DNA of 64,000 nt. Origin: Thauera sp. K11. Its GTDB lineage: Bacteria; Pseudomonadota; Gammaproteobacteria; Burkholderiales; Rhodocyclaceae. A model generated the notes under the pieces. It did no database searches. It saw nothing but the letters and a program-made list of their open reading frames with translations, and had not been told where the DNA came from. Where the stretch lies: NCBI RefSeq assembly GCF_002354895.1, contig NZ_CP023439.1, positions 3,596,001 through 3,660,000 of the forward strand, read 5' to 3'. Below are positions 1 to 64,000 of this stretch, piece after piece. The first letter of the stretch is position 1. Every line of letters starts with the position of its first letter. A program made the translations under genes and the position numbers.

Positions 1-82
1 CTGGTGGCAGCCCGCGCCGCTGCTGGAACGCCTGGTGCGCGAGGGCAGGCGCTTCGCCGACCTGCAGGCCACGCCCGCCTGA
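1..82 (+). CDS. C-terminal tail of a cut gene, possibly 3-hydroxyacyl-CoA dehydrogenase
   Basis: Only the last 26 codons are in the window, read in the frame starting at base 2 and ending with TGA at 80-82. The tail reads WWQPAPLLERLVREGRRF and then a few residues. An aromatic-Q-P-x-P-L-L-x-x-L-V-x-x-G-x-x-F pattern is typical of the C-terminal domain of NAD-dependent 3-hydroxyacyl-CoA dehydrogenases, which act in beta-oxidation. The next gene is a small acyl-CoA-type thioesterase, which fits a CoA-ester context. The assignment rests on a short tail and is tentative. Confidence 0.4.
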   Translation, partial: WWQPAPLLERLVREGRRFADLQATPA

Positions 83-146
83 GGCGCGGCGGCGCGCCCA
101 CCCGCACCGGCCGCGCGCCGCCGGCCGCCACACTGGAGACATCATC

Positions 147-599
147 GTGCAAGCGAACAACCCGCCCCCCGCCGAACTCGTCGCGCTGCTCGAACGCGCG
201 CCCATCACCCGCCTGCTGGGCCGCCGCATCCTGGCGCTCGATCTCGAGGCCGGCACGCTCGCCGTCGAGTTCGACGGCAGCGAAGCCTTCCAGAACCCGG
301 CCCGCCAGATCCAGGGCGGCATGCTGGGCGCGATGCTCGACGACGTCACCGCCGTCCTCGTCACCGCCACGCTGGAGCCGGGCGCCTTCTGCGCCACGCT
401 CAGCCTCAACACCTCCTTCCTCGCGCCGGCCGGAGTCGGCACGCTGAACGGCAGGGCCAGCTTCGAGCGGCGCGGCGCGAACATCTGCAACGTGCGCGGC
501 GAGATCTGGCAGGGCGACACCCTCGTCGCCAGCGCGGCGGCGGTCTGCATGGTGCGCCGCCCCCGCCAGGCCGCGGCGCAGGTACGGCCCGACAGATAA
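147..599 (+). CDS. PaaI-type hotdog thioesterase
   Basis: A 150-residue protein with the single hotdog fold of the PaaI/YbgC-like thioesterases, which hydrolyse acyl- or aryl-CoA thioesters in the cytoplasm. The segment QIQGGMLGAMLDD (about residues 52-64) is the usual helix motif, with the G-G-x-x-x-x-x-x-D pattern that carries the catalytic Asp. The start is GTG at 147, with a GGAG sequence about 9 bases upstream; the ATG codons further in lie inside the fold. It lies 39 bp before tctB and just after a probable hydroxyacyl-CoA dehydrogenase tail, so it may serve CoA-ester catabolism. The substrate cannot be told from sequence. Confidence 0.8.
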   Translation: MQANNPPPAELVALLERAPITRLLGRRILALDLEAGTLAVEFDGSEAFQNPARQIQGGMLGAMLDDVTAVLVTATLEPGAFCATLSLNTSFLAPAGVGTLNGRASFERRGANICNVRGEIWQGDTLVASAAAVCMVRRPRQAAAQVRPDR

Positions 600-638
600 C
601 GAGACATCCCGCATCCAAGCGACGGGAAAGGAGACAAA

Positions 639-1091
639 TTGAAAACCGACAGAGTCAACCTGATATCGGGGGCGATGTTCGCCACCTTCGGCGTGCTCGC
701 CCTGCTGCTGTCCGCCGACCTGCCGGCCGGCAGCGCGGCGCGCATGGGCCCCGGCTACTTCCCGCGCGTGCTCGGCTTCCTGCTGATCGCGTTCGGGCTG
801 CTGGTGGCCTTCGCCGCCCGGCGCAGCGAAGGCGGCGAGGAGCTGCGCATCGCCTGGCGGCCGCTCGCCAGCCTGACGCTGGCGATCGTGCTGTTCTCGG
901 TGCTGCTGCCCCGCGCCGGCCTCCTGCTGACCCTGCTGGCGATGTGCGCCGTCAGCCGCGCCGCCCGCCCGGAATATTCGTGGCGCGAGACGCTGGTGCT
1001 GTCGGCCGCGGTGACGGTGCTGTGCGCGGCCGTCTTCCACTACGGCCTCGGCGTGCAGATGCCGATGTGGCCGGTCTCCGGCCAGGAGTGA
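639..1091 (+). CDS. tctB: Tripartite tricarboxylate transporter, small membrane subunit TctB
   Basis: A 150-residue integral membrane protein with four predicted hydrophobic segments, the size and pattern of TctB (the 4-TM subunit) of tripartite tricarboxylate transporters. These systems take up citrate or other carboxylates with a periplasmic binding protein. The N-terminal helix, then a MGPGYFPRVLG motif, is characteristic: the G-P-x-x-F/Y-P motif follows the first helix in TctB proteins. The start is TTG at 639 with a good AAAGGAG ribosome site at 627-633. It is followed after 4 bp by tctA. No tctC binding-protein gene is in the window. Confidence 0.87.
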   Translation: MKTDRVNLISGAMFATFGVLALLLSADLPAGSAARMGPGYFPRVLGFLLIAFGLLVAFAARRSEGGEELRIAWRPLASLTLAIVLFSVLLPRAGLLLTLLAMCAVSRAARPEYSWRETLVLSAAVTVLCAAVFHYGLGVQMPMWPVSGQE

Positions 1092-1095
1092 CATC

Positions 1096-2610
1096 GTGGA
1101 ACTGCTCTCCAACCTCGCGCTCGGGTTCTCGGTCGCGCTGACGGTCAAGAACGTCCTGTACTGTTTCATCGGCACCCTGATCGGCACGCTCGTCGGCGTG
1201 CTGCCCGGCCTCGGCCCGGTGGCGACGATCGCACTGCTGCTGCCGCTCACCTACAGCCTGGAACCCACGACCGCGCTGATCATGCTCGCCGGCATCTACT
1301 ACGGCGCGCAGTACGGCGGCTCGACGACCGCCATCCTGGTCAACCTGCCCGGCGAGACGAGTTCGGTGGTCACCGCCATCGACGGCTACCAGATGGCCCG
1401 CCGCGGCCGCGCCGGCACCGCGCTGCTGACGGCGGCGCTGGGCTCCTTCTTCGCCGGCACCGTCGGCACGCTGCTGATCGCCGCCTTCGCCCCGCCGCTG
1501 GCGACGCTGGCGCTGACCTTCGGGCCGGCCGAGTACTTCGCGCTGATGGTGGTCGGCCTCATCGCCGCGGTGGTGATGGCGCGCGGCTCCATCGTCAAGG
1601 CCATCGCCATGGTCATCCTCGGCCTGCTGCTGGGCCTGGTCGGCACCGACGTGCAGAGCGGGACGGAGCGCTTCACGCTGAACATCCCCGAACTGATGGA
1701 CGGCATCGACTTCGTGGTCGTCGCCATGGGCCTGTTCGGCATCGCCGAGATCATCAACAACCTGGAGACGCGCGAGGAAGAACGCGAGGTCTTCACCGAA
1801 GGCAAGCAGAAGCTCAAGCTGTGGCACTTCACGCGCGAGGACTTCCGCCGCGCCTGGCCGGCGACGCTGCGCGGCACCGCGCTCGGTTCCGTGCTCGGCA
1901 TCCTGCCCGGCGGCGGCGCGGTGCTCGGCTCCTTCGCCTCGTACATGCTGGAGAAGAAGATCTCGCCGGACCCGTCGCGCTTCGGCAACGGCGCCATTGA
2001 AGGCGTCGCCGGCCCGGAATCGGCCAACAACGCCGGCGCCCAGACCTCCTTCATCCCCATGCTGACGCTGGGCCTGCCGGCCAACGCCATCATGGCGATC
2101 ATGGTGGGCGCGCTGACCATCCACAACATCCAGCCCGGCCCGCAGATCATGTCCGCCAACCCGGCGCTGTTCTGGGGGCTGATCGCCAGCATGTGGGTCG
2201 GCAACCTGCTGCTGGTGATCCTCAACCTGCCGCTGATCGGCCTGTGGGTGAAGCTGCTGTCGGTGAAGTACCGCCTCCTCTACCCGGCCATCCTCGCGAT
2301 CTGCGCGATCGGCGTGTACAGCGTCTCCAACTCGGCCTTCCTCGTGCTGATGATGGCGATCTTCGGCGTGCTCGGCTACGCCTTCTCCAAGCTCGGCTGC
2401 GAGCCCGCGCCGCTGCTGCTCGGCTTCGTGCTGGGGCCGATGATGGAGGAGTACCTGCGGCGCGCGCTGACGCTGTCGCGCGGCGACCCCACGGTGTTCG
2501 TCACCCGGCCGCTGAGCGCCGCGCTGCTGGCGGTGGCGGTCCTGATGCTGGCGGCGATGATGGCGCCGATGTGGGCGCGGCGGCGCGAGGAAGCCTTCCA
2601 GGAAGACTGA
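1096..2610 (+). CDS. tctA: Tripartite tricarboxylate transporter, large membrane subunit TctA
   Basis: A 504-residue polytopic membrane protein of the TctA family, the 12-TM permease of tripartite tricarboxylate transporters. Family hallmarks are GVLPGLGPVATIALLLPLTY near residue 35, YYGAQYGGSTTAILVNLPGE around residue 75, and a second copy of the glycine-rich motif (ILPGGGAVLGSF) in the middle. The GTG start at 1096 lies just behind the tctB stop, whose CAGGAG overlaps the end of tctB, so the two are translationally coupled. The substrate depends on the missing TctC protein and is unknown. Confidence 0.93.
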   Translation: MELLSNLALGFSVALTVKNVLYCFIGTLIGTLVGVLPGLGPVATIALLLPLTYSLEPTTALIMLAGIYYGAQYGGSTTAILVNLPGETSSVVTAIDGYQMARRGRAGTALLTAALGSFFAGTVGTLLIAAFAPPLATLALTFGPAEYFALMVVGLIAAVVMARGSIVKAIAMVILGLLLGLVGTDVQSGTERFTLNIPELMDGIDFVVVAMGLFGIAEIINNLETREEEREVFTEGKQKLKLWHFTREDFRRAWPATLRGTALGSVLGILPGGGAVLGSFASYMLEKKISPDPSRFGNGAIEGVAGPESANNAGAQTSFIPMLTLGLPANAIMAIMVGALTIHNIQPGPQIMSANPALFWGLIASMWVGNLLLVILNLPLIGLWVKLLSVKYRLLYPAILAICAIGVYSVSNSAFLVLMMAIFGVLGYAFSKLGCEPAPLLLGFVLGPMMEEYLRRALTLSRGDPTVFVTRPLSAALLAVAVLMLAAMMAPMWARRREEAFQED

Positions 2611-2688
2611 GGCCCGGCAGCCGCTGCAAGCCTGGCCCCACACCCATCCACCGATTCGCCGGGCCCGCGCCCGGCCCAGGAAAAGCCC

Positions 2689-3138
2689 ATGTTCAAGCAC
2701 ATCCTCGTACCGACCGACGGCTCGGGCATCTCCCACGTCGCCGAAGACAACGCCATCGAGTTCGCCCGGCTGACCGGCGCCGCGCTGACCTTCATCCACG
2801 TCATGCCGGAACCGCCGTTCCCGGTCACCGACTTCACCGAGTCCGGCCATGTGGACATGAAGCGCAAGCAGGAATTCGTCGACCACGAGACCGAGGCCGG
2901 CCGCAGGATCATCGCGCAGGCGCTGGACAAGGCGCAGGCGCGCGGCCTGGCCGCCGCCGCGGTCACCGAGACCGGCGCCAGCCCCCACCAGGCCATCATC
3001 GCCGCCGCCGAACGCCTCGGCTGCGACCTGATCTTCATGGCCTCCCACGGACGCAAGGGCCTGCAGGCGCTGCTGATCGGCAGCGAAACGCAGAAGGTGC
3101 TGACCCACTGCAAGGTCCCGGTGCTGGTGTATCGTTGA
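2689..3138 (+). CDS. Universal stress protein, UspA family
   Basis: A 149-residue single-domain Usp protein starting MFKHILVPTDGS, the usual first strand with the nucleotide-binding Asp. The C-terminal ATP-binding loop has the form A-x2-G-x9-G-S (ASHGRKGLQALLIGS), one residue away from the canonical G-x2-G-x9-G-S/T, as in many UspA paralogues. It probably binds nucleotides and helps under stress or energy limitation. It lies 78 bp after tctA on the same strand and may be co-transcribed with it; Usp genes often sit beside transporters. Confidence 0.9.
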   Translation: MFKHILVPTDGSGISHVAEDNAIEFARLTGAALTFIHVMPEPPFPVTDFTESGHVDMKRKQEFVDHETEAGRRIIAQALDKAQARGLAAAAVTETGASPHQAIIAAAERLGCDLIFMASHGRKGLQALLIGSETQKVLTHCKVPVLVYR

Positions 3139-3193
3139 TCCACCCCGGGCACAGGCCCTGCCCCGCGCCTTTCGCCCGCCCCACGCCCGAAGC

Positions 3194-4813
3194 ATGAACC
3201 ATCCCGATCCCGCGCCGCCGGGCGACGCCGCGCCCCACGCCGACGCCCTCTCCCCGCTGGCGCCGCTGCGGCTGCCGGCCTTCCGCATGCTGTGGTCGGC
3301 ATGGCTGGTGGCGAACGTCTGCATGTGGATGAACGACGTCGCCGCGGCGTGGATGATGACCTCGCTGACCGACACGCCCATCTGGGTGGCGCTGGTGCAG
3401 ACCGCCGCCACCCTGCCGGTGTTCCTGCTCGGCCTGCCCAGCGGCGCGCTGGCCGACATGCTCAACCGCCAGCGCTACCTGCTGGCGACCCAGGTCTGGG
3501 TGGCCGTCGTCGCGCTGGTGCTGTGCCTGCTCGCATTCTTCGGCTCGCTGTCGCCGGCGCTGCTGCTGGCGCTGACCTTCGCCAACGGGATCGGGCTGGC
3601 GATGCGCATGCCGGTGTTCGCCGCCATCGTGCCCGACCTCGTGCCGCGACCGCAGCTCGCCGCCGCGCTGGCGCTCAACGGCGTGGCGATGAACACCTCG
3701 CGCATCGTCGGCCCCATCGCCGCCGGCGCGCTGATCGCCGGCGCCGGCAGCGCCTGGGTCTTCCTGCTCAACGCGGTGCTGTCGCTGCTCGCGGCGGTCA
3801 CCATCGCGCGCTGGCGCTACCAGCACAAGCCCGACCCGCTGGGGCGCGAACGCCTGTTCAGCGCGATGCGGGTGGGCATGCAGTACGTCGGGCAGTCCTA
3901 CCACCTCAAGGGGGTCATGCTGCGCACCGCGATCTTCTTCCTGCACACCTCGGCCCTGCTCGCCCTGCTCGCGCTGATCGCCCGCCGCATCGAGGGCGGC
4001 GACGCCGGCACCTTCACCCTGCTGATCGCCTCCATGGGCTGCGGCGCCATCGCCTCCAGCCTGTTCCTGCCGCGGCTGCGGCTGCGCCACGCGCGCGACA
4101 CGCTGGTGCTGGGCAGCGGCATCCTGCTGTCCGGCGCCATGCTGGTCGTGGGCAACACCACGCAGGAGTGGATCGCCGCCCTGGCGATGCTGGTCTGCGG
4201 CGGCGCCTGGATCACCACCGCCAATTCGCTCAGCGTGTCGGCGCAGATGGGGCTGCCGGCCTGGGTGCGCGCGCGCGGCATGTCCATCCTGCAGATGGCC
4301 GTGATGGGATCGAGCGCGCTCGGCGCAGCGCTGTGGGGCCAGGTCGCCACCCTGGGCAGCGTGCCGCTCGGCCTGTCGGTGGCGGCGGTGAGCGGCCTCG
4401 CATGCATGGCGCTGGCCCATCGCCTGATGCCCGACCTCGGGTTCAAGGACGACCTCACGCCGTCGCACGCCTTCCCCCCGCCGATCGCCAATGCACCGCC
4501 GCCCTCGGGCCGGGTGATGACGACGGTGGAATACCGCATCGACCCCGCGCGGGCCGCCGAATTCCGCGCCCTGATGAACGAAAGCCGCCGCAGCAGGCTG
4601 CGCCACGGCGCCCTGTCGTGGGAACTGCTGCAGGACCTCAACACCCCGGGGCGCTTCGTCGAGGTGGTGGTCGACGAATCCTGGATCGAGCACCTGCGCC
4701 GCTTCGACCGCGTGACCTCGGCCGACGTCGCCCTCCGCCAGCGCAAGCTCGCCTTCCACCTCGGCGACACCCCGCCGGCGGTCAACCGCTACCTGCTGGA
4801 ATCCACCGTCTAG
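3194..4813 (+). CDS. MFS exporter of the EntS/DUF894 type with C-terminal alpha/beta extension
   Basis: A 539-residue major facilitator protein. Residues about 15-420 form the membrane part, beginning PLRLPAFRMLWSAWLVANVCMWMNDVAAAWMM. This is the signature of the MFS_3/EntS-like family, which includes siderophore and drug exporters. After residue 430 comes a soluble tail of about 100 residues (MTTVEYRIDPARAAEFRALM and on) that looks like a dimeric alpha/beta-barrel (monooxygenase-like) domain, as in many long members of this family. ATG at 3194. It is probably an inner-membrane exporter; no siderophore genes are nearby, so the substrate is unknown. Confidence 0.82.
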   Translation: MNHPDPAPPGDAAPHADALSPLAPLRLPAFRMLWSAWLVANVCMWMNDVAAAWMMTSLTDTPIWVALVQTAATLPVFLLGLPSGALADMLNRQRYLLATQVWVAVVALVLCLLAFFGSLSPALLLALTFANGIGLAMRMPVFAAIVPDLVPRPQLAAALALNGVAMNTSRIVGPIAAGALIAGAGSAWVFLLNAVLSLLAAVTIARWRYQHKPDPLGRERLFSAMRVGMQYVGQSYHLKGVMLRTAIFFLHTSALLALLALIARRIEGGDAGTFTLLIASMGCGAIASSLFLPRLRLRHARDTLVLGSGILLSGAMLVVGNTTQEWIAALAMLVCGGAWITTANSLSVSAQMGLPAWVRARGMSILQMAVMGSSALGAALWGQVATLGSVPLGLSVAAVSGLACMALAHRLMPDLGFKDDLTPSHAFPPPIANAPPPSGRVMTTVEYRIDPARAAEFRALMNESRRSRLRHGALSWELLQDLNTPGRFVEVVVDESWIEHLRRFDRVTSADVALRQRKLAFHLGDTPPAVNRYLLESTV

Positions 4814-4862
4814 CGGCCCGTGCCGCAGGGCGGCGAAGGGCCGAGCCACCAGGGGATATGAC

Positions 4863-5099
4863 ATGAGCCGCGCCGACATACCGCTCCGCTACCGCACCGT
4901 GACCACCGCCGCCGGCCGGTCCTTCGAGGTGCCCGAACACATCGTCCGGCGGGAAGATCCGGCGCCCGCGGGCTGGCAACTGCGCTACGGCGAATGGACC
5001 GACTACCCCGACCGCCCGGGCGACGGCGATGGCGCGGCGAAGGCGCTGGCACTGGCCATCGCCGAGATGCGGTTCCGCATCGACACCCTGGGCAAGTGA
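4863..5099 (+). CDS. Small conserved-looking protein, function unknown
   Basis: A 78-residue acidic soluble protein with no membrane segment or signal peptide. It starts at ATG 4863 behind an AGGGGATA sequence and lies 49 bp after the MFS gene on the same strand. Codon use is normal for the window (high GC at third positions), so it looks like a real gene. I recognise no domain. It contains GWQLRYGEWTDYPD followed by a helical tail. It may be co-transcribed with the exporter gene. Confidence 0.6.
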   Translation: MSRADIPLRYRTVTTAAGRSFEVPEHIVRREDPAPAGWQLRYGEWTDYPDRPGDGDGAAKALALAIAEMRFRIDTLGK

Positions 5100-5117
5100 G
5101 GCGCCGGGCGGTCCGGG

Positions 5118-5987
5118 CTATTTTCGCCCGCCGCCTTCGTCCAGGAACAGTGCCGGATCGACCATCGCGCGGTTGAGGCTGACCGACCAGTGCAGGTGCG
5201 GGCCGGTCGCGCGGCCGGTGGCGCCGACCGCGCCGATGCGCTGGCCGGCGGCGACGAGGTCGCCCGGCTTCACGTCGACCGCGCTCAGGTGGCAGTACAT
5301 CGTCAGCAGGCCGCTGCCGTGGTCGAGCCAGACCGTGCCGCCGTTGAAGAAATAGTCGCCGCTGTCGATGACGCGCCCGGCTGCCGCCGCGACCACCGGC
5401 GCTCCGGCCGGCGCGGCGATGTCCATGCCGCTGTGCGGGTTGCGCGGCTGGCCGTTGAAGACGCGGCGCAGGCCGAAGGAGCTGGAGCGGCGCCCGTCGG
5501 CGGGCGGGCGCATGCGCAGCGAGGCGGGCGGCGCATCGCTGCGGGTGGCGGCCACCGCGGCCAGGTGTTCGCGCTCGCGCTCATGGCGCGCGAGATCCTC
5601 GGCGGACAGGTCCACCTTGCCGGGCGCCACCTTCAGCCGCTGCTCGGCGTAGCGCACCGGGCCGACGGCGAAGGGCAGCCGCGCCTCGGCGCCGCCTTCG
5701 TGCCGCACGACGAGTTCGCGCATGCCCGGCCCGGCGTCGAGCCGGATGCCGACCACCGCCTGCCACCGGCCGCCTTCGCCGACCACCAGCACCGGCTCTC
5801 CGTCCAGCATGGCCTGCGGCGCCGCAGCCGACGTGCCGAGATCGACGATGGCGACGCCGCCCGGCACGCTGCGCGCGCGCGGCAGCTCCAGCGCGCCGGC
5901 ATGCGGCGCGGAGAGGCAGGCGGCGGAAAGTACGAGCGCGGCTGCGATGCCGCGCCACGGAGAGCGGTGGAGGAAGAGGCAGGCCAT
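5118..5987 (-). CDS. M23-family metallopeptidase (LytM-type), exported
   Basis: A 289-residue protein with an N-terminal signal peptide (MACLFLHRSPWRG, then an Ala/Leu-rich core ending near SAPHAGA). It has a middle beta-rich region and a C-terminal LytM/M23 zinc peptidase domain. The zinc motifs are HSGMD (His about 185, Asp about 189) and the late PHLHW motif. Such enzymes cleave peptidoglycan cross-bridges in the periplasm, or act as amidase activators when degenerate; here the zinc motifs look intact. The start at 5987 was chosen because it begins the signal peptide. It converges with the small gene ending at 5099. Confidence 0.88.
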   Translation of the reverse strand: MACLFLHRSPWRGIAAALVLSAACLSAPHAGALELPRARSVPGGVAIVDLGTSAAAPQAMLDGEPVLVVGEGGRWQAVVGIRLDAGPGMRELVVRHEGGAEARLPFAVGPVRYAEQRLKVAPGKVDLSAEDLARHEREREHLAAVAATRSDAPPASLRMRPPADGRRSSSFGLRRVFNGQPRNPHSGMDIAAPAGAPVVAAAAGRVIDSGDYFFNGGTVWLDHGSGLLTMYCHLSAVDVKPGDLVAAGQRIGAVGATGRATGPHLHWSVSLNRAMVDPALFLDEGGGRK

Positions 5988-6169
5988 GGGGCCCCATTCT
6001 GTGCCGGCGGGGCGATGATGAGAATCGATTTCCGCGCCCGCGGCAAGTACGCCGGTGCCCGTCCGGCGAGAACGGCGCACGCGCCGTGCGAGACCAAGTT
6101 CCTTGGCAATTGCCCATTTTGGGCCTATGTTTTGCGCGAAATCGATTTGCGGAAACAGGAGCCCCCGCG

Positions 6170-8680
6170 ATGCCCCGTTCCCTGCCCGCGCCGTGGGATG
6201 CGCCGCCCCTGCATGAACTCCCGGATGACTACCGCCTGTCGGCGCTGCAGATCCACGGCGCGGGCATCGGCACCTGGGCATGGAACGTGCAAACGGGCGA
6301 GATCCGCATCGCCGACGAATGGGCGCGCACCGTCGGCTACACCCTGGCCGAACTCGAGCCGGCCACCATCACGCTGTGGGAATCACTGGCGCACCCCGAC
6401 GATCTCGCCGAATCCGGCCGGCAGTTGAAGCGGCACTGGCGCGGCAAGACCGACCGCTACGAGTGCGAATGCCGCCTGCGCCACAAGGACGGCCACTGGG
6501 TCTGGGTACTCGACCGCGGCAGGCTGCTGTCGCGCGACGAGGGCGGCAGGCCGCAGTGGATGTTCGGCGCGCACACCGACCTGACGCGGCAGAAGGCGGC
6601 CGAGGCGGAACGCGACCAGATCCTGGAGCGTTTCCGCCGCCTCGCCACGCATCTGCCCGGCAGCCTCTACCAGTACCGCCTGCGCCCGGACGGCAGTTCG
6701 CATTTTCCCTATGCGACCGACACCATCGAACTCATCTACGGCTGCACGCCGGCCGACGTCGCCGACGATGCCGCGCCGGTGTTCGCGGTCATCCACCCGG
6801 ACGACCGCGACCGCGTCCGCGCGGGCATCGCGGAGTCGGCCGTGCGGCTCGGCGTGCGGCGCGACCGCTATCGCGTGCTCCACCCGACGCGCGGCGAGAT
6901 CTGGATCGACGGCGTGTCGACGCCGGAGCGGCTGGCCGACGGCAGCACCTTGTGGCACGGCTTCCTGCTCGATGCGACGGAGGCCGAACGCCAGCGCGCC
7001 AAGCTCAAGCTCACCGCCAAGGTGTTCTCCTCCACCCAGGAGGGGGTGATGATCACCGACCCGAATGCCCGCATCCTGGAGGTGAACGAGGCATTCTGCC
7101 GCCTGACCGGCTACCGCGCCGAGGAGGCCATCGGCCAGCGTGCCTCGCTGCTCAAGTCCGGCCGCCAGGGGCCCGACTTCTACCGCGCGCTGTGGAGCGA
7201 CCTCCGGCTCAAGGGCCGCTGGCGCGGCGAGATCTGGAACAGGCGCAAGAACGGCGAGATCTACCCCGAACTGCTGTCGATCGACGCGGTGCTGGACGAG
7301 TTGGGCCAGCCCGAGAACTACATCGGCGTGTTCCGCGACATCACCGAGGTGAAGCAGCACCAGTACGAACTCGACCGCGCCACCTACTACGACCCCCTCA
7401 CCGGGCTGCCCAACCGCCGGCTGGCGAGCGACCGCCTGCACATCGCCATCGAGCATGCGAAGCGCCACCAGGAACTGGTCGCCATCTGCTATCTCGATCT
7501 CGACCGCTTCAAGCAGATCAACGAGAACCACGACTTCGGCGTGGGCGACCTGCTGCTGACGCGGTTCGCCGAACGGCTCGCGGACGCGCTGCGGGGCCAC
7601 GACACCATCGGCCGCGTCGGCGGCGACGAATTCCTGCTGCTGCTCACCGGCCTGCGCAACAGGCACGAGGCGCTGGAGCTGATCCACCGCGTCATGGAAC
7701 TCGCGCGCACGCCGTTCTCCCTGCGTCAGGACGAGCAGATCGCGCTGAGCGCGAGCATCGGCGTCGCCCTGTATCCGGAACTCGACCTGTCGGCGGACGA
7801 ACTCATCCGCTACGCGGACCAGGCCCTCTACCGTGCCAAGGAACGCGGCCGCAACTGCTACGTCGTCTTCGACCGCGAAGAAGGCTTCATCAGCCGGGTG
7901 CGCGCCGACCTGCTGCAGGCGGCCGAACGGGCGCTGGCCGACGGCGAATTCCGCCTCTTCTACCAGCCCAAGCTCGACCTGCGCAGCGGCCGCGTCTGGT
8001 CGGTGGAGGCGCTGATCCGCTGGCGCCTGCCCGACGGCCGCATCCGCCCGCCGGGCGAGTTCATCGAAGCCCTGAGCGGCACCCCGCTCGACACGCGCGT
8101 CGGCGACTGGGTGATCGACGAGGCCCTGCGCCAGCAGTGCGCCTGGCACGCGCAGGGGCTCAGGCTGCCGGTCAGCGTCAACGTGTCGGCCGACCATCTG
8201 CTCGGCGATGATTTCGTCCCCATGCTGCGCACCGCGCTGCAGCACCACGCGATGGCCGAGCCGCACCTGCTGACGCTGGAGATCCTCGAGACCTCACGCA
8301 TCTCGGACTTCGCCCGGGTCTGCCGCCGGCTGGAAGAGTGCCGGGAGCTGGGCGTGCTGTTCTCGCTCGACGATTTCGGCACCGGCTACTCGTCGCTGAC
8401 CTACATGCGGCAGTTGCCGGTCGACGTGCTCAAGATCGACCGCAGCTTCGTGCTGACCATGCTCGACAGCGAGGCGGACCTCAGCATCGTCAAGGGCATC
8501 ATCGGCCTGGGCCGGGCCTTCGGCCGCCTGGTGATCGCCGAAGGCGCCGAGACGCCCGCCCACATCGAGCAGTTGAAGGCGCTCGGCTGCGACCTCGCCC
8601 AGGGCTACGGACTCTCCCGGCCGATTCCCGCCGACGGCGTCATGCAGTGGGTGACGGACTGGAACCGGTCGACCGCTTGA
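6170..8680 (+). CDS. PAS-GGDEF-EAL cyclic-di-GMP signalling protein
   Basis: An 836-residue cytoplasmic protein. About three PAS/PAC sensor units span residues 20-400 (PAC-type RHKDGHWVWVLDRG and ENYIGVFRDITEVKQ are visible), followed by a GGDEF domain and an EAL domain. The cyclase active site is intact (G484-G-D-E-F488) and is preceded by an RxxD inhibition site (RGHD) five residues upstream. The phosphodiesterase domain has E613-A-L and the later DDFGTGYSSL, KID and EGAET motifs, so both activities may be present. There is no membrane segment; sensing is probably through PAS ligands such as redox cofactors. The ATG at 6170 has an ACAGGA site 9 bases upstream. Confidence 0.93.
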   Translation: MPRSLPAPWDAPPLHELPDDYRLSALQIHGAGIGTWAWNVQTGEIRIADEWARTVGYTLAELEPATITLWESLAHPDDLAESGRQLKRHWRGKTDRYECECRLRHKDGHWVWVLDRGRLLSRDEGGRPQWMFGAHTDLTRQKAAEAERDQILERFRRLATHLPGSLYQYRLRPDGSSHFPYATDTIELIYGCTPADVADDAAPVFAVIHPDDRDRVRAGIAESAVRLGVRRDRYRVLHPTRGEIWIDGVSTPERLADGSTLWHGFLLDATEAERQRAKLKLTAKVFSSTQEGVMITDPNARILEVNEAFCRLTGYRAEEAIGQRASLLKSGRQGPDFYRALWSDLRLKGRWRGEIWNRRKNGEIYPELLSIDAVLDELGQPENYIGVFRDITEVKQHQYELDRATYYDPLTGLPNRRLASDRLHIAIEHAKRHQELVAICYLDLDRFKQINENHDFGVGDLLLTRFAERLADALRGHDTIGRVGGDEFLLLLTGLRNRHEALELIHRVMELARTPFSLRQDEQIALSASIGVALYPELDLSADELIRYADQALYRAKERGRNCYVVFDREEGFISRVRADLLQAAERALADGEFRLFYQPKLDLRSGRVWSVEALIRWRLPDGRIRPPGEFIEALSGTPLDTRVGDWVIDEALRQQCAWHAQGLRLPVSVNVSADHLLGDDFVPMLRTALQHHAMAEPHLLTLEILETSRISDFARVCRRLEECRELGVLFSLDDFGTGYSSLTYMRQLPVDVLKIDRSFVLTMLDSEADLSIVKGIIGLGRAFGRLVIAEGAETPAHIEQLKALGCDLAQGYGLSRPIPADGVMQWVTDWNRSTA

Positions 8681-8699
8681 GCCGGGCCGGCATGCCCGC

Positions 8700-9437
8700 T
8701 CAGCGGACGATGACCACCTTCTGGTAGAGCCCGCCGAAGGCCGTCGTCCGGGTGACGGCGGCGGGGTCGATGCCCTGCGGCAGGTAGTGCGCGACGTCGT
8801 GCCGCCAGAGGTCGAGCGCGAAGGGCTCCAGCGTGCGCAGCACCAGCCGCATCGGCCAGCGCAGCGGATGCCAGCGCGCCGGCCGGTGGTAATCGACGAT
8901 GATCACCTTGCCGCCCGGGCGCGTCACCCTCAGTGCCTCGGCCAGCGAGGCGCGGCGCACGTCCTCCGGCTGCTCGTGCAGCAGGAAGAACAGCAGCGCG
9001 GCATCGACGCTCGCATCGGGGAACTGCAGCGCGCTCGAATCCTGGCGGTGCAGCCGCACCGGCACGTCCGTGCCCAGCTTGCGGCGCAGGTTGGCGAGCT
9101 GGATCGGCGCCACGTCGACCACGTCCAGCCGGCCCTCGCCATGGAGGCGCGCGGCGATGCGCTGGGTGAAGTCGCCATACACGCAGGCAATCTGCAGCAC
9201 CTGCTGCCCGATGCGTTCGCCCAGCTCGGCCAGCGCCGCGTCGCGCAAGCGGCGGAAGTTGCCCCACAGGATCAGGTTCACCAGCCATTCGCGCTCGAAC
9301 ACGCGCACCGCGTTGGGGTGCAGGTAGGCCCACCAGTAGACCTTCTGCAGGTAGGCGGGGATGCCGGGGGCGGAGAGGCCGGCGGGGGTCGCGGGGTCGC
9401 CATAGACCGGGGCGATGGCGTCGGGGTTGTCGTTCAT
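8700..9437 (-). CDS. rquA: Rhodoquinone biosynthesis protein RquA
   Basis: A 245-residue protein related to class I SAM-dependent methyltransferases but with an unusual motif I (LQIACVYGDFT instead of the acidic, glycine-rich loop). The N-terminal YLQKVYWWAYLHP, the following FEREWLVNLILWGNFRRL and the C-terminal FGGLYQK are features I associate with RquA. RquA converts ubiquinone to rhodoquinone by transferring an amino group from SAM, giving a low-potential quinone for fumarate reduction under low oxygen. The gene stands alone, convergent with the GGDEF-EAL gene. No strong ribosome site is seen before ATG 9437. The main alternative is another UbiE-like methyltransferase. Confidence 0.8.
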   Translation of the reverse strand: MNDNPDAIAPVYGDPATPAGLSAPGIPAYLQKVYWWAYLHPNAVRVFEREWLVNLILWGNFRRLRDAALAELGERIGQQVLQIACVYGDFTQRIAARLHGEGRLDVVDVAPIQLANLRRKLGTDVPVRLHRQDSSALQFPDASVDAALLFFLLHEQPEDVRRASLAEALRVTRPGGKVIIVDYHRPARWHPLRWPMRLVLRTLEPFALDLWRHDVAHYLPQGIDPAAVTRTTAFGGLYQKVVIVR

Positions 9438-9679
9438 GCTGGGGCCGGATGGGGATCGTCGCGCCGGGCCGTCGTGCGGCCGCGGCATTGTGCACGTCGT
9501 CGTGCCAAGGGATTGCCTTGCCGCGCCGCCGCCGGGCGCGGCGCGCCGTCAGCGGCGGCCGTGCGCGCCGGTCATACGCGGATGCACTGGGCGATGCTAA
9601 CAGAGGCGGCGGTCCGCGTCCCGCCGGCACGGGCGCCCCTTCCCGCAGGGCGTTGCCTGCAGGACGCCCGCCCGGCGCG

Positions 9680-10621
9680 CTAGACCCCGATCCACGGCAA
9701 CGGCGGCGCCACCAGCGGCGGGCCGTCCCAGCCCTCGATGCGGCCGAAGCGCTCGCCGCCCGCCTCCCAGTCGCGCTGCGCGCGGGCGATGTCCGCCTTG
9801 TCGTGGCCGACGAAGTTCCACCACATCAGCACTTCCGTGCCGAACGGCGCGCCGCCCAGCAGCAGCGCGCGGGTGCCGGCGGCAAAGCCGACGTCGATGC
9901 CGTCGCGGCCGCTGCCCAGGTCGGCGAGTTCATTGACGCCGAACTGCTCGCCCTCGACCGTCACCGCGCCCTCCAGCGGCAGCACGCAATGCTCGAAGCC
10001 CGGTTCGAGCGGCAGCCGCAGGCGGGTTTCGGCGGGCGCATGCACGTCCAGCCCCACCAGCGGCGAATACAGCCGCGCCGGGGACTCCCGCCCGCCCCAG
10101 CGGCCGGCCAGCAGCGTGAAGCGGCAGCCGTGCTCGTCCCACAGCGGCAGATCGGGATAGTGGTCGAAGGCCGGCGCACAGTCCCGGTCATCCGCCGGCA
10201 GCGCGATCCACAACTGCGCCGCATGCAGCCGGCGCTCGCCCGGCAGCGATTCCTCGGTATGCGAGATGCCGCGCCCGGCCGTCATCAGGTTCACCTGTCC
10301 GGGCCGGATCACCTGCACGTGGCCCAGGCTGTCGCGATGGAGGATCTCGCCCTCGATCATCCAGGTGAAGGTCTGCAGCCCGATGTGCGGATGCGGCCCC
10401 ACCCGCATCCCCGCCCCCGGCTCGAAACGCGCCGGCCCGGCGTGGTCGAGGAAGCACCAGGCGCCGACCATGCGCCGCTGCCGCGTGGGCACCAGCCGGC
10501 TCACCGGCACCCCGCCGCCGATTTCCGCCGTGTGCGCGACGATGCGCTGCAGCCGGGGCGCGCCCGCGTCCGGCAGTCCCGTGGGCGGCGGCGATGCGCC
10601 GAGAGAATCGCGATTGCTCAT
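9680..10621 (-). CDS. Pirin family protein
   Basis: A 313-residue bicupin of the pirin family. The N-terminal cupin contains the metal-binding pattern HPHIGLQTFTWMIEGEILHRDSLG; the two His, a later His and Glu normally bind iron. The second cupin begins near residue 190. Some bacterial pirins have quercetinase activity and others regulate pyruvate metabolism, so the exact role is open. A strong GGAGG ribosome site precedes ATG 10621. It is divergent from the iron-box-controlled small gene at 10849. Confidence 0.92.
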   Translation of the reverse strand: MSNRDSLGASPPPTGLPDAGAPRLQRIVAHTAEIGGGVPVSRLVPTRQRRMVGAWCFLDHAGPARFEPGAGMRVGPHPHIGLQTFTWMIEGEILHRDSLGHVQVIRPGQVNLMTAGRGISHTEESLPGERRLHAAQLWIALPADDRDCAPAFDHYPDLPLWDEHGCRFTLLAGRWGGRESPARLYSPLVGLDVHAPAETRLRLPLEPGFEHCVLPLEGAVTVEGEQFGVNELADLGSGRDGIDVGFAAGTRALLLGGAPFGTEVLMWWNFVGHDKADIARAQRDWEAGGERFGRIEGWDGPPLVAPPLPWIGV

Positions 10622-10811
10622 GGTTGCCTCCTGTCATGTATGGCGGTGCCCGGCTCCGCAGCCATGCGCGGAACCGCGACGGAACGGGTCTACCTCACCT
10701 TGGCCGGCGGTACAACGGCGGCGTCCGCCATGCCCCGCGCACCGACGCCGGACGGGAGGCGGTCGCCTGCAGGCCGTTGCCGAAGCGCTTGACATCCTGA
10801 GCCGATTTCAT

Positions 10812-10830
10812 GATATTAAGAATCATTCTC
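10812..10830 (+). promoter_or_regulatory. Fur box
   Basis: The 19-base sequence GATATTAAGAATCATTCTC matches the Fur consensus GATAATGATAATCATTATC at 15 of 19 positions. It lies in one of the few AT-rich patches of the region, 18 bases before the ATG at 10849. It probably places the small gene(s) downstream under iron repression. Confidence 0.75.
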
Positions 10831-10848
10831 AAATAAAAAGGTGCCCGC

Positions 10849-11148
10849 ATGGCAATGGACCCGACCCTGGAGCAGACACGCCTGCTGGCCGGCGTGCTGG
10901 CCCACGTCTCGTGCTACCTCGACACCGGCTGTCCGCGTGCCGCCTTCCAGGCGGGCCTTCTGCTGCGTCGTCTCGACGCCGGCATCATGGATCGGGAGCT
11001 GATGACATCATGCGAGCAACTGGACCAGGCGATATCCCGTCGACGACATCCCTGCGGCGCAGGCGGAACCGGCGATGCATCGACTTCGAAGCCGCCTCGC
11101 TCGCGCTCTTCGCGCGCCTGCGCCTCGGCCATCCCGTTTCCGGGCTGA
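10849..11148 (+). CDS. Small iron-regulated protein, function unknown; possible frameshift
   Basis: An open frame of 99 codons directly behind a Fur box, with AAAAAGG about 8 bases before the ATG. The first 62 residues (starting MAMDPTLEQTRLLAGVLAHV, with SCYLDTGCPRAAFQAGLLLRRL following) look like a real helical protein with normal codon use. After that the third-position GC falls and the sequence becomes Ser/Arg-rich. High third-position GC then continues in the +1-shifted frame (see the overlapping entry), so the true product may be one protein of about 115 residues broken by a frameshift. I do not recognise the family. Confidence 0.45.
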   Translation: MAMDPTLEQTRLLAGVLAHVSCYLDTGCPRAAFQAGLLLRRLDAGIMDRELMTSCEQLDQAISRRRHPCGAGGTGDASTSKPPRSRSSRACASAIPFPG

Positions 11149-11192
11149 CCGAAGAAGGCCGCGTCGTTCCGCTGCATCGTCCACCCGGCTGA
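11010..11192 (+). CDS. Overlapping small ORF, probably the continuation of the preceding gene
   Basis: Sixty codons from an internal ATG at 11010. The second half (CIDFEAASLALFARLRLGHP and then VSGLTEEGRVVPLHRP) has the codon bias of a real coding region, unlike the competing frame of the gene starting at 10849. It may be an independent, translationally coupled gene. More likely, it is the natural C-terminus of the upstream gene after an indel around 11010-11060. No family recognised. Confidence 0.3.
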   Translation: MRATGPGDIPSTTSLRRRRNRRCIDFEAASLALFARLRLGHPVSGLTEEGRVVPLHRPPG

Positions 11193-11383
11193 AAGCGATG
11201 CATGCGCCCCTCTCCGCACGCCCGGCGCCCGGCACGCACGGCGGCCGGCCTCTCCTGCTCTTCCGGGAGCAAGCCGGGCCACGGCAGCCGGCCCATCGGG
11301 AACCGCATGGCGCCCGCGCGCCGCGGTTCCGCCCGCCCGGACCGGATGCGACGCGGCCCCGAATTTCTCGAGGAGTTTCCGAC

Positions 11384-11575
11384 ATGCAGGCACCGCACAA
11401 CCGACTGCCCGGCTGGAGCCGCATCCTTCTGCACGCCTGCGTGGTGTTCGCTTTCCTCATCGTGACCGGCATCGCCGACGCGCACGAAACCTCCGCCCCC
11501 GCACTCCAGGCGGCCGGCCAGAGGGCCGCATCCGCGCCGCCCCCTGCCGCGGCGCGGCAGCACGCCATGCCGTAG
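11384..11575 (+). CDS. Small exported or membrane-anchored protein, unknown
   Basis: A 63-residue protein with an AGGAG site 8 bases before ATG 11384. Residues 11-33 form a hydrophobic signal-like helix (SRILLHACVVFAFLIVTGIA) followed by a plausible cleavage site (ADA/HE) and a short Ala/Pro-rich tail. It could be a small periplasmic peptide or a single-pass membrane protein. It lies downstream of the Fur-controlled small genes on the same strand. I do not recognise a family. Confidence 0.4.
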   Translation: MQAPHNRLPGWSRILLHACVVFAFLIVTGIADAHETSAPALQAAGQRAASAPPPAAARQHAMP

Positions 11576-11726
11576 AGCGCCGCGGCTGCCGTTTTCAGAA
11601 GACGGCTACACGGGGGTGCGCAAATCGGCCCGGCTGGCATTGCGCAGATCGGGACGCGCAAAGGGACGGGCCGGCGATTCCTGCGCGCCGGCAAGCGCTG
11701 CGCCGGCACGCCCGCGCCTTGCCGGC

Positions 11727-12794
11727 TCACCGGGCTTCGTACCAGCCCCTGGATGCATTGACGACGCGCACCACCAGCAGCATCACCGGCACTTCGATGA
11801 GCACGCCGACGACGGTCGCCAGCGCCGCGCCCGATTCGAAGCCGAACAGGCTGATGGCCGCGGCCACGGCAAGCTCGAAGAAGTTCGAGGCGCCGATGAG
11901 CGCCGACGGGCAGGCGACGTCGTGCTTCTCGCCGACGGCGCGGTTGAGCCAGTAAGCGAGTGCCGAGTTGAAGAACACCTGGATCAGGATGGGCACGGCG
12001 AGCAGCGCGATCACCAGCGGCTGGCGCAGGATGGCCTCGCCCTGGAAGGCGAACAGCAGCACCAGGGTCAGCAGCAGCGCCGCGATCGACCACGGGCCGA
12101 TCCGCTCCATCGCCGCGTCGAACGCGGCCTGCCCCTGGGCCAGCAGCCGCCTGCGCCAGATCTGGGCCAGCACGACCGGGATGACGATGTAGAGCACGAC
12201 CGAGGTGAACAGCGTGTCCCACGGCACCGTGATGGCCGAGATGCCCAGCAGCAGGCCGACCAGTGGCGCGAACGCGAACACCATGATGGTGTCGTTGAGC
12301 GCGACCTGCGACAGCGTGAACAGCGGATGGCCGTTGGTGAGCCGGCTCCAGACGAACACCATCGCCGTGCACGGCGCCGCCGCCAGCAGGATCAGGCCGG
12401 CGATGTAGCTGTCGAGCTGGTCGGCGGGCAGCATCGGCGCAAACAGGTGGCGGATGAAGAGCCAGCCGAGGAAGGCCATCGAGAAGGGCTTCACCAGCCA
12501 ATTCACGAACAGCGTGACGCCGATGCCGCGCACGTGCTCGCGCACCTCGTGCAGCGCGCCGAAATCGACCTTCACCAGCATCGGGATGATCATCACCCAG
12601 ATCAGCAGGCCGACCGGCAGATTGACCCGGGCCACCTCCATGCGGCCGACGGCCTGGAACACGCCAGGCAGCCACTGCCCCAGCGCGATGCCGGTGACGA
12701 TGCACAGGAACACCCAGACGGTGAGGTAGCGCTCGAAAACGCTCATCGGCGCACCCGCCGCCACCTTGGCCGTCACTTCACATTGGACCGACAT
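11727..12794 (-). CDS. acr3: Arsenite efflux transporter, ACR3 family
   Basis: A 355-residue, ten-helix membrane protein of the ACR3 class (bile acid/sodium symporter superfamily), which extrudes arsenite from the cytoplasm. It begins with the family pattern MSVFERYLTVWVFLCIVTGI near residues 17-36 and contains the conserved Cys in LLAAAPCTAMVFVWS. A GAGGAGG site precedes ATG 12794. It is the third gene of the arsR-arsC-acr3 operon, 9 bp after arsC. Confidence 0.95.
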   Translation of the reverse strand: MSVQCEVTAKVAAGAPMSVFERYLTVWVFLCIVTGIALGQWLPGVFQAVGRMEVARVNLPVGLLIWVMIIPMLVKVDFGALHEVREHVRGIGVTLFVNWLVKPFSMAFLGWLFIRHLFAPMLPADQLDSYIAGLILLAAAPCTAMVFVWSRLTNGHPLFTLSQVALNDTIMVFAFAPLVGLLLGISAITVPWDTLFTSVVLYIVIPVVLAQIWRRRLLAQGQAAFDAAMERIGPWSIAALLLTLVLLFAFQGEAILRQPLVIALLAVPILIQVFFNSALAYWLNRAVGEKHDVACPSALIGASNFFELAVAAAISLFGFESGAALATVVGVLIEVPVMLLVVRVVNASRGWYEAR

Positions 12795-12803
12795 GATGCC
12801 TCC

Positions 12804-13217
12804 TCACAGTCCCAGCGCCTCGCGGACCGCCGGCAGCAGCCGGGCGCGGATGTCGTCGCGCACCGCGACGAAGCGTTCCAACGGCTCGCCGTGCGGATCG
12901 TGGAACGGCAGGTGGATGCGCGGCAGCGGGCGCGGGAATACCGGGCAGCTCTCCTTGGCGTTGTCGCAGACGGTGACGACGAGGTCGATGGGTTCGTTCA
13001 GCACGGCATCGATGTCCTTCGGATGGAGGCCGTCGGTCGGCAGTCCCGCGAGCTTCAGCGCTTCGATGGCGCCATCGGCCACCTTGGACTGCGGCACGGT
13101 GCCGGCCGACAGCGCACGGACCCGGCCAGCCAGGTCGTGGTTGAGGATGGCCTCGGCCATCTGCGAGCGGCAGGCGTTTCCGGTGCAGAGAATCAGCACG
13201 GTCCTGGGTGCGGTCAT
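12804..13217 (-). CDS. arsC: Arsenate reductase ArsC, thioredoxin-coupled type
   Basis: A 137-residue protein with the low-molecular-weight phosphatase fold. The P-loop C11-T-G-N-A-C-R-S is at the N-terminus. Cys84 and Cys91 (CDNAKESC) match the redox cascade Cys82/Cys89 of thioredoxin-linked ArsC. It reduces arsenate to arsenite for export by the adjacent ACR3. The ATG at 13217 overlaps the arsR stop by 4 bases, so the genes are translationally coupled. Confidence 0.93.
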   Translation of the reverse strand: MTAPRTVLILCTGNACRSQMAEAILNHDLAGRVRALSAGTVPQSKVADGAIEALKLAGLPTDGLHPKDIDAVLNEPIDLVVTVCDNAKESCPVFPRPLPRIHLPFHDPHGEPLERFVAVRDDIRARLLPAVREALGL

Positions 13218-13573
13218 GGGGCGTCCTTCGTGGCGGTGGTCCGACGCTTGTCGATGGTGCTGCAGCCTTCTGCCTTGGGCAGGCAGGCATTGCCCTGGCA
13301 GCAGTTGCTGGTGAGGAAGGCAATCAGTTCGTCCATCGTGTCGTACCTGGCCGAGTAGTGGATGAAGCGGCTTTCGCGCTCGCCCTCGATGAGGCCGACC
13401 CGGCTGAGGTGGGCCAGGTGGAAGGAAAGCGTGGCCGGGACGAGGCCCAGCCGTTCGCCGATGGCGCTCGCATTGAGCCCGTCCGGACCCGCTTCCACCA
13501 GCAGGCGGAAGATGGAAAGGCGGGTCTCGTGGCCGAGCGCGGCAAGGAGTTCGGCTGCGTTCAATGTTTCCAT
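13214..13573 (-). CDS. arsR: ArsR-family arsenic-responsive repressor
   Basis: A 119-residue winged-helix repressor of the ArsR/SmtB family, heading the arsenic operon. The recognition helix lies around residues 45-60 (ATLSFHLAHLSRVGLIEG). Near the C-terminus are C91-C92-x4-C97 and C104, an arrangement like the C-terminal arsenite site of Acidithiobacillus ArsR rather than the helix-3 site of plasmid R773 ArsR. The start at METLN (13573) matches family proteins; an earlier in-frame ATG at 13609 would add 12 atypical residues. The start codon lies inside a likely operator, with a -10-like sequence just upstream. Confidence 0.9.
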   Translation of the reverse strand: METLNAAELLAALGHETRLSIFRLLVEAGPDGLNASAIGERLGLVPATLSFHLAHLSRVGLIEGERESRFIHYSARYDTMDELIAFLTSNCCQGNACLPKAEGCSTIDKRRTTATKDAP

Positions 13574-13586
13574 TATTTGAATAATA
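13572..13586 (-). promoter_or_regulatory. arsR operator and -10 region, overlapping the start codon
   Basis: The perfect inverted repeat ATTAT-TTGA-ATAAT (13572-13585) overlaps the arsR ATG. On the minus strand it includes TATTAT (13586-13581), which would place the transcription start at or next to the A of ATG. ArsR binding here would block its own promoter. No ribosome site precedes the ATG, which suggests a leaderless message. Confidence 0.5.
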
Positions 13587-13690
13587 TCGAAATATGGAAA
13601 CCGAACCATACGCCATCCGGAGCCCTTTCGTCCACGGCAAGAACGATCGGATCACATGCCCGCCCTCCCCGGCAGCCGCTACCTCCGTGG

Positions 13691-13707
13691 ATTCGCATAT
13701 CTGCAAT
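13691..13707 (+). promoter_or_regulatory. LysR-type T-N11-A dyad upstream of the aniline operon
   Basis: ATTCGCATATCTGCAAT has ATT/AAT ends around an 11-base core, the form of a LysR-type recognition site. Its centre is about 64 bp upstream of the transcription start predicted from the -10-like TACATT at 13751-13756, the usual place for the regulatory binding site. The probable ligand-bound activator is the LysR protein at 19140-20057. Confidence 0.45.
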
Positions 13708-13721
13708 CCGGAGTCGCAGTT

Positions 13722-13735
13722 TTGATCTTCATCAA
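13722..13735 (+). promoter_or_regulatory. FNR/ANR-type box before the aniline operon
   Basis: TTGATCTTCATCAA is a perfect TTGAT-N4-ATCAA site for FNR/ANR/DNR-type regulators. It lies 76 bases before the first gene of the aniline cluster. Relative to a possible -10 (TACATT, 13751-13756) its centre is near -34, overlapping the -35 region. This would favour repression under low oxygen, but the promoter is not mapped and activation is possible. Confidence 0.7.
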
Positions 13736-13810
13736 AAAAACGGCACCTTTTACATTCTGAGCGCGTTGCACACGACGCCCCAACAAAGAAGAGACATGAG
13801 GAGACATCAG

Positions 13811-15289
13811 ATGAGCAAGAGATTCATCGAGCAGCACAACCTGTGGACCGACGCGCAGCGGGCCGCCGCGCGGGAGGTCCTGGAGCGGATCGAGAAGGAA
13901 GGCATCCAGATGGTGCGCCTGTCGTGGTCGGACCAGTACGGCCTGCTGCGCGGCAAGATGCTTTCGGTCTCCGCGCTGAAGTCGGCGTTCGCGAGCGGTT
14001 CCGAGATCACGATGGCGCCCTTCTTCTTCGATACGGCGAGCGCCATCGTCTTCAACCCCTTCGAAGCCGGCGGCGGCTTCGGTTCGTCGGAGCTGGCGGG
14101 CAGCCCGAACGTGGTGATGGTGCCGGACCCAGCCACGTTCCGCGTCCTGCCGTGGGCCGATCGCACTGGCTGGATGCTGGCCGACCTGTACATGCGCAGC
14201 GGGCGCCCCTTTTCCCTCAGCCCGCGCGCCATCCTGCGCAAGGCGCTGGCGGAGCTGGCGGAGGCGGGCTACGAGATCAGGGCCGGCCTGGAGGTGGAGT
14301 GGTATCTGACGCGCATCGTCGATCCCTGTCTCGACCCCGAGACCATCGGCGGCCCGGGCACCCCCGCCGCGCCGCCCAAGGTCATGCCGGTGGCCAAGGG
14401 CTACTCCTACCTGCTGGAGAACCACCTGGACGAGGTCGAGCCGATCATGGCCGAAGTCCGGCAGCATCTGCTCGCCCTGGGCATGCCCCTGCGCAGCATG
14501 GAGGACGAGTGGGCGCCCAGCCAGATGGAGACCACGTTCGACGTCATGGCCGGAATGGAACTGGCCGACACGATGATGCTGTTCCGCAGCGCGGTGAAGC
14601 AGATCTGCCGGCGGCGCGGCCATCTCGCCAGCTTCATGTGCAAGCCGCGGATTCCCGGCTTCTACGCCTCGGGCTGGCACCTGCACCAGTCGCTGGTGGA
14701 CACCGCGAGCGGGCAGAACCGGTTCATCCCGCAGGAGGGCGAGCCGCTGTCGGCGCTGGGCAGGGCCTACGTCGGCGGGCTGCTCGAGCATGCCTGTGCC
14801 GCCTCCAGCTTCACCACCCCGACGGTCAACGGCTATCGCCGCCGCCGGCCGTACTCGCTCGCGCCCGACCGCGTGACGTGGGCGATGGACAACCGCGCGG
14901 CGATGGCGCGGGTCATCTCCGCCCCCGGCGACCCGGCCAGCCGGGTCGAGAACCGGGTGGGCGAACCCGCCGCCAACCCTTACCTCTACCTCGCCTCACA
15001 GGTGTTCGCGGGGCTCGACGGCATCCGCCGGCACCTCGATCCGGGCCCGCTCCAGGAAACCCCCTACGCCGCCGACGTGACCATCCTGCCGACCAGCCTG
15101 TCGGCGGCACTCGACGCCCTGGGCGGCTCGCAGATGTACCGCGAAGCGTTCGGCGGCGAGTTCATCGACTACTGGCTGCACCTGCGCCGCAGCGAGTGGA
15201 ACCGCTTCGTGGCGGCCGAAGGCGAGGCGGGAGCCGCGTCCGACGAAGTCACCGAGTGGGAACACCGCGAGTATTTCGAACTGATGTGA
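13811..15289 (+). CDS. adoQ: Glutamine-synthetase-like gamma-glutamylanilide synthase (AdoQ/TdnQ/AtdA1)
   Basis: A 492-residue protein of the glutamine synthetase superfamily. It has the N-terminal beta-grasp domain (VRLSWSDQYGLLRGKML) and the C-terminal catalytic domain, with LEVEWYL carrying the metal-binding Glu pattern, GWHLHQSL and NGYRRRRPYSLAP. In aniline degraders the homologue ligates glutamate to aniline using ATP, giving gamma-glutamylanilide. Its place as first gene before an amidotransferase-like gene and Rieske dioxygenase genes matches adoQTA1A2B, so this role is more likely than nitrogen assimilation. ATG 13811 has an AGGAGA site 6 bases upstream; another ATG at 13796 is less well placed. 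Confidence 0.87.
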   Translation: MSKRFIEQHNLWTDAQRAAAREVLERIEKEGIQMVRLSWSDQYGLLRGKMLSVSALKSAFASGSEITMAPFFFDTASAIVFNPFEAGGGFGSSELAGSPNVVMVPDPATFRVLPWADRTGWMLADLYMRSGRPFSLSPRAILRKALAELAEAGYEIRAGLEVEWYLTRIVDPCLDPETIGGPGTPAAPPKVMPVAKGYSYLLENHLDEVEPIMAEVRQHLLALGMPLRSMEDEWAPSQMETTFDVMAGMELADTMMLFRSAVKQICRRRGHLASFMCKPRIPGFYASGWHLHQSLVDTASGQNRFIPQEGEPLSALGRAYVGGLLEHACAASSFTTPTVNGYRRRRPYSLAPDRVTWAMDNRAAMARVISAPGDPASRVENRVGEPAANPYLYLASQVFAGLDGIRRHLDPGPLQETPYAADVTILPTSLSAALDALGGSQMYREAFGGEFIDYWLHLRRSEWNRFVAAEGEAGAASDEVTEWEHREYFELM

Positions 15290-15350
15290 TGCGGCGGGCG
15301 TTCGCCGGACGCACCGGCGGACGCCACGCGGGCAGGAGGCGAGACGGCCA

Positions 15351-16055
15351 ATGAAAAGATTTGCACTTGTATCGTGCTCCGAACGCCTGGGCGAAGAGTT
15401 CCAGCACATGCTGCTGGCGTGCTTCGCCGGGGAAGGGGAGCAGTGGAACGTTCTGTCGCCGGCGGACCCGGACTTCGCCGAGGCGGCCGCCGGCTACGAC
15501 GGCTACGTCCTGAGCGGCAGCGAGAAATCCGTGATGGACGATGCGCACACGCCGCCCGTGCAGCGCCTGCTGGAATGGCTGCGGCACCGCGCGCTGCCGT
15601 CCGGCAGCCCGGTGCTGGGCATCTGCTTCGGCGCCCAGGCGCTGGCGGCAGCCGGCGGCGGCAAGGTGGGCCGCAATCCCGGCGGCGGCTTCCGCCTGGG
15701 CGTGGAGTCGATCCGATGGAACGACGCCGCCTCCCGCTGGCCCGAGGCGGCACAGCCCGCGGCGATCGTCGCCAGCCACGGCGAATGCGTGCTCGACCTG
15801 CCGCCGGGCGGCGTCGGACTGGCGTCGTCCGCCTCGATCCCGCACGAGGTCTTCCTGGTCGGCGACCGCGTGCTGGGCATCCAGGGGCATCCGGAGATGA
15901 GCGCGCATGCGCTGAAGTCGCACTTCATGCCGCTGCATCGCCCGCTTTTCCCGGCGCAGGCATGGCAGGCGGTCGAGCGCGAAGCCGAACTGCCGCTGCA
16001 GCGCGACGGCATGGTCGCGCTCGGCCGGCGCCTGCTGGCGCAGGGCCGGCTGTGA
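15351..16055 (+). CDS. adoT: Class I glutamine amidotransferase-like protein (AdoT/TdnT/AtdA2)
   Basis: A 234-residue class I amidotransferase domain with the catalytic triad in place: Cys92 in LGICFGAQ, and His180 and Glu182 in GHPEM. In aniline clusters the equivalent protein hydrolyses gamma-glutamylanilide and so protects the cell from its accumulation. Strong AGGAGG 11 bases before ATG 15351. It lies 61 bp after adoQ and 66 bp before the dioxygenase large subunit, all on the same strand, indicating one operon. Confidence 0.87.
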   Translation: MKRFALVSCSERLGEEFQHMLLACFAGEGEQWNVLSPADPDFAEAAAGYDGYVLSGSEKSVMDDAHTPPVQRLLEWLRHRALPSGSPVLGICFGAQALAAAGGGKVGRNPGGGFRLGVESIRWNDAASRWPEAAQPAAIVASHGECVLDLPPGGVGLASSASIPHEVFLVGDRVLGIQGHPEMSAHALKSHFMPLHRPLFPAQAWQAVEREAELPLQRDGMVALGRRLLAQGRL

Positions 16056-16121
16056 GCCGGCCTCCACGCGCCGTTCCGCCCGGCACGGCGCCTTACCGAA
16101 TCACGATCCGATGGTGACACC

Positions 16122-17456
16122 ATGAATACCGAATTTCCGCAGGCCCCCGGCCTGCCGCCGCTGGACTTCCTGATCCAGCCGCATCGCGTACATCGCGGCG
16201 TCTATACCGACGCCGCCATCTTCCGGCGCGAGATGAGCCACATCTTCGCGGCGACCTGGGTGTTCCTGCTGCACGAGAGCGAGATCCCGGAGCCGGGGGA
16301 TTTCCGCCGCGCCTGGATGGGCACACGCGAAGTCATCGTCACCCGCGACGAGCACCGCGCCATCCACGTCTTCGCGAACCGCTGCTCGCACCGCGGCGCC
16401 ACCGTGTGCCGCGAGCCGGCCGGGCGCGCGTCGGGCTTCACCTGTCCCTACCACGGCTGGAAGTACGACAGGCGCGGCCAGTTGTTCGGCATCCCCGGCA
16501 AGACGGCCTACGGGCCGGAATTCAAGGCGCGGGACATGCACCTCGCCCGCCCCGCCCAGGTCGCCTCGTACAAGGGATTCGTGTTCGCCACGCTGAACCC
16601 GGACGCGCCGCCGCTGGAAGAGCACCTCGGGGCCGCCGCGCGCTTCATCGACGCGTGGATCGATCACCAGGGCGGCGCCGGCAACATCGTGGTCGCCGGC
16701 GCGCAGCGCTTCCACCTGGAATGCAACTGGAAGATGGTGTTCGACAACGCGGGCGACGGCTACCACGTGCCCTTCTCGCACCAGTCGCTGCTGCAGATGA
16801 CCAGTGCGCGCTACGGCGGCGGCGACATGTCGTACTTCGCCGACGCGGACCGCTCGCGCATGAAGCTCTACGCGCTGGGCAACGGCCATACGGTCATCGA
16901 CCAGCGCCCCGACATGTACGGCAACTCGGCCTGGGAACAGCAGCGCCCGCAGCCCGGCCGCGAGGTGTTCGAGGCCCACGTCCGCGCCAATGTCCCGGAG
17001 CAGGACGTCAAGCGGGTGCTCGAGAGCGCGGTCGGCGCCGGGATGAACCTGAACATCTTTCCCAACCTGCTGCTCATCGGCAACCAGATCCAGGTCATCC
17101 AGCCGCGGCATGCCGGCGCCACGACGATGCACTGGCATGCGACCTGCCGGCGCGATGCCGACGCCGAGCTGAATACGATGCGCATGCGCACCCAGGAAGA
17201 CTTTCCGATCTTGGGCGAGATGGACGACGCGGGCAATTTCGAGGAATGCCAGCGCGGCCTGGAGAACTTTCCCGAGGACGAATGGGTGGACATCAGCCGC
17301 CACCACGAGACGGGCGCCGACGCCGGCGACGACCTGGGCCGCATCGTCGGGCCGGTGACGTCGGAGCTGCACCTGCGCATGTACTACGCGCACTGGAAGC
17401 GCCTGATGGCGGCGAGCCCCAGGCTGCAGGCGAACAAATCGAGGATCCCGCAATGA
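16122..17456 (+). CDS. adoA1: Aniline dioxygenase, large (Rieske) subunit
   Basis: A 444-residue ring-hydroxylating oxygenase alpha subunit. The Rieske cluster ligands are C88-x-H90 and C108-x2-H111. The mononuclear iron site includes His215 and His220 in DNAGDGYHVPFSHQ, preceded by the bridging Asp. It converts aniline (or the activated amine) with O2 to catechol and ammonia, receiving electrons from the reductase encoded two genes on. Sequence alone would also allow an anthranilate- or benzoate-type oxygenase; the GS-like and amidotransferase genes upstream decide for aniline. Its stop overlaps the next start by 4 bases. Confidence 0.88.
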   Translation: MNTEFPQAPGLPPLDFLIQPHRVHRGVYTDAAIFRREMSHIFAATWVFLLHESEIPEPGDFRRAWMGTREVIVTRDEHRAIHVFANRCSHRGATVCREPAGRASGFTCPYHGWKYDRRGQLFGIPGKTAYGPEFKARDMHLARPAQVASYKGFVFATLNPDAPPLEEHLGAAARFIDAWIDHQGGAGNIVVAGAQRFHLECNWKMVFDNAGDGYHVPFSHQSLLQMTSARYGGGDMSYFADADRSRMKLYALGNGHTVIDQRPDMYGNSAWEQQRPQPGREVFEAHVRANVPEQDVKRVLESAVGAGMNLNIFPNLLLIGNQIQVIQPRHAGATTMHWHATCRRDADAELNTMRMRTQEDFPILGEMDDAGNFEECQRGLENFPEDEWVDISRHHETGADAGDDLGRIVGPVTSELHLRMYYAHWKRLMAASPRLQANKSRIPQ

Positions 17457-18076
17457 ACACGGACAACACGGCCGCGGCCAGCGCGGCATCCCGCTACCAG
17501 CCTCCCTCGCACTACGTCGACGACGCCTTCTACCGGTGGCTCGGCGAGGTGTCGGCGGATCTCGCCGCCGCCGTGCCCGATCGCGCGGCCGGCGCCGACG
17601 CGGCCCTGCACGACGAGGTCGGACGGCTGCTCACCGTCGAATCGCGCCTGCTCGACCAGCATGCCTACGCGGACTGGCTCGATCTCTACCTGCCCGAGTG
17701 CGCGTACTGGATTCCGTCCACCCGGCCGGCGGGCGATCCGCGCCTGCAGATCACCCTGGAATTCCACGACCGCCGGCGGCTGATGGATCGCATCGCCCGC
17801 CTCGGCACTGGCCTGGCCTATTCGCAGTTGCCGGCGTCCCGCACGGCGCGCCAGCTCGGCGGCCTCGAAGTCTGGGCCGCGCCGGGCGGCGACGGCGGAT
17901 GGCACGCGCGCTGCAACTTCCTCGTCGCCGAATCCCGCGCCGGCAGGTCCCGGATGCTGGCCGGCTGGTACGGATTCGTCGTCCGCCGCGTCGACGGCAC
18001 CCTGCGGCTGGCGCTCAAGCAGGTGAATCTGCTCGATCCGGAAGAGCCGCAGGGCAACAACTCGTTCTTCCTCTGA
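17453..18076 (+). CDS. adoA2: Aniline dioxygenase, small subunit
   Basis: A 207-residue beta subunit of a ring-hydroxylating dioxygenase with the cone-shaped SnoaL-like fold. The segment LLTVESRLLDQHAYADWLDLYLPECAYWIP (residues about 63-92) is the typical N-terminal part. The end KQVNLLDPEEPQGNNSFFL is the typical C-terminus of beta subunits. It stabilises the (alpha-beta)n oxygenase. Coupled by an ATGA overlap to the large subunit and 10 bp from the reductase gene. Confidence 0.88.
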   Translation: MNTDNTAAASAASRYQPPSHYVDDAFYRWLGEVSADLAAAVPDRAAGADAALHDEVGRLLTVESRLLDQHAYADWLDLYLPECAYWIPSTRPAGDPRLQITLEFHDRRRLMDRIARLGTGLAYSQLPASRTARQLGGLEVWAAPGGDGGWHARCNFLVAESRAGRSRMLAGWYGFVVRRVDGTLRLALKQVNLLDPEEPQGNNSFFL

Positions 18077-18086
18077 GGGCCGACGG

Positions 18087-19090
18087 ATGAAGCGGGCTCA
18101 TACCCTGACGCTCTCCGGCGTCGTTCCCCAGGGGTCGGATGCGGTGCTGCTGCGCTTCGGCCTGGACGCGGCGCAGGCCGGGCACTTCGGCTTCCGGCCG
18201 GGGCAGTACCTGACCCTGCTGGCCGGGCCGGCCGATGCGCGGCGCTGGCGGTGCTACTCGATCACCAGCGCTCCCGCGGCGCCGCTCGAGGTGCTGGTGC
18301 GCCGCGTGCGGGGGGCCTGGTGTCGAACTGGATATGCGACAACGCACGTGCCGGCGACACCCTCACCGTGCTGCCGCCGGCGGGGCGCTTCACGCTGCGG
18401 CGGCCCGGCGGGCCGGCCCTGCTGTTCGCGGGCGGCAGCGGCATCGCCCCCGTCATCTCGCTCGCCCGCCAGGCACTGGCGGCGGGCGGCGAGGCCGCCG
18501 TCTTCTACGCCAACCGCGACCGGGAGTCGGCGATGCTGGTGGCCGAACTCGAGGAAATGCGCGCCCTGCACGGCCACCGCCTGGAACTGGAATACTGGTA
18601 CGACGCCGACGACGGCCTGCCCTCGGCCGAACTGCTCGCGTCGTTCGCCGCGGACCGCCGCGGCCGGGATGCCTACGTGTGCGGGCCGGAACCGTTCATG
18701 CGGATCGCCGGCGAGGCGCTCGCGCGGGCGGGGTTCGACGCCTCGCACATCCACCGCGAGGATTTCGGCGCTCCGCCCGACGGCGACGACGAGACCGGTG
18801 GCGGGGAGGATGCCCCCGCGTCCACGCTCGCCGTAGAATTCGGCGGACGCACCGCGACGGTGCCGGTGAAGGGCGGCGAATCCCTGCTGAGCGCGATGCT
18901 CGATGCCGGCCTGGACGTGCCCCACGCCTGCAACGCGGGCGAATGCGCGTCGTGCATGTGCCGCCTCGTCAGCGGAGAAGTCGTGCGCCTGGGCAACAGC
19001 GTGCTCGACGACGACGACGTCGCCGACGGCTGGCTGGTGGCCTGCCGCACGCGGGCGGCCGGCGGCGCGGTGGCGATCCGCTTCCCGTGA
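18087..19090 (+). pseudogene. adoB: Aniline dioxygenase reductase, interrupted by a single-base frameshift
   Basis: The N-terminal part is read from ATG 18087: FNR-type flavin domain with RPGQYLTLL and the FAD motif RCYSITSAP. The rest is read in the next frame to TGA at 19088-19090. That part has the NAD-binding GGSGIAPVISLAR, the CGPEPFM motif and a C-terminal plant-type 2Fe-2S domain with C-x4-C-x2-C in CNAGECASC. The break is at a run of six G at 18310-18315. One extra G restores a continuous protein of about 334 residues, the normal length for this family, with the FNR domain first and the ferredoxin domain last. All functional motifs are present on both sides, so it is a recent mutation or a sequencing error in the G tract rather than decay. 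Confidence 0.85.
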
Positions 19091-19139
19091 TGGAGCGGGC
19101 CATGTCCGGCGGCAATGAGATCAACCCGGCGCAGGCCCA

Positions 19140-20057
19140 ATGATGGACGACGACGGAGCGAACAACCTTCCCTGGGACCTGATCCGCGCCTTTCTCGCGC
19201 TGGACCGCCACGGCGACTACGCGGTTGCCGCCGAGATGGAGCGCATCGACGACTCCACCCTGCGGCGGCGCATACGCACGCTCGAGCAGCGCATGGGCCG
19301 GACCCTGTTCGTGCGCACCGAGCACGGCTCGAAAGCGGCGCCCGACCAGGTCGAACTGGTCGGCGCCGCGCTGCGCATGGAAGAAGCCGCCCGCGCCTTC
19401 TCGAGTTCGAGCCAGGAAAACACCGGCGTCATCTCCATCACCCTGCTCGATGTCTGCGCCGAATTGTTCAGCGAAGCCTTCTGCGAATTTCAGCGCAAGT
19501 TCCCGCGCATCGTCCTGAACATCACCACCGAATCCCACTTCGTCGACCTCGAGAAGGAGCAGGTCGACATCGCCATCCGCCTCGCCCGGCCGCTGCGCAA
19601 CGGCGGCTCGCTGCGCATCCGCAAGATCGGCGATCTCCGGCTCAACGCCTACGCCAGCCGGGACTACCTCGCGCGGCTGGCCGCCCGCGGAATACGCCCC
19701 GAGTCGGCCAGCCACGACCTGCTCGCGATGAACCTGGGCTTTCCCTCGAGCGACCACAATTTCGCCTACCGCGAACTGACGTGGGAGGAACTCGGGCTGC
19801 ACGGGAGGGTGGTCAGCCGCTCCGACAGCATGCTGATGCTCGCGCGCATGTGCGAACTGGGGATGGGCGTAGCCGTCATGCCCAGCGTCACCGCGGCCAG
19901 CCATCCCGACCTCCGCCCGGTGCTCCCCGACCGCCCGGACACCCCGGGAGACCTGTGGATGGTCAGCCGCTTCGACCTGCGGGCCGCCTGGCAGCGGGAA
20001 CTGGCCGAGATGCTGAAGGAGGCGCTGAGCCTGCGGCAGGCGATCCAGACGTACTGA
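19140..20057 (+). CDS. adoR: LysR-family regulator, probable regulator of the aniline operon
   Basis: A 305-residue LysR-type regulator. The helix-turn-helix covers about residues 10-65 (RAFLALDRHGDYAVAAEMERIDDSTLRRRI). An effector-binding domain follows, of the less common subgroup containing long S-S-Q-E-N type linkers. It follows the reductase gene by 49 bp on the same strand, as in tdn/ado clusters where a LysR gene ends the upper operon. It probably senses aniline or an intermediate and acts at the dyad at 13691-13707. Two adjacent ATG codons (19140 and 19143) are possible starts. Confidence 0.85.
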   Translation: MMDDDGANNLPWDLIRAFLALDRHGDYAVAAEMERIDDSTLRRRIRTLEQRMGRTLFVRTEHGSKAAPDQVELVGAALRMEEAARAFSSSSQENTGVISITLLDVCAELFSEAFCEFQRKFPRIVLNITTESHFVDLEKEQVDIAIRLARPLRNGGSLRIRKIGDLRLNAYASRDYLARLAARGIRPESASHDLLAMNLGFPSSDHNFAYRELTWEELGLHGRVVSRSDSMLMLARMCELGMGVAVMPSVTAASHPDLRPVLPDRPDTPGDLWMVSRFDLRAAWQRELAEMLKEALSLRQAIQTY

Positions 20058-20092
20058 CCGCGCCGCGGCGGCAACCCGCCGCAAGCCCCGCC

Positions 20093-21505
20093 CTACTCGG
20101 TGTCATACCCCAGCAGCCGCCCGCCGACGATGCGCTGCGCCACCGGTTCGGGCACGTCCTTCTCCCACGCGCCGCGCCCGCGGCGCAGGCCGGCGAGCAC
20201 TTCGGCCACGTCGATGTGCAGGTGGCTGTCGTCGAGCGGCTGCACCGCGAGCAGCTTGCAGTTGTCCACCAGGTGGGCCAGCAGGTGGCGCAGGTTGGGC
20301 GGCACCTCGACGTTGTCGAGCGTGACCAGTTCCGCGCCGCCGCCGCTGGGCCGCGACGGGTACACATAGACGTGGGTGTTGTCCGGGAACAGCTTGCCGA
20401 AGGCTTCCAGGATGCCGCCCTCCAGGCCGTCGTAGTACTTCTCGTCGAACAGGGAGCCGAAGTCGCGCACCGACAGCACGATGCCGATCGGCTTCTGCGT
20501 GTAGCGCCGCAGGTAGGCGCGCAGGCGGAAGAAGCGCACGTAGTCGGAGATCATCACCGTGTAGCCCTGCGAGGCGAGCAGGTCGATGCGGGCGAGGAAG
20601 TCGGCGCCATCGACGTTGTCGCCGCTGATGAGCGAATTCATCGTGATCTCGGCCAGCGACACGATCTCGTCCTGGTCGACCGCGGCGAGCTGGCTGAACT
20701 GCTTCAGGCCGGCGGTCATCATGTCCACGTTGACGCAGGTCACCGGCTTGAAGCTGCCGCGGATCACCATCACCGGCTTGCGGTAGAACAGTTCGCCCGG
20801 CACCACGACCTCGCCCGCCGGGTTGAACACCACCGCCCGCGTCAGCCAGCTACGGATCAGGTGCAGGTTCATCAGGCGGTTCTCGACCTCGTCGAAGTAG
20901 GGGCCGGAGAAGTGGATCAGGTCCACCTCGATGCGCTCGGAGCCCAGCCCGTCGGCCAGCCCTTCGATCACCCATTCGGGATGGTGGTGGTTGAAGAAGG
21001 CGCCGTGGATCAGGTTCACCCCCAGGATGCCGAGCGCCTCGGCCTGCTGCGCGTTGTCGTTGTCCAGCATGCGCACGTGCAGGATCACGTCGCTGGGCGC
21101 GGCGCCCGGGTGCAGTTGCAGGCGGATGCCGACCCAGCCGTGGCATTCGTTCTTCTGCTTGAAGCTGCGCGCGGTGACGGTGGCGGCGTAGGCGAAGAAG
21201 GTGGTGTTCTTCGGCCGCACGTGGGCGAGCCGCGCCACCACCTGGTCGAACTCCTTGTCGAGCATCTGCAGCAGCCGCGCGCGGCTGACGTAGCGGTCGA
21301 CGTGGCCGTAGATGTCGTCGCTCACCGCCATGTCGTAGGCCGACATGGTCTTGGCGACGGTCCCGGCGGCGGCGCCGACCTGGAAGAAGCGGCGCGCCAC
21401 CTCCTGCCCGGCCCCGATCTCCACGATGGAGCCGTACTTGTACTTGTCGAGATTGACCTGCAGGGCCTTCTGATCGGTGGTGAGGGAGGTGTCGCGCTTG
21501 TGCAT
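20093..21505 (-). CDS. Large conserved protein of unknown function
   Basis: A 470-residue soluble protein starting MHKRDTSLTTDQKALQVNLD, with YKYGSIVEIGAGQEVARRFFQVGAAAGTVAKTMSAYDM following. I recognise this as a family found in scattered bacteria that automatic pipelines give inconsistent names; I know of no demonstrated function. The IGAGQEVARRFF and HGAFFNHHHPEW segments and the C-terminal GGRLLGYDTE stand out. There is no signal peptide or membrane helix. It is convergent with the LysR gene and divergent from mprF, sharing a 339-bp upstream region with it. Confidence 0.7.
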   Translation of the reverse strand: MHKRDTSLTTDQKALQVNLDKYKYGSIVEIGAGQEVARRFFQVGAAAGTVAKTMSAYDMAVSDDIYGHVDRYVSRARLLQMLDKEFDQVVARLAHVRPKNTTFFAYAATVTARSFKQKNECHGWVGIRLQLHPGAAPSDVILHVRMLDNDNAQQAEALGILGVNLIHGAFFNHHHPEWVIEGLADGLGSERIEVDLIHFSGPYFDEVENRLMNLHLIRSWLTRAVVFNPAGEVVVPGELFYRKPVMVIRGSFKPVTCVNVDMMTAGLKQFSQLAAVDQDEIVSLAEITMNSLISGDNVDGADFLARIDLLASQGYTVMISDYVRFFRLRAYLRRYTQKPIGIVLSVRDFGSLFDEKYYDGLEGGILEAFGKLFPDNTHVYVYPSRPSGGGAELVTLDNVEVPPNLRHLLAHLVDNCKLLAVQPLDDSHLHIDVAEVLAGLRRGRGAWEKDVPEPVAQRIVGGRLLGYDTE

Positions 21506-21623
21506 GGACGGGGCTCCGGCGCTGATGGACAGGATGGGGCGGCTCGCGGCAGCGGCACGTCATTTTCTTGCATGCGCCGTGGCCGCGACAAGCGCGGCGG
21601 CACGATCCGCGCCGGGATGCGGC

Positions 21624-21640
21624 CTTAAGCCTGCGTTAAG
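21624..21640 (+). promoter_or_regulatory. PmrA/BasR-like direct repeat upstream of mprF
   Basis: CTTAAG-CCTGC-GTTAAG consists of two half-sites 11 bp apart and agrees with the PmrA box pattern YTTAAK-N5-YTTAAK at 11 of 12 defined positions. A -10-like TACGCT follows at 21652-21657. The rest of the 339-bp gap (21506-21844) shows no gene. The site suggests two-component control of cationic-peptide resistance. Confidence 0.55.
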
Positions 21641-21844
21641 TCGCACGCATCTACGCTGCAACCCTGTCCGGCCCGATGGAGGCCGCGCACGCGACGAGGC
21701 CACGCAACAATGAAAATGTCGTTACCCTTCCCTCTCCGGGATGCATGCCCAGGCGATCCGCTGCGCGCCAGCCCAATACCGCGACAGCAACCCGTCCGCC
21801 GCGCACTGCCCGGCGGAGCGGACCACCACGCGGAGGATGACCGC

Positions 21845-24418
21845 ATGCAGGAAAACACGACGACGGACGACGGGCGGAGCGCATTCGCGGAGCGGACGAA
21901 GGTGCTGCGCCGCCTCGCCATGCCGGTGGTCGCGGCCCTGCTGCTGATCCTGGCCTGGTTCGCGGTCGGCCACCTGGCGTCGGACGTGTCGTACGCCGAC
22001 CTGCGCTCGGCCATCGCCGGCATCGGGCCGGCCGCCCTGCTCGCGGCGCTGGCCTGCACCGCGTTGAGCTTCGCCGCGCTGACGCTCTACGACCTCGGGG
22101 CGCTGGCCTTCGTCGGCCGCCGGCTGCCCCTGCCGGTGGTGGCGCTGACTTCCTTCTGCGCCTATGCGGTGGGCAACACCGTCGGCTTCGGGCCGCTCAC
22201 CGCGGGGGCGATCCGCTACCGCTTCTACACCTCCCAGGGCCTGGAGCCGGAAGAGATCGCCGGCATCGTCGCCTTCGTCACCGTGGCCTTCGGCCTGGGC
22301 CTGGCCGGCGTGGCCGGTCTCGGCATGGTGGCGGCGGCCGGCGAATTCGCGCGCCTGCCGCTGCCGCCGGCGGGCCTGCAATGGCTCGGCGCCGCGGTGG
22401 TGGCGGCCCTGGCGGGGCTCGTGCTCACCGCCGGCGCGGGGCGCACGGTGACCCTCTTCGCCCGCGCCTGGCGCCTGCCGTCGCGCCGGCTGATGCTGCG
22501 CCAGTTCCTCGCCACCGCGGTCGACGTGTCGGCATCGGCGACGGTGCTGTGGGTCCTGCTGCCGGCGGGCAGCGTCAGCCTGCCCGCCGTCATCGCGCTC
22601 TATGCCGTCGCCGTCGGGCTGGGCGTGCTGAGCCACGTGCCGGCCGGGCTGGGCGTGTTCGAGACGGTGATCGTCGCCGGCCTCGGCGACCGCGCGGGCC
22701 TCGACGCCGTGCTGGGCGCCCTGGTGCTGTACCGCGTGATCTACCACGTCGTGCCGCTGGTGCTGGCGGTGCTCGCCATCTCCATCCTCGAGATGCGCCG
22801 GGTGGCGGCAAGCCCGCTCGCCCGCCTGGCGCTGCGCGCGGCCACGCGCATGGCGCCGCCGGCCATCGGCGCCCTCACCCTGGTGCTGGGTGCGGTGCTG
22901 ATCTTCTCCGGCGTGACGCCGCCGGGCCCGCCCTGGGCCTGGGCGCCGCTGCCGCTGGTCGAAGGCGCCCACTTCCTGGGCAGCGTCCTCGGCGTGGTCC
23001 TGCTGCTGGTGGCGCGCGGGCTGGTGTTCAGGCTCGACGGCGCGTGGTGGCTGGCGATGGTGCTGGTGCCGCTGTCGATGATGCTGTCGATGGCCAAGGG
23101 CATGGCGGCGGGAGAGATCGCGCTGCTGGCCACGCTGCTGCTGGCGCTGGTGGCCTCGCGCCGGGTGTTCTCGCGGCCCGCCTCGCTGCTGCACCAGGCA
23201 CTGTCGCCCGGCTGGCTGGCGGCGATGGGCACGCTGCTCGTGACCGCGGCCGCACTGCTGTTCTTCGTCTACAAGGAGGTCGCCTACACGCACGAGCTGT
23301 GGTGGCAGTTCGAACTGTCGGGCGAGGCACCGCGCAGCCTGCGCGCCATGGTCGGCATCATACTGACGGCGGGCTTCGGCGCCGGCTGGCTGCTGCTGCG
23401 CCCCTTCGCGGGCACGACGGCGCCGCCCACGCCCCAGGCGCTCGACCAGGCGATGCGCATCGTCGCGGCACAGCCGCGCACCGACGCCTGCCTGGCCGCG
23501 ATGGGCGACAAGAGCCTGCTGTTCTCGGCCGACGGGCGCGCCTTCATCATGTACGGCCGGCAGGGGCGCTCGTGGGTTGCGCTGTCCGACCCCGTCGGCC
23601 CGCGCGAATGCTGGCCCGAACTCGTCTGGCGCTTCGTCGAGATGGCCGGCCGCGCCGGCGGCCGCGCGGTGTTCTACCAGGTGGGCGCCGATTCGCTGGC
23701 GCTGTATGCCGACGCGGGGCTGATGGCCTTCAAGCTCGGCGAGGAAGCACGGGTGCCGCTGGCCGATTTCGACGTGAAGGGCGCCCGGCGCGCAGGCCTG
23801 CGCCAGGCACTCAACCGCGCCGAGCGCGCACGGCTCGAATTCGCCATCCTGCCGCCGGACGAGGTGCCCGGCCGGATGGCCGAACTCGCCGCCGTGTCGC
23901 AGGCCTGGGTGGCGCATCACAAGGTGCGCGAGAAGCGCTTCTCGCTGGGGGCGTTCGACCCCGCCTACCTGCGCGGCCAGCCGGTGGCGGTGCTGACGCA
24001 GGACGGGCGCATCGTGGCCTTCGCCAACCTGCTGCTGACGGGCCTCCGCGACGAGGCCAGCATCGACCTGATGCGCTTCGTCCCCGAGATCACCGGCGGC
24101 GTCATGGAAGTCCTGCTCACGCGCTTGATGCTGCACTTCAAGGCCGCCGGCTACGCCTCGTTCAACCTCGGCATGGCGCCGCTGTCGGGCCTGTCGGCGA
24201 GCGAAGCGGCGCCGGTGTGGCACCGCGTGGGCCGCGCGGTGTTCGAGCGCGGCGAGCGCTTCTACAACTTCTCCGGCCTGCGCGCCTTCAAGGCCAAGTT
24301 CCGCCCCGAATGGCAGCCGCGCTATCTTGCCGTCGGCGGCGGCATCAACCCCATGCTGGCGCTGACCGACATCACCGTGCTGATCGGCGGCGGACTCAAG
24401 GGCGTGATCGGAAAATGA
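21845..24418 (+). CDS. mprF: Phosphatidylglycerol lysyltransferase/flippase MprF (LpiA)
   Basis: An 857-residue bifunctional protein. The N-terminal half (to about residue 520) has many membrane helices of the MprF flippase family (e.g. SFCAYAVGNTVGFGPLTAGAIRYR). The C-terminal 330 residues form the soluble aminoacyltransferase with two GNAT-like folds (MGDKSLLFSADGRAFIMYGR; NFSGLRAFKAKFRPEWQPRYL at the end). It transfers lysine or another amino acid from tRNA to phosphatidylglycerol and flips the lipid, reducing negative surface charge. The start at 21845 was chosen for its GGAGG site 8 bases upstream; an ATG at 21710 would add 45 non-conserved residues. Confidence 0.9.
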   Translation: MQENTTTDDGRSAFAERTKVLRRLAMPVVAALLLILAWFAVGHLASDVSYADLRSAIAGIGPAALLAALACTALSFAALTLYDLGALAFVGRRLPLPVVALTSFCAYAVGNTVGFGPLTAGAIRYRFYTSQGLEPEEIAGIVAFVTVAFGLGLAGVAGLGMVAAAGEFARLPLPPAGLQWLGAAVVAALAGLVLTAGAGRTVTLFARAWRLPSRRLMLRQFLATAVDVSASATVLWVLLPAGSVSLPAVIALYAVAVGLGVLSHVPAGLGVFETVIVAGLGDRAGLDAVLGALVLYRVIYHVVPLVLAVLAISILEMRRVAASPLARLALRAATRMAPPAIGALTLVLGAVLIFSGVTPPGPPWAWAPLPLVEGAHFLGSVLGVVLLLVARGLVFRLDGAWWLAMVLVPLSMMLSMAKGMAAGEIALLATLLLALVASRRVFSRPASLLHQALSPGWLAAMGTLLVTAAALLFFVYKEVAYTHELWWQFELSGEAPRSLRAMVGIILTAGFGAGWLLLRPFAGTTAPPTPQALDQAMRIVAAQPRTDACLAAMGDKSLLFSADGRAFIMYGRQGRSWVALSDPVGPRECWPELVWRFVEMAGRAGGRAVFYQVGADSLALYADAGLMAFKLGEEARVPLADFDVKGARRAGLRQALNRAERARLEFAILPPDEVPGRMAELAAVSQAWVAHHKVREKRFSLGAFDPAYLRGQPVAVLTQDGRIVAFANLLLTGLRDEASIDLMRFVPEITGGVMEVLLTRLMLHFKAAGYASFNLGMAPLSGLSASEAAPVWHRVGRAVFERGERFYNFSGLRAFKAKFRPEWQPRYLAVGGGINPMLALTDITVLIGGGLKGVIGK

Positions 24419-24458
24419 ACGGCACATGCACGAACAACGGGCAGAAGGCGGGCGGACG

Positions 24459-25811
24459 ATGAGCCTGCGCAGACACCTGCTGGCCGCGGCCGCGCTGCTG
24501 TGCGCCGCCACGGCCCGCGCCGCGATGCCGGCGCAGGCGACCATAGGCACGCCCGAGATCGTGCTCCCCCGCGCCGCGCCCACCGGCACCGTCGTACTGT
24601 TCTCGGGCGCGGACGGCTGGGGCGATGCGGAACGCGGCATCGCCACCACGCTCGCCGGACGCGGGCAGATCGTCATCGGCATCGACCTCGCGGCCACCCT
24701 GCGCCGCATGGCGGCGAGCCGGGACGCCTGCGCCACGCTGATCGGCGAGATCGAGGCCGCCAGCCACCAGGCGCAGCGCGAGGCGGGCGCGCCGGCCTAC
24801 CGCTTCCCGGTGCTCGCCGGCATGCGGGCAGGCGGCACGATGGCGCTCGAAGTCGCCGGCCAGGCATCCACCGCCACGATAGACCGCGTGCTGGCGGTCG
24901 ACCCCGACCCCGCGCTGCCCGGCCGCAAGCCCCTGTGCACCGACGCGCCCCGCCCCGCCGGTCCGCCGCCGCACGATCTGCCGGCCTACGACCTGCCCGC
25001 CGGCCGGCTGCCCTACGGCGTCGACATCCGGCTCAGCGTTGCGGCGACGGCGCCCGTCCGCCGGCAGGCGGCCGGATTCTCCGCCCGCCATCCGGACGCG
25101 AAGCTGGCGGACGCCCCCCAGGCATCGCCCCTGTCCGCCCTGCTGGACGCCCTGCCCGCGCCGCTGCCGCCGGCCGGGGCGGCGGGCGTGGCCGACCTGC
25201 CGCTGGTCGAGCTTCCCGTCGCCCATCCGGGCGGCGCCTTCGCCGTGCTGTACTCCGGCGACGGCGGCTGGCGCGACCTCGACAAGTCGCTCGCCGCGAT
25301 CCTGCAGCGCAACGGCCTGCCGGTGGTCGGGGTGGACGCGCTGCGCTATTTCTGGACGCACCGCAGCCCGGAACAGGCCGCGCACGACCTGGGCCGCATC
25401 ATCGATGCCTACCGCCGCAAGTGGGGCGCGGACAAGGTCGCGCTGATCGGCTTTTCCTTCGGCGCCGACGTGCTGCCGGCGCTGTACAACCGCCTCGCGG
25501 CCGCGGACCGGGCGGCGGTGGCGCAGTTGTCGCTGCTCGGCTTCTCGGCGACGGCGGATTTCGAGGTCACCGTCGCCGGCTGGCTGCGGCAGCACGGCAG
25601 CGGTGCGCTGCCCACCCTGCCCGAAGTCCGGCGCATCGAGCCGCAGCGGGTGCAGTGCTTCTACGGCGAGGACGACGACGAGGCCGCATGCCCGCAGGTC
25701 GGCAACGGCCTCGAACTCATCCGCACCTCCGGCGGCCATCACTTCGACGGCGACTACGAGGCGCTGGCGCGGCACATCCTGCAGGGGCTGAAGCGGCGCG
25801 ACGCGCCCTGA
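24459..25811 (+). CDS. acvB: AcvB/VirJ-family periplasmic hydrolase
   Basis: A 450-residue exported protein: signal peptide MSLRRHLLAAAALLCAATARA, then an AcvB/VirJ N-terminal region and a C-terminal alpha/beta-hydrolase domain with the serine motif GFSFGAD (near residue 333) and a late His in SGGHHFDGDY. In Agrobacterium, AcvB follows lpiA and hydrolyses lysyl-phosphatidylglycerol in the periplasm, balancing MprF. The same gene order here (41 bp after mprF) supports that role. The start at 24459 gives a clean signal peptide; an ATG at 24426 is possible. Confidence 0.85.
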   Translation: MSLRRHLLAAAALLCAATARAAMPAQATIGTPEIVLPRAAPTGTVVLFSGADGWGDAERGIATTLAGRGQIVIGIDLAATLRRMAASRDACATLIGEIEAASHQAQREAGAPAYRFPVLAGMRAGGTMALEVAGQASTATIDRVLAVDPDPALPGRKPLCTDAPRPAGPPPHDLPAYDLPAGRLPYGVDIRLSVAATAPVRRQAAGFSARHPDAKLADAPQASPLSALLDALPAPLPPAGAAGVADLPLVELPVAHPGGAFAVLYSGDGGWRDLDKSLAAILQRNGLPVVGVDALRYFWTHRSPEQAAHDLGRIIDAYRRKWGADKVALIGFSFGADVLPALYNRLAAADRAAVAQLSLLGFSATADFEVTVAGWLRQHGSGALPTLPEVRRIEPQRVQCFYGEDDDEAACPQVGNGLELIRTSGGHHFDGDYEALARHILQGLKRRDAP

Positions 25812-25929
25812 AGCCGGCAGGCCGGTCCGCCGGCCGGCCATCGGAACACGCCGGGGGGATGGGCCTCCCCGGCGTTCCCCGGTACGCCCTCCACGTCCGG
25901 GGCATCCCCTGCCGCCGCGGCCGCGGCCC

Positions 25930-26379
25930 CTACGGCCGGCGCCGCACGACCAGGCTCGCGACGTAGATCTGCAGCGCCTCCCCGTCCTGGTTCAGCGTCG
26001 TGACCTTCACCCGGACGATGCCCTGTTCCGGCCGGGAGCGCGACGGCCGGACTTCGAGCACCTCGCTTTCGACGCGCAGCTCGTCCCCCGGGCGCACCGG
26101 GCGGGGCCAGCGCAGTTCTTCCAGTCCGGCGCCGACGATGCCGCCGGCCGGCCGGAACTCGCCGTCCACCAGCAGCCGCATGGTGAGCGCGGCCGTATGC
26201 CAGCCGCTGGCCGCCAGCCCGCCGAAGATCGTGTCCCGCGCCGCGCCGTCGTCGAGGTGGAAGGGCTGCGGGTCGAACTCGGCGGCGAAGCGCCAGATCG
26301 CCCCGGCATCGATCGCCAGACGGCCGGAGCCGAATTTCTGCCCGACCGCGAGGTCGTCGAGATAGTGCGGTTCTGTCAT
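25930..26379 (-). CDS. MaoC-like hotdog dehydratase
   Basis: A 149-residue MaoC domain protein. The hydratase motif around FAAEFDPQPFHLD (residues 31-43) provides the catalytic Asp and His of (R)-specific enoyl-CoA hydratases, and FGGLAASGWHTAALTMRL follows as usual. It probably hydrates an enoyl-CoA in fatty-acid or polyhydroxyalkanoate metabolism. GAGGGA lies before ATG 26379. It is divergent from a LysR gene that may control it. Confidence 0.9.
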   Translation of the reverse strand: MTEPHYLDDLAVGQKFGSGRLAIDAGAIWRFAAEFDPQPFHLDDGAARDTIFGGLAASGWHTAALTMRLLVDGEFRPAGGIVGAGLEELRWPRPVRPGDELRVESEVLEVRPSRSRPEQGIVRVKVTTLNQDGEALQIYVASLVVRRRP

Positions 26380-26538
26380 CGTTCAGACTCCCTCGTATGG
26401 AGCGACCGCCAGCACGCCCGGGCGGCGCAGGGTGTGGAACATGGCTCCACCCCGTGTGGAAGACGAGGCCGATTGTGCTGGCCCGGCACGCCGCCGACAA
26501 ACGATCTAATATGGGCCATGCCGTAGATTTTCTATTCC

Positions 26539-27471
26539 ATGAATCGCCATCCACCGATGAAAGCGCTCGTCGCGTTCGATGCCGCGATGCGGACGGGCAG
26601 TTTTTCTCTTGCCGCGGCAGCGCTTTTCGTCACCCCCGGCGCCGTCGGCCAGCAGATCCAGAAGCTGGAGGAATGGCTGGGCGTGGCGCTGTTCGTGCGC
26701 CGGACCCGCCAGGTGCAGCCGACCGAAGCGGCGCTGGCCTACTGGCAGCGCATCCAGCCGGCGCTGGCCCAGATCGTCGATGCCAGCGACAAGCTCAGGA
26801 ACAGCCGCAGCATGGCGGTGTCGCTGTCCATGCCCCCCGGCTTCGCGGCGCAATGGTTCACCCGCCGCATGGCCGGCCTGCTGCGGCGGCATCCGGCCAT
26901 CGAACTGCACCTCAACGCCACGCCGCAGGTGATCGACTTCGAACGCGAGCCGATCGACCTCGCCATCCGCTATTTCGACGGCCGGGCGCCCGACCTGGAC
27001 GCCACGCTGCTGCTGCAGGACGAAGGCCGCGCGTACGGCAATCCGCGCTACCTCGCGTCGCTGGACCTGCGCGTGCCGGACGACCTCACGCGCGCCACCC
27101 TGCTCGTGACCACGCTGCAGCCGCACTGGCCCGCCTGGCTGCGGGCCTGCAGCGGCCTTCCGGATGCCCGGATCGACGCCATCCCGCGCATCCACTTCGA
27201 CCAGAGCCTGACGGCCATCGAAGCCGCCCGGCAGGGACAGGGCGTGGTGATGACCAGCCCGCATCTGGTCGAAGCGGAAGTGGCCGCGGGTTCGCTGGTG
27301 GAACCCTTCGCGCACGCGCTGCCGCTCTCCCAGGGCTACTACGTGGTCCACCACCGCAGGCTGCCCCTGCGGCCGGCCGCCGCGGCGGTCAGGCAATGGC
27401 TGATCGACGAGGCGAACGGAGCGGGAAGGGAGCGCGACGATCTCCCACCCGAAGGCTCCCGCCACCGCTGA
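26539..27471 (+). CDS. LysR-family regulator (GcvA-like)
   Basis: A 310-residue LysR-type regulator. The N-terminal helix-turn-helix (MKALVAFDAAMRTGSFSLAA, then LFVTPGAVGQQIQKLEEWLG) and an effector domain with GcvA/AmpR-like features (VSLSMPPGFAAQWF; IDLAIRYFDG) are clear. It is divergent from the MaoC gene with 159 bp between starts, the normal arrangement for a LysR protein and its target, so it may regulate that hydratase. The inducer is unknown. Confidence 0.9.
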   Translation: MNRHPPMKALVAFDAAMRTGSFSLAAAALFVTPGAVGQQIQKLEEWLGVALFVRRTRQVQPTEAALAYWQRIQPALAQIVDASDKLRNSRSMAVSLSMPPGFAAQWFTRRMAGLLRRHPAIELHLNATPQVIDFEREPIDLAIRYFDGRAPDLDATLLLQDEGRAYGNPRYLASLDLRVPDDLTRATLLVTTLQPHWPAWLRACSGLPDARIDAIPRIHFDQSLTAIEAARQGQGVVMTSPHLVEAEVAAGSLVEPFAHALPLSQGYYVVHHRRLPLRPAAAAVRQWLIDEANGAGRERDDLPPEGSRHR

Positions 27472-27532
27472 CCCGGCCGCCGCTTTGTAGTAGCCTTGCG
27501 CCTTTTTCGCCGATCCGGCCCCGAACTTTCTT

Positions 27533-28291
27533 ATGGCGCAAGGACTTCCGCGCACGCATTTCAACAGCGCCGGACTGGTTCGCCTCCTGTCCGGGCTCGC
27601 GGTCGCGGACGTCGCGGAGGCGCGGCAGTCGTTCGCCGAGCGGCTGGGCGACTGGCTGGACTTCACGCATGCGCTGTCGCTGTACTCCGCCCTCGATGCG
27701 GCGGCGGGGGAATCCGGTGCGCCGGCCGCCGCGCCCTCACCGGCGCGGCAGGCGTTCGCGCGCGTGCGCGGCACGCTGGCGGAATCGATCACCATCGACG
27801 GCGTGCAGAACCCGGGCAAGGCGCGCATCGCGCTGCCGGCCCCGCTGCCGCACGACACGGTGGAGAGCGCGTCCGACTTCGGCCCCTACCATCGCTACTA
27901 TCTCGCGCACCAGCGCGACATGAACGCGAACGTCGGCCCGCTGCGGGCCACGGTGCGGGCCGCGCTGTCCCGGCAGTCGCCCGTCCTCGCGCGGCTCGCC
28001 GCCCTGGATGCGGCGATGGACCAGGCCCTGGCCGACCGGGAGCGCACCCTGCTGGCGACAGTGCCGGCGCTGCTGGCCGGGCGCTTTGAGCGCCTGTTCC
28101 AGGCGCACCGGGCGGCACGGGCCGACGCGGAGACGGCGGACGATCCGGCCCGGTGGATGGAGCCGGGCGGCTGGCTGGCGCGGTTCTGCGGCGAGATGCG
28201 GGCGGTGCTGCTGGCCGAGCTGGAACTGCGCCTGCAGCCGGTCGCGGGGCTGATCGAGGCACTCGACAACGAGGTAGAAAAGCAGCAATGA
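27533..28291 (+). CDS. DUF3348 protein, first gene of a four-gene MotAB-like operon
   Basis: A 252-residue soluble, largely helical protein of family DUF3348. It has no signal peptide or membrane helix. The middle contains SASDFGPYHRYYLAHQRDM (residues about 112-130) and the rest is Ala/Arg/Leu-rich, suggesting coiled coils. It overlaps the next gene by the ATGA junction and always, as far as I know, occurs with DUF802, OmpA-like and DUF2894 genes. Function unknown; it may be a cytoplasmic partner of the channel-like DUF802 protein. Confidence 0.85.
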   Translation: MAQGLPRTHFNSAGLVRLLSGLAVADVAEARQSFAERLGDWLDFTHALSLYSALDAAAGESGAPAAAPSPARQAFARVRGTLAESITIDGVQNPGKARIALPAPLPHDTVESASDFGPYHRYYLAHQRDMNANVGPLRATVRAALSRQSPVLARLAALDAAMDQALADRERTLLATVPALLAGRFERLFQAHRAARADAETADDPARWMEPGGWLARFCGEMRAVLLAELELRLQPVAGLIEALDNEVEKQQ

Positions 28292-30498
28292 ACAAAAGCA
28301 TCTGCGTGGCCGCCTTCGTCGCCGGCCTGCTCGCCGTCGCCTGGGTGGGCGCCGGCTACATCGGCCACAGTGCGCTGGCCCTGGCGGTGACGGCCCTGAT
28401 CGGCGCCGTCCATGTCGCCGGTGCGGTGGAACTGCTGCGCTTCCACCGCGCCACGGCCGCGCTGGAACGCGCGCTGGCGAACATCCCCGACGGCCTGCCG
28501 GAACCGGGCGACTGGCTCGGCCGGTTGCCGCCATCGCTGCGCAACCCGGTGCGCCTGCGCCTCGAAGGCGAACGCGCCGCCCTGCCCGGACCGGCGGTCA
28601 CGCCCTACCTGGTGGGGCTGCTGGTGCTGCTGGGCATGCTCGGCACCTTCCTCGGCATGGTGGTGACGCTCAACGGCGCGGTGGTGGCGCTGGAAAGCAC
28701 CACCGACCTGCACGCCATCCGCTCCGCGCTCTCCGCCCCGGTGAAGGGGCTGGGCGTGGCCTTCGGCACCTCGGTGGCCGGCGTGGCCGCCTCCGCCATG
28801 CTGGGGCTGATGTCGGCCCTGTGCCGCCGCGCGCGGCTGCAGGCGTCGCAACTGCTGGACACGAAGATCGCCACCGATCTGCGCGGCTTCTCGCGCGCCC
28901 ATCAACGCCAGGAAACCTTCAGGGCGGTGCAGCAGCAGGCGCAGGCGCTGCCCGAGGTGGTGGGCACGCTGCAGGCGATGATGGCGCAGATGGAACGCCA
29001 GCAGCGCGAACTGAACGAGCGCCTGTTCACCGAGCAGCAGCGCTTCTACCAGGACGCGCGCGAGGCGTATTCCGGGCTGGCGGAATCCGTCGGCAAGTCG
29101 CTCGGGGACAGCCTGACGGAAAGCGCGCGCCTCGCCGGCGACGCGATCCGGCCGGCGGTGGAGGCCACCATGGCCGGCATCGCGCGGGAAACGGCCGATC
29201 TGCAGCAGCGCGTGGCCGACACCGTCACCGCCCAGCTCGACGGGCTCTCGACACGCTTCGACGGCGCCGTCGCCACCGTATCCGATACCTGGACCGCGGC
29301 GCTGGCCCGCCACGAACACAGCAGCGAATCCGTGGCCCGCAGCCTGCAGGACACGCTGACGGCCCATGCCGACACCGTCGCGCAGCGTTCGGCTGCGCTG
29401 CTCGCCTCGGTGGAAGGCGCCCATGCCGGCCTGCGGGCGGAACTGGCGGCCACGACGGCGGGCATGGCGCAGGAAACCCGCGCGCTGCACGCCGGCCTCA
29501 CGGAAGCCGTCGGGACGCAGCTCGACGGCATCGCCCGGCGCTTCGGCGCGGCGGTCGACACCGTGTCCGGCACGTGGACGGCGGCGCTGGCCCGCCACGA
29601 GCAGGCCGGCGACACGCTGAACGCCGAACTGCGCGCCGCCCTCGGCGCCTTCGCCGAGACCTTCGGCCAGCGTTCGGCCTCGCTGCTCGCCGGGGCGAGC
29701 GAAGCCGCCTCCGCCCTGCGCGCCGAACTGGCCGCCGCGGACCAGGCCCGGCTGGCGGCGCAGACCGAAGCCCTGGCGGCGATGACCGCGGCGCTGCGGC
29801 AGGAATGGCAGCAGGCCGGCGAACACGCCCGCGCCCAGCAGGAACGAATCTGCGAGGCGCTGGACGACACCGCCCGCGACATCGCCGCCGCCGCGCAGGC
29901 CCAGGCCGGCCGGACGATCGAGCAGATGGCCGGGCTCATGCAGACCGCCGCCGAGGCGCCGCGCGCCGCGGCCGAGGTCATCGGTGAACTGCGCCGGGAA
30001 CTGTCCGCCAGCATCGCGCGCGACAACGAGATGCTGGCCGAGCGCAACCGCATCATGGAAACCCTGGGCGCGCTGCTCGCCGCGATCAACCACGCATCGA
30101 CGGAACAGCGCGAGGCGATCGACGCCCTGGTGGCATCCTCCGCCGCGGCGCTCGAAACCGCCGGCAGCCGCTTCGCCGAACGCGTCGACGCGGAATCCGC
30201 GAAGATGGCCGACGCGGCCAGCCAGGTCGCCGGCGGCGCCGTCGAGGTGGCCAGCCTCACCGAGGCTTTCGGGCTCGCGGTGCAGCTCTTCGGCGACTCC
30301 AGCGCCAAGCTGATGGAAACGCTGCAGCGCGTCGAAGGCGCGCTCGACAAGTCCATGGCACGCAGCGACGAACAGCTCGCCTACTACGTGGCCCAGGCGC
30401 GCGAGATCATCGACCTGAGCCTGATGTCGCAGAAGCGGATCGTGGACGACCTGCAGCAGATCTCCGGCCGGCAGCCCTCGCTCGCCGGCGAGGTGTGA
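28288..30498 (+). CDS. DUF802 protein: MotA/ExbB-like membrane part with a long cytoplasmic coiled-coil tail
   Basis: A 736-residue protein. Two hydrophobic helices lie at residues 5-26 and 28-50. Two more helices, around 107-130 (LLVLLGMLGTFLGMVVTLNG) and 152-178 (KGLGVAFGTSVAGVAASAML), have the spacing and sequence style of the last two helices of MotA/TolQ/ExbB/ZorA channel proteins. Residues 180-736 are a long charged, Ala-rich helical tail with an internal DUF802 repeat. By analogy to ZorA, it would form a pentameric stator around the next gene's helix with a cytoplasmic tail. That structural reading is my inference; the family has no established function. Confidence 0.87.
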   Translation: MNKSICVAAFVAGLLAVAWVGAGYIGHSALALAVTALIGAVHVAGAVELLRFHRATAALERALANIPDGLPEPGDWLGRLPPSLRNPVRLRLEGERAALPGPAVTPYLVGLLVLLGMLGTFLGMVVTLNGAVVALESTTDLHAIRSALSAPVKGLGVAFGTSVAGVAASAMLGLMSALCRRARLQASQLLDTKIATDLRGFSRAHQRQETFRAVQQQAQALPEVVGTLQAMMAQMERQQRELNERLFTEQQRFYQDAREAYSGLAESVGKSLGDSLTESARLAGDAIRPAVEATMAGIARETADLQQRVADTVTAQLDGLSTRFDGAVATVSDTWTAALARHEHSSESVARSLQDTLTAHADTVAQRSAALLASVEGAHAGLRAELAATTAGMAQETRALHAGLTEAVGTQLDGIARRFGAAVDTVSGTWTAALARHEQAGDTLNAELRAALGAFAETFGQRSASLLAGASEAASALRAELAAADQARLAAQTEALAAMTAALRQEWQQAGEHARAQQERICEALDDTARDIAAAAQAQAGRTIEQMAGLMQTAAEAPRAAAEVIGELRRELSASIARDNEMLAERNRIMETLGALLAAINHASTEQREAIDALVASSAAALETAGSRFAERVDAESAKMADAASQVAGGAVEVASLTEAFGLAVQLFGDSSAKLMETLQRVEGALDKSMARSDEQLAYYVAQAREIIDLSLMSQKRIVDDLQQISGRQPSLAGEV
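29230..29607 (+). repeat. Internal DUF802 repeat, two copies 288 bp apart
   Basis: Two closely similar stretches of about 30 codons begin at 29230 and 29518, exactly 96 codons apart. Both encode QLDG-hydrophobic-x-x-RF followed by AVxTVSxTWTAALARHE. They lie in the coiled-coil tail of the DUF802 protein (residues about 315-345 and 411-441). They suggest growth of the tail by duplication of a 96-residue unit. Confidence 0.75.
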
Positions 30499-30500
30499 CG

Positions 30501-31142
30501 ATGGACGAGATCGACGCCGGCATCGAGCATTCCACGCCGGTCTGGGCCGTGTTCGGCGACCTGATGTCCGGCCTTCTGGGCGCCTTCGTGCTGATCCTGG
30601 TGGGCGTGCTCGGCGTCCAGTTGGAACTGGCGACCACGCTGGAGGCCGAGGTGCAGAAACGCCGCATCGAGGAACAGCGGCGCGAAGCGCTGGAGAAGGC
30701 CCTGGCCGTGCCGCTCGCCGCCGGCCGCGTGACGCTGGACGACGGCCGCATCGGCATCAGCGGCAGCGTGCTGTTCGCGCTGAACTCCGACGCGCTGCAG
30801 CCCGAGGGCCGGCAACTCCTGAAGAGCCTGGCGCCGCCGCTGGCCGCCTATCTCGGCAGCCGCGACGAGATGCTGATGGTGAGCGGCTTCACCGACGACC
30901 GGCCGGTGCACGACAGCAACCGGCAGTTCGCCGACAACTGGGAACTTTCCGCCCAGCGCGCCCTGACCGTGACCCGCGCCCTGATCGACGAAGGCATCCC
31001 GTCCTCGTCGATCTTCGCCGCGGCCTTCGGGCCGGAACAGCCGGTGGCCTCCAATGCCGACGCCGAAGGGCGCTCCCGCAACCGGCGCGTGGAGATGGCG
31101 CCGGTGCCGAAGTCGTCCAGGGCGGACGGAACGCCCCGATGA
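30501..31142 (+). CDS. MotB/OmpA-like protein of the DUF802 operon
   Basis: A 213-residue protein with a short cytoplasmic N-terminus and one membrane helix (residues about 14-38, PVWAVFGDLMSGLLGAFVLILVG). A linker and a C-terminal OmpA/MotB peptidoglycan-binding domain follow (GFTDDRPV, NWELSAQRA, GRSRNRRVEM). Asp20 at the start of the helix sits where MotB and ZorB carry their essential proton-binding Asp. It therefore probably forms an ion channel with the DUF802 protein and anchors it to the cell wall. ATG 30501 lies 3 bp past the DUF802 stop; a GTG at 30495 overlaps that stop. Confidence 0.87.
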   Translation: MDEIDAGIEHSTPVWAVFGDLMSGLLGAFVLILVGVLGVQLELATTLEAEVQKRRIEEQRREALEKALAVPLAAGRVTLDDGRIGISGSVLFALNSDALQPEGRQLLKSLAPPLAAYLGSRDEMLMVSGFTDDRPVHDSNRQFADNWELSAQRALTVTRALIDEGIPSSSIFAAAFGPEQPVASNADAEGRSRNRRVEMAPVPKSSRADGTPR

Positions 31143-31921
31143 ACGAAGCCGCCCGAGCCGGCGCCACGCCGGACGCCGCGCCGCAAGGCACGCCCGCCGC
31201 GCCGCCGCTCGAAGCCCTGCGGGCGCGGGGCGCGGAACGCTTCGATCCGGTCGGCCTGCGCTTCCTCGAAGCCCTGGCGCAGCGGGCCGCAGCCCGGCGG
31301 GACGACGTCCGGCGCCTGCTGGACCAAAGGCTGGAAGCGGCGATCGCCGGCTACGCCGAACGCTTCGACAGCGCCCGACGCGAGGCCGAAGATGCCGTCG
31401 CGCACGCGGCGGACCGCTTTCCGGAAGCCGTCGACGCGCTGCGGCAAGACTGCGAGGCGGGCGATTTCGGCGCCCTGCGTCGCCGGCTCACCGCGCTGGG
31501 AGCCCGGGCCCGCCGCAGCCCGCTGGCCGAACTGCTCGCCCATGCCGGGCGGCACGCGCCGGCCGGCGCACCCGCCCCGGCCGCCGACGGGCCGCGGGTC
31601 GAGCTGAAATCGCTGCAACATTTCCGCCGCACCTGGTCGAAGCTCGGCATCGACCGGCAGTTCTCCCACGCGCTGGCGCACGCGCCCGAAAACGCCGGCC
31701 CGCTCAACTCGCACCACCTCGTGCTGCGCTCGCTCACGCAGATGCGCAAGCTTTCGCCGGCCTACCTGGAGCAGTTCATGTCCTACGTCGACGCCCTGCT
31801 GTGGCTGGACCAGGCGGACGCCGGCCGCAGCAGCGCGGCGGCGAAGGGAACGGCAGTGAAGGGCACGACACGCGGGGAACGCGACAAGAAACGGAAGCCG
31901 GCCCGCGGCAAGGCCGGCTGA
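31139..31921 (+). CDS. DUF2894 protein, last gene of the four-gene operon
   Basis: A 260-residue soluble protein of family DUF2894. The N-terminal half is helical and charged (LDQRLEAAIAGYAERFDSAR). The conserved core is near residues 155-215 (LQHFRRTWSKLGIDRQFSHAL, and MRKLSPAYLEQFMSYVDALLWLDQA). A Lys/Arg-rich tail follows. No enzyme motif is visible. ATGA overlap with the preceding gene. With DUF3348 it is one of two cytoplasmic components of unknown role in this set. Confidence 0.85.
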   Translation: MNEAARAGATPDAAPQGTPAAPPLEALRARGAERFDPVGLRFLEALAQRAAARRDDVRRLLDQRLEAAIAGYAERFDSARREAEDAVAHAADRFPEAVDALRQDCEAGDFGALRRRLTALGARARRSPLAELLAHAGRHAPAGAPAPAADGPRVELKSLQHFRRTWSKLGIDRQFSHALAHAPENAGPLNSHHLVLRSLTQMRKLSPAYLEQFMSYVDALLWLDQADAGRSSAAAKGTAVKGTTRGERDKKRKPARGKAG

Positions 31922-31985
31922 TCCGGGCCGCGCGCTTCCGCCGCCCCTTCCATGCCACCTCTGCGACGGCGGCGAGGCTACGGCC

Positions 31986-32318
31986 TCAATCGGCCGGCGG
32001 CTGCAGGGCGATGACCGCCATGCCGAAGAGCGCGATCGCCGCCCCGGCGACGTCCCAGCGCGTCAGCGGCACGCCATCGACGAATCTCAGCCAGAGCAGG
32101 GCGACCGCGATGTACATGCCGCCGTATGCGGCGTAGGTCCGGCCGGCGGCGGTGGGATGCAGCGTGAGCAGCCATGCGAACAGGGCCAGCGAAAGCGCCG
32201 CCGGGACCAGCAGCAAGGGGCTCCGCTCCTGCTTGAGGACGAGCCAGGGCAGATAGCAGCCGACGATCTCGGCCAGCGCCGTCACGGCGAAGAGGAAACA
32301 CAGACGCAGGGCTTCCAA
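31986..32318 (-). CDS. YnfA family small membrane protein
   Basis: A 110-residue inner-membrane protein with four hydrophobic helices, the size and pattern of the YnfA/UPF0060 family, which is related to small multidrug resistance proteins. The family motifs [17 protein letters not shown] and [19 protein letters not shown] are present. Substrate unknown; some members export dyes or cations. It is convergent with the DUF2894 gene and divergent from the nrdAB promoter region. Confidence 0.93.
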
Positions 32319-32490
32319 GACGAATGACCAGGTTGGTTGGAATCAGGACACTGCCGCTCCCGCCGCTTCGCTGCGAAGGGCTCCGCGATCGAGGAGGCGG
32401 CTGGCGTGTCCGGGCGCAACGCGCCGGGTGGAATCCTTCGCCGGCACCGCATCCATTCTCCCCGCCCGGGCGGCGGCGGGATGCAGCAGG

Positions 32491-32506
32491 ATACTACCTG
32501 TAGTAG
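32491..32506 (+). promoter_or_regulatory. NrdR-like box 1
   Basis: ATACTACCTGTAGTAG contains the palindrome ACTAC-CT-GTAGT with the CTA-N4-TAG core of the NrdR consensus (ACACTATATCTAGTGT type). Its centre is 31 bp from a second similar box, the usual spacing of tandem NrdR sites. It lies upstream of the nrdAB promoter. Confidence 0.6.
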
Positions 32507-32521
32507 AAACTGGCGACCCGG

Positions 32522-32537
32522 CAACTATCGGTAGCGT
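32522..32537 (+). promoter_or_regulatory. NrdR-like box 2
   Basis: CAACTATCGGTAGCGT has the CTA-N4-TAG core (CTATCGGTAG at 32525-32534) and is centred 31 bp, three helical turns, from box 1. It ends just before the -35 element of the promoter at 32546, a position suited to repression by ATP/dATP-bound NrdR. Confidence 0.6.
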
Positions 32538-32545
32538 CATCCGGC

Positions 32546-32575
32546 TTGACGGCCCGGAGCCCGGGCCACTAGACT
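32546..32575 (+). promoter_or_regulatory. sigma70-type promoter of nrdAB
   Basis: TTGACG at 32546-32551 and TAGACT at 32570-32575 are separated by 18 bp. The predicted transcription start is near 32582, the first base of the cobalamin riboswitch P1 stem, which supports this choice. Confidence 0.6.
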
Positions 32576-32581
32576 TCCCGG

Positions 32582-32759
32582 CGTTGAACGGTTCCCCGTC
32601 CGGGGATTAAAAGGGAATCCGGTGCCAGGCCGCCAGCCTGAATTCCGGAGCTGCCCCCGCAACTGTCATCGGCGAGCGCTTCGCCATCGTCGCCACTGGT
32701 CGCGTACCGGGAAGGCGGCGGAGCGCGATGAACCGAGAGCCAGGAGACCTGCCGCAACG
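32582..32759 (+). promoter_or_regulatory. Cobalamin riboswitch in the nrdAB leader
   Basis: The B12 box AGCCAGGAGACCTGCC at 32738-32753 is a perfect match to the consensus. Other typical elements are GGGAATCCGGTG (32633-32644), GAGCTGCCCCCGCAACTGT (about 32648-32666), CCACTGGT and GGGAAGGCGG. The ends CGTTG (32582-32586) and CAACG (32755-32759) close the P1 stem. It would shut off the B12-independent ribonucleotide reductase when cobalamin is plentiful. The 168 bp between it and the GTG start holds the expression platform. Confidence 0.93.
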
Positions 32760-32927
32760 TCCTTCCAACCAATGACGGGGCGGGGTGTCCCTGGCGAAAG
32801 GTCCGTGCATGCCGCTGCTCGTTTCCGTTCGCAAGTCGTCTGCCGCCGCGGGTTCTGCCGCGGGCGCAAGCCGGCTTGCGTGCGGCATGCTCCGCCGGTT
32901 CCCCGCCCCCCGATCCGGAGAATCGCC

Positions 32928-35693
32928 GTGTCCTCGAACGTATCAGCACTGCCCGTCGGCAGCGAATCCGCGCTCGCCGCACTTCAGGTCATCCGCCGCA
33001 ACGGCGCCGTCGTCGCCTTCGATCCCGAAAAGATCGCGCTTGCGATGACCAAGGCTTTCCTCGCCGTCGAGGGCAGCCAGAGCGCGGTGTCGTCGCGCGT
33101 CCGCGAACTGGTGGCGCGCCTGACCGACATCGTCGTCCGCTCCCTGACCCGCCGGCTGCCGGACGGCGGCACGGTGCATATCGAGGACATCCAGGACCAG
33201 GTCGAACTGGCGCTGATGCGCTCCGGCGAGCACGACGTGGCGCGCGCCTACGTGCTGTACCGCGAGCGCCGGGCGGCGGAACGCGCGGCGCTGGCCGAGG
33301 CCCGGGGCGCGCCGGCGCTGCACGTCACGGTCGACGGCGAACGCCGCCCGCTCGACGTGGCCGCGCTGCTGGAGACCTGCGAGGCTGCCTGCGCCGGCCT
33401 GGACGAAGGCGTGTCGGCACGGCTGATCCTCGAGCAGGCGCTGAAGAACCTCTACGACGGCGTCGCCATGGCCGACGTGCAGCAGGCGCTCATCCTCGCC
33501 GCGCGCGCCCTCATCGAGCGCGAACCGGGCTACGACCAAGCGACCGCCCGCCTGCTGCTCGGCAGCCTGGTGCAGGAGGTCGCCGGCCGCGCGGTGGCGC
33601 CGCAGGACATGGCGCCGGCCTATGCCGAATACCTGCCGGAGTTCGTCGGGCGCGGCATCGCGGCCGGCCTGCTCGACCCCCGCCTGGCCGAATACGACCT
33701 CGTCCGGCTGGCGTCGGCGCTGAAGCCGGAACGCGACCTGCTGTTCGGCTACCTGGGCCTGCAGACGCTCTACGACCGCTATTTCCTGCACGTCGAAGGG
33801 CAGCGCATCGAGCTGCCGCAGATCTTCTTCATGCGCGTCGCGATGGGGCTGGCGCTGGGCGAGATCGACCGCGAGGCCCGCGCCATCGAGTTCTACGACC
33901 TCATCTCCAGCTTCGACTTCATGTGCTCGACGCCGACGCTGTTCAACAGCGGCACGATGCATCCGCAGTTGTCGTCGTGCTACCTCACCACCGTCGACGA
34001 CGACCTCGACGGCATCTACCAGGCCATCAAGGAGAACGCGCTGCTGCAGAAGTACGCCGGCGGCCTGGGCAACGACTGGACGCCGGTGCGCGCCCTGGGC
34101 AGCCGCATCAGGGGGACGAACGGCCAGAGCCAGGGGGTGATCCCCTTCCTCAAGGTGGTGAACGACACCGCGGTGGCCGTCAATCAGGGCGGCAAGCGCA
34201 AGGGCGCGGTCTGCGCCTACCTGGAAACCTGGCACCTCGACATCGAGGAATTCCTGGAGCTGCGCAAGAACACCGGCGACGAGCGCCGCCGCACCCACGA
34301 CATGAACACCGCCAACTGGATTCCGGACCTGTTCATGAAGCGCGTGCACGAAAACGGCGAGTGGACGCTGTTCTCGCCGGTGGACGTGCCCGACCTGCAC
34401 GAGAAGTTCGGCGCGGCGTTCGAGGCAGCCTACCTGGCCTGCGAGGCCAGGGCCGCGGCGGGGGAGATCCGCCTGCACAAGAAGATTCCGGCGGTGCAGT
34501 TGTGGCGCAAGATGCTCACCATGCTGTTCGAGACCGGGCATCCGTGGATCACCTTCAAGGACGCCTGCAACCTGCGCTCTCCGCAGCAGCATGCGGGCGT
34601 GGTCCACGGCTCCAACCTGTGCACGGAAATCACGCTCAACACCTCGGCTTCGGAAACCGCGGTGTGCAACCTGGGCTCGGTCAATCTGCCGGCGCACCTG
34701 AAGGACGGCGAGCTGGACCTGCAGAAGTTGTCGCGCACGATACAGACGGCCATGCGCATGCTGGACAACGTGATCGACATCAACTTCTACGCCACGCCCA
34801 AGGCGCGCAACGCCAACCTGCGGCATCGCCCGGTGGGGCTGGGCATCATGGGCTTTGCCGATTGCCTGTACCGGCTGGGCCTGCCCTACGCCTCGCCGGC
34901 AGCCGTCGAGTTCGCCGACCGCAGCATGGAGGCGGTGTGCTTCCACGCCTACCGGGCATCGACCGAACTGGCGCGGGAACGCGGCCGCTATTCGAGCTTC
35001 GCCGGCAGCCTGTGGGACAGGGGCATCCTGCCGCACGAATCCCTCGACCTGCTCGCGGCCGACCGCGGCGGCTACCTCGACACCGACCGCAGCGCGAGCC
35101 TGGACTGGGCGAGCCTGAAGGAGCGCATCGCCCGCTACGGCATGCGCAACTCCAACTGCGTCGCCATCGCGCCGACGGCGACCATCTCCAACATCGTCGG
35201 CGTGTCGGCCAGCATCGAGCCGGCCTACCAGAACCTCTACGTCAAGTCGAACCTGTCCGGCGAATTCACCGTCATCAACGAAGCGCTGGTGCGCGACCTG
35301 AAGGCGCTGGGGCTGTGGGACGAAGTCATGGCTGCCGACCTCAAGTATTTCGACGGCTCGCTCGCCCGCATCGACCGCGTTCCGGACGAACTCAAGGCAC
35401 GCTACGCCACCGCCTTCGAGATCGACCCGCGGTGGCTCATCGAAGCCGCCGCCCGCCGCCAGAAGTGGATCGACCAGGCGCAGTCCCTCAACCTCTACCT
35501 CGCCCTGCCCTCGGGCAAGAAGCTGGACGAACTCTACAAGCTCGCCTGGGTGCGGGGCCTCAAGACCACCTACTACCTGCGCACCCTGGGCGCCAGCCAG
35601 ACCGAGAAGGCGGGCGCGCGCGACGACGCCCCGGCGCAGGAGGCGCCCCGCTTCTGCAGCATCGACAACCCGGAATGCGAGGCTTGCCAATGA
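32928..35693 (+). CDS. nrdA: Ribonucleoside-diphosphate reductase alpha subunit, class I
   Basis: A 921-residue catalytic subunit. An ATP-cone starts near residue 20 (VIRRNGAVVAFDPEKI), with a second cone-like stretch around 120-215. The catalytic barrel follows, with radical Cys565 in NLCTEI and redox cysteines in SGTMHPQLSSC and AVCNLGSVNL. The C-terminal CSIDNPECEACQ tail carries the thioredoxin-reducible pair. It reduces ribonucleotides to deoxyribonucleotides using the radical from NrdB. The GTG start at 32928 has a CGGAG site 7 bases upstream and begins the sequence upstream of the cone; no suitable ATG lies nearby. It overlaps nrdB by 4 bases. Confidence 0.95.
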   Translation: MSSNVSALPVGSESALAALQVIRRNGAVVAFDPEKIALAMTKAFLAVEGSQSAVSSRVRELVARLTDIVVRSLTRRLPDGGTVHIEDIQDQVELALMRSGEHDVARAYVLYRERRAAERAALAEARGAPALHVTVDGERRPLDVAALLETCEAACAGLDEGVSARLILEQALKNLYDGVAMADVQQALILAARALIEREPGYDQATARLLLGSLVQEVAGRAVAPQDMAPAYAEYLPEFVGRGIAAGLLDPRLAEYDLVRLASALKPERDLLFGYLGLQTLYDRYFLHVEGQRIELPQIFFMRVAMGLALGEIDREARAIEFYDLISSFDFMCSTPTLFNSGTMHPQLSSCYLTTVDDDLDGIYQAIKENALLQKYAGGLGNDWTPVRALGSRIRGTNGQSQGVIPFLKVVNDTAVAVNQGGKRKGAVCAYLETWHLDIEEFLELRKNTGDERRRTHDMNTANWIPDLFMKRVHENGEWTLFSPVDVPDLHEKFGAAFEAAYLACEARAAAGEIRLHKKIPAVQLWRKMLTMLFETGHPWITFKDACNLRSPQQHAGVVHGSNLCTEITLNTSASETAVCNLGSVNLPAHLKDGELDLQKLSRTIQTAMRMLDNVIDINFYATPKARNANLRHRPVGLGIMGFADCLYRLGLPYASPAAVEFADRSMEAVCFHAYRASTELARERGRYSSFAGSLWDRGILPHESLDLLAADRGGYLDTDRSASLDWASLKERIARYGMRNSNCVAIAPTATISNIVGVSASIEPAYQNLYVKSNLSGEFTVINEALVRDLKALGLWDEVMAADLKYFDGSLARIDRVPDELKARYATAFEIDPRWLIEAAARRQKWIDQAQSLNLYLALPSGKKLDELYKLAWVRGLKTTYYLRTLGASQTEKAGARDDAPAQEAPRFCSIDNPECEACQ

Positions 35694-36844
35694 GCGCGCT
35701 GCGTTTCGACGACTGGGACATGCCGGCGGCGCCGGCCGCGACCCGTGCGATGCCGGGCGCACCCGCTCCGGCGGGCACTGCCGCGCTCGCGCCGGCCGCG
35801 CCCGCCGGCGGGGAGGCGGCACCGTCCGCCCCGCCAAGCCTCGCTCCCGTCAATGCGGCGGACAAGCGCATCGTCAACGGCAAGACGGACATCAACCAGT
35901 TGGCGCCGTTCAAGTACCCCTGGGCGTGGGAATTCTTCCTCAAGGCCAACCGCAACCACTGGACGCCGCTGGAAATCGGCATGGCGCAGGACGTCCACGA
36001 CTACCACCACAAGCTCACCGGGGCCGAGCGCCACGTCTTCTCCAACGTGCTGGCCTACCTCACCACGTCCGACATCCTGGCCATGCGGAACATCGGCCTT
36101 GCGGTGATGGAGAAGATGAGCGCGCCCGAGCTGCAGATCTACCAGGCGCGCCAGGTCTATGAAGAGGCGCTGCACACCTGGACCTACCAGCACTGCATCG
36201 AGAGCATCGGCCTGGACCAGCAGGAGATCTACAACCGCTACCGCGTCGTTCCCGAGATCCACGGCAAGATCCGGCTGGCCAGCCAGCGCCTGGAGCGGGT
36301 GATGCGTTCCGACTTCGACCTCGCCAACCGCGACGCGCTGCACGAATTCGCGCTCTCGTACTTCTTCTTCGCGGTCGTCTTCGAGGGCTGCTGGTTCTAC
36401 AACGGCTTCACCCCCATCTTCGCGCTGCAGCGGCGGGGCCTGATGAAGGGGACCGCCGAGCAGTTGCAGTACATCATGCGCGACGAGGTGCTGCATTGCG
36501 CCTTCGGCATCCGCGTGGTGCGCGAACTGCTGAAGGAAGAAAACCTCGCCCTCGCCCCGGACGCGCTGCGCACGCTGTGGGACGAGGCCGAGGCGGCGGA
36601 GGCGGCCTACGCCGGCTACATCCTGCGCGAGCCCATCCTCGGCTACAACGCCGAGCTGCACGTCCAGCAGTTCCGCTTCATCGCCAACCGGCGGGCGCGG
36701 CAGGTGGGTGTGGCCGAACCCTTCCCGGGGGCCGAGAACGTGCTGCCGTGGCTGGACGAGCAGGCCAACCTGCGCAAGGAGAAGAACTTCTTCGAAACGC
36801 GGGTCACCGAGTACCAGACGGGGGGCGCACTGGCCTGGGACTGA
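35690..36844 (+). CDS. nrdB: Ribonucleoside-diphosphate reductase beta subunit, class Ia type
   Basis: A 384-residue radical-generating subunit. After a 55-residue Ala/Pro-rich N-terminal extension comes the four-helix ferritin-like core. The di-iron ligands are visible: Asp128 in TTSD, Glu159-x-x-His162, Glu in FFFAVVFEGC, and the E-x-x-H of RDEVLHC. Tyr166 stands four residues after His162, where the E. coli radical Tyr122 is, so it is an oxygen-dependent tyrosyl-radical enzyme. Coupled to nrdA by the ATGA overlap. The low-complexity N-terminus is unusual compared with E. coli NrdB. Confidence 0.95.
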   Translation: MSALRFDDWDMPAAPAATRAMPGAPAPAGTAALAPAAPAGGEAAPSAPPSLAPVNAADKRIVNGKTDINQLAPFKYPWAWEFFLKANRNHWTPLEIGMAQDVHDYHHKLTGAERHVFSNVLAYLTTSDILAMRNIGLAVMEKMSAPELQIYQARQVYEEALHTWTYQHCIESIGLDQQEIYNRYRVVPEIHGKIRLASQRLERVMRSDFDLANRDALHEFALSYFFFAVVFEGCWFYNGFTPIFALQRRGLMKGTAEQLQYIMRDEVLHCAFGIRVVRELLKEENLALAPDALRTLWDEAEAAEAAYAGYILREPILGYNAELHVQQFRFIANRRARQVGVAEPFPGAENVLPWLDEQANLRKEKNFFETRVTEYQTGGALAWD

Positions 36845-36873
36845 GGCGGCCGGCCGGCGGGCATTGCCCGCCC

Positions 36874-38076
36874 TCACTCATGGCGCAGCGCCTCGATGGG
36901 GTCGAGCCGCGCGGCGCGGCGCGCCGGGAAGTAGCCGAACAGCACCCCGATCGCCGCCGAGAACAGGAACGAGATCACGTTGATCGTCGGGTCGAACACA
37001 TAGGGCACCTGCATCACCGCGGTCAGCGCCAGCGACGCGGCGGTGGCGAGCGCGATGCCGATCAGCCCGCCCAGGCTGGACAGCACCACGGCCTCGATCA
37101 GGAACTGCAGCAGCACCTCGCGTTCGAGTGCGCCGATCGCCAGCCGGATGCCGATCTCGCGGGTACGCTCGGTCACCGACACCAGCATGATGTTCATGAT
37201 GCCGATGCCGCCCACCAGCAGGCTCACCGCCGCCACCGCGCCGAGCAGCATGGTGAGGATGCGGGTGGTGCCGGTGAGCGCCTCGGCGATCTGGCGCGTG
37301 TCCATCACGCGGAAGTCGTCCTCCTCGCCCTCGCCGATCTTGCGCCGTTCGCGCAGCAGCGCTTCGAACTGCGCCTTCACCGCGTCGATGGAGGCATTGC
37401 CCGCCACCGACACCATGACCATGCGCACGTCGAGGCTGCCGGTGAGGCGGCGCTGCACGGTGCGCAGCGGCATCACGATGGTGTCGTCCTGGTCCGAGCC
37501 CATCGCCGATTGGCCCTTGGAGCGCAGCAGCCCCACCACCTCGCAGGCGAACTGCTTGATGCGGATCTCGGCGCCCACCGGGTTCTGCTGGCCGAAGAGC
37601 TTGTCGCGCACGGTCTCGCCGATCACGCACACCGCCTTGCCGGAACGCTCCTCGGCCTCGGTGAAGCTGCGCCCGGCGGCGAACGTCCAGTTGCCGGCGG
37701 AAAAGTAGGCGTCGGTGGTGCCGGTCACCACCGCACTCCAGTTGCGCGCCTGATACACCGCGGTGACGCTGCTGCTCACCACCGGCGCCACCGCGGCCGC
37801 GCCGCCGATCTGGTTGCGCACCGCGTCGACGTCGGCCGCCTTGAACTGGGGCGCGTCCTCGCCGCCGGGGCCGAAGCGCTGGCCGGGCCGCGCCATCAGC
37901 AGGTTGCTGCCCATGCTGGCGATCTGGTCCGACACCGACTGCGTCGCGCCGTTGCCCAGCGTCACCATGGTGATGACCGCGGCGACGCCGATCACCACGC
38001 CGAGGATGGTGAGGAAGGAGCGCATCAGGTTGCGACGGATGGCGCGCATCGCCAGTTGCAGGGTGTTCCACCACAT
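36874..38076 (-). CDS. MacB-type ABC transporter permease
   Basis: A 400-residue membrane protein with one N-terminal helix (RSFLTILGVVIGVAAVITM), a periplasmic MacB_PCD-type domain and three C-terminal helices with the FtsX signature (GGIGIMNIMLVSVTERTREIGIR). It converts ATP-driven motion into periplasmic export through a tripartite complex. Unlike E. coli MacB the ATPase is a separate gene, whose stop overlaps this start by one base. It ends the operon that also encodes an adaptor and an outer-membrane factor. Confidence 0.92.
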   Translation of the reverse strand: MWWNTLQLAMRAIRRNLMRSFLTILGVVIGVAAVITMVTLGNGATQSVSDQIASMGSNLLMARPGQRFGPGGEDAPQFKAADVDAVRNQIGGAAAVAPVVSSSVTAVYQARNWSAVVTGTTDAYFSAGNWTFAAGRSFTEAEERSGKAVCVIGETVRDKLFGQQNPVGAEIRIKQFACEVVGLLRSKGQSAMGSDQDDTIVMPLRTVQRRLTGSLDVRMVMVSVAGNASIDAVKAQFEALLRERRKIGEGEEDDFRVMDTRQIAEALTGTTRILTMLLGAVAAVSLLVGGIGIMNIMLVSVTERTREIGIRLAIGALEREVLLQFLIEAVVLSSLGGLIGIALATAASLALTAVMQVPYVFDPTINVISFLFSAAIGVLFGYFPARRAARLDPIEALRHE

Positions 38077-38783
38077 CAGGCGCGCTCCTCGTTGCGGCGG
38101 TCGCTGTCCACCCGGCCGTCGACGAAGCGCACGATGCGCCGGGCGTGGGCGGCCATGTCGGGCTCGTGCGTCACCATCAGCACGGTGATGCCGCGTTCGC
38201 GGTTGAGGCCGGCGATCAGTTCCATGATCTCCTGGCTGTTGTGGGTGTCCAGGTTGCCGGTGGGCTCGTCGGCGAGCAGCACCTTGGGGCCGGTGACGAT
38301 GGCGCGCGCGATCGCCACCCGCTGCTGCTGGCCGCCGGACAGCTCGTTGGGCGCATGGTGCTCCCAGCCTTCCAGCCCCACCAGCCGCAGCGCCTCGCGC
38401 GCCGCCGCGTGGCGCGAGGCCGCGGGCTCGCCGCGGTAGATCAGCGGCAGCTCGACGTTCTCCAGCGCGGTGGTGCGCGCCAGCAGGTTGAAGCCCTGGA
38501 ACACGAAGCCGAGGAAGTGCCGCCGCAGCAGCGCGCGCTCGTCGCGCGACAGGCGCTCGACGTGGGCGCCCTGGAACAGGTAGCTGCCCGTCGTGGGCGT
38601 GTCGAGGCAGCCTAGGATGTTCATCACCGTGGATTTGCCCGAGCCGCTCGGCCCCATCACCGCGACGAACTCGCCTTCGCCGATGTCGAGGGTGATGCCC
38701 TTCAGCGCCTGGAAGGCCGCCTGGCCGCGGCCGTAGGTCTTGGTGATGGCGTCGAGCCGGATCAGCGGTTCGGCTGCGCTCAT
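38076..38783 (-). CDS. MacB/LolD-type ABC transporter ATPase
   Basis: A 235-residue nucleotide-binding subunit. The Walker A (GPSGSGKST), Q-loop (VFQGFN), signature (LSGGQQQR), Walker B (VLLADEPTGNLD) and H-loop (VTHE) are all present. The sequence is of the MacB/LolD class that powers the adjacent FtsX-type permease. Same-strand operon with adaptor and outer-membrane genes upstream; the gap to the adaptor gene is 79 bp. Confidence 0.94.
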   Translation of the reverse strand: MSAAEPLIRLDAITKTYGRGQAAFQALKGITLDIGEGEFVAVMGPSGSGKSTVMNILGCLDTPTTGSYLFQGAHVERLSRDERALLRRHFLGFVFQGFNLLARTTALENVELPLIYRGEPAASRHAAAREALRLVGLEGWEHHAPNELSGGQQQRVAIARAIVTGPKVLLADEPTGNLDTHNSQEIMELIAGLNRERGITVLMVTHEPDMAAHARRIVRFVDGRVDSDRRNEERA

Positions 38784-38862
38784 TGAACGACCCTCCTGTC
38801 ACTGCGTGACATCCTCCCCAGGGGAGGAAGAGCGCCCCCTTCGGGCGGCCGGGCGGGGGCGC

Positions 38863-40173
38863 TCATCGCTTGACGCCCAGCGCTTCGGTGATCACCGCCA
38901 TGCCGGCCTGCAGTTCGCCGCCGACGATCTCGGTGTGGCGGCCGTTGGTGGCGCCGGCCTTGACCTGCAGCGGCACCGCCTGGCCGTCGCGCAGCACCCA
39001 GATGCGCTGGCTGCCGTCGGTGCCGACGGCCGGCGCGGCCGCCTTCGGCGTGCTCGCCGGCGGACGCGGCATCAGCGAACCGAACACGCCGCCGCCGGAT
39101 TTCTGCGGCGCGGCGCTTATCGGCGGCGCGAAGCGCAGCGCGGCGTTGGGCACCAGCAGCGCGTTGTCGCGCACCAGCGTGGTGATCTCGGCGGTGCCGG
39201 TCATGCCGGGGCGCAGGCTGAGGTCGCCGTTGTCCACCCGCAGCACCGCCGGGTAGGAGATCACGCCGTTGTCGTCGGTGGCGTTGAAGCCGACGCGGGT
39301 GATCTCCGCCTCGAAGCGGCGCCCCGGCCAGGCATCCACGGTGAAGCTCGCCTTCAGCCCGGCCTTGACCTGGCCGACGTCGGCCTCGTCCACGTCCACC
39401 TTGAGTTCCATCTTGGAAAGGTCCTCGGCCAGGGTGAACAGCGTCACCGCCTGCAGCGAGGCCGCCACCGTCTGGCCGGGATCGACCGAGCGCGCCAGCA
39501 CCACGCCGTCGATCGGCGAGCGGATCTGCGCCTTGCCGAGATTGGTCTCGTCGGTGCGCAAGGCCGCCTTGGCCTCGGCGATGGCGGCCCGGGTGCTGGC
39601 GACGTTGGCCTCGGCGCGCGCCAACTCCGCCTCGGCGGTCTCCATCTCGGTCTTGGACGGCACCTTGCCGCCGGAAAGCTGCGCCACCTCGCGGTAGCGC
39701 GCGAGCTTGGCGCGCGCCTCGACCACGGTGGCCTCGGCCTGCTTCAGCCCGGCCTCGGCCACCGCCACCGCGGCGCGCGACTTGGCCACCGCGTCCTCGA
39801 ACTTCGATAGGTCGAGGACCGCCAGCACCTGGCCCTTCTTCACCCTGTCGTCGTCGTCCACCAGCACCGTGGCGACGGTGCCCGAAAGTTCGCTGCCCAC
39901 GTTCACCTGGTTGGTCGGTTCGAGATTGCCGGTGGCCGAGACCTCGACGACCAGGGTATCGACGCTCGCGGTTTCGGTGCGGTACTGCGGCCTGTTCGCC
40001 TCGCCGTTGCCCCTGAACACCAGCACGGCGGCGATGACCGCCGCTACGGCCACGCCGAGCAGCGGCAGGCGCCAGCGCCGCAGGCCGCCGCGGCCGTTGG
40101 CGGCGAGGATGGCGTGGAGGCCGGTCGCCGGCGCGCCGGCCTTGTCTTCGTTCTGCATGCGGGTCTCGTTCAT
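38863..40173 (-). CDS. MacA-like periplasmic adaptor (HlyD family)
   Basis: A 436-residue membrane fusion protein. There is one N-terminal helix (RRWRLPLLGVAVAAVIAAVLVF), a lipoyl half (VEVSATGNLEPTNQVNVGSELSGTV), a coiled-coil hairpin around residues 125-205, the second lipoyl half (AQIRSPIDGVVLARSVDPGQTV) and a beta-barrel. It links the MacB-like pump to an outer-membrane channel. The GSLMPRPPASTPKAAAPAVG insertion near residue 360 is low-complexity. ATG 40173 overlaps the upstream outer-membrane factor gene by 4 bases; ATG 40158 is an alternative. Confidence 0.92.
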   Translation of the reverse strand: MNETRMQNEDKAGAPATGLHAILAANGRGGLRRWRLPLLGVAVAAVIAAVLVFRGNGEANRPQYRTETASVDTLVVEVSATGNLEPTNQVNVGSELSGTVATVLVDDDDRVKKGQVLAVLDLSKFEDAVAKSRAAVAVAEAGLKQAEATVVEARAKLARYREVAQLSGGKVPSKTEMETAEAELARAEANVASTRAAIAEAKAALRTDETNLGKAQIRSPIDGVVLARSVDPGQTVAASLQAVTLFTLAEDLSKMELKVDVDEADVGQVKAGLKASFTVDAWPGRRFEAEITRVGFNATDDNGVISYPAVLRVDNGDLSLRPGMTGTAEITTLVRDNALLVPNAALRFAPPISAAPQKSGGGVFGSLMPRPPASTPKAAAPAVGTDGSQRIWVLRDGQAVPLQVKAGATNGRHTEIVGGELQAGMAVITEALGVKR

Positions 40174-41642
40174 GAGGCGTTGCCGGGTTCATCGGCGGGG
40201 GCGCTCGACCAGCCGCCGCCGAGCGCCTTGTAGAGCTGGATCTGCGCGCTGGCGAGATCGCCGGTGCTGCTGGCGAGTTCGTCTTCGAGGCCGAGCAGCG
40301 TGCGCTGGCTGTCGAGCACGGTGAGGAAGTCGGTCAGGCCGGTGGCGTAGCGGTGCTGGGCGATCTGCAGGGTCAGTTGCGCCGCCGCGGTCGCACGCGC
40401 GAGTTGGGTGTGCCGTTCGGTGCCGTTGGCGACCGCCACCAGCGCGTTCTCGACGTCTTCCAGCGCGGTCAGCACCGCGCCCTGGTAGGCGACGCGCGCC
40501 TGCTCCAGCAGCGCGTCCTGGATCTCGACGTTGGCGGCGATGCGGCCGGAATCGAAGATGGGCGCGGTGACGCCGGCCAGCAGCGAGCGGGCCACCGCGC
40601 CGCTGTTGCCGAGCGCGCCCAGGCGCAGCGCTTCCACGCCGATCGAGCCGGACAGGCTGAAGCTCGGGTAGCGCGCCGCCTGCGCCTCGCCCAGCCGGGC
40701 GGTCTGGGCGGCGAGCCGGCGCTCGCCGGCGCGCACGTCGGGGCGCTGGCGCAGCACGTCGGCCGGGATGCCGGCGAAGACGGCCTCGGCGGCCAGCGGA
40801 ATCGCCACGCCCGTCGTCTCCGTACTGCTCAACCGCACCGCCAGTTCGCCCGGCGCACGGCCGCACAACACCGCCAGCCGGTTGCGGGCCTCGACGATGG
40901 CGGTGCGCAAGGCGGGCAGCGCGGCGCGCGCGCTTTCCAGCTCGGTCAGCGCCTGCGCGGTGTCCAGCTCCGACACCAGCCCGGCCTGCAACCGCCAGCC
41001 GGTCAGCGCGTGGGTTTCCTCGCGCGCGGCGACGCTGGCCTCGGTCACCGCCAGGCGGCGCTCGGTGGTTCTCAGTTCGACGTAGTTCAGCACCACCTCG
41101 GCCAGCAGCGACACCCGGACGTCGCGCAGGCTTTCCACCGCCGCGCCGAGATCGGCCTCGGCCGCCTCGACACCGCGCCGCAGGCCACCGAACACGTCCG
41201 GCTCCCAGCTCGCGTCGAAGCCGGCGCTGTAGAGATTGACGGCGCTGCCGCTGCCGCTCTCGGCGCTGGAACGCGAACGCCGCGCGCTGCCCGAGGCATC
41301 CACCGACGGGCCGAGCTGGGCGCCCGCCAGCAGGCGCCGCGCCCGCGCCTCGCGCAGTTGCGCCCGCGCGGTGGCGAGATCGAGATTGGCCGCCAGCGCA
41401 TCGGCCACCAGGCCGTCCAGCACCGGATCGTCGAACTGCCGCCACCACGCCGCGAGCACGGCGGGATCGCTGCCGCGGCCATCGCCGGCCACCGACCATG
41501 CGGCCGGCACCGCCACGTGCGGCGCGTGGTAATCGGGGCCGACGGTCATGCAGGCCGACAGCGCCAGGGTCGCCAGCAGCATCGGGCCGCCGCGGGCAAG
41601 AAGGCGCCGCCACGCGGGCAGCGGCACGGAAACAGGTTTCAT
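40170..41642 (-). CDS. Outer-membrane efflux lipoprotein, NodT/OprM family
   Basis: A 490-residue TolC-like outer-membrane channel. A signal peptide with lipobox LSAC (LALSACMTVGPDY) is followed by the NodT-type pattern W-R-Q-F-D-D-P-x-L. Two OEP repeats follow (e.g. RQRPDVRAGERRLAAQTARLGEAQAARYPSFSL). It provides the exit duct for the MacAB-like pump encoded next. It is the first gene of the operon. ATG 41642 gives the signal peptide; longer in-frame reading upstream has no signal-like features. Confidence 0.93.
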   Translation of the reverse strand: MKPVSVPLPAWRRLLARGGPMLLATLALSACMTVGPDYHAPHVAVPAAWSVAGDGRGSDPAVLAAWWRQFDDPVLDGLVADALAANLDLATARAQLREARARRLLAGAQLGPSVDASGSARRSRSSAESGSGSAVNLYSAGFDASWEPDVFGGLRRGVEAAEADLGAAVESLRDVRVSLLAEVVLNYVELRTTERRLAVTEASVAAREETHALTGWRLQAGLVSELDTAQALTELESARAALPALRTAIVEARNRLAVLCGRAPGELAVRLSSTETTGVAIPLAAEAVFAGIPADVLRQRPDVRAGERRLAAQTARLGEAQAARYPSFSLSGSIGVEALRLGALGNSGAVARSLLAGVTAPIFDSGRIAANVEIQDALLEQARVAYQGAVLTALEDVENALVAVANGTERHTQLARATAAAQLTLQIAQHRYATGLTDFLTVLDSQRTLLGLEDELASSTGDLASAQIQLYKALGGGWSSAPADEPGNAS

Positions 41643-42085
41643 GCGGATTCCCGTCTTTCGACGTCCTGGAAGAAGGGTGCCCGCCGGCGGCGACGCCGTC
41701 CGGCAGAGCATGCCGGACGCCATGCTAGCGGGGGGGCGGCCTGAGGATGTACCCGAATGTAGATGGCGGGCATATGACGGTCCCCGCGTTCTCTGCCCGA
41801 GGGCCGGCGGACGTCGCGGTGTCGCGGCCGCGGCCCGCCGCATTTTCACCTATGCGGCTTCATCGCGGCGCGCAGGCTCCGGCGGCGCTGGAGCCGTGTC
41901 GGCACGAAACGGACGAGTGGCGACGCATGTGCCGATGAGCGCATGGCGCATGGCCGGCGCGGCAGCCGGGCGTGCGAGGGTGTCACGGTCGCCGGCGGCT
42001 ATGGGAGGCCGGACGCGGCTACGCGCACCCGCTGCGGGAGTCCGCTTCGCATCCCCGGCCGGCGCGTCCCCGCCGCTGCGCGGTG
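41643..42085. other. 443-bp intergenic region without a recognised gene
   Basis: The region lies between the efflux operon (reading left) and the lone Rieske gene (also reading left). It must contain the efflux operon promoter. Short open frames on both strands have no family resemblance or ribosome site. I see no clear terminator or operator. Confidence 0.5.
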
Positions 42086-42679
42086 TCACGCCGCATCGCC
42101 GCCGTCGTCCTCTCCGATGAGGAGCCGGGCATCGGACAGCCACTTGTAGGGCGGCACTTCGAGATTGGTCGGCGCGGGCTGGTTGCGGAACACGCGCCCG
42201 GCAAGGTCGAAGATCGAGCCGTGGCAGGGGCACAGGAATCCGCCCGGCCAGTCGTCCTTCATGCCGCCCGCCGCGCCCGGTGCGAACTTCTCCGACGGCG
42301 AACAGCCCAGGTGCGTGCAGATGCCGATCACGACGAGAAATTCGGGCTTGACGGAACGGTGGCGGTTGGCGGCGTACCCGGGCTGCTGCGCCTGCCCGGA
42401 TGCCGGGTCCACGAGCCGGCCCTCGTGGCCTTCGAGCGTCGCCAGCATCTGCGGCGTACGGCGCAGGATCCACACCGGCTTGCCCTTCCATTCCACCGTC
42501 GTCATCTCGCCGGCGGCGAGCTTGCCGGCGTCGACCTCCACCGGCGCCCCTGCCGCGCGTGCACGCGCCGACGGCGTCAGGCTGGCGACGAAGGGTACGG
42601 CGCTCGCGGCCGCCGCCGCCGCGCCTGCACCGGCGGTGGCGATCAGCAACTTGCGGCGATCTTCTAGACGGGCGGACAT
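42086..42679 (-). CDS. petA: Ubiquinol-cytochrome c reductase-type Rieske iron-sulfur protein, stand-alone
   Basis: A 197-residue Rieske protein. A twin-arginine-like N-terminus (DRRKLLIATAG) leads into a membrane anchor. The soluble domain binds 2Fe-2S through C121-T-H-L-G-C126 and C150-P-C-H-G-S155, the bc1-type pattern with the disulfide cysteines. It normally passes electrons from quinol to cytochrome c1. No cytochrome b or c1 gene is next to it, which is unusual because petABC is normally one operon. CGGAGA precedes ATG 42679. Confidence 0.9.
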   Translation of the reverse strand: MSARLEDRRKLLIATAGAGAAAAAASAVPFVASLTPSARARAAGAPVEVDAGKLAAGEMTTVEWKGKPVWILRRTPQMLATLEGHEGRLVDPASGQAQQPGYAANRHRSVKPEFLVVIGICTHLGCSPSEKFAPGAAGGMKDDWPGGFLCPCHGSIFDLAGRVFRNQPAPTNLEVPPYKWLSDARLLIGEDDGGDAA

Positions 42680-42960
42680 GGCGGCTCTCCGGGGCAGGCT
42701 TGCGGGTGGCATTGGTATGGAAAAGGCGAAGCGAAGCCGCCGGGGGATGAGCCTCGCAACAGCCGTCCCAGGGGCGGGTGACCGTAGAGGCGGCGATCGG
42801 ACGGCGATTGCGGCGCGGCTTCGCTCCGGCATCTCCTTGTGCAAGCGTCGTGCCACATGCGAATCCACCCGCCATGCCGTGGAACCGGGCCTCGCCGCGG
42901 GAGGGGGACTGCCAGATCCGCCAGAATCGTCAGATCACTGCCACTGCACCCTGGCAGTCG

Positions 42961-44310
<1,350 letters not shown>

Positions 44311-44352
44311 CGGATGCCACATTGGCTTTGTCACTGCCAACAATCTGCCGCG

Positions 44353-44369
44353 TCGGCACGATCCGCGCA
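44353..44369 (+). promoter_or_regulatory. Candidate sigma-54 (-24/-12) promoter before the SMR gene
   Basis: TCGGCACGATCCGCGCA keeps the GG and GC doublets 10 bases apart and the GGCACG block of the -24 element, but the -12 element is weak (GCGC for TTGC). It points toward the SMR gene, whose ATG is 88 bases downstream. The divergent sigma-54 activator makes it plausible. An inverted repeat TTGGC-N9-GCCAA lies just upstream at 44322-44340. Confidence 0.35.
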
Positions 44370-44457
44370 ACGGACTTTGATGGCAGGATTGCGCCGGACA
44401 ACGATGGGCGGCGTGCGGTCGAATGCACCGCACCGGCCCGAACAGAGGATTTCATCC

Positions 44458-44793
44458 ATGCAGCAGTGGCTTTTCCTTTCCGTGGCGATCGTCAGCGAGG
44501 TGATCGCGACTTCGGCGTTGAAGGCGTCCGAGGGCTTCAGCCGCCTGTGGCCGTCGCTGATCGTGGTGGCGGGCTACGCGGTCGCCTTCTTCTTCCTGTC
44601 GCTCACGCTGCGGACGATTCCGGTGGGCGTGGCCTACGCGGTGTGGTCCGGTGCCGGCGTGGTGCTGATCGCCCTCGCGGCGTGGCTCATCTACGGCCAG
44701 GCGCTGGACCTGCCGGCGATCGTCGGCATCGTGCTGATCGTCGCCGGCGTGCTCGTCCTCAACCTGTTCTCGAAGACGACGGGCCACGGGTAG
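44458..44793 (+). CDS. Small multidrug resistance (EmrE/QacE-type) efflux protein
   Basis: A 111-residue, four-helix membrane protein. Glu14 ([17 protein letters not shown]) is the proton/substrate-coupling Glu of the EmrE class. The motifs [22 protein letters not shown] and the C-terminal [16 protein letters not shown] are typical. It exports quaternary ammonium and other cations in exchange for protons as an antiparallel dimer. AGAGGA precedes ATG 44458. Divergent from the sigma-54 regulator. Confidence 0.93.
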
Positions 44794-44913
44794 CGGCGCT
44801 TCCCCAGCCGCCGCAGGGCTGCAGCGCCGTGACGGCGCGGCGGACGCGGCGACGGTGACGCCGTCCGCAGGTCCGGGCGATACTGCGCGCCATCCCATAC
44901 AACGAGGCGACCC

Positions 44914-46194
44914 ATGCATTTCGACATCGTGATCGTCGGCGGCGGCGCCGGCGGGCTGGAACTCGCCGCGCGGCTCGGGCGCAAGCTCGGGCCGCGCCAG
45001 GGGCGCGAACGGGTGCTGCTGGTGGACCGCGCGGTCTTCCACATCTGGAAACCGACCCTGCACGAAGTGGCGGCCGGCACGCTCGACGCCCACCAGGAGG
45101 GCCTGTCCTACCCGGTTCTGGCGCGGCGCAACCACTTCAGCTTCGCGCTCGGCGAACTCGCCGGGCTGGACGGCGAGCGCCGCCTGCTCACGCTGGGCGA
45201 GACCCGCGACGAACATGGCGGCGTGCTGGTGCCGACCCGCACGATCAGCTTCGGCCGGCTGGTGCTGGCGATGGGCAGCGGCTCCAACTCCTTCGGCACG
45301 CCCGGCGCCGAGCACGCCCACGTGCTGGAACACGCCAGCGACGCCCAGCGCTTCCACGCCAAGCTGCTCGCCGCCTTCGCCCGCGCCTCGTTCTCCGCCG
45401 AGAAGACGCTGTCCATCGCCATCGTCGGCGGCGGCGCCACCGGCGTGGAACTGTCGGCCGAACTGATCGAGGCGCACAACGAACTGCTGGAGAGCCTGGG
45501 CAGCGAGCAGCGCTTCCGCCTCGACATCGCGCTGGTGGAGGCGGCCGACCGCATCCTCGCCGGGCTGCCGGAGCAGATCTCCGCACAGGCCCGCCTGGCG
45601 CTGGAGCGCAAGAACGTGCGGGTACTCACCGCCACCCGCGTCACCGAGGTCCGGCGCGACCGCCTGCTGACCACCGCCGGCGAGATCCCGGCCGACATCA
45701 TCGTGTGGGCGGCGGGCATCAAGGCGGCCGATGCCAACCGCGAGTTCGGCCTCGAGACCAACCGCATCAACCAGTTCGTGGTGAACGACCGGCTGGAGAC
45801 CTCGGTGCCCAACGTCTATGCGCTGGGCGACTGCGCCGCCTGCCGCTGGCAGGGCGACAAGCTGGTGCCGGCGCGCGCCCAAGCCGCCCACCAGCAGGCC
45901 GGCTACCTCGCCGGCGTGCTGCTGGCCGCGCTGCAGGAGCGCCGCATCGACGCACCCTTCGTCTATCGCGACTTCGGCTCGCTGGTGTCGCTCGGCGAGA
46001 ACAAGGGCATCGGCAACCTGATGGGCGGGCTGTCCGGGCGCAACTTCTTCGTCGAGGGCCTGATCGCCAAGTGGATGTACATGTCGCTGCACCTCAACCA
46101 CCACCGCGCCATCCTCGGCACCGGCAAGACCGCGGTGCTGGCGCTGGCGCGGCTATTGCAGCAGCGGGTGTCTGGGCGGCTCAAGCTGCACTGA
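44914..46194 (+). CDS. ndh: Type II NADH dehydrogenase (NDH-2)
   Basis: A 426-residue flavoprotein. The FAD-binding GGGAGG at residues 9-14 opens the protein, the NADH-binding VGGGATGVE lies near residues 170-178, and VYALGDCAA carries the second FAD contact. The C-terminal amphipathic region (EGLIAKWMYMSLHLNHH and on) anchors it to the membrane. It oxidises NADH and reduces ubiquinone without proton pumping. It is separate from its neighbours and convergent with the long minus-strand operon. Confidence 0.92.
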   Translation: MHFDIVIVGGGAGGLELAARLGRKLGPRQGRERVLLVDRAVFHIWKPTLHEVAAGTLDAHQEGLSYPVLARRNHFSFALGELAGLDGERRLLTLGETRDEHGGVLVPTRTISFGRLVLAMGSGSNSFGTPGAEHAHVLEHASDAQRFHAKLLAAFARASFSAEKTLSIAIVGGGATGVELSAELIEAHNELLESLGSEQRFRLDIALVEAADRILAGLPEQISAQARLALERKNVRVLTATRVTEVRRDRLLTTAGEIPADIIVWAAGIKAADANREFGLETNRINQFVVNDRLETSVPNVYALGDCAACRWQGDKLVPARAQAAHQQAGYLAGVLLAALQERRIDAPFVYRDFGSLVSLGENKGIGNLMGGLSGRNFFVEGLIAKWMYMSLHLNHHRAILGTGKTAVLALARLLQQRVSGRLKLH

Positions 46195-46387
46195 ATCAGC
46201 CGCTACCTCGGCGTCGACGCCGGCGATGTACGCGGTGGCGCGGCGGTAGGAATCGGTACGGGATTCGGTCGTCGTCATCGCTGCTCCGCTCGCGCTGCAG
46301 TCCGGCATGATGCCGCAGCCGGCGCCGGCCCGCCTCCCGTTTCCTGCGCCCGCCGCCGGGAAGCAACCCGGCCCGGCCGCCACAGAC

Positions 46388-46412
46388 AAAAAAAGCCCGG
46401 CCGAGGCCGGGC
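46388..46412 (-). terminator. Rho-independent terminator of the long minus-strand operon
   Basis: On the minus strand GCCCGGCC-TC-GGCCGGGC forms a perfect 8-bp GC stem (46395-46412) followed by seven T. It lies 50 bp past the DUF1329 stop and closes the gene array that begins beyond the right edge. Confidence 0.9.
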
Positions 46413-46461
46413 AACGACGAAGGAGCCCCCTCCTTCGCCGGCTGCGTATCGTGCCCGTCCG

Positions 46462-47721
46462 CTAGCGGCCGGCGGCCTCGAGCTTGCCGAGCGTCACGTC
46501 GTCGGCGCTCATGGCTTCGTTGACCCGCAGGTCGCCGACGAAGATCGTGGCCTTGCGCGCCTTGACGTCCACCTGCTCGCCCTGCAGCGGCCCGATGGCC
46601 CGGAAGCCGTCCTTGCCCTGCACGGTGCTCTGGTGCCAGGTGAAGAACTTCCAGAACTCGCCCTTCTTGTCGTACATCTCGGCCATGTAGACGCGCGGGA
46701 AGGCCGTGTCCATGTACACCACCTTCTTGCCGTACGGATGCTCGTCGGGCGGCACGCCCTCGATCACCCAGACCTCGCGCGGTTCCCATTCGTCGTGGGT
46801 GTTGATGAAGGGCGGCGTCTTGAAATCCACCTGCGGGTAGCTCTCCTCCGGCGTCGCCTTGCCGTCCACCAGCGCCTGCTTGCCGTGGGCGACGGCGAGC
46901 ACCCAGCGCTTGCCCACCAGCTTCACCTCCCGGTACCACGACGGCGGCGAATCCCAGCCGTCGATGTCGTCGTTGAGGGACACGGTGCCGCCGATGGGGT
47001 CCATCCAGGCGTTGCCCGACAGGCGCCGGACGCGGCGCACGGACTTCACATACACCCAACTGTCGTCGACCTTGGCCGGGTCGGTGTAGCGGATGGTGAA
47101 GGTGCCGATGCCGCGGATGTCGTGCGGATAGGTCGCGTACAGCAGGGTGCGGGAATATTCGCTGCCATCGCCCTCGAAGGTCTTCGCGCCGGTGAGCCGT
47201 CCCACGGTCATGTAGCGCTTGATCTGCCATTTCTGCACGCGGTCGAGCCCCTTGTCGAAATCAACCATCAGGAAGTGCAGGTCCTCGACCGGCTGGTCGC
47301 CCATCATCGAGCCGTAGCGCATGTTCCAGATGAGCTTCTCGCCGGCGTGGGGGTCCTTTTCCGACACGTCCGGGAAGGGCAGGCCGGCGGTCCAGCCCTT
47401 CACGCTGCGGGTGGCCGCATCGAAGCTCACGTTCGCCGCGTTCTTGCGCGTGACCTCGAGCAGGCGGGGGTCGGGCGCGATGGGCGCCGACTTGCGCAGC
47501 CTGATGTAGAGGCCGTGGTTGCGGATCATGTACTCCATGCGCTCGGTGAGCATGCTGGCGATGGTCTTGCCCTCGAAGCTCTCGGTCTTGAGCTTGTCGA
47601 GGCTGGCGGCGTTGATGACCGTGCCGGGCGCGACTTCGGCGGCGGCGGCCCAGGCCGGAGCCAGCGCCATGCCGAGCAGGAGCATCCAGCGGGCGGCGGT
47701 TCGGGCGGTATCGTTGTTCAT
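46462..47721 (-). CDS. DUF1329 periplasmic/outer-membrane-associated protein
   Basis: A 419-residue exported protein of family DUF1329, which has a LolB/LolA-like fold. The signal peptide ends near AWAAAA. Typical segments are ERMEYMIRNHGLYIRLRKSAPI and WMDPIGGTVSLNDDIDGWDSPPSW. It nearly always occurs with DUF1302, YCF48-like and RND/MMPL genes, as here. The set is thought to move hydrophobic compounds or lipids across the envelope, but no biochemical role is established to my knowledge. GGAGGAG precedes ATG 47721. Last gene of the operon, followed by a terminator. Confidence 0.92.
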   Translation of the reverse strand: MNNDTARTAARWMLLLGMALAPAWAAAAEVAPGTVINAASLDKLKTESFEGKTIASMLTERMEYMIRNHGLYIRLRKSAPIAPDPRLLEVTRKNAANVSFDAATRSVKGWTAGLPFPDVSEKDPHAGEKLIWNMRYGSMMGDQPVEDLHFLMVDFDKGLDRVQKWQIKRYMTVGRLTGAKTFEGDGSEYSRTLLYATYPHDIRGIGTFTIRYTDPAKVDDSWVYVKSVRRVRRLSGNAWMDPIGGTVSLNDDIDGWDSPPSWYREVKLVGKRWVLAVAHGKQALVDGKATPEESYPQVDFKTPPFINTHDEWEPREVWVIEGVPPDEHPYGKKVVYMDTAFPRVYMAEMYDKKGEFWKFFTWHQSTVQGKDGFRAIGPLQGEQVDVKARKATIFVGDLRVNEAMSADDVTLGKLEAAGR

Positions 47722-47753
47722 GTCTCCTCCTGTGATGTTCGGTAACGGGCCGC

Positions 47754-49271
47754 TCAGAATTGGCGTGTCAGGCGGACGTAGAGCTGGTTGTTGTCGCGGA
47801 AGTAGCCCATCGTGCTGGTGGAACTGTCGAGGTCGCCCGGCCGGCGCGGCTTGCCGCCGAAGAACAGGTCGGCCTCCACCTTGAGCCGCCACAGGTCGCC
47901 CATGACGACATCCACGCTGGGAATGACGAAGCCCCCGCCGTAGCTCATGTCCCAGCCCGCGGCGATCTGCGGGTTGATGCGGTCGCCGTCGTAGTGCATG
48001 CCCAGCAGGGCGGTGAGCAGCGCGGAATCCCGCTTCTTGCGGGTGGCGTAGCCCACGTTCATCACGATGTCGTCCTGGCGGTCGAAATCCAGGATGCGGG
48101 TGTTGAAGAACTGCACCGAGAACATCGACTGCTTGCTGGTGCCGATGAGGTTGCGCAGGTCCAGGTTCTTGTCCATGCGCAGCATCGTGGTGAAGGTGTC
48201 GCGGCGCAGGATGCCGCCCAGCCCCTCGGGGAGCACGCCGGGGAACAGGCTCCTGCTGCCGGTGTTGAAAGCTGCGTCCTTGGTGTAGACCAGCTCGGTG
48301 CTGAGCACCGCGTCGATGGGCTGCACGTAGCCCGACAGGGTCGCGCCGACGACGTCGTTGCGCGGATGTATCCAGTCGCCCAGAAGGCCGCCCGGCGCCT
48401 TCTTGTACGGGAAGAAGGCGGAATTGAGCACCGGATCGGGGTTGTAGGTCTGCAAGTAGGCCAGCGAGTAGTTGACCGGCCCCGCCCTGCCGCTCCAGCG
48501 CGCGCCCCAGGTCTTGTCGCGCACGTCGCCCTCGGGGTGGCGCGGGTCGTAGTCGGTGGCCGACAGGGTATCCACGCCGCGGTAGGGCTGGGGCCGCCAG
48601 CGCCCGCCGGCCAGGTCCGCCGTGTTGCCGATGTCCTGCCTGCGATCCCAGCCCGGCCGGAACAGGAACTGCAGGGCGCCCTGCGCCTCGGGCACCTGGA
48701 TCATCACGTTGGCGAGGATGAGCGGCTTGCGCAGTTCCTCGTTCTCGGGCTCGAGGAAGGCGCGCCAGCGGTAGTCGAAGCCGTGCACCACGTCCATGGC
48801 GCGGAAGAAATCGGTCTCGCCCCACACCACCTGCTGCTTGCCGAGCCTGAATTGCACGCGGTCGGAGGCGTCGAATTCGACGTACAGCTCGCGCATCTCG
48901 GCCTCGTTGTAGAGGTAGTCCATCATGTCGGAGCCCGGCCCGCCGGGCGTGCCCGCCTTCACCCGCTTCTCCAGCCGGTCGAGATAATCGGTCTGGTATT
49001 CGCGCACCGCGCGCGCGATGCCCTTGACGCGGAACGGCCCCATGCGGGCGTCGCCGTCCAGCAGCAGGGTGCCGCGCAGCATCGACAGGGTGCCGGCGTC
49101 GTCCTGCCGCGTTTCCGGCGCGTCCTGCAGGTTGACCGACGCGGCGGCGCGCACGTAGCCGCCGAGGTGGAACTCAGGCCCGTCGTCGGCGGCGGCCGTG
49201 GTCGCGGCCAATGCCAGGGCGATCAGCAGGGCATGCGCCCGCGGCCGGATCGGCGAGGTCGTTCTTTTCAT
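47754..49271 (-). CDS. DUF1302 outer-membrane beta-barrel protein
   Basis: A 505-residue protein with a signal peptide (ending ATTAAAD) and many amphipathic beta-strands. It ends YVRLTRQF, with the terminal Phe needed for BAM recognition, so it is an outer-membrane barrel. The family pattern LGKQQVVWGETDFFRAMDVV lies around residues 142-161. It probably forms the outer-membrane pore of the RND/DUF1329 system. It lies 32 bp before the DUF1329 gene and 77 bp after the RND gene. Confidence 0.9.
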   Translation of the reverse strand: MKRTTSPIRPRAHALLIALALAATTAAADDGPEFHLGGYVRAAASVNLQDAPETRQDDAGTLSMLRGTLLLDGDARMGPFRVKGIARAVREYQTDYLDRLEKRVKAGTPGGPGSDMMDYLYNEAEMRELYVEFDASDRVQFRLGKQQVVWGETDFFRAMDVVHGFDYRWRAFLEPENEELRKPLILANVMIQVPEAQGALQFLFRPGWDRRQDIGNTADLAGGRWRPQPYRGVDTLSATDYDPRHPEGDVRDKTWGARWSGRAGPVNYSLAYLQTYNPDPVLNSAFFPYKKAPGGLLGDWIHPRNDVVGATLSGYVQPIDAVLSTELVYTKDAAFNTGSRSLFPGVLPEGLGGILRRDTFTTMLRMDKNLDLRNLIGTSKQSMFSVQFFNTRILDFDRQDDIVMNVGYATRKKRDSALLTALLGMHYDGDRINPQIAAGWDMSYGGGFVIPSVDVVMGDLWRLKVEADLFFGGKPRRPGDLDSSTSTMGYFRDNNQLYVRLTRQF

Positions 49272-49348
49272 CTGTCTCCTCCTTGGTTGATTTGCTGCGG
49301 CTGCCCGGTCCTGCCCGCCATCGCCGGGCAGCCGGCGGAAAACGGGCG

Positions 49349-51745
49349 TCAGGCGGGTGCGGCGAGCGGGCTCGGGCGCATCCCGTCCGGCGCGCCGACG
49401 ATGAAGCGCGGACGGAAGACGCGGACCATCGCCGGCATGACGAAGAGCGCGCAGCAGGCGGAGACGCCGAGCCACAGCGCCATCAGCAGCCCCATCTCCG
49501 CCTGGAAGCGCAGCGACGACGACGCCCACAGGATCACGCTGGCGGTGAGCGTCAGCGCCGTCACGAGCACCCCCTTGCCGGCGCTCGACAGCGCATTCGC
49601 GATGGCGCGGTCGAGGTCGCGATGCTTGTGCAGTTCCTCGCGGATGCCGTCGACGATGTAGAACGCGTAATCCACCCCCAGGCCGATGCCCAGCGCGGCG
49701 ATGGGCAGGGTGTTGATGTTCATGCCGATGCCCTTCCACGCCATGTAGCTGAAGGTGAGGGTGTTGGAGAGCACCACCGGCACCATGAAGAACATCCCGG
49801 CCACGGCGGAGCGGTAGGTCACCGTGCAGCACAGCACGAGGACGAGCAGCGCCAGCGCGATGCTTTCGATCTGCCCGGCCAGGATCACCTCGTTGACCGC
49901 CGCGAGCACCCCGACCAGCCCGCCGGCGAGCAGGTACTCGCCGCCGCCCGGCAGGGGGTGCTCGGCGGCGTACTGCTTGACCCGCTCGACCGCGGTGCGG
50001 ATGGTCTCCCCCTGGTGGTCGCGGAAGAAGAAGGTCACCGCGCCGTTGGCGAAACGGCTGTCCGCATAGCGTTCGAGGTCGCCGGGGTCGGCGCCCGAGA
50101 TGAAGAGGTAGAGCAGTTCGCCGTTTTCTTCCGGGGAGTTGCCGAACTCCTCGTAGCGCGGGCTGCCTTCGCGCAGCGTCCGCTTCACGGTGGGCACGAC
50201 GTCGGCCAGCGACACGCTCGCGCCCACGTCGGGCTGGGCGTCCATGAAGCGCTGCAGCCCGGCGAGGTTGTCCAGCACGGCCGGGTCCTTGAGGCCGTCG
50301 GCGCGGCCGGTGGCGGCCACCACGAACATGCGGTCGGCGCCGGGAAAGCGCGCGTTGATGCGGGCGGCATCGCGGTTGTATCCGGAGTCCGGCCACAGGA
50401 TGGGCGAACCCGGATTGGCATCGCCGACGTTGAGCCTAAAGGCATACGCCAGCGAGCCGGCGAACACCAGCGCGGTGGCGGCCAGCACCAGCGCCCTCGC
50501 CCGGCGCGCGCGGACCAGCGCGGTGCACAGGCCCAGCACCCGCGCCAGGGCCGGTCCGAGGTCGACCGGATGCACGGCCGCCTGCGCGCGGCGCGCCCAG
50601 GACAGCAGCACCGGCGTCAGCACCACCGCGCTCACTGCGATGGTGGCGACCCACATCGTGCCGATGACGGCGACCTTCTGCAGCAGCGGGATGGGCGTCA
50701 GGATCACCACGATCATGCAGCCCGCGTCGGCCACCACGCCCAGCATGCCCGGCTTGAACAGCGCCAGCATGGCGGCCCTGGCGGCGAGCGCGGCCTGCGG
50801 CGCGGCGGCGTCGCGCGCCATCTCCTCGTCGAAGCGCGTCACCAGTTGCACGGAGTGCGAGATCGCCCGCGCGGTGATGAGGAAGGCCACCACGATCACC
50901 AGCGGGTCGAGGTGATAGCCGATCAGCCGCGCCCCGCCCAGCGCCCATGCCGCGCTGACGGCACCCGCCGTCAGCGGCACCAGCGTGCCGCGCCAGCTCC
51001 GGGTGATCAGCAGGAGCAGCAGGACCAGCGCGCCCAGGGTCAGCAGGAAGATGTGCAGGGTCTCGGGCAGGTAGTGATCCACCCAGCCGTACAGCATCGG
51101 CTCGCCCACCACGCTGACGCGGATGCCCTGGCCCGCGCCGCGCCGCTCCAGCTCGCCGGTCAGCGCGCGCACCTGCTCGAACACGGCGCGGTAGTCCAGC
51201 AGGTGGTCGTAGAAATCCACCGTCACCAGCGCCGCCTTGAAGTCGGTGGAAACATAGGCGCCGTAGGCCATCGGGTTGCCCATCACCGCCTGGCGCAGCG
51301 CGGCGATGCCGGCCGCGTCGGCCGGCACGTCCGGCCACATCAGCGGGCGGATCTCGATGCCGTCGTTCGACGCGCGGACCTCCTTGAGCTTCCTGGATGC
51401 CAGCGACACGATCTGGAAGGGATCGACGCCATCGACCCTCTGCAGGTCGCGCGTCAGCCGGCGCAGTTCGCCCAGCACGTCGGGGCGGAAGATGTCGCCC
51501 TCCTCCACCTCCAGCATGATCGACACCATGTTCGAGCTGCCGAACCCGCCCTTGAAGCGGTCATGGACCTGGACGTAGGGGTGCGCCGCCGGCAGGAGGT
51601 CGGAGAACACGGTGCGCACCGACACCCCGGCGGCGAGCCATGCGAACACGGCGGTGAGGCCGCCGAGCAGGGCCAGCACGGCGAGCCGGCGGCGGATGCA
51701 CAGGGCGACGAAATCGCCCAGTCTGCGATAGGTGGCGTCCTTCAT
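49349..51745 (-). CDS. RND/MMPL-family transporter
   Basis: A 798-residue inner-membrane protein with the internally duplicated RND layout: one helix, a large periplasmic loop and five helices, twice. The hallmark is GIGLGVDYAFYIVDGIREELHKHRD in the second half; the first half has VIVVAFLITARAISHSVQLVTRF. Single-gene MMPL-like pumps of this class move lipids, hopanoids or sterol-like compounds. It is coupled by a 4-base overlap to the YCF48-like gene. Direction (import or export) is not known for this group. Confidence 0.9.
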   Translation of the reverse strand: MKDATYRRLGDFVALCIRRRLAVLALLGGLTAVFAWLAAGVSVRTVFSDLLPAAHPYVQVHDRFKGGFGSSNMVSIMLEVEEGDIFRPDVLGELRRLTRDLQRVDGVDPFQIVSLASRKLKEVRASNDGIEIRPLMWPDVPADAAGIAALRQAVMGNPMAYGAYVSTDFKAALVTVDFYDHLLDYRAVFEQVRALTGELERRGAGQGIRVSVVGEPMLYGWVDHYLPETLHIFLLTLGALVLLLLLITRSWRGTLVPLTAGAVSAAWALGGARLIGYHLDPLVIVVAFLITARAISHSVQLVTRFDEEMARDAAAPQAALAARAAMLALFKPGMLGVVADAGCMIVVILTPIPLLQKVAVIGTMWVATIAVSAVVLTPVLLSWARRAQAAVHPVDLGPALARVLGLCTALVRARRARALVLAATALVFAGSLAYAFRLNVGDANPGSPILWPDSGYNRDAARINARFPGADRMFVVAATGRADGLKDPAVLDNLAGLQRFMDAQPDVGASVSLADVVPTVKRTLREGSPRYEEFGNSPEENGELLYLFISGADPGDLERYADSRFANGAVTFFFRDHQGETIRTAVERVKQYAAEHPLPGGGEYLLAGGLVGVLAAVNEVILAGQIESIALALLVLVLCCTVTYRSAVAGMFFMVPVVLSNTLTFSYMAWKGIGMNINTLPIAALGIGLGVDYAFYIVDGIREELHKHRDLDRAIANALSSAGKGVLVTALTLTASVILWASSSLRFQAEMGLLMALWLGVSACCALFVMPAMVRVFRPRFIVGAPDGMRPSPLAAPA

Positions 51746-52836
51746 TGCTGTGGTCCTTTGCCGTCGTTCGCGGGCGGGATGCCCGCCGCGGCCTGCGCCG
51801 CCAGGGAGGGGCCGGGGCCGGCGTAGAGCCGGCGGCCGTCGCGGATGGCGATCTCGGAATGCCACGCCAGCGACGTGCCGGTGGCGCGGGATGCCCGCCA
51901 CGCGCCGGCCTCGGCGTCCGCCTGCAGCAGCAGGTCGCGCTCGCCGACGGCGTACCAGCCTTCGCCGTCGTGGGCGACGTCGTAGAGATGGGGTGTATCC
52001 CGGATCGAACGATCGTTCCAGTCCAGGCCGCCGTTTTCGGTCGTCAGGATGGTTCCGTTGAGGCCGACGGCCACGCCCCGCCGCGCGTCGCGGAAGGCGA
52101 CCGCCGTCAGGCTGCGCGCCACCGGCACCGGCTGGCGGACCCAGGTCGCGCCGCCGTCGGCGGAATGGAGGATCAGGCCGCGCTCGCCGGCGACCCATAC
52201 CCGGTCCCCGACGACGGCGACGCCGTTGAGGCCGACGTCCTGCTCCGGCATCAGGCGCTGCCAGTTGCGCCCGTGGTCGCGGCTGCCGAGCAGCGCCCCC
52301 ATCTCGCCCACGGCGAACGCCCGGCCGTCCGCCGTGGTGCGGACCCGCAGCAGCTTGTTGTCGACGGCGGACAACGGCACGGCGACGTTCGACCAGTGCC
52401 GGCCGCCGTCCTCGGTCCTCAGCAGCACGCCGCGGTTGCCCACGGCGACGGCGCGCTGCGCGTCCCACGCGGCGATGTCCTGCAGGTGCTCGGCGGTCGG
52501 CGCCGCCTGCCGCGCCCAGGTCCGCCCGCCGTCGTCGCTGCGCACGATCTTGCCGCGGCTGCCGGCGGCCCACACCACGCCGCTCGCCGGCATGTCGATG
52601 CCGAAGAACGCATCGCGCCGCTCCAGCACCGGCAGCGGCACCGCCTGCCCGGACGGCGCCGGCTTGATGAACAGCCCGGCGTACAGCAGCCCGGCGATCA
52701 CCGTCGCCGGCAGGACGGCCGCGGCCAGCCGGCCCGGGGTGACGCGGCGCGCCGGCGATGCGCGCATCGCCAGCGCCGCCGGGTTGCAGGCCATCCGCAG
52801 TTGGGCAAGCTCATATCGATCGTTCGTTCTATTCAT
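51742..52836 (-). CDS. YCF48/sialidase-type beta-propeller protein
   Basis: A 364-residue protein with one N-terminal membrane helix (LAAAVLPATVIAGLLYAGLFI). Six to seven BNR-like blades follow, with repeats of the type G-x-I-x-R-S-D-D-G-G-x-T-W (IVRSDDGGRTW, LLRTEDGGRHW, ILHSADGGATW, ILTTENGGLDW). It resembles the photosystem assembly factor Ycf48 only in fold. In this gene context it is thought to be a periplasmic partner of the RND/DUF1302/DUF1329 set. The ATG at 52836 gives a long N-terminus before the helix; ATG codons further in are possible. Confidence 0.88.
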   Translation of the reverse strand: MNRTNDRYELAQLRMACNPAALAMRASPARRVTPGRLAAAVLPATVIAGLLYAGLFIKPAPSGQAVPLPVLERRDAFFGIDMPASGVVWAAGSRGKIVRSDDGGRTWARQAAPTAEHLQDIAAWDAQRAVAVGNRGVLLRTEDGGRHWSNVAVPLSAVDNKLLRVRTTADGRAFAVGEMGALLGSRDHGRNWQRLMPEQDVGLNGVAVVGDRVWVAGERGLILHSADGGATWVRQPVPVARSLTAVAFRDARRGVAVGLNGTILTTENGGLDWNDRSIRDTPHLYDVAHDGEGWYAVGERDLLLQADAEAGAWRASRATGTSLAWHSEIAIRDGRRLYAGPGPSLAAQAAAGIPPANDGKGPQQ

Positions 52837-52883
52837 GTCGATGTTTCCTCCTCGACAAACCCGTTCCGCTCAGGCCGACGGGA

Positions 52884-53354
52884 TCAGGCGCTGTCGCGCA
52901 GCGATGGCAGGCTTTCCACCAGGCGGCCACGCAGGCTGCGGCACTGGCCGAGCGCCACCGCGACCACGCGCCGGCCGTCGCCGTAGACCTTGATGTCGTA
53001 GCTCCCCGTGCGGCCGGCGTGGCTGCTCTCCACGGCTTCGGCGGCGAGGGTCTCGCCCAGGCGGGCGGGCGCCATGAACACGATGTTGACGGCCTGCGAC
53101 AGCGTATTCACGTTGTAGGAATTGCAGGCGTAGGCGCAGGCCGTGTCGGCAAGCGCGAAGGTGTAGCCGCCGTGGCAGATGCCGTGGCCGTTGATCATGT
53201 CCTCGATCACCGTCATCGCGATGCGCGCGAAGCCGGGCCGCACCTCCTCGATCTTCATGCCCAGGCGCTGCGCCACGCGGTCCCTGCGGTACATCTCGGC
53301 GCCAACCTCCTGCGCGACGGCGTCGGCGGCCGCTGCGGTTTCGTCGTTCTTCAT
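52884..53354 (-). CDS. PaaI-type aryl-CoA thioesterase
   Basis: A 156-residue hotdog thioesterase very like PaaI of phenylacetate degradation. The motif NGHGICHGGYTFALADTACAYACNSYN (residues about 55-81) includes the catalytic Asp. PaaI removes CoA from dead-end acyl- or aryl-CoA esters and so recycles CoA. Here it lies 42 bp after the thiolase gene, suggesting that it rescues CoA trapped in an intermediate of the ketone pathway. Confidence 0.87.
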   Translation of the reverse strand: MKNDETAAAADAVAQEVGAEMYRRDRVAQRLGMKIEEVRPGFARIAMTVIEDMINGHGICHGGYTFALADTACAYACNSYNVNTLSQAVNIVFMAPARLGETLAAEAVESSHAGRTGSYDIKVYGDGRRVVAVALGQCRSLRGRLVESLPSLRDSA

Positions 53355-53396
53355 GTCGTTGTCGTCTCCCTGTTCGTCGGATGCGCGCGGCGCCGG

Positions 53397-54545
53397 TCAG
53401 CCGGCGAGGATCGCCACCGTCATCGATTTCGTGTCGGCGGCGCGGTCGCCCCCCATGCAGTGGGCCAGGCCCACCCTCGCGCCCGCCACCTGGCGTTCGC
53501 CCGCGGTGCCGCGCAGATGCCGGGTGAGCTCCACGATCTGCTCCACCCCGGTCGCCCCCACCGGATGGCCGCGCGAGATCAGCCCGCCCGATACATTCAC
53601 CGGCAGGCGCCCGCCCAGCGCGGTCGCGCCCTCCGCCGCCAGCCTGCCGCCCTCGCCCGGCGCGCACAGGCCGAGCGCTTCGTAGTGCAGGATCTCGGCG
53701 ATCGAGAAGGCGTCGTGGCACTCGACCAGATCGAGATCGGCGGGGCCGATGCCGGCATGCTCGTAGGCCCGCTCGATGCCCTCGCGGTCGGTGCGCCAGC
53801 GCACCATGTCCTGCGGATTGTCGTAGTCGCCCGACAGCAGCGTCGCCGCGCGCACCGCGACCCGCGCGCCGATGCGCCGCGCGACGGCGGGCGAACAGAC
53901 GATCACCGCGGAGGCGCCGTCCGCCATCGGGCAGGACTGCAGGCGGGTGAGCGGGTCGGCGATCATCGGCGAGGCGAGCACTTCCTCGACGCTGACCGCG
54001 CCGCGGAACTGGGCGAGCGGATTGAGCACGCCATGCCGGCGGTTCTTCACCGAGACCTGCGCCAACTGCTCCACCGTGGTGCCGAACTCGACCATGTGGC
54101 GGCGGGCGCGCATGGCGAAGCTGGCCGGCGTCACCAGGCCGAGCAGGGTATCGAGTTCGCTGTCGCCCGAACTGAGCAGGCCCAGTTGCGGCACGCACAT
54201 CTTCTCGGCGCCGATCACCATCGCGCAGTCCGCCTCGCCGGCGCGCACCGCGAGGCAGGCGAGATAGAAGGCGGTGGAACCCGAGGTGCAGGCGTTTTCC
54301 ACGTTGGCCACCGGCAGGCGCGGCATGCCGAGCGCGGCGAACACGTTCTGGCCCACGGTGAGATCGCCGAACAGCTTGCCGGCGAGCGCGTTGGCGAACA
54401 CGCCCATGCCCACCTCGGCCGGCTTGAGCCCGGCGTCGGCAAGCGCCGCGGCGCCGGCCTCCACCGCCAGATCGAGCAGGCTGCGGCCGGGCTGCCGCCC
54501 GAAGGCGGTGCTGCCGATGCCTGCGACAAAAACGCGTTCAGTCAT
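53397..54545 (-). CDS. SCP2/SCP-x-type thiolase
   Basis: A 382-residue thiolase of the SCP2 group. The nucleophilic Cys86 is in NVENACTSGS, and catalytic His residues are in ECHDAFS and RGHPVGATG. It would cleave a beta-ketoacyl-CoA to acetyl-CoA and a shortened acyl-CoA. The next gene upstream encodes a DUF35 protein, the usual obligate partner of SCP2 thiolases. After the carboxylase and CoA ligase this is the logical last step. It overlaps the DUF35 gene by 8 bases. Confidence 0.9.
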   Translation of the reverse strand: MTERVFVAGIGSTAFGRQPGRSLLDLAVEAGAAALADAGLKPAEVGMGVFANALAGKLFGDLTVGQNVFAALGMPRLPVANVENACTSGSTAFYLACLAVRAGEADCAMVIGAEKMCVPQLGLLSSGDSELDTLLGLVTPASFAMRARRHMVEFGTTVEQLAQVSVKNRRHGVLNPLAQFRGAVSVEEVLASPMIADPLTRLQSCPMADGASAVIVCSPAVARRIGARVAVRAATLLSGDYDNPQDMVRWRTDREGIERAYEHAGIGPADLDLVECHDAFSIAEILHYEALGLCAPGEGGRLAAEGATALGGRLPVNVSGGLISRGHPVGATGVEQIVELTRHLRGTAGERQVAGARVGLAHCMGGDRAADTKSMTVAILAG

Positions 54546-54984
54546 GCCGCTTCCCCCTCGCCGCCGGCTGGAAGAGCGGCCGCAGGCAGGGCCTGCCGTG
54601 GCGGTCCACGCCGATGGAACGCAGGCCGATCTCCATGCGCTGGCCGACTTCGAGCCCGTCCGTCGCCGCCGGGTCGATCAGCCCGAACACCCGCAGGCCG
54701 GATTCGTCCAGGTCCACGTAGCCCACGGCATAGGGTTCGGGCAGGCCGAACGGCGCCCGCGTGCGGACGACCGTGTAGGTATAGAGGCTGCCGGCGGTGC
54801 CGACCCTCGTGGGCGCCTGCCTGCCCTGGCAGCGCGGGCAGCGTTCCAGCGCGGGGAAGGCCCAGGCACCGCAGTCCGGGCAGCGGCTGCCCATGAGGCC
54901 GTAGCGCCCCGCTCCGTCGAGCGCCTCGACCAGGCCCGGCACCAGTTCCACGCCGCCTTCGGCCGCTTCGTTGCGCGCGTTCAT
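54538..54984 (-). CDS. DUF35 (zinc ribbon/OB-fold) thiolase partner
   Basis: A 148-residue protein with an N-terminal rubredoxin-like zinc ribbon (C35-x2-C38 and C49-x2-C52, CPDCGAWAFPALERCPRC) and a C-terminal OB-fold (YTYTVVRTRAPFGLPEPYAVGYVDL). DUF35 proteins form complexes with SCP2 thiolases and channel acyl-CoA substrates. It overlaps the CoA ligase gene by 4 bases and the thiolase gene by 8, so all three are translationally coupled. Confidence 0.92.
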   Translation of the reverse strand: MNARNEAAEGGVELVPGLVEALDGAGRYGLMGSRCPDCGAWAFPALERCPRCQGRQAPTRVGTAGSLYTYTVVRTRAPFGLPEPYAVGYVDLDESGLRVFGLIDPAATDGLEVGQRMEIGLRSIGVDRHGRPCLRPLFQPAARGKRHD

Positions 54985-56597
54985 GATGCGCACTCCACGC
55001 CGGCCCGCTCGCGGTCCCAGGTGTCCGGCGTCACGCCCTCCTCGCGCAGGCGGAACTTCTGCACCTTCTCGGTGGGCGTCTTGGGCAGGGCGTCGAGGAA
55101 GCGCACGTAGCGCGGCACCATGAAGCCGGCCATCAAGCCCTTGCAGTAGTCGACGAGTTCCTGCGCCTCCAGCCGTTCGCCGGGCCTGCGCACCACGCAG
55201 ACCATCACCTCGTCCTCGCCCAGCTCGGACGACACCGGCAGCGCGGCGGCCTCCAGCACCGCCGGATGGCCGACGACGAGGCGTTCCACCTCGAACGAGC
55301 TGATGTTCTCGCCGCGGCGGCGGATGGCGTCCTTCTTGCGGTCGATGAAGCGGTAGAAGCCCTCGGCGTCTCGCACCAGCGTGTCGCCGGTGTGGAACCA
55401 CAGCCCCTGCCACGCCGCCACCGTCTTCTCCGGCATGCCGTAGTACTCCAGCAGCATCGACCACGGCCGCTTCGGCCGCACCAGCAGTTCGCCCGGCGTG
55501 CCGTCGCCGACCGGGGCGCCGTCGTCGTCGACCAGCACCACCTCGCAGTCGGGATGCGGCTTGCCGCAACTGCCGGGGCGCGGATCGTCCGGGTCGCTCA
55601 CCAGCGCCAGGCCGATCTCGCTCATGCCGTAGCCTTCGATCAGGCGCACGCCGAACCTGCGCTCGAAGGCTTCATGCACCTCCGGCGTGGCGCCGGCGCC
55701 GAACAGGACGCGCAGCGGATTGTCGGCATCGTCCGCGCGCGGCTCCGCCTTCAGCAGAATCGCCAGGATGCTGCCGATGTAGTTGAACTCGGTGCAGCCG
55801 TGCCGCCGCACATCGTCCCAGAAGATGCGCGCGGAAAAGCGCTCGCCCAGCACCATGCGGGTTCCGGCCAGCAGCGACGGCGCGGCGGAGAGGAACTTCG
55901 CGTTGCCGTGGAACAGCGGCAGGGCGTTGTAGAGGCAGTCTTCCGCGCGGTAGCGGGCGATGGCACACACGCTCTCGGCGGTCTGCACCGCGTAGTTGTG
56001 CGGCAGCACGGCGCCCTTGGACGGCCCGGTGGTGCCGGAGGTGAACTGGATGCCCATGGCGTCGCTCCAGCGCACCGCCGGACGCTCGAAGCGGCCGTCG
56101 TTCGACACCAGCGCCCGCCACGACATCACCGTCCGCCCCGGCAGGGGCAATGCGCCCGGCTCCATGTCGAGCACCACCACCGTGCGCAGGCGCGGCAGCG
56201 CGTCCGGCGCCGCGGCCATCAGTTCGGACACGCGGTCGGCGAAGGCCGCTTCGACGATCAGCACCTCGCAGTCCGCCTGCCCGAGCAGGTAGGACAGCAG
56301 GTAGCCGCGGTGCGCGGTGTTGACCGGCACCTCGACCGCGCCGAGCTTGGACAGCCCGAACCAGGCGGCGAGGAACGCCGGCCGGTTGGCGAGCATGACG
56401 GCGACCTTCACCCCCTTGGCGACGCCCTGCGCGGCCAGCCCGGCGGCCACGCGGTCCGCGTCGCCGTCGAGTTCGCCATACGTGATGACCCGCTCGCGGA
56501 ACCACACCCAGGGCGCATCCGCCTGGCGGCGGGCGCGCCACTCGAGCATGCCGTGGAGCGTGCGCTCATCCGGCCCGTCCAGCTTGATCCAGTCCAT
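54981..56597 (-). CDS. AMP-forming acyl-CoA ligase, possibly for a beta-keto acid
   Basis: A 538-residue ANL-superfamily ligase. Visible are the phosphate loop FTSGTTGPSKG, YGMSE, HTGDTLVRDAEGFYRFIDRKKD and the C-terminal catalytic Lys in PKTPTEKVQKFRLRE. It joins a carboxylic acid to CoA via an acyl-adenylate. Acetophenone carboxylase operons carry a benzoylacetate-CoA ligase in the same place, so I infer a beta-keto acid substrate. ATG 56597 lies 10 bp after the HyuB-like gene stop. It could also be a crotonobetaine/carnitine-CoA-ligase-like enzyme by sequence type. Confidence 0.85.
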   Translation of the reverse strand: MDWIKLDGPDERTLHGMLEWRARRQADAPWVWFRERVITYGELDGDADRVAAGLAAQGVAKGVKVAVMLANRPAFLAAWFGLSKLGAVEVPVNTAHRGYLLSYLLGQADCEVLIVEAAFADRVSELMAAAPDALPRLRTVVVLDMEPGALPLPGRTVMSWRALVSNDGRFERPAVRWSDAMGIQFTSGTTGPSKGAVLPHNYAVQTAESVCAIARYRAEDCLYNALPLFHGNAKFLSAAPSLLAGTRMVLGERFSARIFWDDVRRHGCTEFNYIGSILAILLKAEPRADDADNPLRVLFGAGATPEVHEAFERRFGVRLIEGYGMSEIGLALVSDPDDPRPGSCGKPHPDCEVVLVDDDGAPVGDGTPGELLVRPKRPWSMLLEYYGMPEKTVAAWQGLWFHTGDTLVRDAEGFYRFIDRKKDAIRRRGENISSFEVERLVVGHPAVLEAAALPVSSELGEDEVMVCVVRRPGERLEAQELVDYCKGLMAGFMVPRYVRFLDALPKTPTEKVQKFRLREEGVTPDTWDRERAGVECAS

Positions 56598-56607
56598 GGC
56601 GCGCACC

Positions 56608-58680
56608 TCAGGCCGCGGCCGCCAGGGCCGGGCGGCCCGGCTCCGGCCAGTGGCCGTACCAGCGCAGCACCTGCGCCGGCGGCGCCTGCCGCAGCCAGTC
56701 GCGCTCGAACTCGGCATAGGGCCTGGCGCGCGCCATGCGGGCCCGCCGCGCCTCGGCGCGCAGGGCCCCGGTCGCCGCCGCATCCACGTGCAGCGAAGCC
56801 TCGTCGTAGGCCACGCGGTAGATCTCGCGCGCCGCCCACGGGCTCACCAGCTTGCGCCGCAGGTCGGCCATCACCCGCTCCGGATCGCGTTCCAGCACGT
56901 CGCCATAGCCCGCGCCGCCCGACACCGGCACGTAGATCGTGTCGCCGCCGGCCAGCGGCTGCGGCGGAAAGCTCACGTGCTGCAGCCGCCGCCGTCCGGC
57001 TTCCGGCGTGCCGCCCTCGTACAGTTCGTCGAGGTTGTGCGGCAGCGCCCGGCCCTCGGCCAGCAGGCCGGGCATGTTGCTGCCCGACACCACCTGCACG
57101 AACACCGTGGGCGCCGCGCGCCCGCCGAAGATGCCCAGCGTGGCCGGAAAGCGCGTGCCGAAGCCCATGCCGCCCACTGCCAGCCCCGGCACGCCGTGGA
57201 TCATCGCGCCGAAGCCCACGCCGGAGCCGCCGCGGAACTTGCCGTGGCCGTAGGAATTGCTGAAGAAGTTGCGGAACAGGTAGAGGAAGGGCCGGTCCGC
57301 CTCGGTGGCTTCCACGTCGCCGCAGTCGCTCATGGTGGCGAAGAACGCCCCCGCCGCATCGACGCCGTCGCCGTCGGGGCAGGCGCCGCCGCCGGTGGCG
57401 TTGATCTCCGGCGTGATGTCCGCCACCGGCTCGCCCCACTGGTTGAGGCCGCCGTAGGGCGTGACCGCGAAGCCGGAGTACCAGCAGCCCACCGCCCGCT
57501 CGGGCTCGATGGCGTAGGTCATGCGCGCGCCGCACATGAACATGCCCTGCGTGAAGGCGACCTGCGTCGCCGGCGCGTAGGACACCGGCAGGTCGCCGCC
57601 CGCGCTCACCAGCGAGTCGTCGTCGAACTCCCAGTCCATGCTTTCGAGCAGGCCGTTGTTGGCGGGCAGGTCGTGGAAGAACCAGCCGCAGAAATACACC
57701 ATCGCCAGGCCGATGATGCCCTGGAAGTAGCTGTTGACCGGGCGGTCCGCGATCGCCGGCGAGGAGCCGGTGAGCAGCAGCGTGATGCGGTCGCCGCGCT
57801 TCTTCACCGCGAGGTTGATCTTCAGCAGCGCGTCCTCGGGGCCGGTGGTGTCCATGAAGCGCGGCTGGCGGTAGATGCCGTCGTTGATGCGGGCAACCTT
57901 GCGCCGCGCCGCCTCGCCGGTGATGCGCAGCACCCGCCGCAGCGCGCCGACGAAGAAGTCGGCGCCCTTCTCGGCGACGATCTCCTTCACCCGCCGCTCG
58001 GCGATGCGCGAGGCCGCCAGCCGCGCCTTGATGTCGAGCAGCATGGTGCGCGGGTCGCGCGTCATGTTGGCGAGCATGCCCAGCAGGTCTTCCTTGAGCG
58101 TGAAGTTCTCGCCGATCTTGATCGGCGTCACCAGCAGCCCTTCGTCGTAGCGCGAGCGCGCGCCGTTGACCATGCCGCCCGGCTCGGAGCCGCCGCACTC
58201 GCCGGTATGCACGGCCGCGCCGATGAAGCACACCAGTTCGCCGTCGGCGAACACCGGAATGGCCAGCCCCATGTCGGCGTTGTGCACGCCGCCGTAGAAG
58301 GGATCGTTGTAGAAGAAGGAATCGCCTTCCTTCAGCCCCACCGAGGGATCGTCCTTCCAGTGCTTGACGATGTACTTGATGGGGATCTGCGACAGCACCG
58401 CGTGGTGGTAGATGCCGGTGGCGCAGATCGCGAGGTCGCCCTGCGCGGTGTAGATGCCGAAGGCCACGTCGCCCCAGCGCATCGCGGTGGAGGCGCCCAG
58501 GCGCATCGTGGTTTCCTTGCCTTCCAGGGCAATCATGCCCGCCTTGTGCTGGAAGATCTCGAACTCCAGGTCGTCGATGCCCTGCTGCGCGGCGGTCTCG
58601 CGCGCGGTCTCGGGCTCGGGGCGCAGGCGCTGCACCACTTCGAAGTCGCGCCCGTAGCGGAAATTCGCTCGTGCGTTCAT
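56608..58680 (-). CDS. HyuB-like subunit of an ATP-dependent ketone carboxylase (ApcD/AcxB-like)
   Basis: A 690-residue protein of the hydantoinase B/acetone carboxylase alpha family. Typical features are EGDSFFYNDPFYGGVHNADMG, the GAAVHTGECGGSEPGGM stretch that supplies likely metal ligands, and the glycine-rich KFRGGSGVGFG near residue 480. In acetone and acetophenone carboxylases this subunit holds the carboxylation site fed by carboxyphosphate from the HyuA-like subunits. A strong AGGAGG precedes ATG 58680. It lies 52 bp after a HyuA-like gene. 5-oxoprolinase or hydantoinase activity is the main alternative. Confidence 0.85.
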   Translation of the reverse strand: MNARANFRYGRDFEVVQRLRPEPETARETAAQQGIDDLEFEIFQHKAGMIALEGKETTMRLGASTAMRWGDVAFGIYTAQGDLAICATGIYHHAVLSQIPIKYIVKHWKDDPSVGLKEGDSFFYNDPFYGGVHNADMGLAIPVFADGELVCFIGAAVHTGECGGSEPGGMVNGARSRYDEGLLVTPIKIGENFTLKEDLLGMLANMTRDPRTMLLDIKARLAASRIAERRVKEIVAEKGADFFVGALRRVLRITGEAARRKVARINDGIYRQPRFMDTTGPEDALLKINLAVKKRGDRITLLLTGSSPAIADRPVNSYFQGIIGLAMVYFCGWFFHDLPANNGLLESMDWEFDDDSLVSAGGDLPVSYAPATQVAFTQGMFMCGARMTYAIEPERAVGCWYSGFAVTPYGGLNQWGEPVADITPEINATGGGACPDGDGVDAAGAFFATMSDCGDVEATEADRPFLYLFRNFFSNSYGHGKFRGGSGVGFGAMIHGVPGLAVGGMGFGTRFPATLGIFGGRAAPTVFVQVVSGSNMPGLLAEGRALPHNLDELYEGGTPEAGRRRLQHVSFPPQPLAGGDTIYVPVSGGAGYGDVLERDPERVMADLRRKLVSPWAAREIYRVAYDEASLHVDAAATGALRAEARRARMARARPYAEFERDWLRQAPPAQVLRWYGHWPEPGRPALAAAA

Positions 58681-58732
58681 GTTTCCTCCTGATTCGGGTC
58701 GTCTTGTGTCGATGTCGGGGGCGGCGGGAGCC

Positions 58733-60877
58733 TCATTCGGCGCGCTCGAGCACGCCGTTGCGCCAGCCGTCCATGCGGTAGGTCCAGCCCGGCAGGATCA
58801 CGTAGGTGGTCTCGGGCGCCTCGATCAGCGCAGGGCCGGCGATGCGGTGGCCGGGGGCCAGCCTGGTCCAGTCGAACACCGGGGTCTCGACCAGCCCGGC
58901 GGCGGGATCGAAGCAGGCGGGGCGGCTGCCGCTGCGTGCCGCGGCGGGGTCTTCGCCGGCCGCGGCCTGGTGGTGGAAGGGCGCGCGCGGCTGGCTGACG
59001 GAAGCCGTCAGGTAGAAGCATTCGACGTTGATGCCCCCCACCGGGAAGGCCGCCTCGGGGGAATAGATCTCGGAGTAGCGCTGCGTGAAGCGCTCGCACA
59101 GTTCGCGCACGTCGTCCCCGCCCTGCAGCAGCAGGCGCGGCGCCTCGATCTTGGTGAGGTTGTACTGGCTGCCGTAGCGCATGTCGAGTTCGAGCCGGAA
59201 GTCGATGCTGTCCTCGGCGAAGCCTTCCAGGCGCAGGTCGCGCACCGCCTGGTCCCTCAGTTCACGCACGACGCGGTTGAAGGCTTCGAGGTCGTCCAGC
59301 CATGCCTGCTCGTTCCAGCGGAACAGCTTGAGGGTGCGCGACACGTCCCATACCTGGCGGATCTGCATGGTCGAGGCGCCGAAGGCGCCGAACACCGAGG
59401 CCACCGCCGGCACGACCACCGTGCGCGCGCCGATGTAGGGCGCGAAGCCGCACGCGTGCGCCGCCCCCGCGCCGCCGCAGGCGAACACCGCGAACTTGCG
59501 CGGGTCGTGCCCCTTGAGCGCGACTTCGTTGAACACCTCCTGCCCCATGCGCGCATCCACCAGGCGGCGGATGCGGTAGGCCGCCTCCAGCACGCCGATG
59601 CCCAGCGGCCGGGCCACCTTTTCCTCGATGGCATCGCGGGCGAGGTCGGGGTCGAGGAACATCTCGCCGCCCAGGTAGTTGTCGGGGTTGAGGTAGCCGA
59701 GCACCAGGTCGGCATCGGTGACGGTGGGCTGCGTGCCGCCCTTGTCGTAGCAGGCCGGCCCCGGCATGGAGCCGGCCGACTGCGGCCCGACTTCCAGCGC
59801 CTTGCCCATCAGTTCGTTGATCCAGGCGATGGAGCCGCCCCCCGCGCCGATCGACTTGACCTCGATGGCGGGGATGTTGGTGCGCCAGCGGTCGATGACG
59901 GGGATGAAGTCGTGGGCGCGCAGCGCGCCGCCGGCAATCACGCCGATGTCGAACGAGGTGCCCCCCATGTCGGTGAACACGATGTTGTCGTACCCCGCCA
60001 GCCGGCCGATCTCGACCGAGCCGTACATGCCGGCCACCGGGCCGGCGTTGTGGGTCAGCACCGCCTTGGTGCGGGACACCTTCTTCGTGCCGCCGGTGTT
60101 GTGGACCAGGATCAGCGGCCGCTCGTAGCCGCCGTCGCGCAGCTCGTTGCCGAGCCGGTTCAGGTTGTCGGCCATGATGCCGTGGATGTAGGCATTCACG
60201 ACCGTGGTCATGGTGCGGGTGTATTCGCCCGACTTGGGCGAGATCTCGCTCGACAGCGTGACCGGCATCGCCCCGAGGTAGTCCTCCGGGTATTCCTCCT
60301 CGATGATCTCCTTGATCATGCGTTCGTGCGCGGGATTCACGAAGGACCACATCAGGCTCACGACGAAGCCCATCGCGCCGCGGTCCACCAGTTGCTGGAG
60401 CTTTTCCAGCACGTCCTCGCGCGACAGCGGGGTGACGATCCTGCCGTTGCAGTCGATGCGCTCGCGCACGCCCACCACCATCTCCGGATCGACCAGGGGT
60501 TCGGGCTTGCGGATGCGCGCGAGGTCCCGCGCCTGATGCACCGGCACGCCGTCGGCCCAACTGCGCGAACGCCCGATGAAGACGGTGTCCTCGAACCCCG
60601 CGGTGGTGATGAGGCCCAGCTTGGGGCCGTTGCGCTCGATGAGCGCGTTGGTTCCCACCGTGGTCGAGTAGCGCAGCGCCTCCACCCGCGACAGATAGTC
60701 GTGGCCGCCGAGCCCGCTGCGGCGGGCCAGCTCCTTGATGCCGCGCATGAAGCCGACCGACAGGTCGTAGTGCGTGGTCGGCGTCTTGTAGACGACGACC
60801 CGGCCGTCCTCCCCGACCGAGCAGAAATCGGTGAAGGTGCCACCGATGTCGATGCCCACGTTGAATCCCATTTTCAT
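58733..60877 (-). CDS. HyuA-like ATPase subunit of the ketone carboxylase (ApcC-like)
   Basis: A 714-residue hydantoinase A/acetone carboxylase beta family protein. The ASKHA-type phosphate motif GIDIGGTFTDF is at the N-terminus, then KTPTTHYDLSVGFMRGI. The middle has TDMGGTSFDIGVI and IGAGGGSIAWI, and CGGAGAAHACGFA comes late. These subunits hydrolyse ATP to activate bicarbonate and the ketone. The length is closer to the acetone-carboxylase beta subunit and ApcC than to short HyuA. AGGAGAC precedes ATG 60877. Confidence 0.87.
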   Translation of the reverse strand: MKMGFNVGIDIGGTFTDFCSVGEDGRVVVYKTPTTHYDLSVGFMRGIKELARRSGLGGHDYLSRVEALRYSTTVGTNALIERNGPKLGLITTAGFEDTVFIGRSRSWADGVPVHQARDLARIRKPEPLVDPEMVVGVRERIDCNGRIVTPLSREDVLEKLQQLVDRGAMGFVVSLMWSFVNPAHERMIKEIIEEEYPEDYLGAMPVTLSSEISPKSGEYTRTMTTVVNAYIHGIMADNLNRLGNELRDGGYERPLILVHNTGGTKKVSRTKAVLTHNAGPVAGMYGSVEIGRLAGYDNIVFTDMGGTSFDIGVIAGGALRAHDFIPVIDRWRTNIPAIEVKSIGAGGGSIAWINELMGKALEVGPQSAGSMPGPACYDKGGTQPTVTDADLVLGYLNPDNYLGGEMFLDPDLARDAIEEKVARPLGIGVLEAAYRIRRLVDARMGQEVFNEVALKGHDPRKFAVFACGGAGAAHACGFAPYIGARTVVVPAVASVFGAFGASTMQIRQVWDVSRTLKLFRWNEQAWLDDLEAFNRVVRELRDQAVRDLRLEGFAEDSIDFRLELDMRYGSQYNLTKIEAPRLLLQGGDDVRELCERFTQRYSEIYSPEAAFPVGGINVECFYLTASVSQPRAPFHHQAAAGEDPAAARSGSRPACFDPAAGLVETPVFDWTRLAPGHRIAGPALIEAPETTYVILPGWTYRMDGWRNGVLERAE

Positions 60878-60916
60878 GTCTCCTGTGTTCGCTCTTCTTT
60901 TGTTCGGATTGCTGTG

Positions 60917-61711
60917 CTAGACGCCGGCCAGGGCACGCTGCAGAGCCTCGATGTCGCGCTGCGCGCCGCTCATCGCGAACCACGGCGCGGCACCGTCGCC
61001 CTCTGCCGCCGGCACGCCGGCCGGCGGCCCGGCCAGCCCCAGGCTGCGCCAGCCGGCGGCGCTCGCGGCCGCCAGGCATTCGGCGTGGCTGGCCGCCGCG
61101 TCGGCGATCAGCAGGTGGTCCAGGCGCAGGGCGCGCCGCGCCGCGATCGCAGCCAGCGGGTCGTCCACCTGCGACAGGCACAGGCCCAGGGCCACGCCGT
61201 AGTAGTCGGCGACGTTCCTCGCGGTCGCCGCCAGGCGGCGGCAGGCGGTGCCGTCGAGGGCGGGATCCTCCCGCTCGTCGAGCAGCACCATTGCCGGCCG
61301 GCTGGCGCATATGCGCTCCATGAGGCCGACCAGCGCGGCCTTGACGTCGTTCACGCTCGTGCCGTCGGCCAGCAGCCGGCCCGGCCCCGGCAGCAGGACG
61401 GCGAGGTCCCGTTCCGCGCGCTGGGTCTCGGCCAGCCGGGAGACGGTGTCCACCAGCGTGTCGGCCGGCGGCGCGAAGCCTTCGGCCAGCGCGGCGCGCA
61501 AGACCGCCTGGAACGGCCCGCCGCCGACGGCCAGCGCCTTGCTGCCGACGAGCCGCGCCGCCCGCGGCAGCGCATTCGCCCAGCGCGTCGCATCGGCGGC
61601 GAGCGCGGCTTCGGCCACGCCCTCCATGTCGGCGGCCAGCGCTTCGAGCGAGGTCAGGACGCCGGCTCCCGCGGGCCGGTCGCCCGCCGCCAGGGTCGCG
61701 AAATAGCCCAT
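60917..61711 (-). CDS. Unknown protein within the ketone carboxylase operon
   Basis: A 264-residue soluble, Ala-rich protein with no signal peptide, starting MGYFATLAAGDRPAGAGVLT. It contains LVGSKALAVGGGPFQAVLRAAL near residue 55 and an alpha/beta-looking second half (MVLLDEREDP; DHLLIADAAASHAECLAAA). I do not recognise the family. It lies 10 bp after the gamma-subunit gene and 39 bp before the second HyuA gene. Acetophenone carboxylase has a fifth, less well understood subunit (ApcE), so this could be a counterpart, but only position supports that. Confidence 0.6.
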   Translation of the reverse strand: MGYFATLAAGDRPAGAGVLTSLEALAADMEGVAEAALAADATRWANALPRAARLVGSKALAVGGGPFQAVLRAALAEGFAPPADTLVDTVSRLAETQRAERDLAVLLPGPGRLLADGTSVNDVKAALVGLMERICASRPAMVLLDEREDPALDGTACRRLAATARNVADYYGVALGLCLSQVDDPLAAIAARRALRLDHLLIADAAASHAECLAAASAAGWRSLGLAGPPAGVPAAEGDGAAPWFAMSGAQRDIEALQRALAGV

Positions 61712-61721
61712 GGTGCGGCCC

Positions 61722-62051
61722 TCAGCAGCCGCGACGCGCCTTGAGCGCATCGATGTCGAGTTCGATGTCGTGGGTGAGCGGATGCCCCGGCGGCAGGTAC
61801 TCGTTCTCGATGAGCGTGCCGCAGTCCGGGCAGTAGAACTCCACCAGGCGGCAGTAGTCCGGATCGGGCGAGAAGGAAAAGGCTTCGCCCTGCGTCAGCG
61901 GCGGATGCGCCTCGCGCATCGGCACCTCGGCCACGAGGCAGCCGGTCTTGTAGTTGCTGCGGGCCGGCGCCAGCGCGTGCCCGCAGCGGCTGCACTGCCA
62001 TTGCTCGGTGGAGAGTTCGATGTCGAGGTATTCGGTGATGCGCACTTTCAT
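61722..62051 (-). CDS. Small zinc-ribbon subunit, acetone carboxylase gamma/ApcB-like
   Basis: A 109-residue protein with two CxxC pairs (C20-x2-C23 and C74-x2-C77) that should bind zinc, and the sequence style of acetone carboxylase gamma subunits (MKVRITEYLDIELSTEQWQC; EFYCPDCGTLIENEYLPPGHP). It is probably a structural subunit of the carboxylase core. The ATG at 62051 overlaps the stop of the upstream HyuA-like gene by 4 bases, which rules for this start over a longer frame beginning at 62108. Confidence 0.85.
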   Translation of the reverse strand: MKVRITEYLDIELSTEQWQCSRCGHALAPARSNYKTGCLVAEVPMREAHPPLTQGEAFSFSPDPDYCRLVEFYCPDCGTLIENEYLPPGHPLTHDIELDIDALKARRGC

Positions 62052-64000
62052 GATTCGCGGCTCCGCTCGATGAGGGCGTTGTCGTACGGGTCCACCCGCA
62101 GGGTCCATCCGGCGGGGATCACCATCGTCGTCTGCCGGGATTCGACGATCGCCGGCCCGGCGAGGGCATGGCCGTGCCCCAGCCGCTCGCGGTCGTACAC
62201 CGGCAGCGGCCGCACGCCCTGGCGCGGGTCCAGATACACCTTGCGCTCGCCGCGCCGCGCGGCGGCAAGCGGCGCCTCCGTCGCCGGGCGGGCGGCCTGG
62301 CGGTAGTGCGGCACCGACGAGCGGGCGAAGACGCCCAGCGTCGCCAGCCGCGCGCCGGCGTCCGGCTCCAGGCCGAGCGCCGCGGCCGCACGCCGGCGCA
62401 GGGCTTCCAGCGGCGCCGCTTCGTCGAGGATCTCCAGCGGCGCAGCCAGCCGCGCCTCGCGGCCGCCGCCATCGTCGACGATGGATTCGAGCTGCCAGCG
62501 GATGCCGTCGCGCTCGAAGCCTTCGCCGCGCATGTCGGCCTCAGCCCGCCGCCGCAGGCTTGCCACCGCCTGCAGCACGGGCTCGGCGTCCTGCCCCGGC
62601 GCGAGGGAGAGATCCATCCGCTGGCAGTAGAGGTGGCCGACGTCCATCAGCGAGGAGGAATAGGCCGAGAACACCGCCGAGAAGGGCGTGACCACGAGGC
62701 GGCCGATGGCCGCGGCTTCGGCGATCGCGCAACTGTGCAGCGGGCCGGCGCCGCCGTAGATCACCATCAGCGGGTCGGGCTGCGGGCCCATCTGGTCGCG
62801 CAGCCGCGCCAGCTCCCGCCCGACGTCGGCCTCCACCGTTTCCCTGATCCGCCACGCCGCTTCCTCGATGCCGATGCCGAGCGGACCGGCGACGTGCTCG
62901 GCGATCGCCCGGCGCGCCTTGTCGACATCCAGGCTGCGGCTGCCGCCGAGGAAGTAGGCCGGGTCCAGCCAGCCGAGCACGAGGTTGGCGTCGGTCACCG
63001 TCGGCTGGGTTCCGCCCAGGCCGAAGCAGGCCGGGCCGGGCAAGGCGCCCGCCGACTGCGGGCCGACGCGCAGGCGCCCGCCCGCCACGCTCGCGATCGA
63101 ACCGCCTCCGGCGCCGAGCGCGCGGATCTCGAGCATGGGCAGGTTGCAGTCGAAGCCTTCCACGTCGGGGCGCAGGGCATAGCCCGGCTCGCCTTCGAGC
63201 ACGCAGCCGATGTCGAACGAGGTGCCGCCCATGTCGCCGGAGATCACGCAGCGCGCGCCGTACAGCGCCCCGATCTCGCGCGCGCCCAGCAGGCCGGCGG
63301 CGGGGCCGGAATTGTAGGTGTTGATGGCGCGGGTCTTGGCCACGCGCGCCACCGCCCCGTTGTTGTGGCCGATGAGCAGTTGCCCGCGGTAGTGGCGGCG
63401 GCGCAGGTCCTCGCCGGCCTTGTACAGCAGCCGGGTGAGCTTGCCGTGGATGTAGGCATTGAGGACGGCGGTGTTGATGCGCTCCCGGTAGCCGCTGCGC
63501 TGCACGATGTCGGACGACAGGAAGACCGGCACCGAGCCGAGGTAGTCGCGCGGATATTCGCGCTTGATGGTCTCGCGGATGGCCTGCTCGCCGGCCGGGT
63601 TCAGGTCCGCGTTGGCGAGCGCGACGACGAGGCAGCGCGCCCCGCGGTCGATGAGACGCTGCGCGGCCTCCATGATCTGCCCGGCCTGCGGCGCATGCCT
63701 CGCGCGGCCGGTGGCGTCCATCGCCTCATCCACGCCGGCGACCATGTCCGGCGCCACCAGCGGGCTCTTGCCTTCCGCATCCACCGCCGGGGCGAGCGCC
63801 TCGTGGCCGGCGGTGACGATGAGGCCGATCTTGGCACCGTCGCGCTGGATGATCGAATTCGTGCCTATCGTGTTCGAGAACCGGATGATGTCGGTGCGGA
63901 ACAGGAAGTCGCGCAGCGGCAGGTCGAACGCGCGGGCGGCTTCCTCGATGCACGCCATGAAGCACAGCGTGAGGTCGTGCGGCGTGGTCGGCGTCTTCAC
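62048..64000 (-). CDS. HyuA-like ATPase subunit of the ketone carboxylase (ApcA-like), 5' end cut
   Basis: About 650 residues of a hydantoinase A-family protein. The N-terminal part with the first phosphate-binding motif lies beyond the right edge, since the sequence enters at KTPTTPHDL, which is about 30 residues into the family. The motifs SGDMGGTSFDIGCV, LGAGGGSIASV and YGGAGPLHSCAIAEAAAIG are present. It differs clearly from the other HyuA-like protein of the cluster. Two different HyuA-like subunits plus a gamma and a HyuB subunit are the composition of acetophenone carboxylase rather than acetone carboxylase, which has one. It is the first gene of the array in the window. Confidence 0.85.
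   Translation of the reverse strand: MKTPTTPHDLTLCFMACIEEAARAFDLPLRDFLFRTDIIRFSNTIGTNSIIQRDGAKIGLIVTAGHEALAPAVDAEGKSPLVAPDMVAGVDEAMDATGRARHAPQAGQIMEAAQRLIDRGARCLVVALANADLNPAGEQAIRETIKREYPRDYLGSVPVFLSSDIVQRSGYRERINTAVLNAYIHGKLTRLLYKAGEDLRRRHYRGQLLIGHNNGAVARVAKTRAINTYNSGPAAGLLGAREIGALYGARCVISGDMGGTSFDIGCVLEGEPGYALRPDVEGFDCNLPMLEIRALGAGGGSIASVAGGRLRVGPQSAGALPGPACFGLGGTQPTVTDANLVLGWLDPAYFLGGSRSLDVDKARRAIAEHVAGPLGIGIEEAAWRIRETVEADVGRELARLRDQMGPQPDPLMVIYGGAGPLHSCAIAEAAAIGRLVVTPFSAVFSAYSSSLMDVGHLYCQRMDLSLAPGQDAEPVLQAVASLRRRAEADMRGEGFERDGIRWQLESIVDDGGGREARLAAPLEILDEAAPLEALRRRAAAALGLEPDAGARLATLGVFARSSVPHYRQAARPATEAPLAAARRGERKVYLDPRQGVRPLPVYDRERLGHGHALAGPAIVESRQTTMVIPAGWTLRVDPYDNALIERSRES

Follow-up and report, generated by a model that had tools for sequence, protein, structure and literature searches.

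Gene organization of the operon

Four tightly packed genes in Thauera sp. K11 raise the question of what kind of membrane machine they encode, an undescribed ion-driven one having been proposed in a preliminary description. They lie on the + strand at 27533-31921 of the window, i.e. the whole stretch of 64,000 nucleotides analysed (NZ_CP023439.1, positions 3,596,001 to 3,660,000). The ORF listing and a Pfam profile search both support the gene order given in that description, namely DUF3348, a DUF802 protein (matched over three stretches, E 6.6e-28), a MotB/OmpA-like protein and DUF2894. The features are the following:

27533..28291, + strand: DUF3348 protein, 252 aa (Pfam PF11828, E 1.5e-84; PADLOC PDLC00658, E 3e-82; AF2 model all-helical, pLDDT 85.8)
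28288..30498, + strand: putative ZorA3, 736 aa, with four TM-like stretches ahead of a tail of ~550 residues (PADLOC PDLC00650, E 1.1e-290; hydropathy)
28609..28812, + strand: TM3-TM4 region of ZorA, residues 108-175, with the candidate polar ring Thr120/Thr161/Ser162 (hydropathy; alignment)
29173..29688, + strand: repeat of the ZorA tail, two full copies (residues 296-372 and 391-467), 95 residues apart
30495..31142, + strand: putative ZorB3, 215 aa (213 aa from ATG 30501), a single TM helix carrying Asp22, and an OmpA domain for peptidoglycan binding (PADLOC PDLC00651, E 3.4e-115; Pfam OmpA, E 7.6e-18)
31139..31921, + strand: DUF2894 protein, 260 aa, basic C-terminal tail (Pfam PF11445, E 3.9e-62; PADLOC PDLC00652, E 1.2e-69; AF2 pLDDT 80.8; tail charge)

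All three gene junctions are 4-base overlaps if ZorB starts at GTG 30495. An alternative in-frame start, ATG 30501, had been chosen in the preliminary description, from which its 2-bp gap and its numbering of the ion-carrier residue as Asp20 result; counted from the GTG, this residue is Asp22. The start of ZorA was taken as ATG 28288, the listed frame opening further upstream at GTG 28153.

The four-gene order is kept in 48 of 48 loci from the genus, family and class, and the arrangement is therefore not due to chance. In one locus of this set (L097) the DUF3348 gene was missed by tblastn and was placed just upstream of ZorA by the Pfam profile, and in another (L088) the N-terminal part of ZorA was unmatched. 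Of 80 named loci, 76 showed DUF3348 and 79 showed DUF2894; the genes not seen, as well as a 26-residue DUF3348 remnant (L189), are located at contig ends.

Assignment to Zorya type III

Comparison with the PADLOC profiles demonstrated that the best match of each of the four proteins is a Zorya type III profile (E-values listed above). The type received its name in a paper of 2021 (Payne et al., PMC8565338), which defines it by the DUF3348 and DUF2894 partners of zorAB. The text of that paper designates DUF3348 as ZorF and DUF2894 as ZorG, whereas the naming is reversed in PADLOC-DB (ZorG3 and ZorF3, respectively). The same source reports that the Zorya III of Stenotrophomonas nitritireducens, introduced into E. 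coli, reduced plaque formation by at least one phage and shielded cultures when the MOI was below 0.1.

In Thauera the zorAB pair is likewise flanked by the DUF3348 and DUF2894 genes. The features expected of Zorya are present as well, i.e. a MotA-like membrane part followed by a long cytoplasmic tail in ZorA, and a transmembrane aspartate together with an OmpA-type peptidoglycan-binding domain in ZorB. Judged from these sequence features, the operon very probably represents a Zorya type III anti-phage defence system, the Thauera copy being a further member of the published type. The sequence profiles also agree with the earlier view of a membrane machine that resembles MotAB/ZorAB, is probably driven by ions and is paired with two cytoplasmic proteins. 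Defence, already named as a candidate role, gains support from the Zorya III matches and the published anti-phage relative.

Sequence features of ZorA and ZorB

Hydropathy revealed four hydrophobic stretches in ZorA (residues 5-23, 29-47, 108-126 and 157-175), and the helix motifs previously likened to MotA/ExbB/ZorA fall into the third and fourth of these. The best match in a PDB sequence search, although weak (E 0.0011), was the type I ZorA (8vvn_C). Three polar residues are near-invariant in the alignment: Thr120 is threonine in 111 of 112 ungapped rows and serine in the remaining one, while Thr161 and Ser162 are kept in 114 and 113 of 115 rows, respectively; their putative correspondence to the Ser/Thr ring around the aspartate described in PMC11890865 was drawn by motif position.

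The length of ~550 residues given before for the cytoplasmic tail was borne out. It forms a hendecad coiled coil whose length increases by units of 95 or 55 residues, both close to whole numbers of turns, and two DUF802 matches are found 285 bp apart in the genome of strain K11 itself. This description of the ZorA tail is an addition of the present analysis.

In ZorB, of which residues 10-104 match 8vvn_B in the PDB sequence search, the aspartate at the presumed MotB/ZorB carrier position (Asp22) is kept in all 117 distinct relatives, contrary to the lack of conservation that the preliminary description had named as a refutation. Most peptidoglycan-binding positions are also invariant among these relatives, including Asp134, Leu151, Arg155, Arg193 and Arg198 (117/117 each). 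The position of His186 in type I ZorB, mapped by motif, apparently corresponds to Phe132 (116/117), a difference that counts against the assignment. According to the cited part of PMC11890865, both the ion-carrier aspartate (D24/D21) and the peptidoglycan-binding residues are required for defence in types I and II.

Partner proteins

Both partner proteins are predicted to be all-helical, and DUF2894 carries a basic C-terminal tail as judged from its charge. Their predicted models gave no credible match to a known fold, and no enzyme domain, including any helicase or nuclease domain, was recognised in either protein.

Genomic context, distribution and inheritance

The surroundings of the operon, for which a survey for defence islands had been suggested, were scanned with PADLOC over 18 flanking ORFs (15351-48825) selected by a GC3 rule, by which nrdB was missed. 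There was no match at 1e-5 for 17 of the 18; the ORF at 42964-44433 is hit by RtcR_PspF profiles in its sigma-54 AAA domain, and Pfam shows it to be an ordinary PAS/sigma-54 activator. The site of the operon is no defence island. Such a context is usual for defence systems, not defining.

The presence of the system is patchy, with 17 of 29 genomes in the genus, 35 of 199 in the family and 8 of 369 in the class, strain K11 being counted in each. In one related genus, picked after all four of its members in an earlier sample had DUF3348, this gene is present in 39 of 44 good genomes. Operon and rpoB distances of 42 genomes are correlated (Mantel r 0.854, a value reached in 0 of 2000 permutations), and of 27 supported operon splits 15 are identical to rpoB and 7 conflicting. 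ZorA matches were found in 27 of 72,556 plasmid records, none of them typed as conjugative, and DUF3348 in none of 50,697 phage records. Across the 42 genomes the operon tree largely follows rpoB, a more vertical pattern than would be expected of a mobile defence gene.

The native role might be that of a housekeeping envelope machine for tension sensing or force transmission, with phage defence by over-expressed copies as a by-product. The near-universal occurrence in the related genus, the correlation with rpoB, the rarity on plasmids and absence from the phage records, and the lack of defence genes among the scanned flanking ORFs would all suit such a role. The same can be said of B. cenocepacia K56-2, with Zorya III among its predicted systems, for which the cited part of PMC12584637 reports that CRISPRi knock-down of predicted defence genes in this native host left fitness unchanged under one phage. 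A housekeeping role is nevertheless quite unlikely, since the system is missing in 12 of the 29 genomes from its own genus (9 of the 21 good ones) and, at the cut-off used, in 164 of the 199 family genomes sampled, occupies more than one chromosomal site, conflicts with rpoB in 6 of 10 supported splits in the near-universal genus itself, and has a relative with direct anti-phage activity (PMC8565338).

It is highly improbable that the operon encodes a variant flagellar stator or an ExbBD/TolQR/T6SS-type system. The OmpA-like protein does score on MotB, MotD and TssL models, and in the PDB its highest-scoring hits are MotB and further proteins with an OmpA domain. However, among the matches listed (25 of 41), these scores lie below the curated cut-offs (best MotD score 94.3 bits against 283) and cover mostly the OmpA domain. 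The 'hypothetical protein' equivalog PRK09040 reaches 382 bits against a cut-off of 194, the ZorA3 and ZorB3 profiles also score far higher, and no flagellar or secretion gene occurs among the Pfam-annotated flanking genes. As for a separate, undescribed ion-driven machine, the lack of a recognised fold or domain function in the partner proteins might suggest one, but the reading is practically ruled out by the curated profile matches of all four proteins to a type defined in 2021 by the same four genes and tested against phage.

Possible mode of action

Work by others on types I and II has shown that ZorA5B2 has the architecture of an ion-driven rotary motor. Defence in these types was found to rely in important ways on the tail of ZorA, on the flow of ions and on binding to peptidoglycan. 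The mechanism of Zorya type III is inferred from these types. An infecting phage would disturb the envelope, upon which ZorB would grip the peptidoglycan; ion flow would then turn the ZorA pentamer, and its long hendecad tail would carry the rotation into the cytoplasm, where the helical DUF3348 and DUF2894, with no recognisable nuclease, may act as adaptor and effector. Assigning the effector step to the partner proteins is a guess, DUF2894 with its basic tail being the more probable of the two to contact nucleic acid or membrane.

Very tentatively, and with the odds rather against it, a type III Zorya working without a nuclease can be envisaged, in which the rotor drives a hendecad rod, its length set in a ruler-like manner by whole-turn modules of 95 or 55 residues, and thereby turns a helical two-protein head, while the basic tail of DUF2894 makes direct contact with phage DNA or the membrane; where the system is widespread in some genera, it might have an extra host role outside infection.

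Helical partners lacking a recognised enzyme domain pose the clean question of how phage is arrested without ZorC, ZorD or ZorE. The modular ZorA tails provide natural variants for asking whether tail length matters, and the related genus rich in DUF3348 offers a set of hosts for probing a non-defence role.

Comparison with known systems

With the flagellar MotAB and MotCD stators the operon shares the likely ion-driven layout with a peptidoglycan anchor, from which it differs by the long hendecad tail, the annotated neighbours free of flagellar genes and scores below the MotB and MotD cut-offs. It has more in common with Zorya types I and II, namely the MotA/MotB-like core, the ion-carrier aspartate, the OmpA peptidoglycan domain and the long ZorA tail, as described in the cited part of PMC11890865. 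In those types, however, ZorAB is accompanied by ZorC and ZorD or by ZorE instead of DUF3348 and DUF2894, in which no helicase or nuclease domain was recognised, and the Thauera ZorA remains under the cut-offs of the NCBIfam ZorA models (33 bits against 100, 16.3 against 190 and 13.7 against 500), which likewise counts against the assignment. No feature was found that distinguishes the Thauera copy, which sits among ordinary genes, from Zorya type III, with which it shares the same four genes, each strongly matching its PADLOC profile (ZorA3, ZorB3, ZorF3 and ZorG3).

Identification of the operon

The four genes named in the preliminary description were all found as open reading frames at the expected positions, each with a Pfam match:

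27533–28291, + strand: DUF3348 gene (Pfam E 1.5e-84)
28288–30498, + strand: gene of the DUF802 protein, ZorA (Pfam DUF802 E 6.6e-28)
30495–31142, + strand: gene of the OmpA protein, ZorB (Pfam OmpA E 7.6e-18)
31139–31921, + strand: DUF2894 gene (Pfam E 3.9e-62)

With GTG 30495 as the start of the third gene, a 4-base overlap is present at all three junctions. The 2-bp gap described earlier, and the numbering of the key aspartate as residue 20, hold if the start is ATG 30501; Asp20 counted from ATG 30501 and Asp22 counted from GTG 30495 are the same residue.

All four genes were matched by the PADLOC profiles for Zorya III (DUF3348 3e-82, ZorA3 1.1e-290, ZorB3 3.4e-115 and DUF2894 1.2e-69). None of NCBIfam's ZorA models passed its cut-off, no score exceeding 33 bits, and the ZorB family is named there PRK09040, 'hypothetical protein'. 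In the available text of PMC8565338, Zorya type III is defined from 6,401 zor gene pairs with flanking DUF3348 and DUF2894 genes. Judged from its sequence, the operon is a Zorya type III system, of a kind already published, here in a Thauera genome. The MotAB/ZorAB-like architecture had been correctly seen without tools; the suggestion that the machine was undescribed does not stand, since PADLOC and PMC8565338 show a published type. The names of the partner proteins are swapped between sources: DUF3348 is ZorF and DUF2894 is ZorG in the available text of PMC8565338 and PMC11890865, and they are ZorG3 and ZorF3, respectively, in PADLOC-DB 2.0.0.

Gene order was identical in 48 of 48 loci, a set in which the DUF3348 gene of one locus (L097) was detected by Pfam profile only and the N-terminal part of ZorA of another (L088) was unmatched. 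Among 80 named loci, 76 had DUF3348 and 79 had DUF2894; the absent genes and a 26-residue DUF3348 remnant (locus L189) lay at contig ends. In a related genus outside Thauera, all four genes were found in 20 of 21 loci, the remaining one (L250) having DUF3348 and ZorA only. Database relatives at E 0.001 numbered at least 945 for DUF3348 and at least 626 for DUF2894 (8000 candidates scored).

Conserved residues and the ZorA tail

Transmembrane-like stretches of ZorA were located at residues 5–23, 29–47, 108–126 and 157–175. Conservation was scored in 117 distinct sequences, drawn from 128 loci and the window; part of these loci represent the same genomes reached by two routes, and identical proteins were counted once. 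The aspartate of ZorB at the ion-carrier position, whose conservation in homologues had been set as a check on the motor reading, was kept in every sequence, and Asp134, Leu151, Arg155, Arg193 and Arg198 were likewise invariant. At the candidate polar ring of ZorA, position 120 is threonine in 111 of 112 ungapped rows and serine in the remaining one (5 gapped rows set aside), while Thr161 and Ser162 are found in 114 and 113, respectively, of 115 ungapped rows (2 gapped rows set aside). The F-x-D-L-M motif occurred in 20/20 ZorB sequences of a second set, from the related genus, with one locus common to the first set.

A repeat profile was grown from the two copies in the tail of the window's ZorA, and 112 ZorA proteins, distinct and complete, from a set of 124 were scanned with it. 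No copy was found in 2 proteins, one in 39, two in 52, three in 18 and four in 1, and proteins with more copies were longer (r 0.69). Successive repeats (n=91) were spaced by 95 residues in 40 cases and by 55 residues in 35, the latter spacing being based largely on partial profile matches, with 16 scattered. The hydrophobic periodicity of the window's tail, 3.66 residues (power 4.5, the 99th percentile of shuffles being 1.6, and 0.01 at 3.5), identifies a hendecad pattern. Over the 112 proteins the peak lay at 3.62–3.71 in 82, at 3.45–3.55 in none and elsewhere in 30, and the periodicity exceeded that of the protein's own 40 shuffles in 112/112. At 3.66 residues per turn, 95 residues make 25.96 turns and 55 residues 15.03, and the tail units may preserve helix phase.

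Partner proteins

Both partners were predicted to be all-helical, DUF3348 with pLDDT 85.8 and pTM 0.82, DUF2894 with pLDDT 80.8 and pTM 0.51, the DUF2894 model being confident in its N-terminal part and of low confidence in the tail past about residue 237. The net charge of this tail, scored in the 67 of 88 sequences where a motif located it, was at least +3 in 66 and at least +5 in 54. Searches of the PDB gave no match worth naming for either protein, and Pfam recognised no enzyme domain in them, whether nuclease, helicase or another; the lack of a recognised fold is no proof of inactivity.

Genomic context

According to Pfam, the operon is flanked on one side by genes for a lysylphosphatidylglycerol synthase (MprF-like), VirJ, MaoC and LysR, and on the other by those for a YnfA-type protein, a ribonucleotide reductase and a MacB-like permease. 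The survey for defence islands proposed in the preliminary description found none at this site: PADLOC gave no match at 1e-5 for 17 of 18 ORFs scanned in the flanks (15.3–48.8 kb). The sole matching ORF (42964–44433) is a PAS/sigma-54 activator with no CARF domain reported; its match, RtcR_PspF2 (1.2e-103), covers the AAA domain alone and is likely a false lead. The large subunit of the ribonucleotide reductase, with ATP cone, is encoded at 32622–35693, roughly 0.7 kb beyond the downstream end of the operon, and a lone sigma-70-like site lies ahead of it at 32546–32575.

The adjoining LysR gene (25930–27471) has counterparts of 79–83% identity in seven other Thauera genomes, in six of them beside the MaoC gene. 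In four of these genomes (G576, G577, G581 and G582) LysR and the operon share a contig and are 6–10 kb apart, and in G588 the distance is about 580 kb; in the related genus the commonest upstream family was found at 11 of 21 loci. The operon is present at more than one chromosomal site. Partial second LysR copies near the intact gene (G577:C55:21150-21434 and G582:C54:19180-19356), each with an in-frame TGA, are perhaps a decayed duplicate.

Distribution and inheritance

Counted as DUF3348 above cut-off, the system occurs in 17/29 Thauera genomes (12/21 good ones), 35/199 genomes of the family (37 at E 0.001) and 8/369 of the class, own genome included in each, and in 86/299 of a second family of the order. 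Two genera of the latter, chosen because all four sampled members of them had DUF3348 and thus not a random sample, gave 50/67 genomes (39/44 good ones) for the related genus and 13/21 (9/12 good ones) for the second.

The operon tree tracks that of rpoB, a single marker, with a Mantel r of 0.854 over the 42 genomes with both, 0.691 within the family (n 35) and 0.68 within Thauera (n 12), each with 0/2000 permutations as high; 7 of 49 operon genomes were left out (no usable rpoB match), and two of the rpoB sequences were incomplete. Support reached at least 0.9 for 27 operon splits, of which 15 recur as supported splits of the rpoB tree and 7 conflict with it. Within the near-universal related genus, where 18 of 21 genomes could be used, r was 0.49, and among 10 supported operon splits 3 were identical and 6 conflicting. 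Judging by these correlations and split counts, the operon seems to be passed on mainly by vertical descent, with losses between genera and exchange inside at least one genus. Two lineages of the operon tree each mix Thauera with members of two other genera, g27 and g67, which suggests an old transfer, or an old duplication followed by loss.

On plasmids, ZorA was found in 27 of 72,556 records (20 typed non-mobilizable, 7 mobilizable), of 0.37 to 3.5 Mb among the 25 of 27 listed. ZorB matched 302 plasmid records, 27 with at least 80% of the query covered; the others, among the matches listed, involved mainly the OmpA part. DUF3348 was found in 0 of 50,697 phage records.

Comparison with known systems

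Structures and mutants are available for Zorya types I and II (PMC11890865); in the available text of that paper type III is covered by domain content and distribution only, and the accessible portions of the open literature searched gave no type III mechanism among the matches listed. As far as the available texts report, the Zorya III system of Stenotrophomonas nitritireducens in E. coli protected cultures and lowered plaquing by one phage or more (PMC8565338), and in infected B. cenocepacia Zorya I and III showed altered transcription of the leading gene or leading two genes, while knock-down of predicted defence genes had no fitness effect with the same phage (PMC12584637).

The top PDB sequence match of ZorA is the type I ZorA 8vvn_C, a weak one (E 0.0011) spanning TM3–TM4. 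Residues 10–104 of ZorB match 8vvn_B (1e-4), MotB and other OmpA-domain proteins being stronger matches. Residue 132 of ZorB is phenylalanine in 116/117 sequences and tyrosine in 1/117; it appears to take the place of the peptidoglycan-binding histidine of type I ZorB (His186 in the available text of PMC11890865), and the solved MotB 3khn also has phenylalanine in the corresponding motif.
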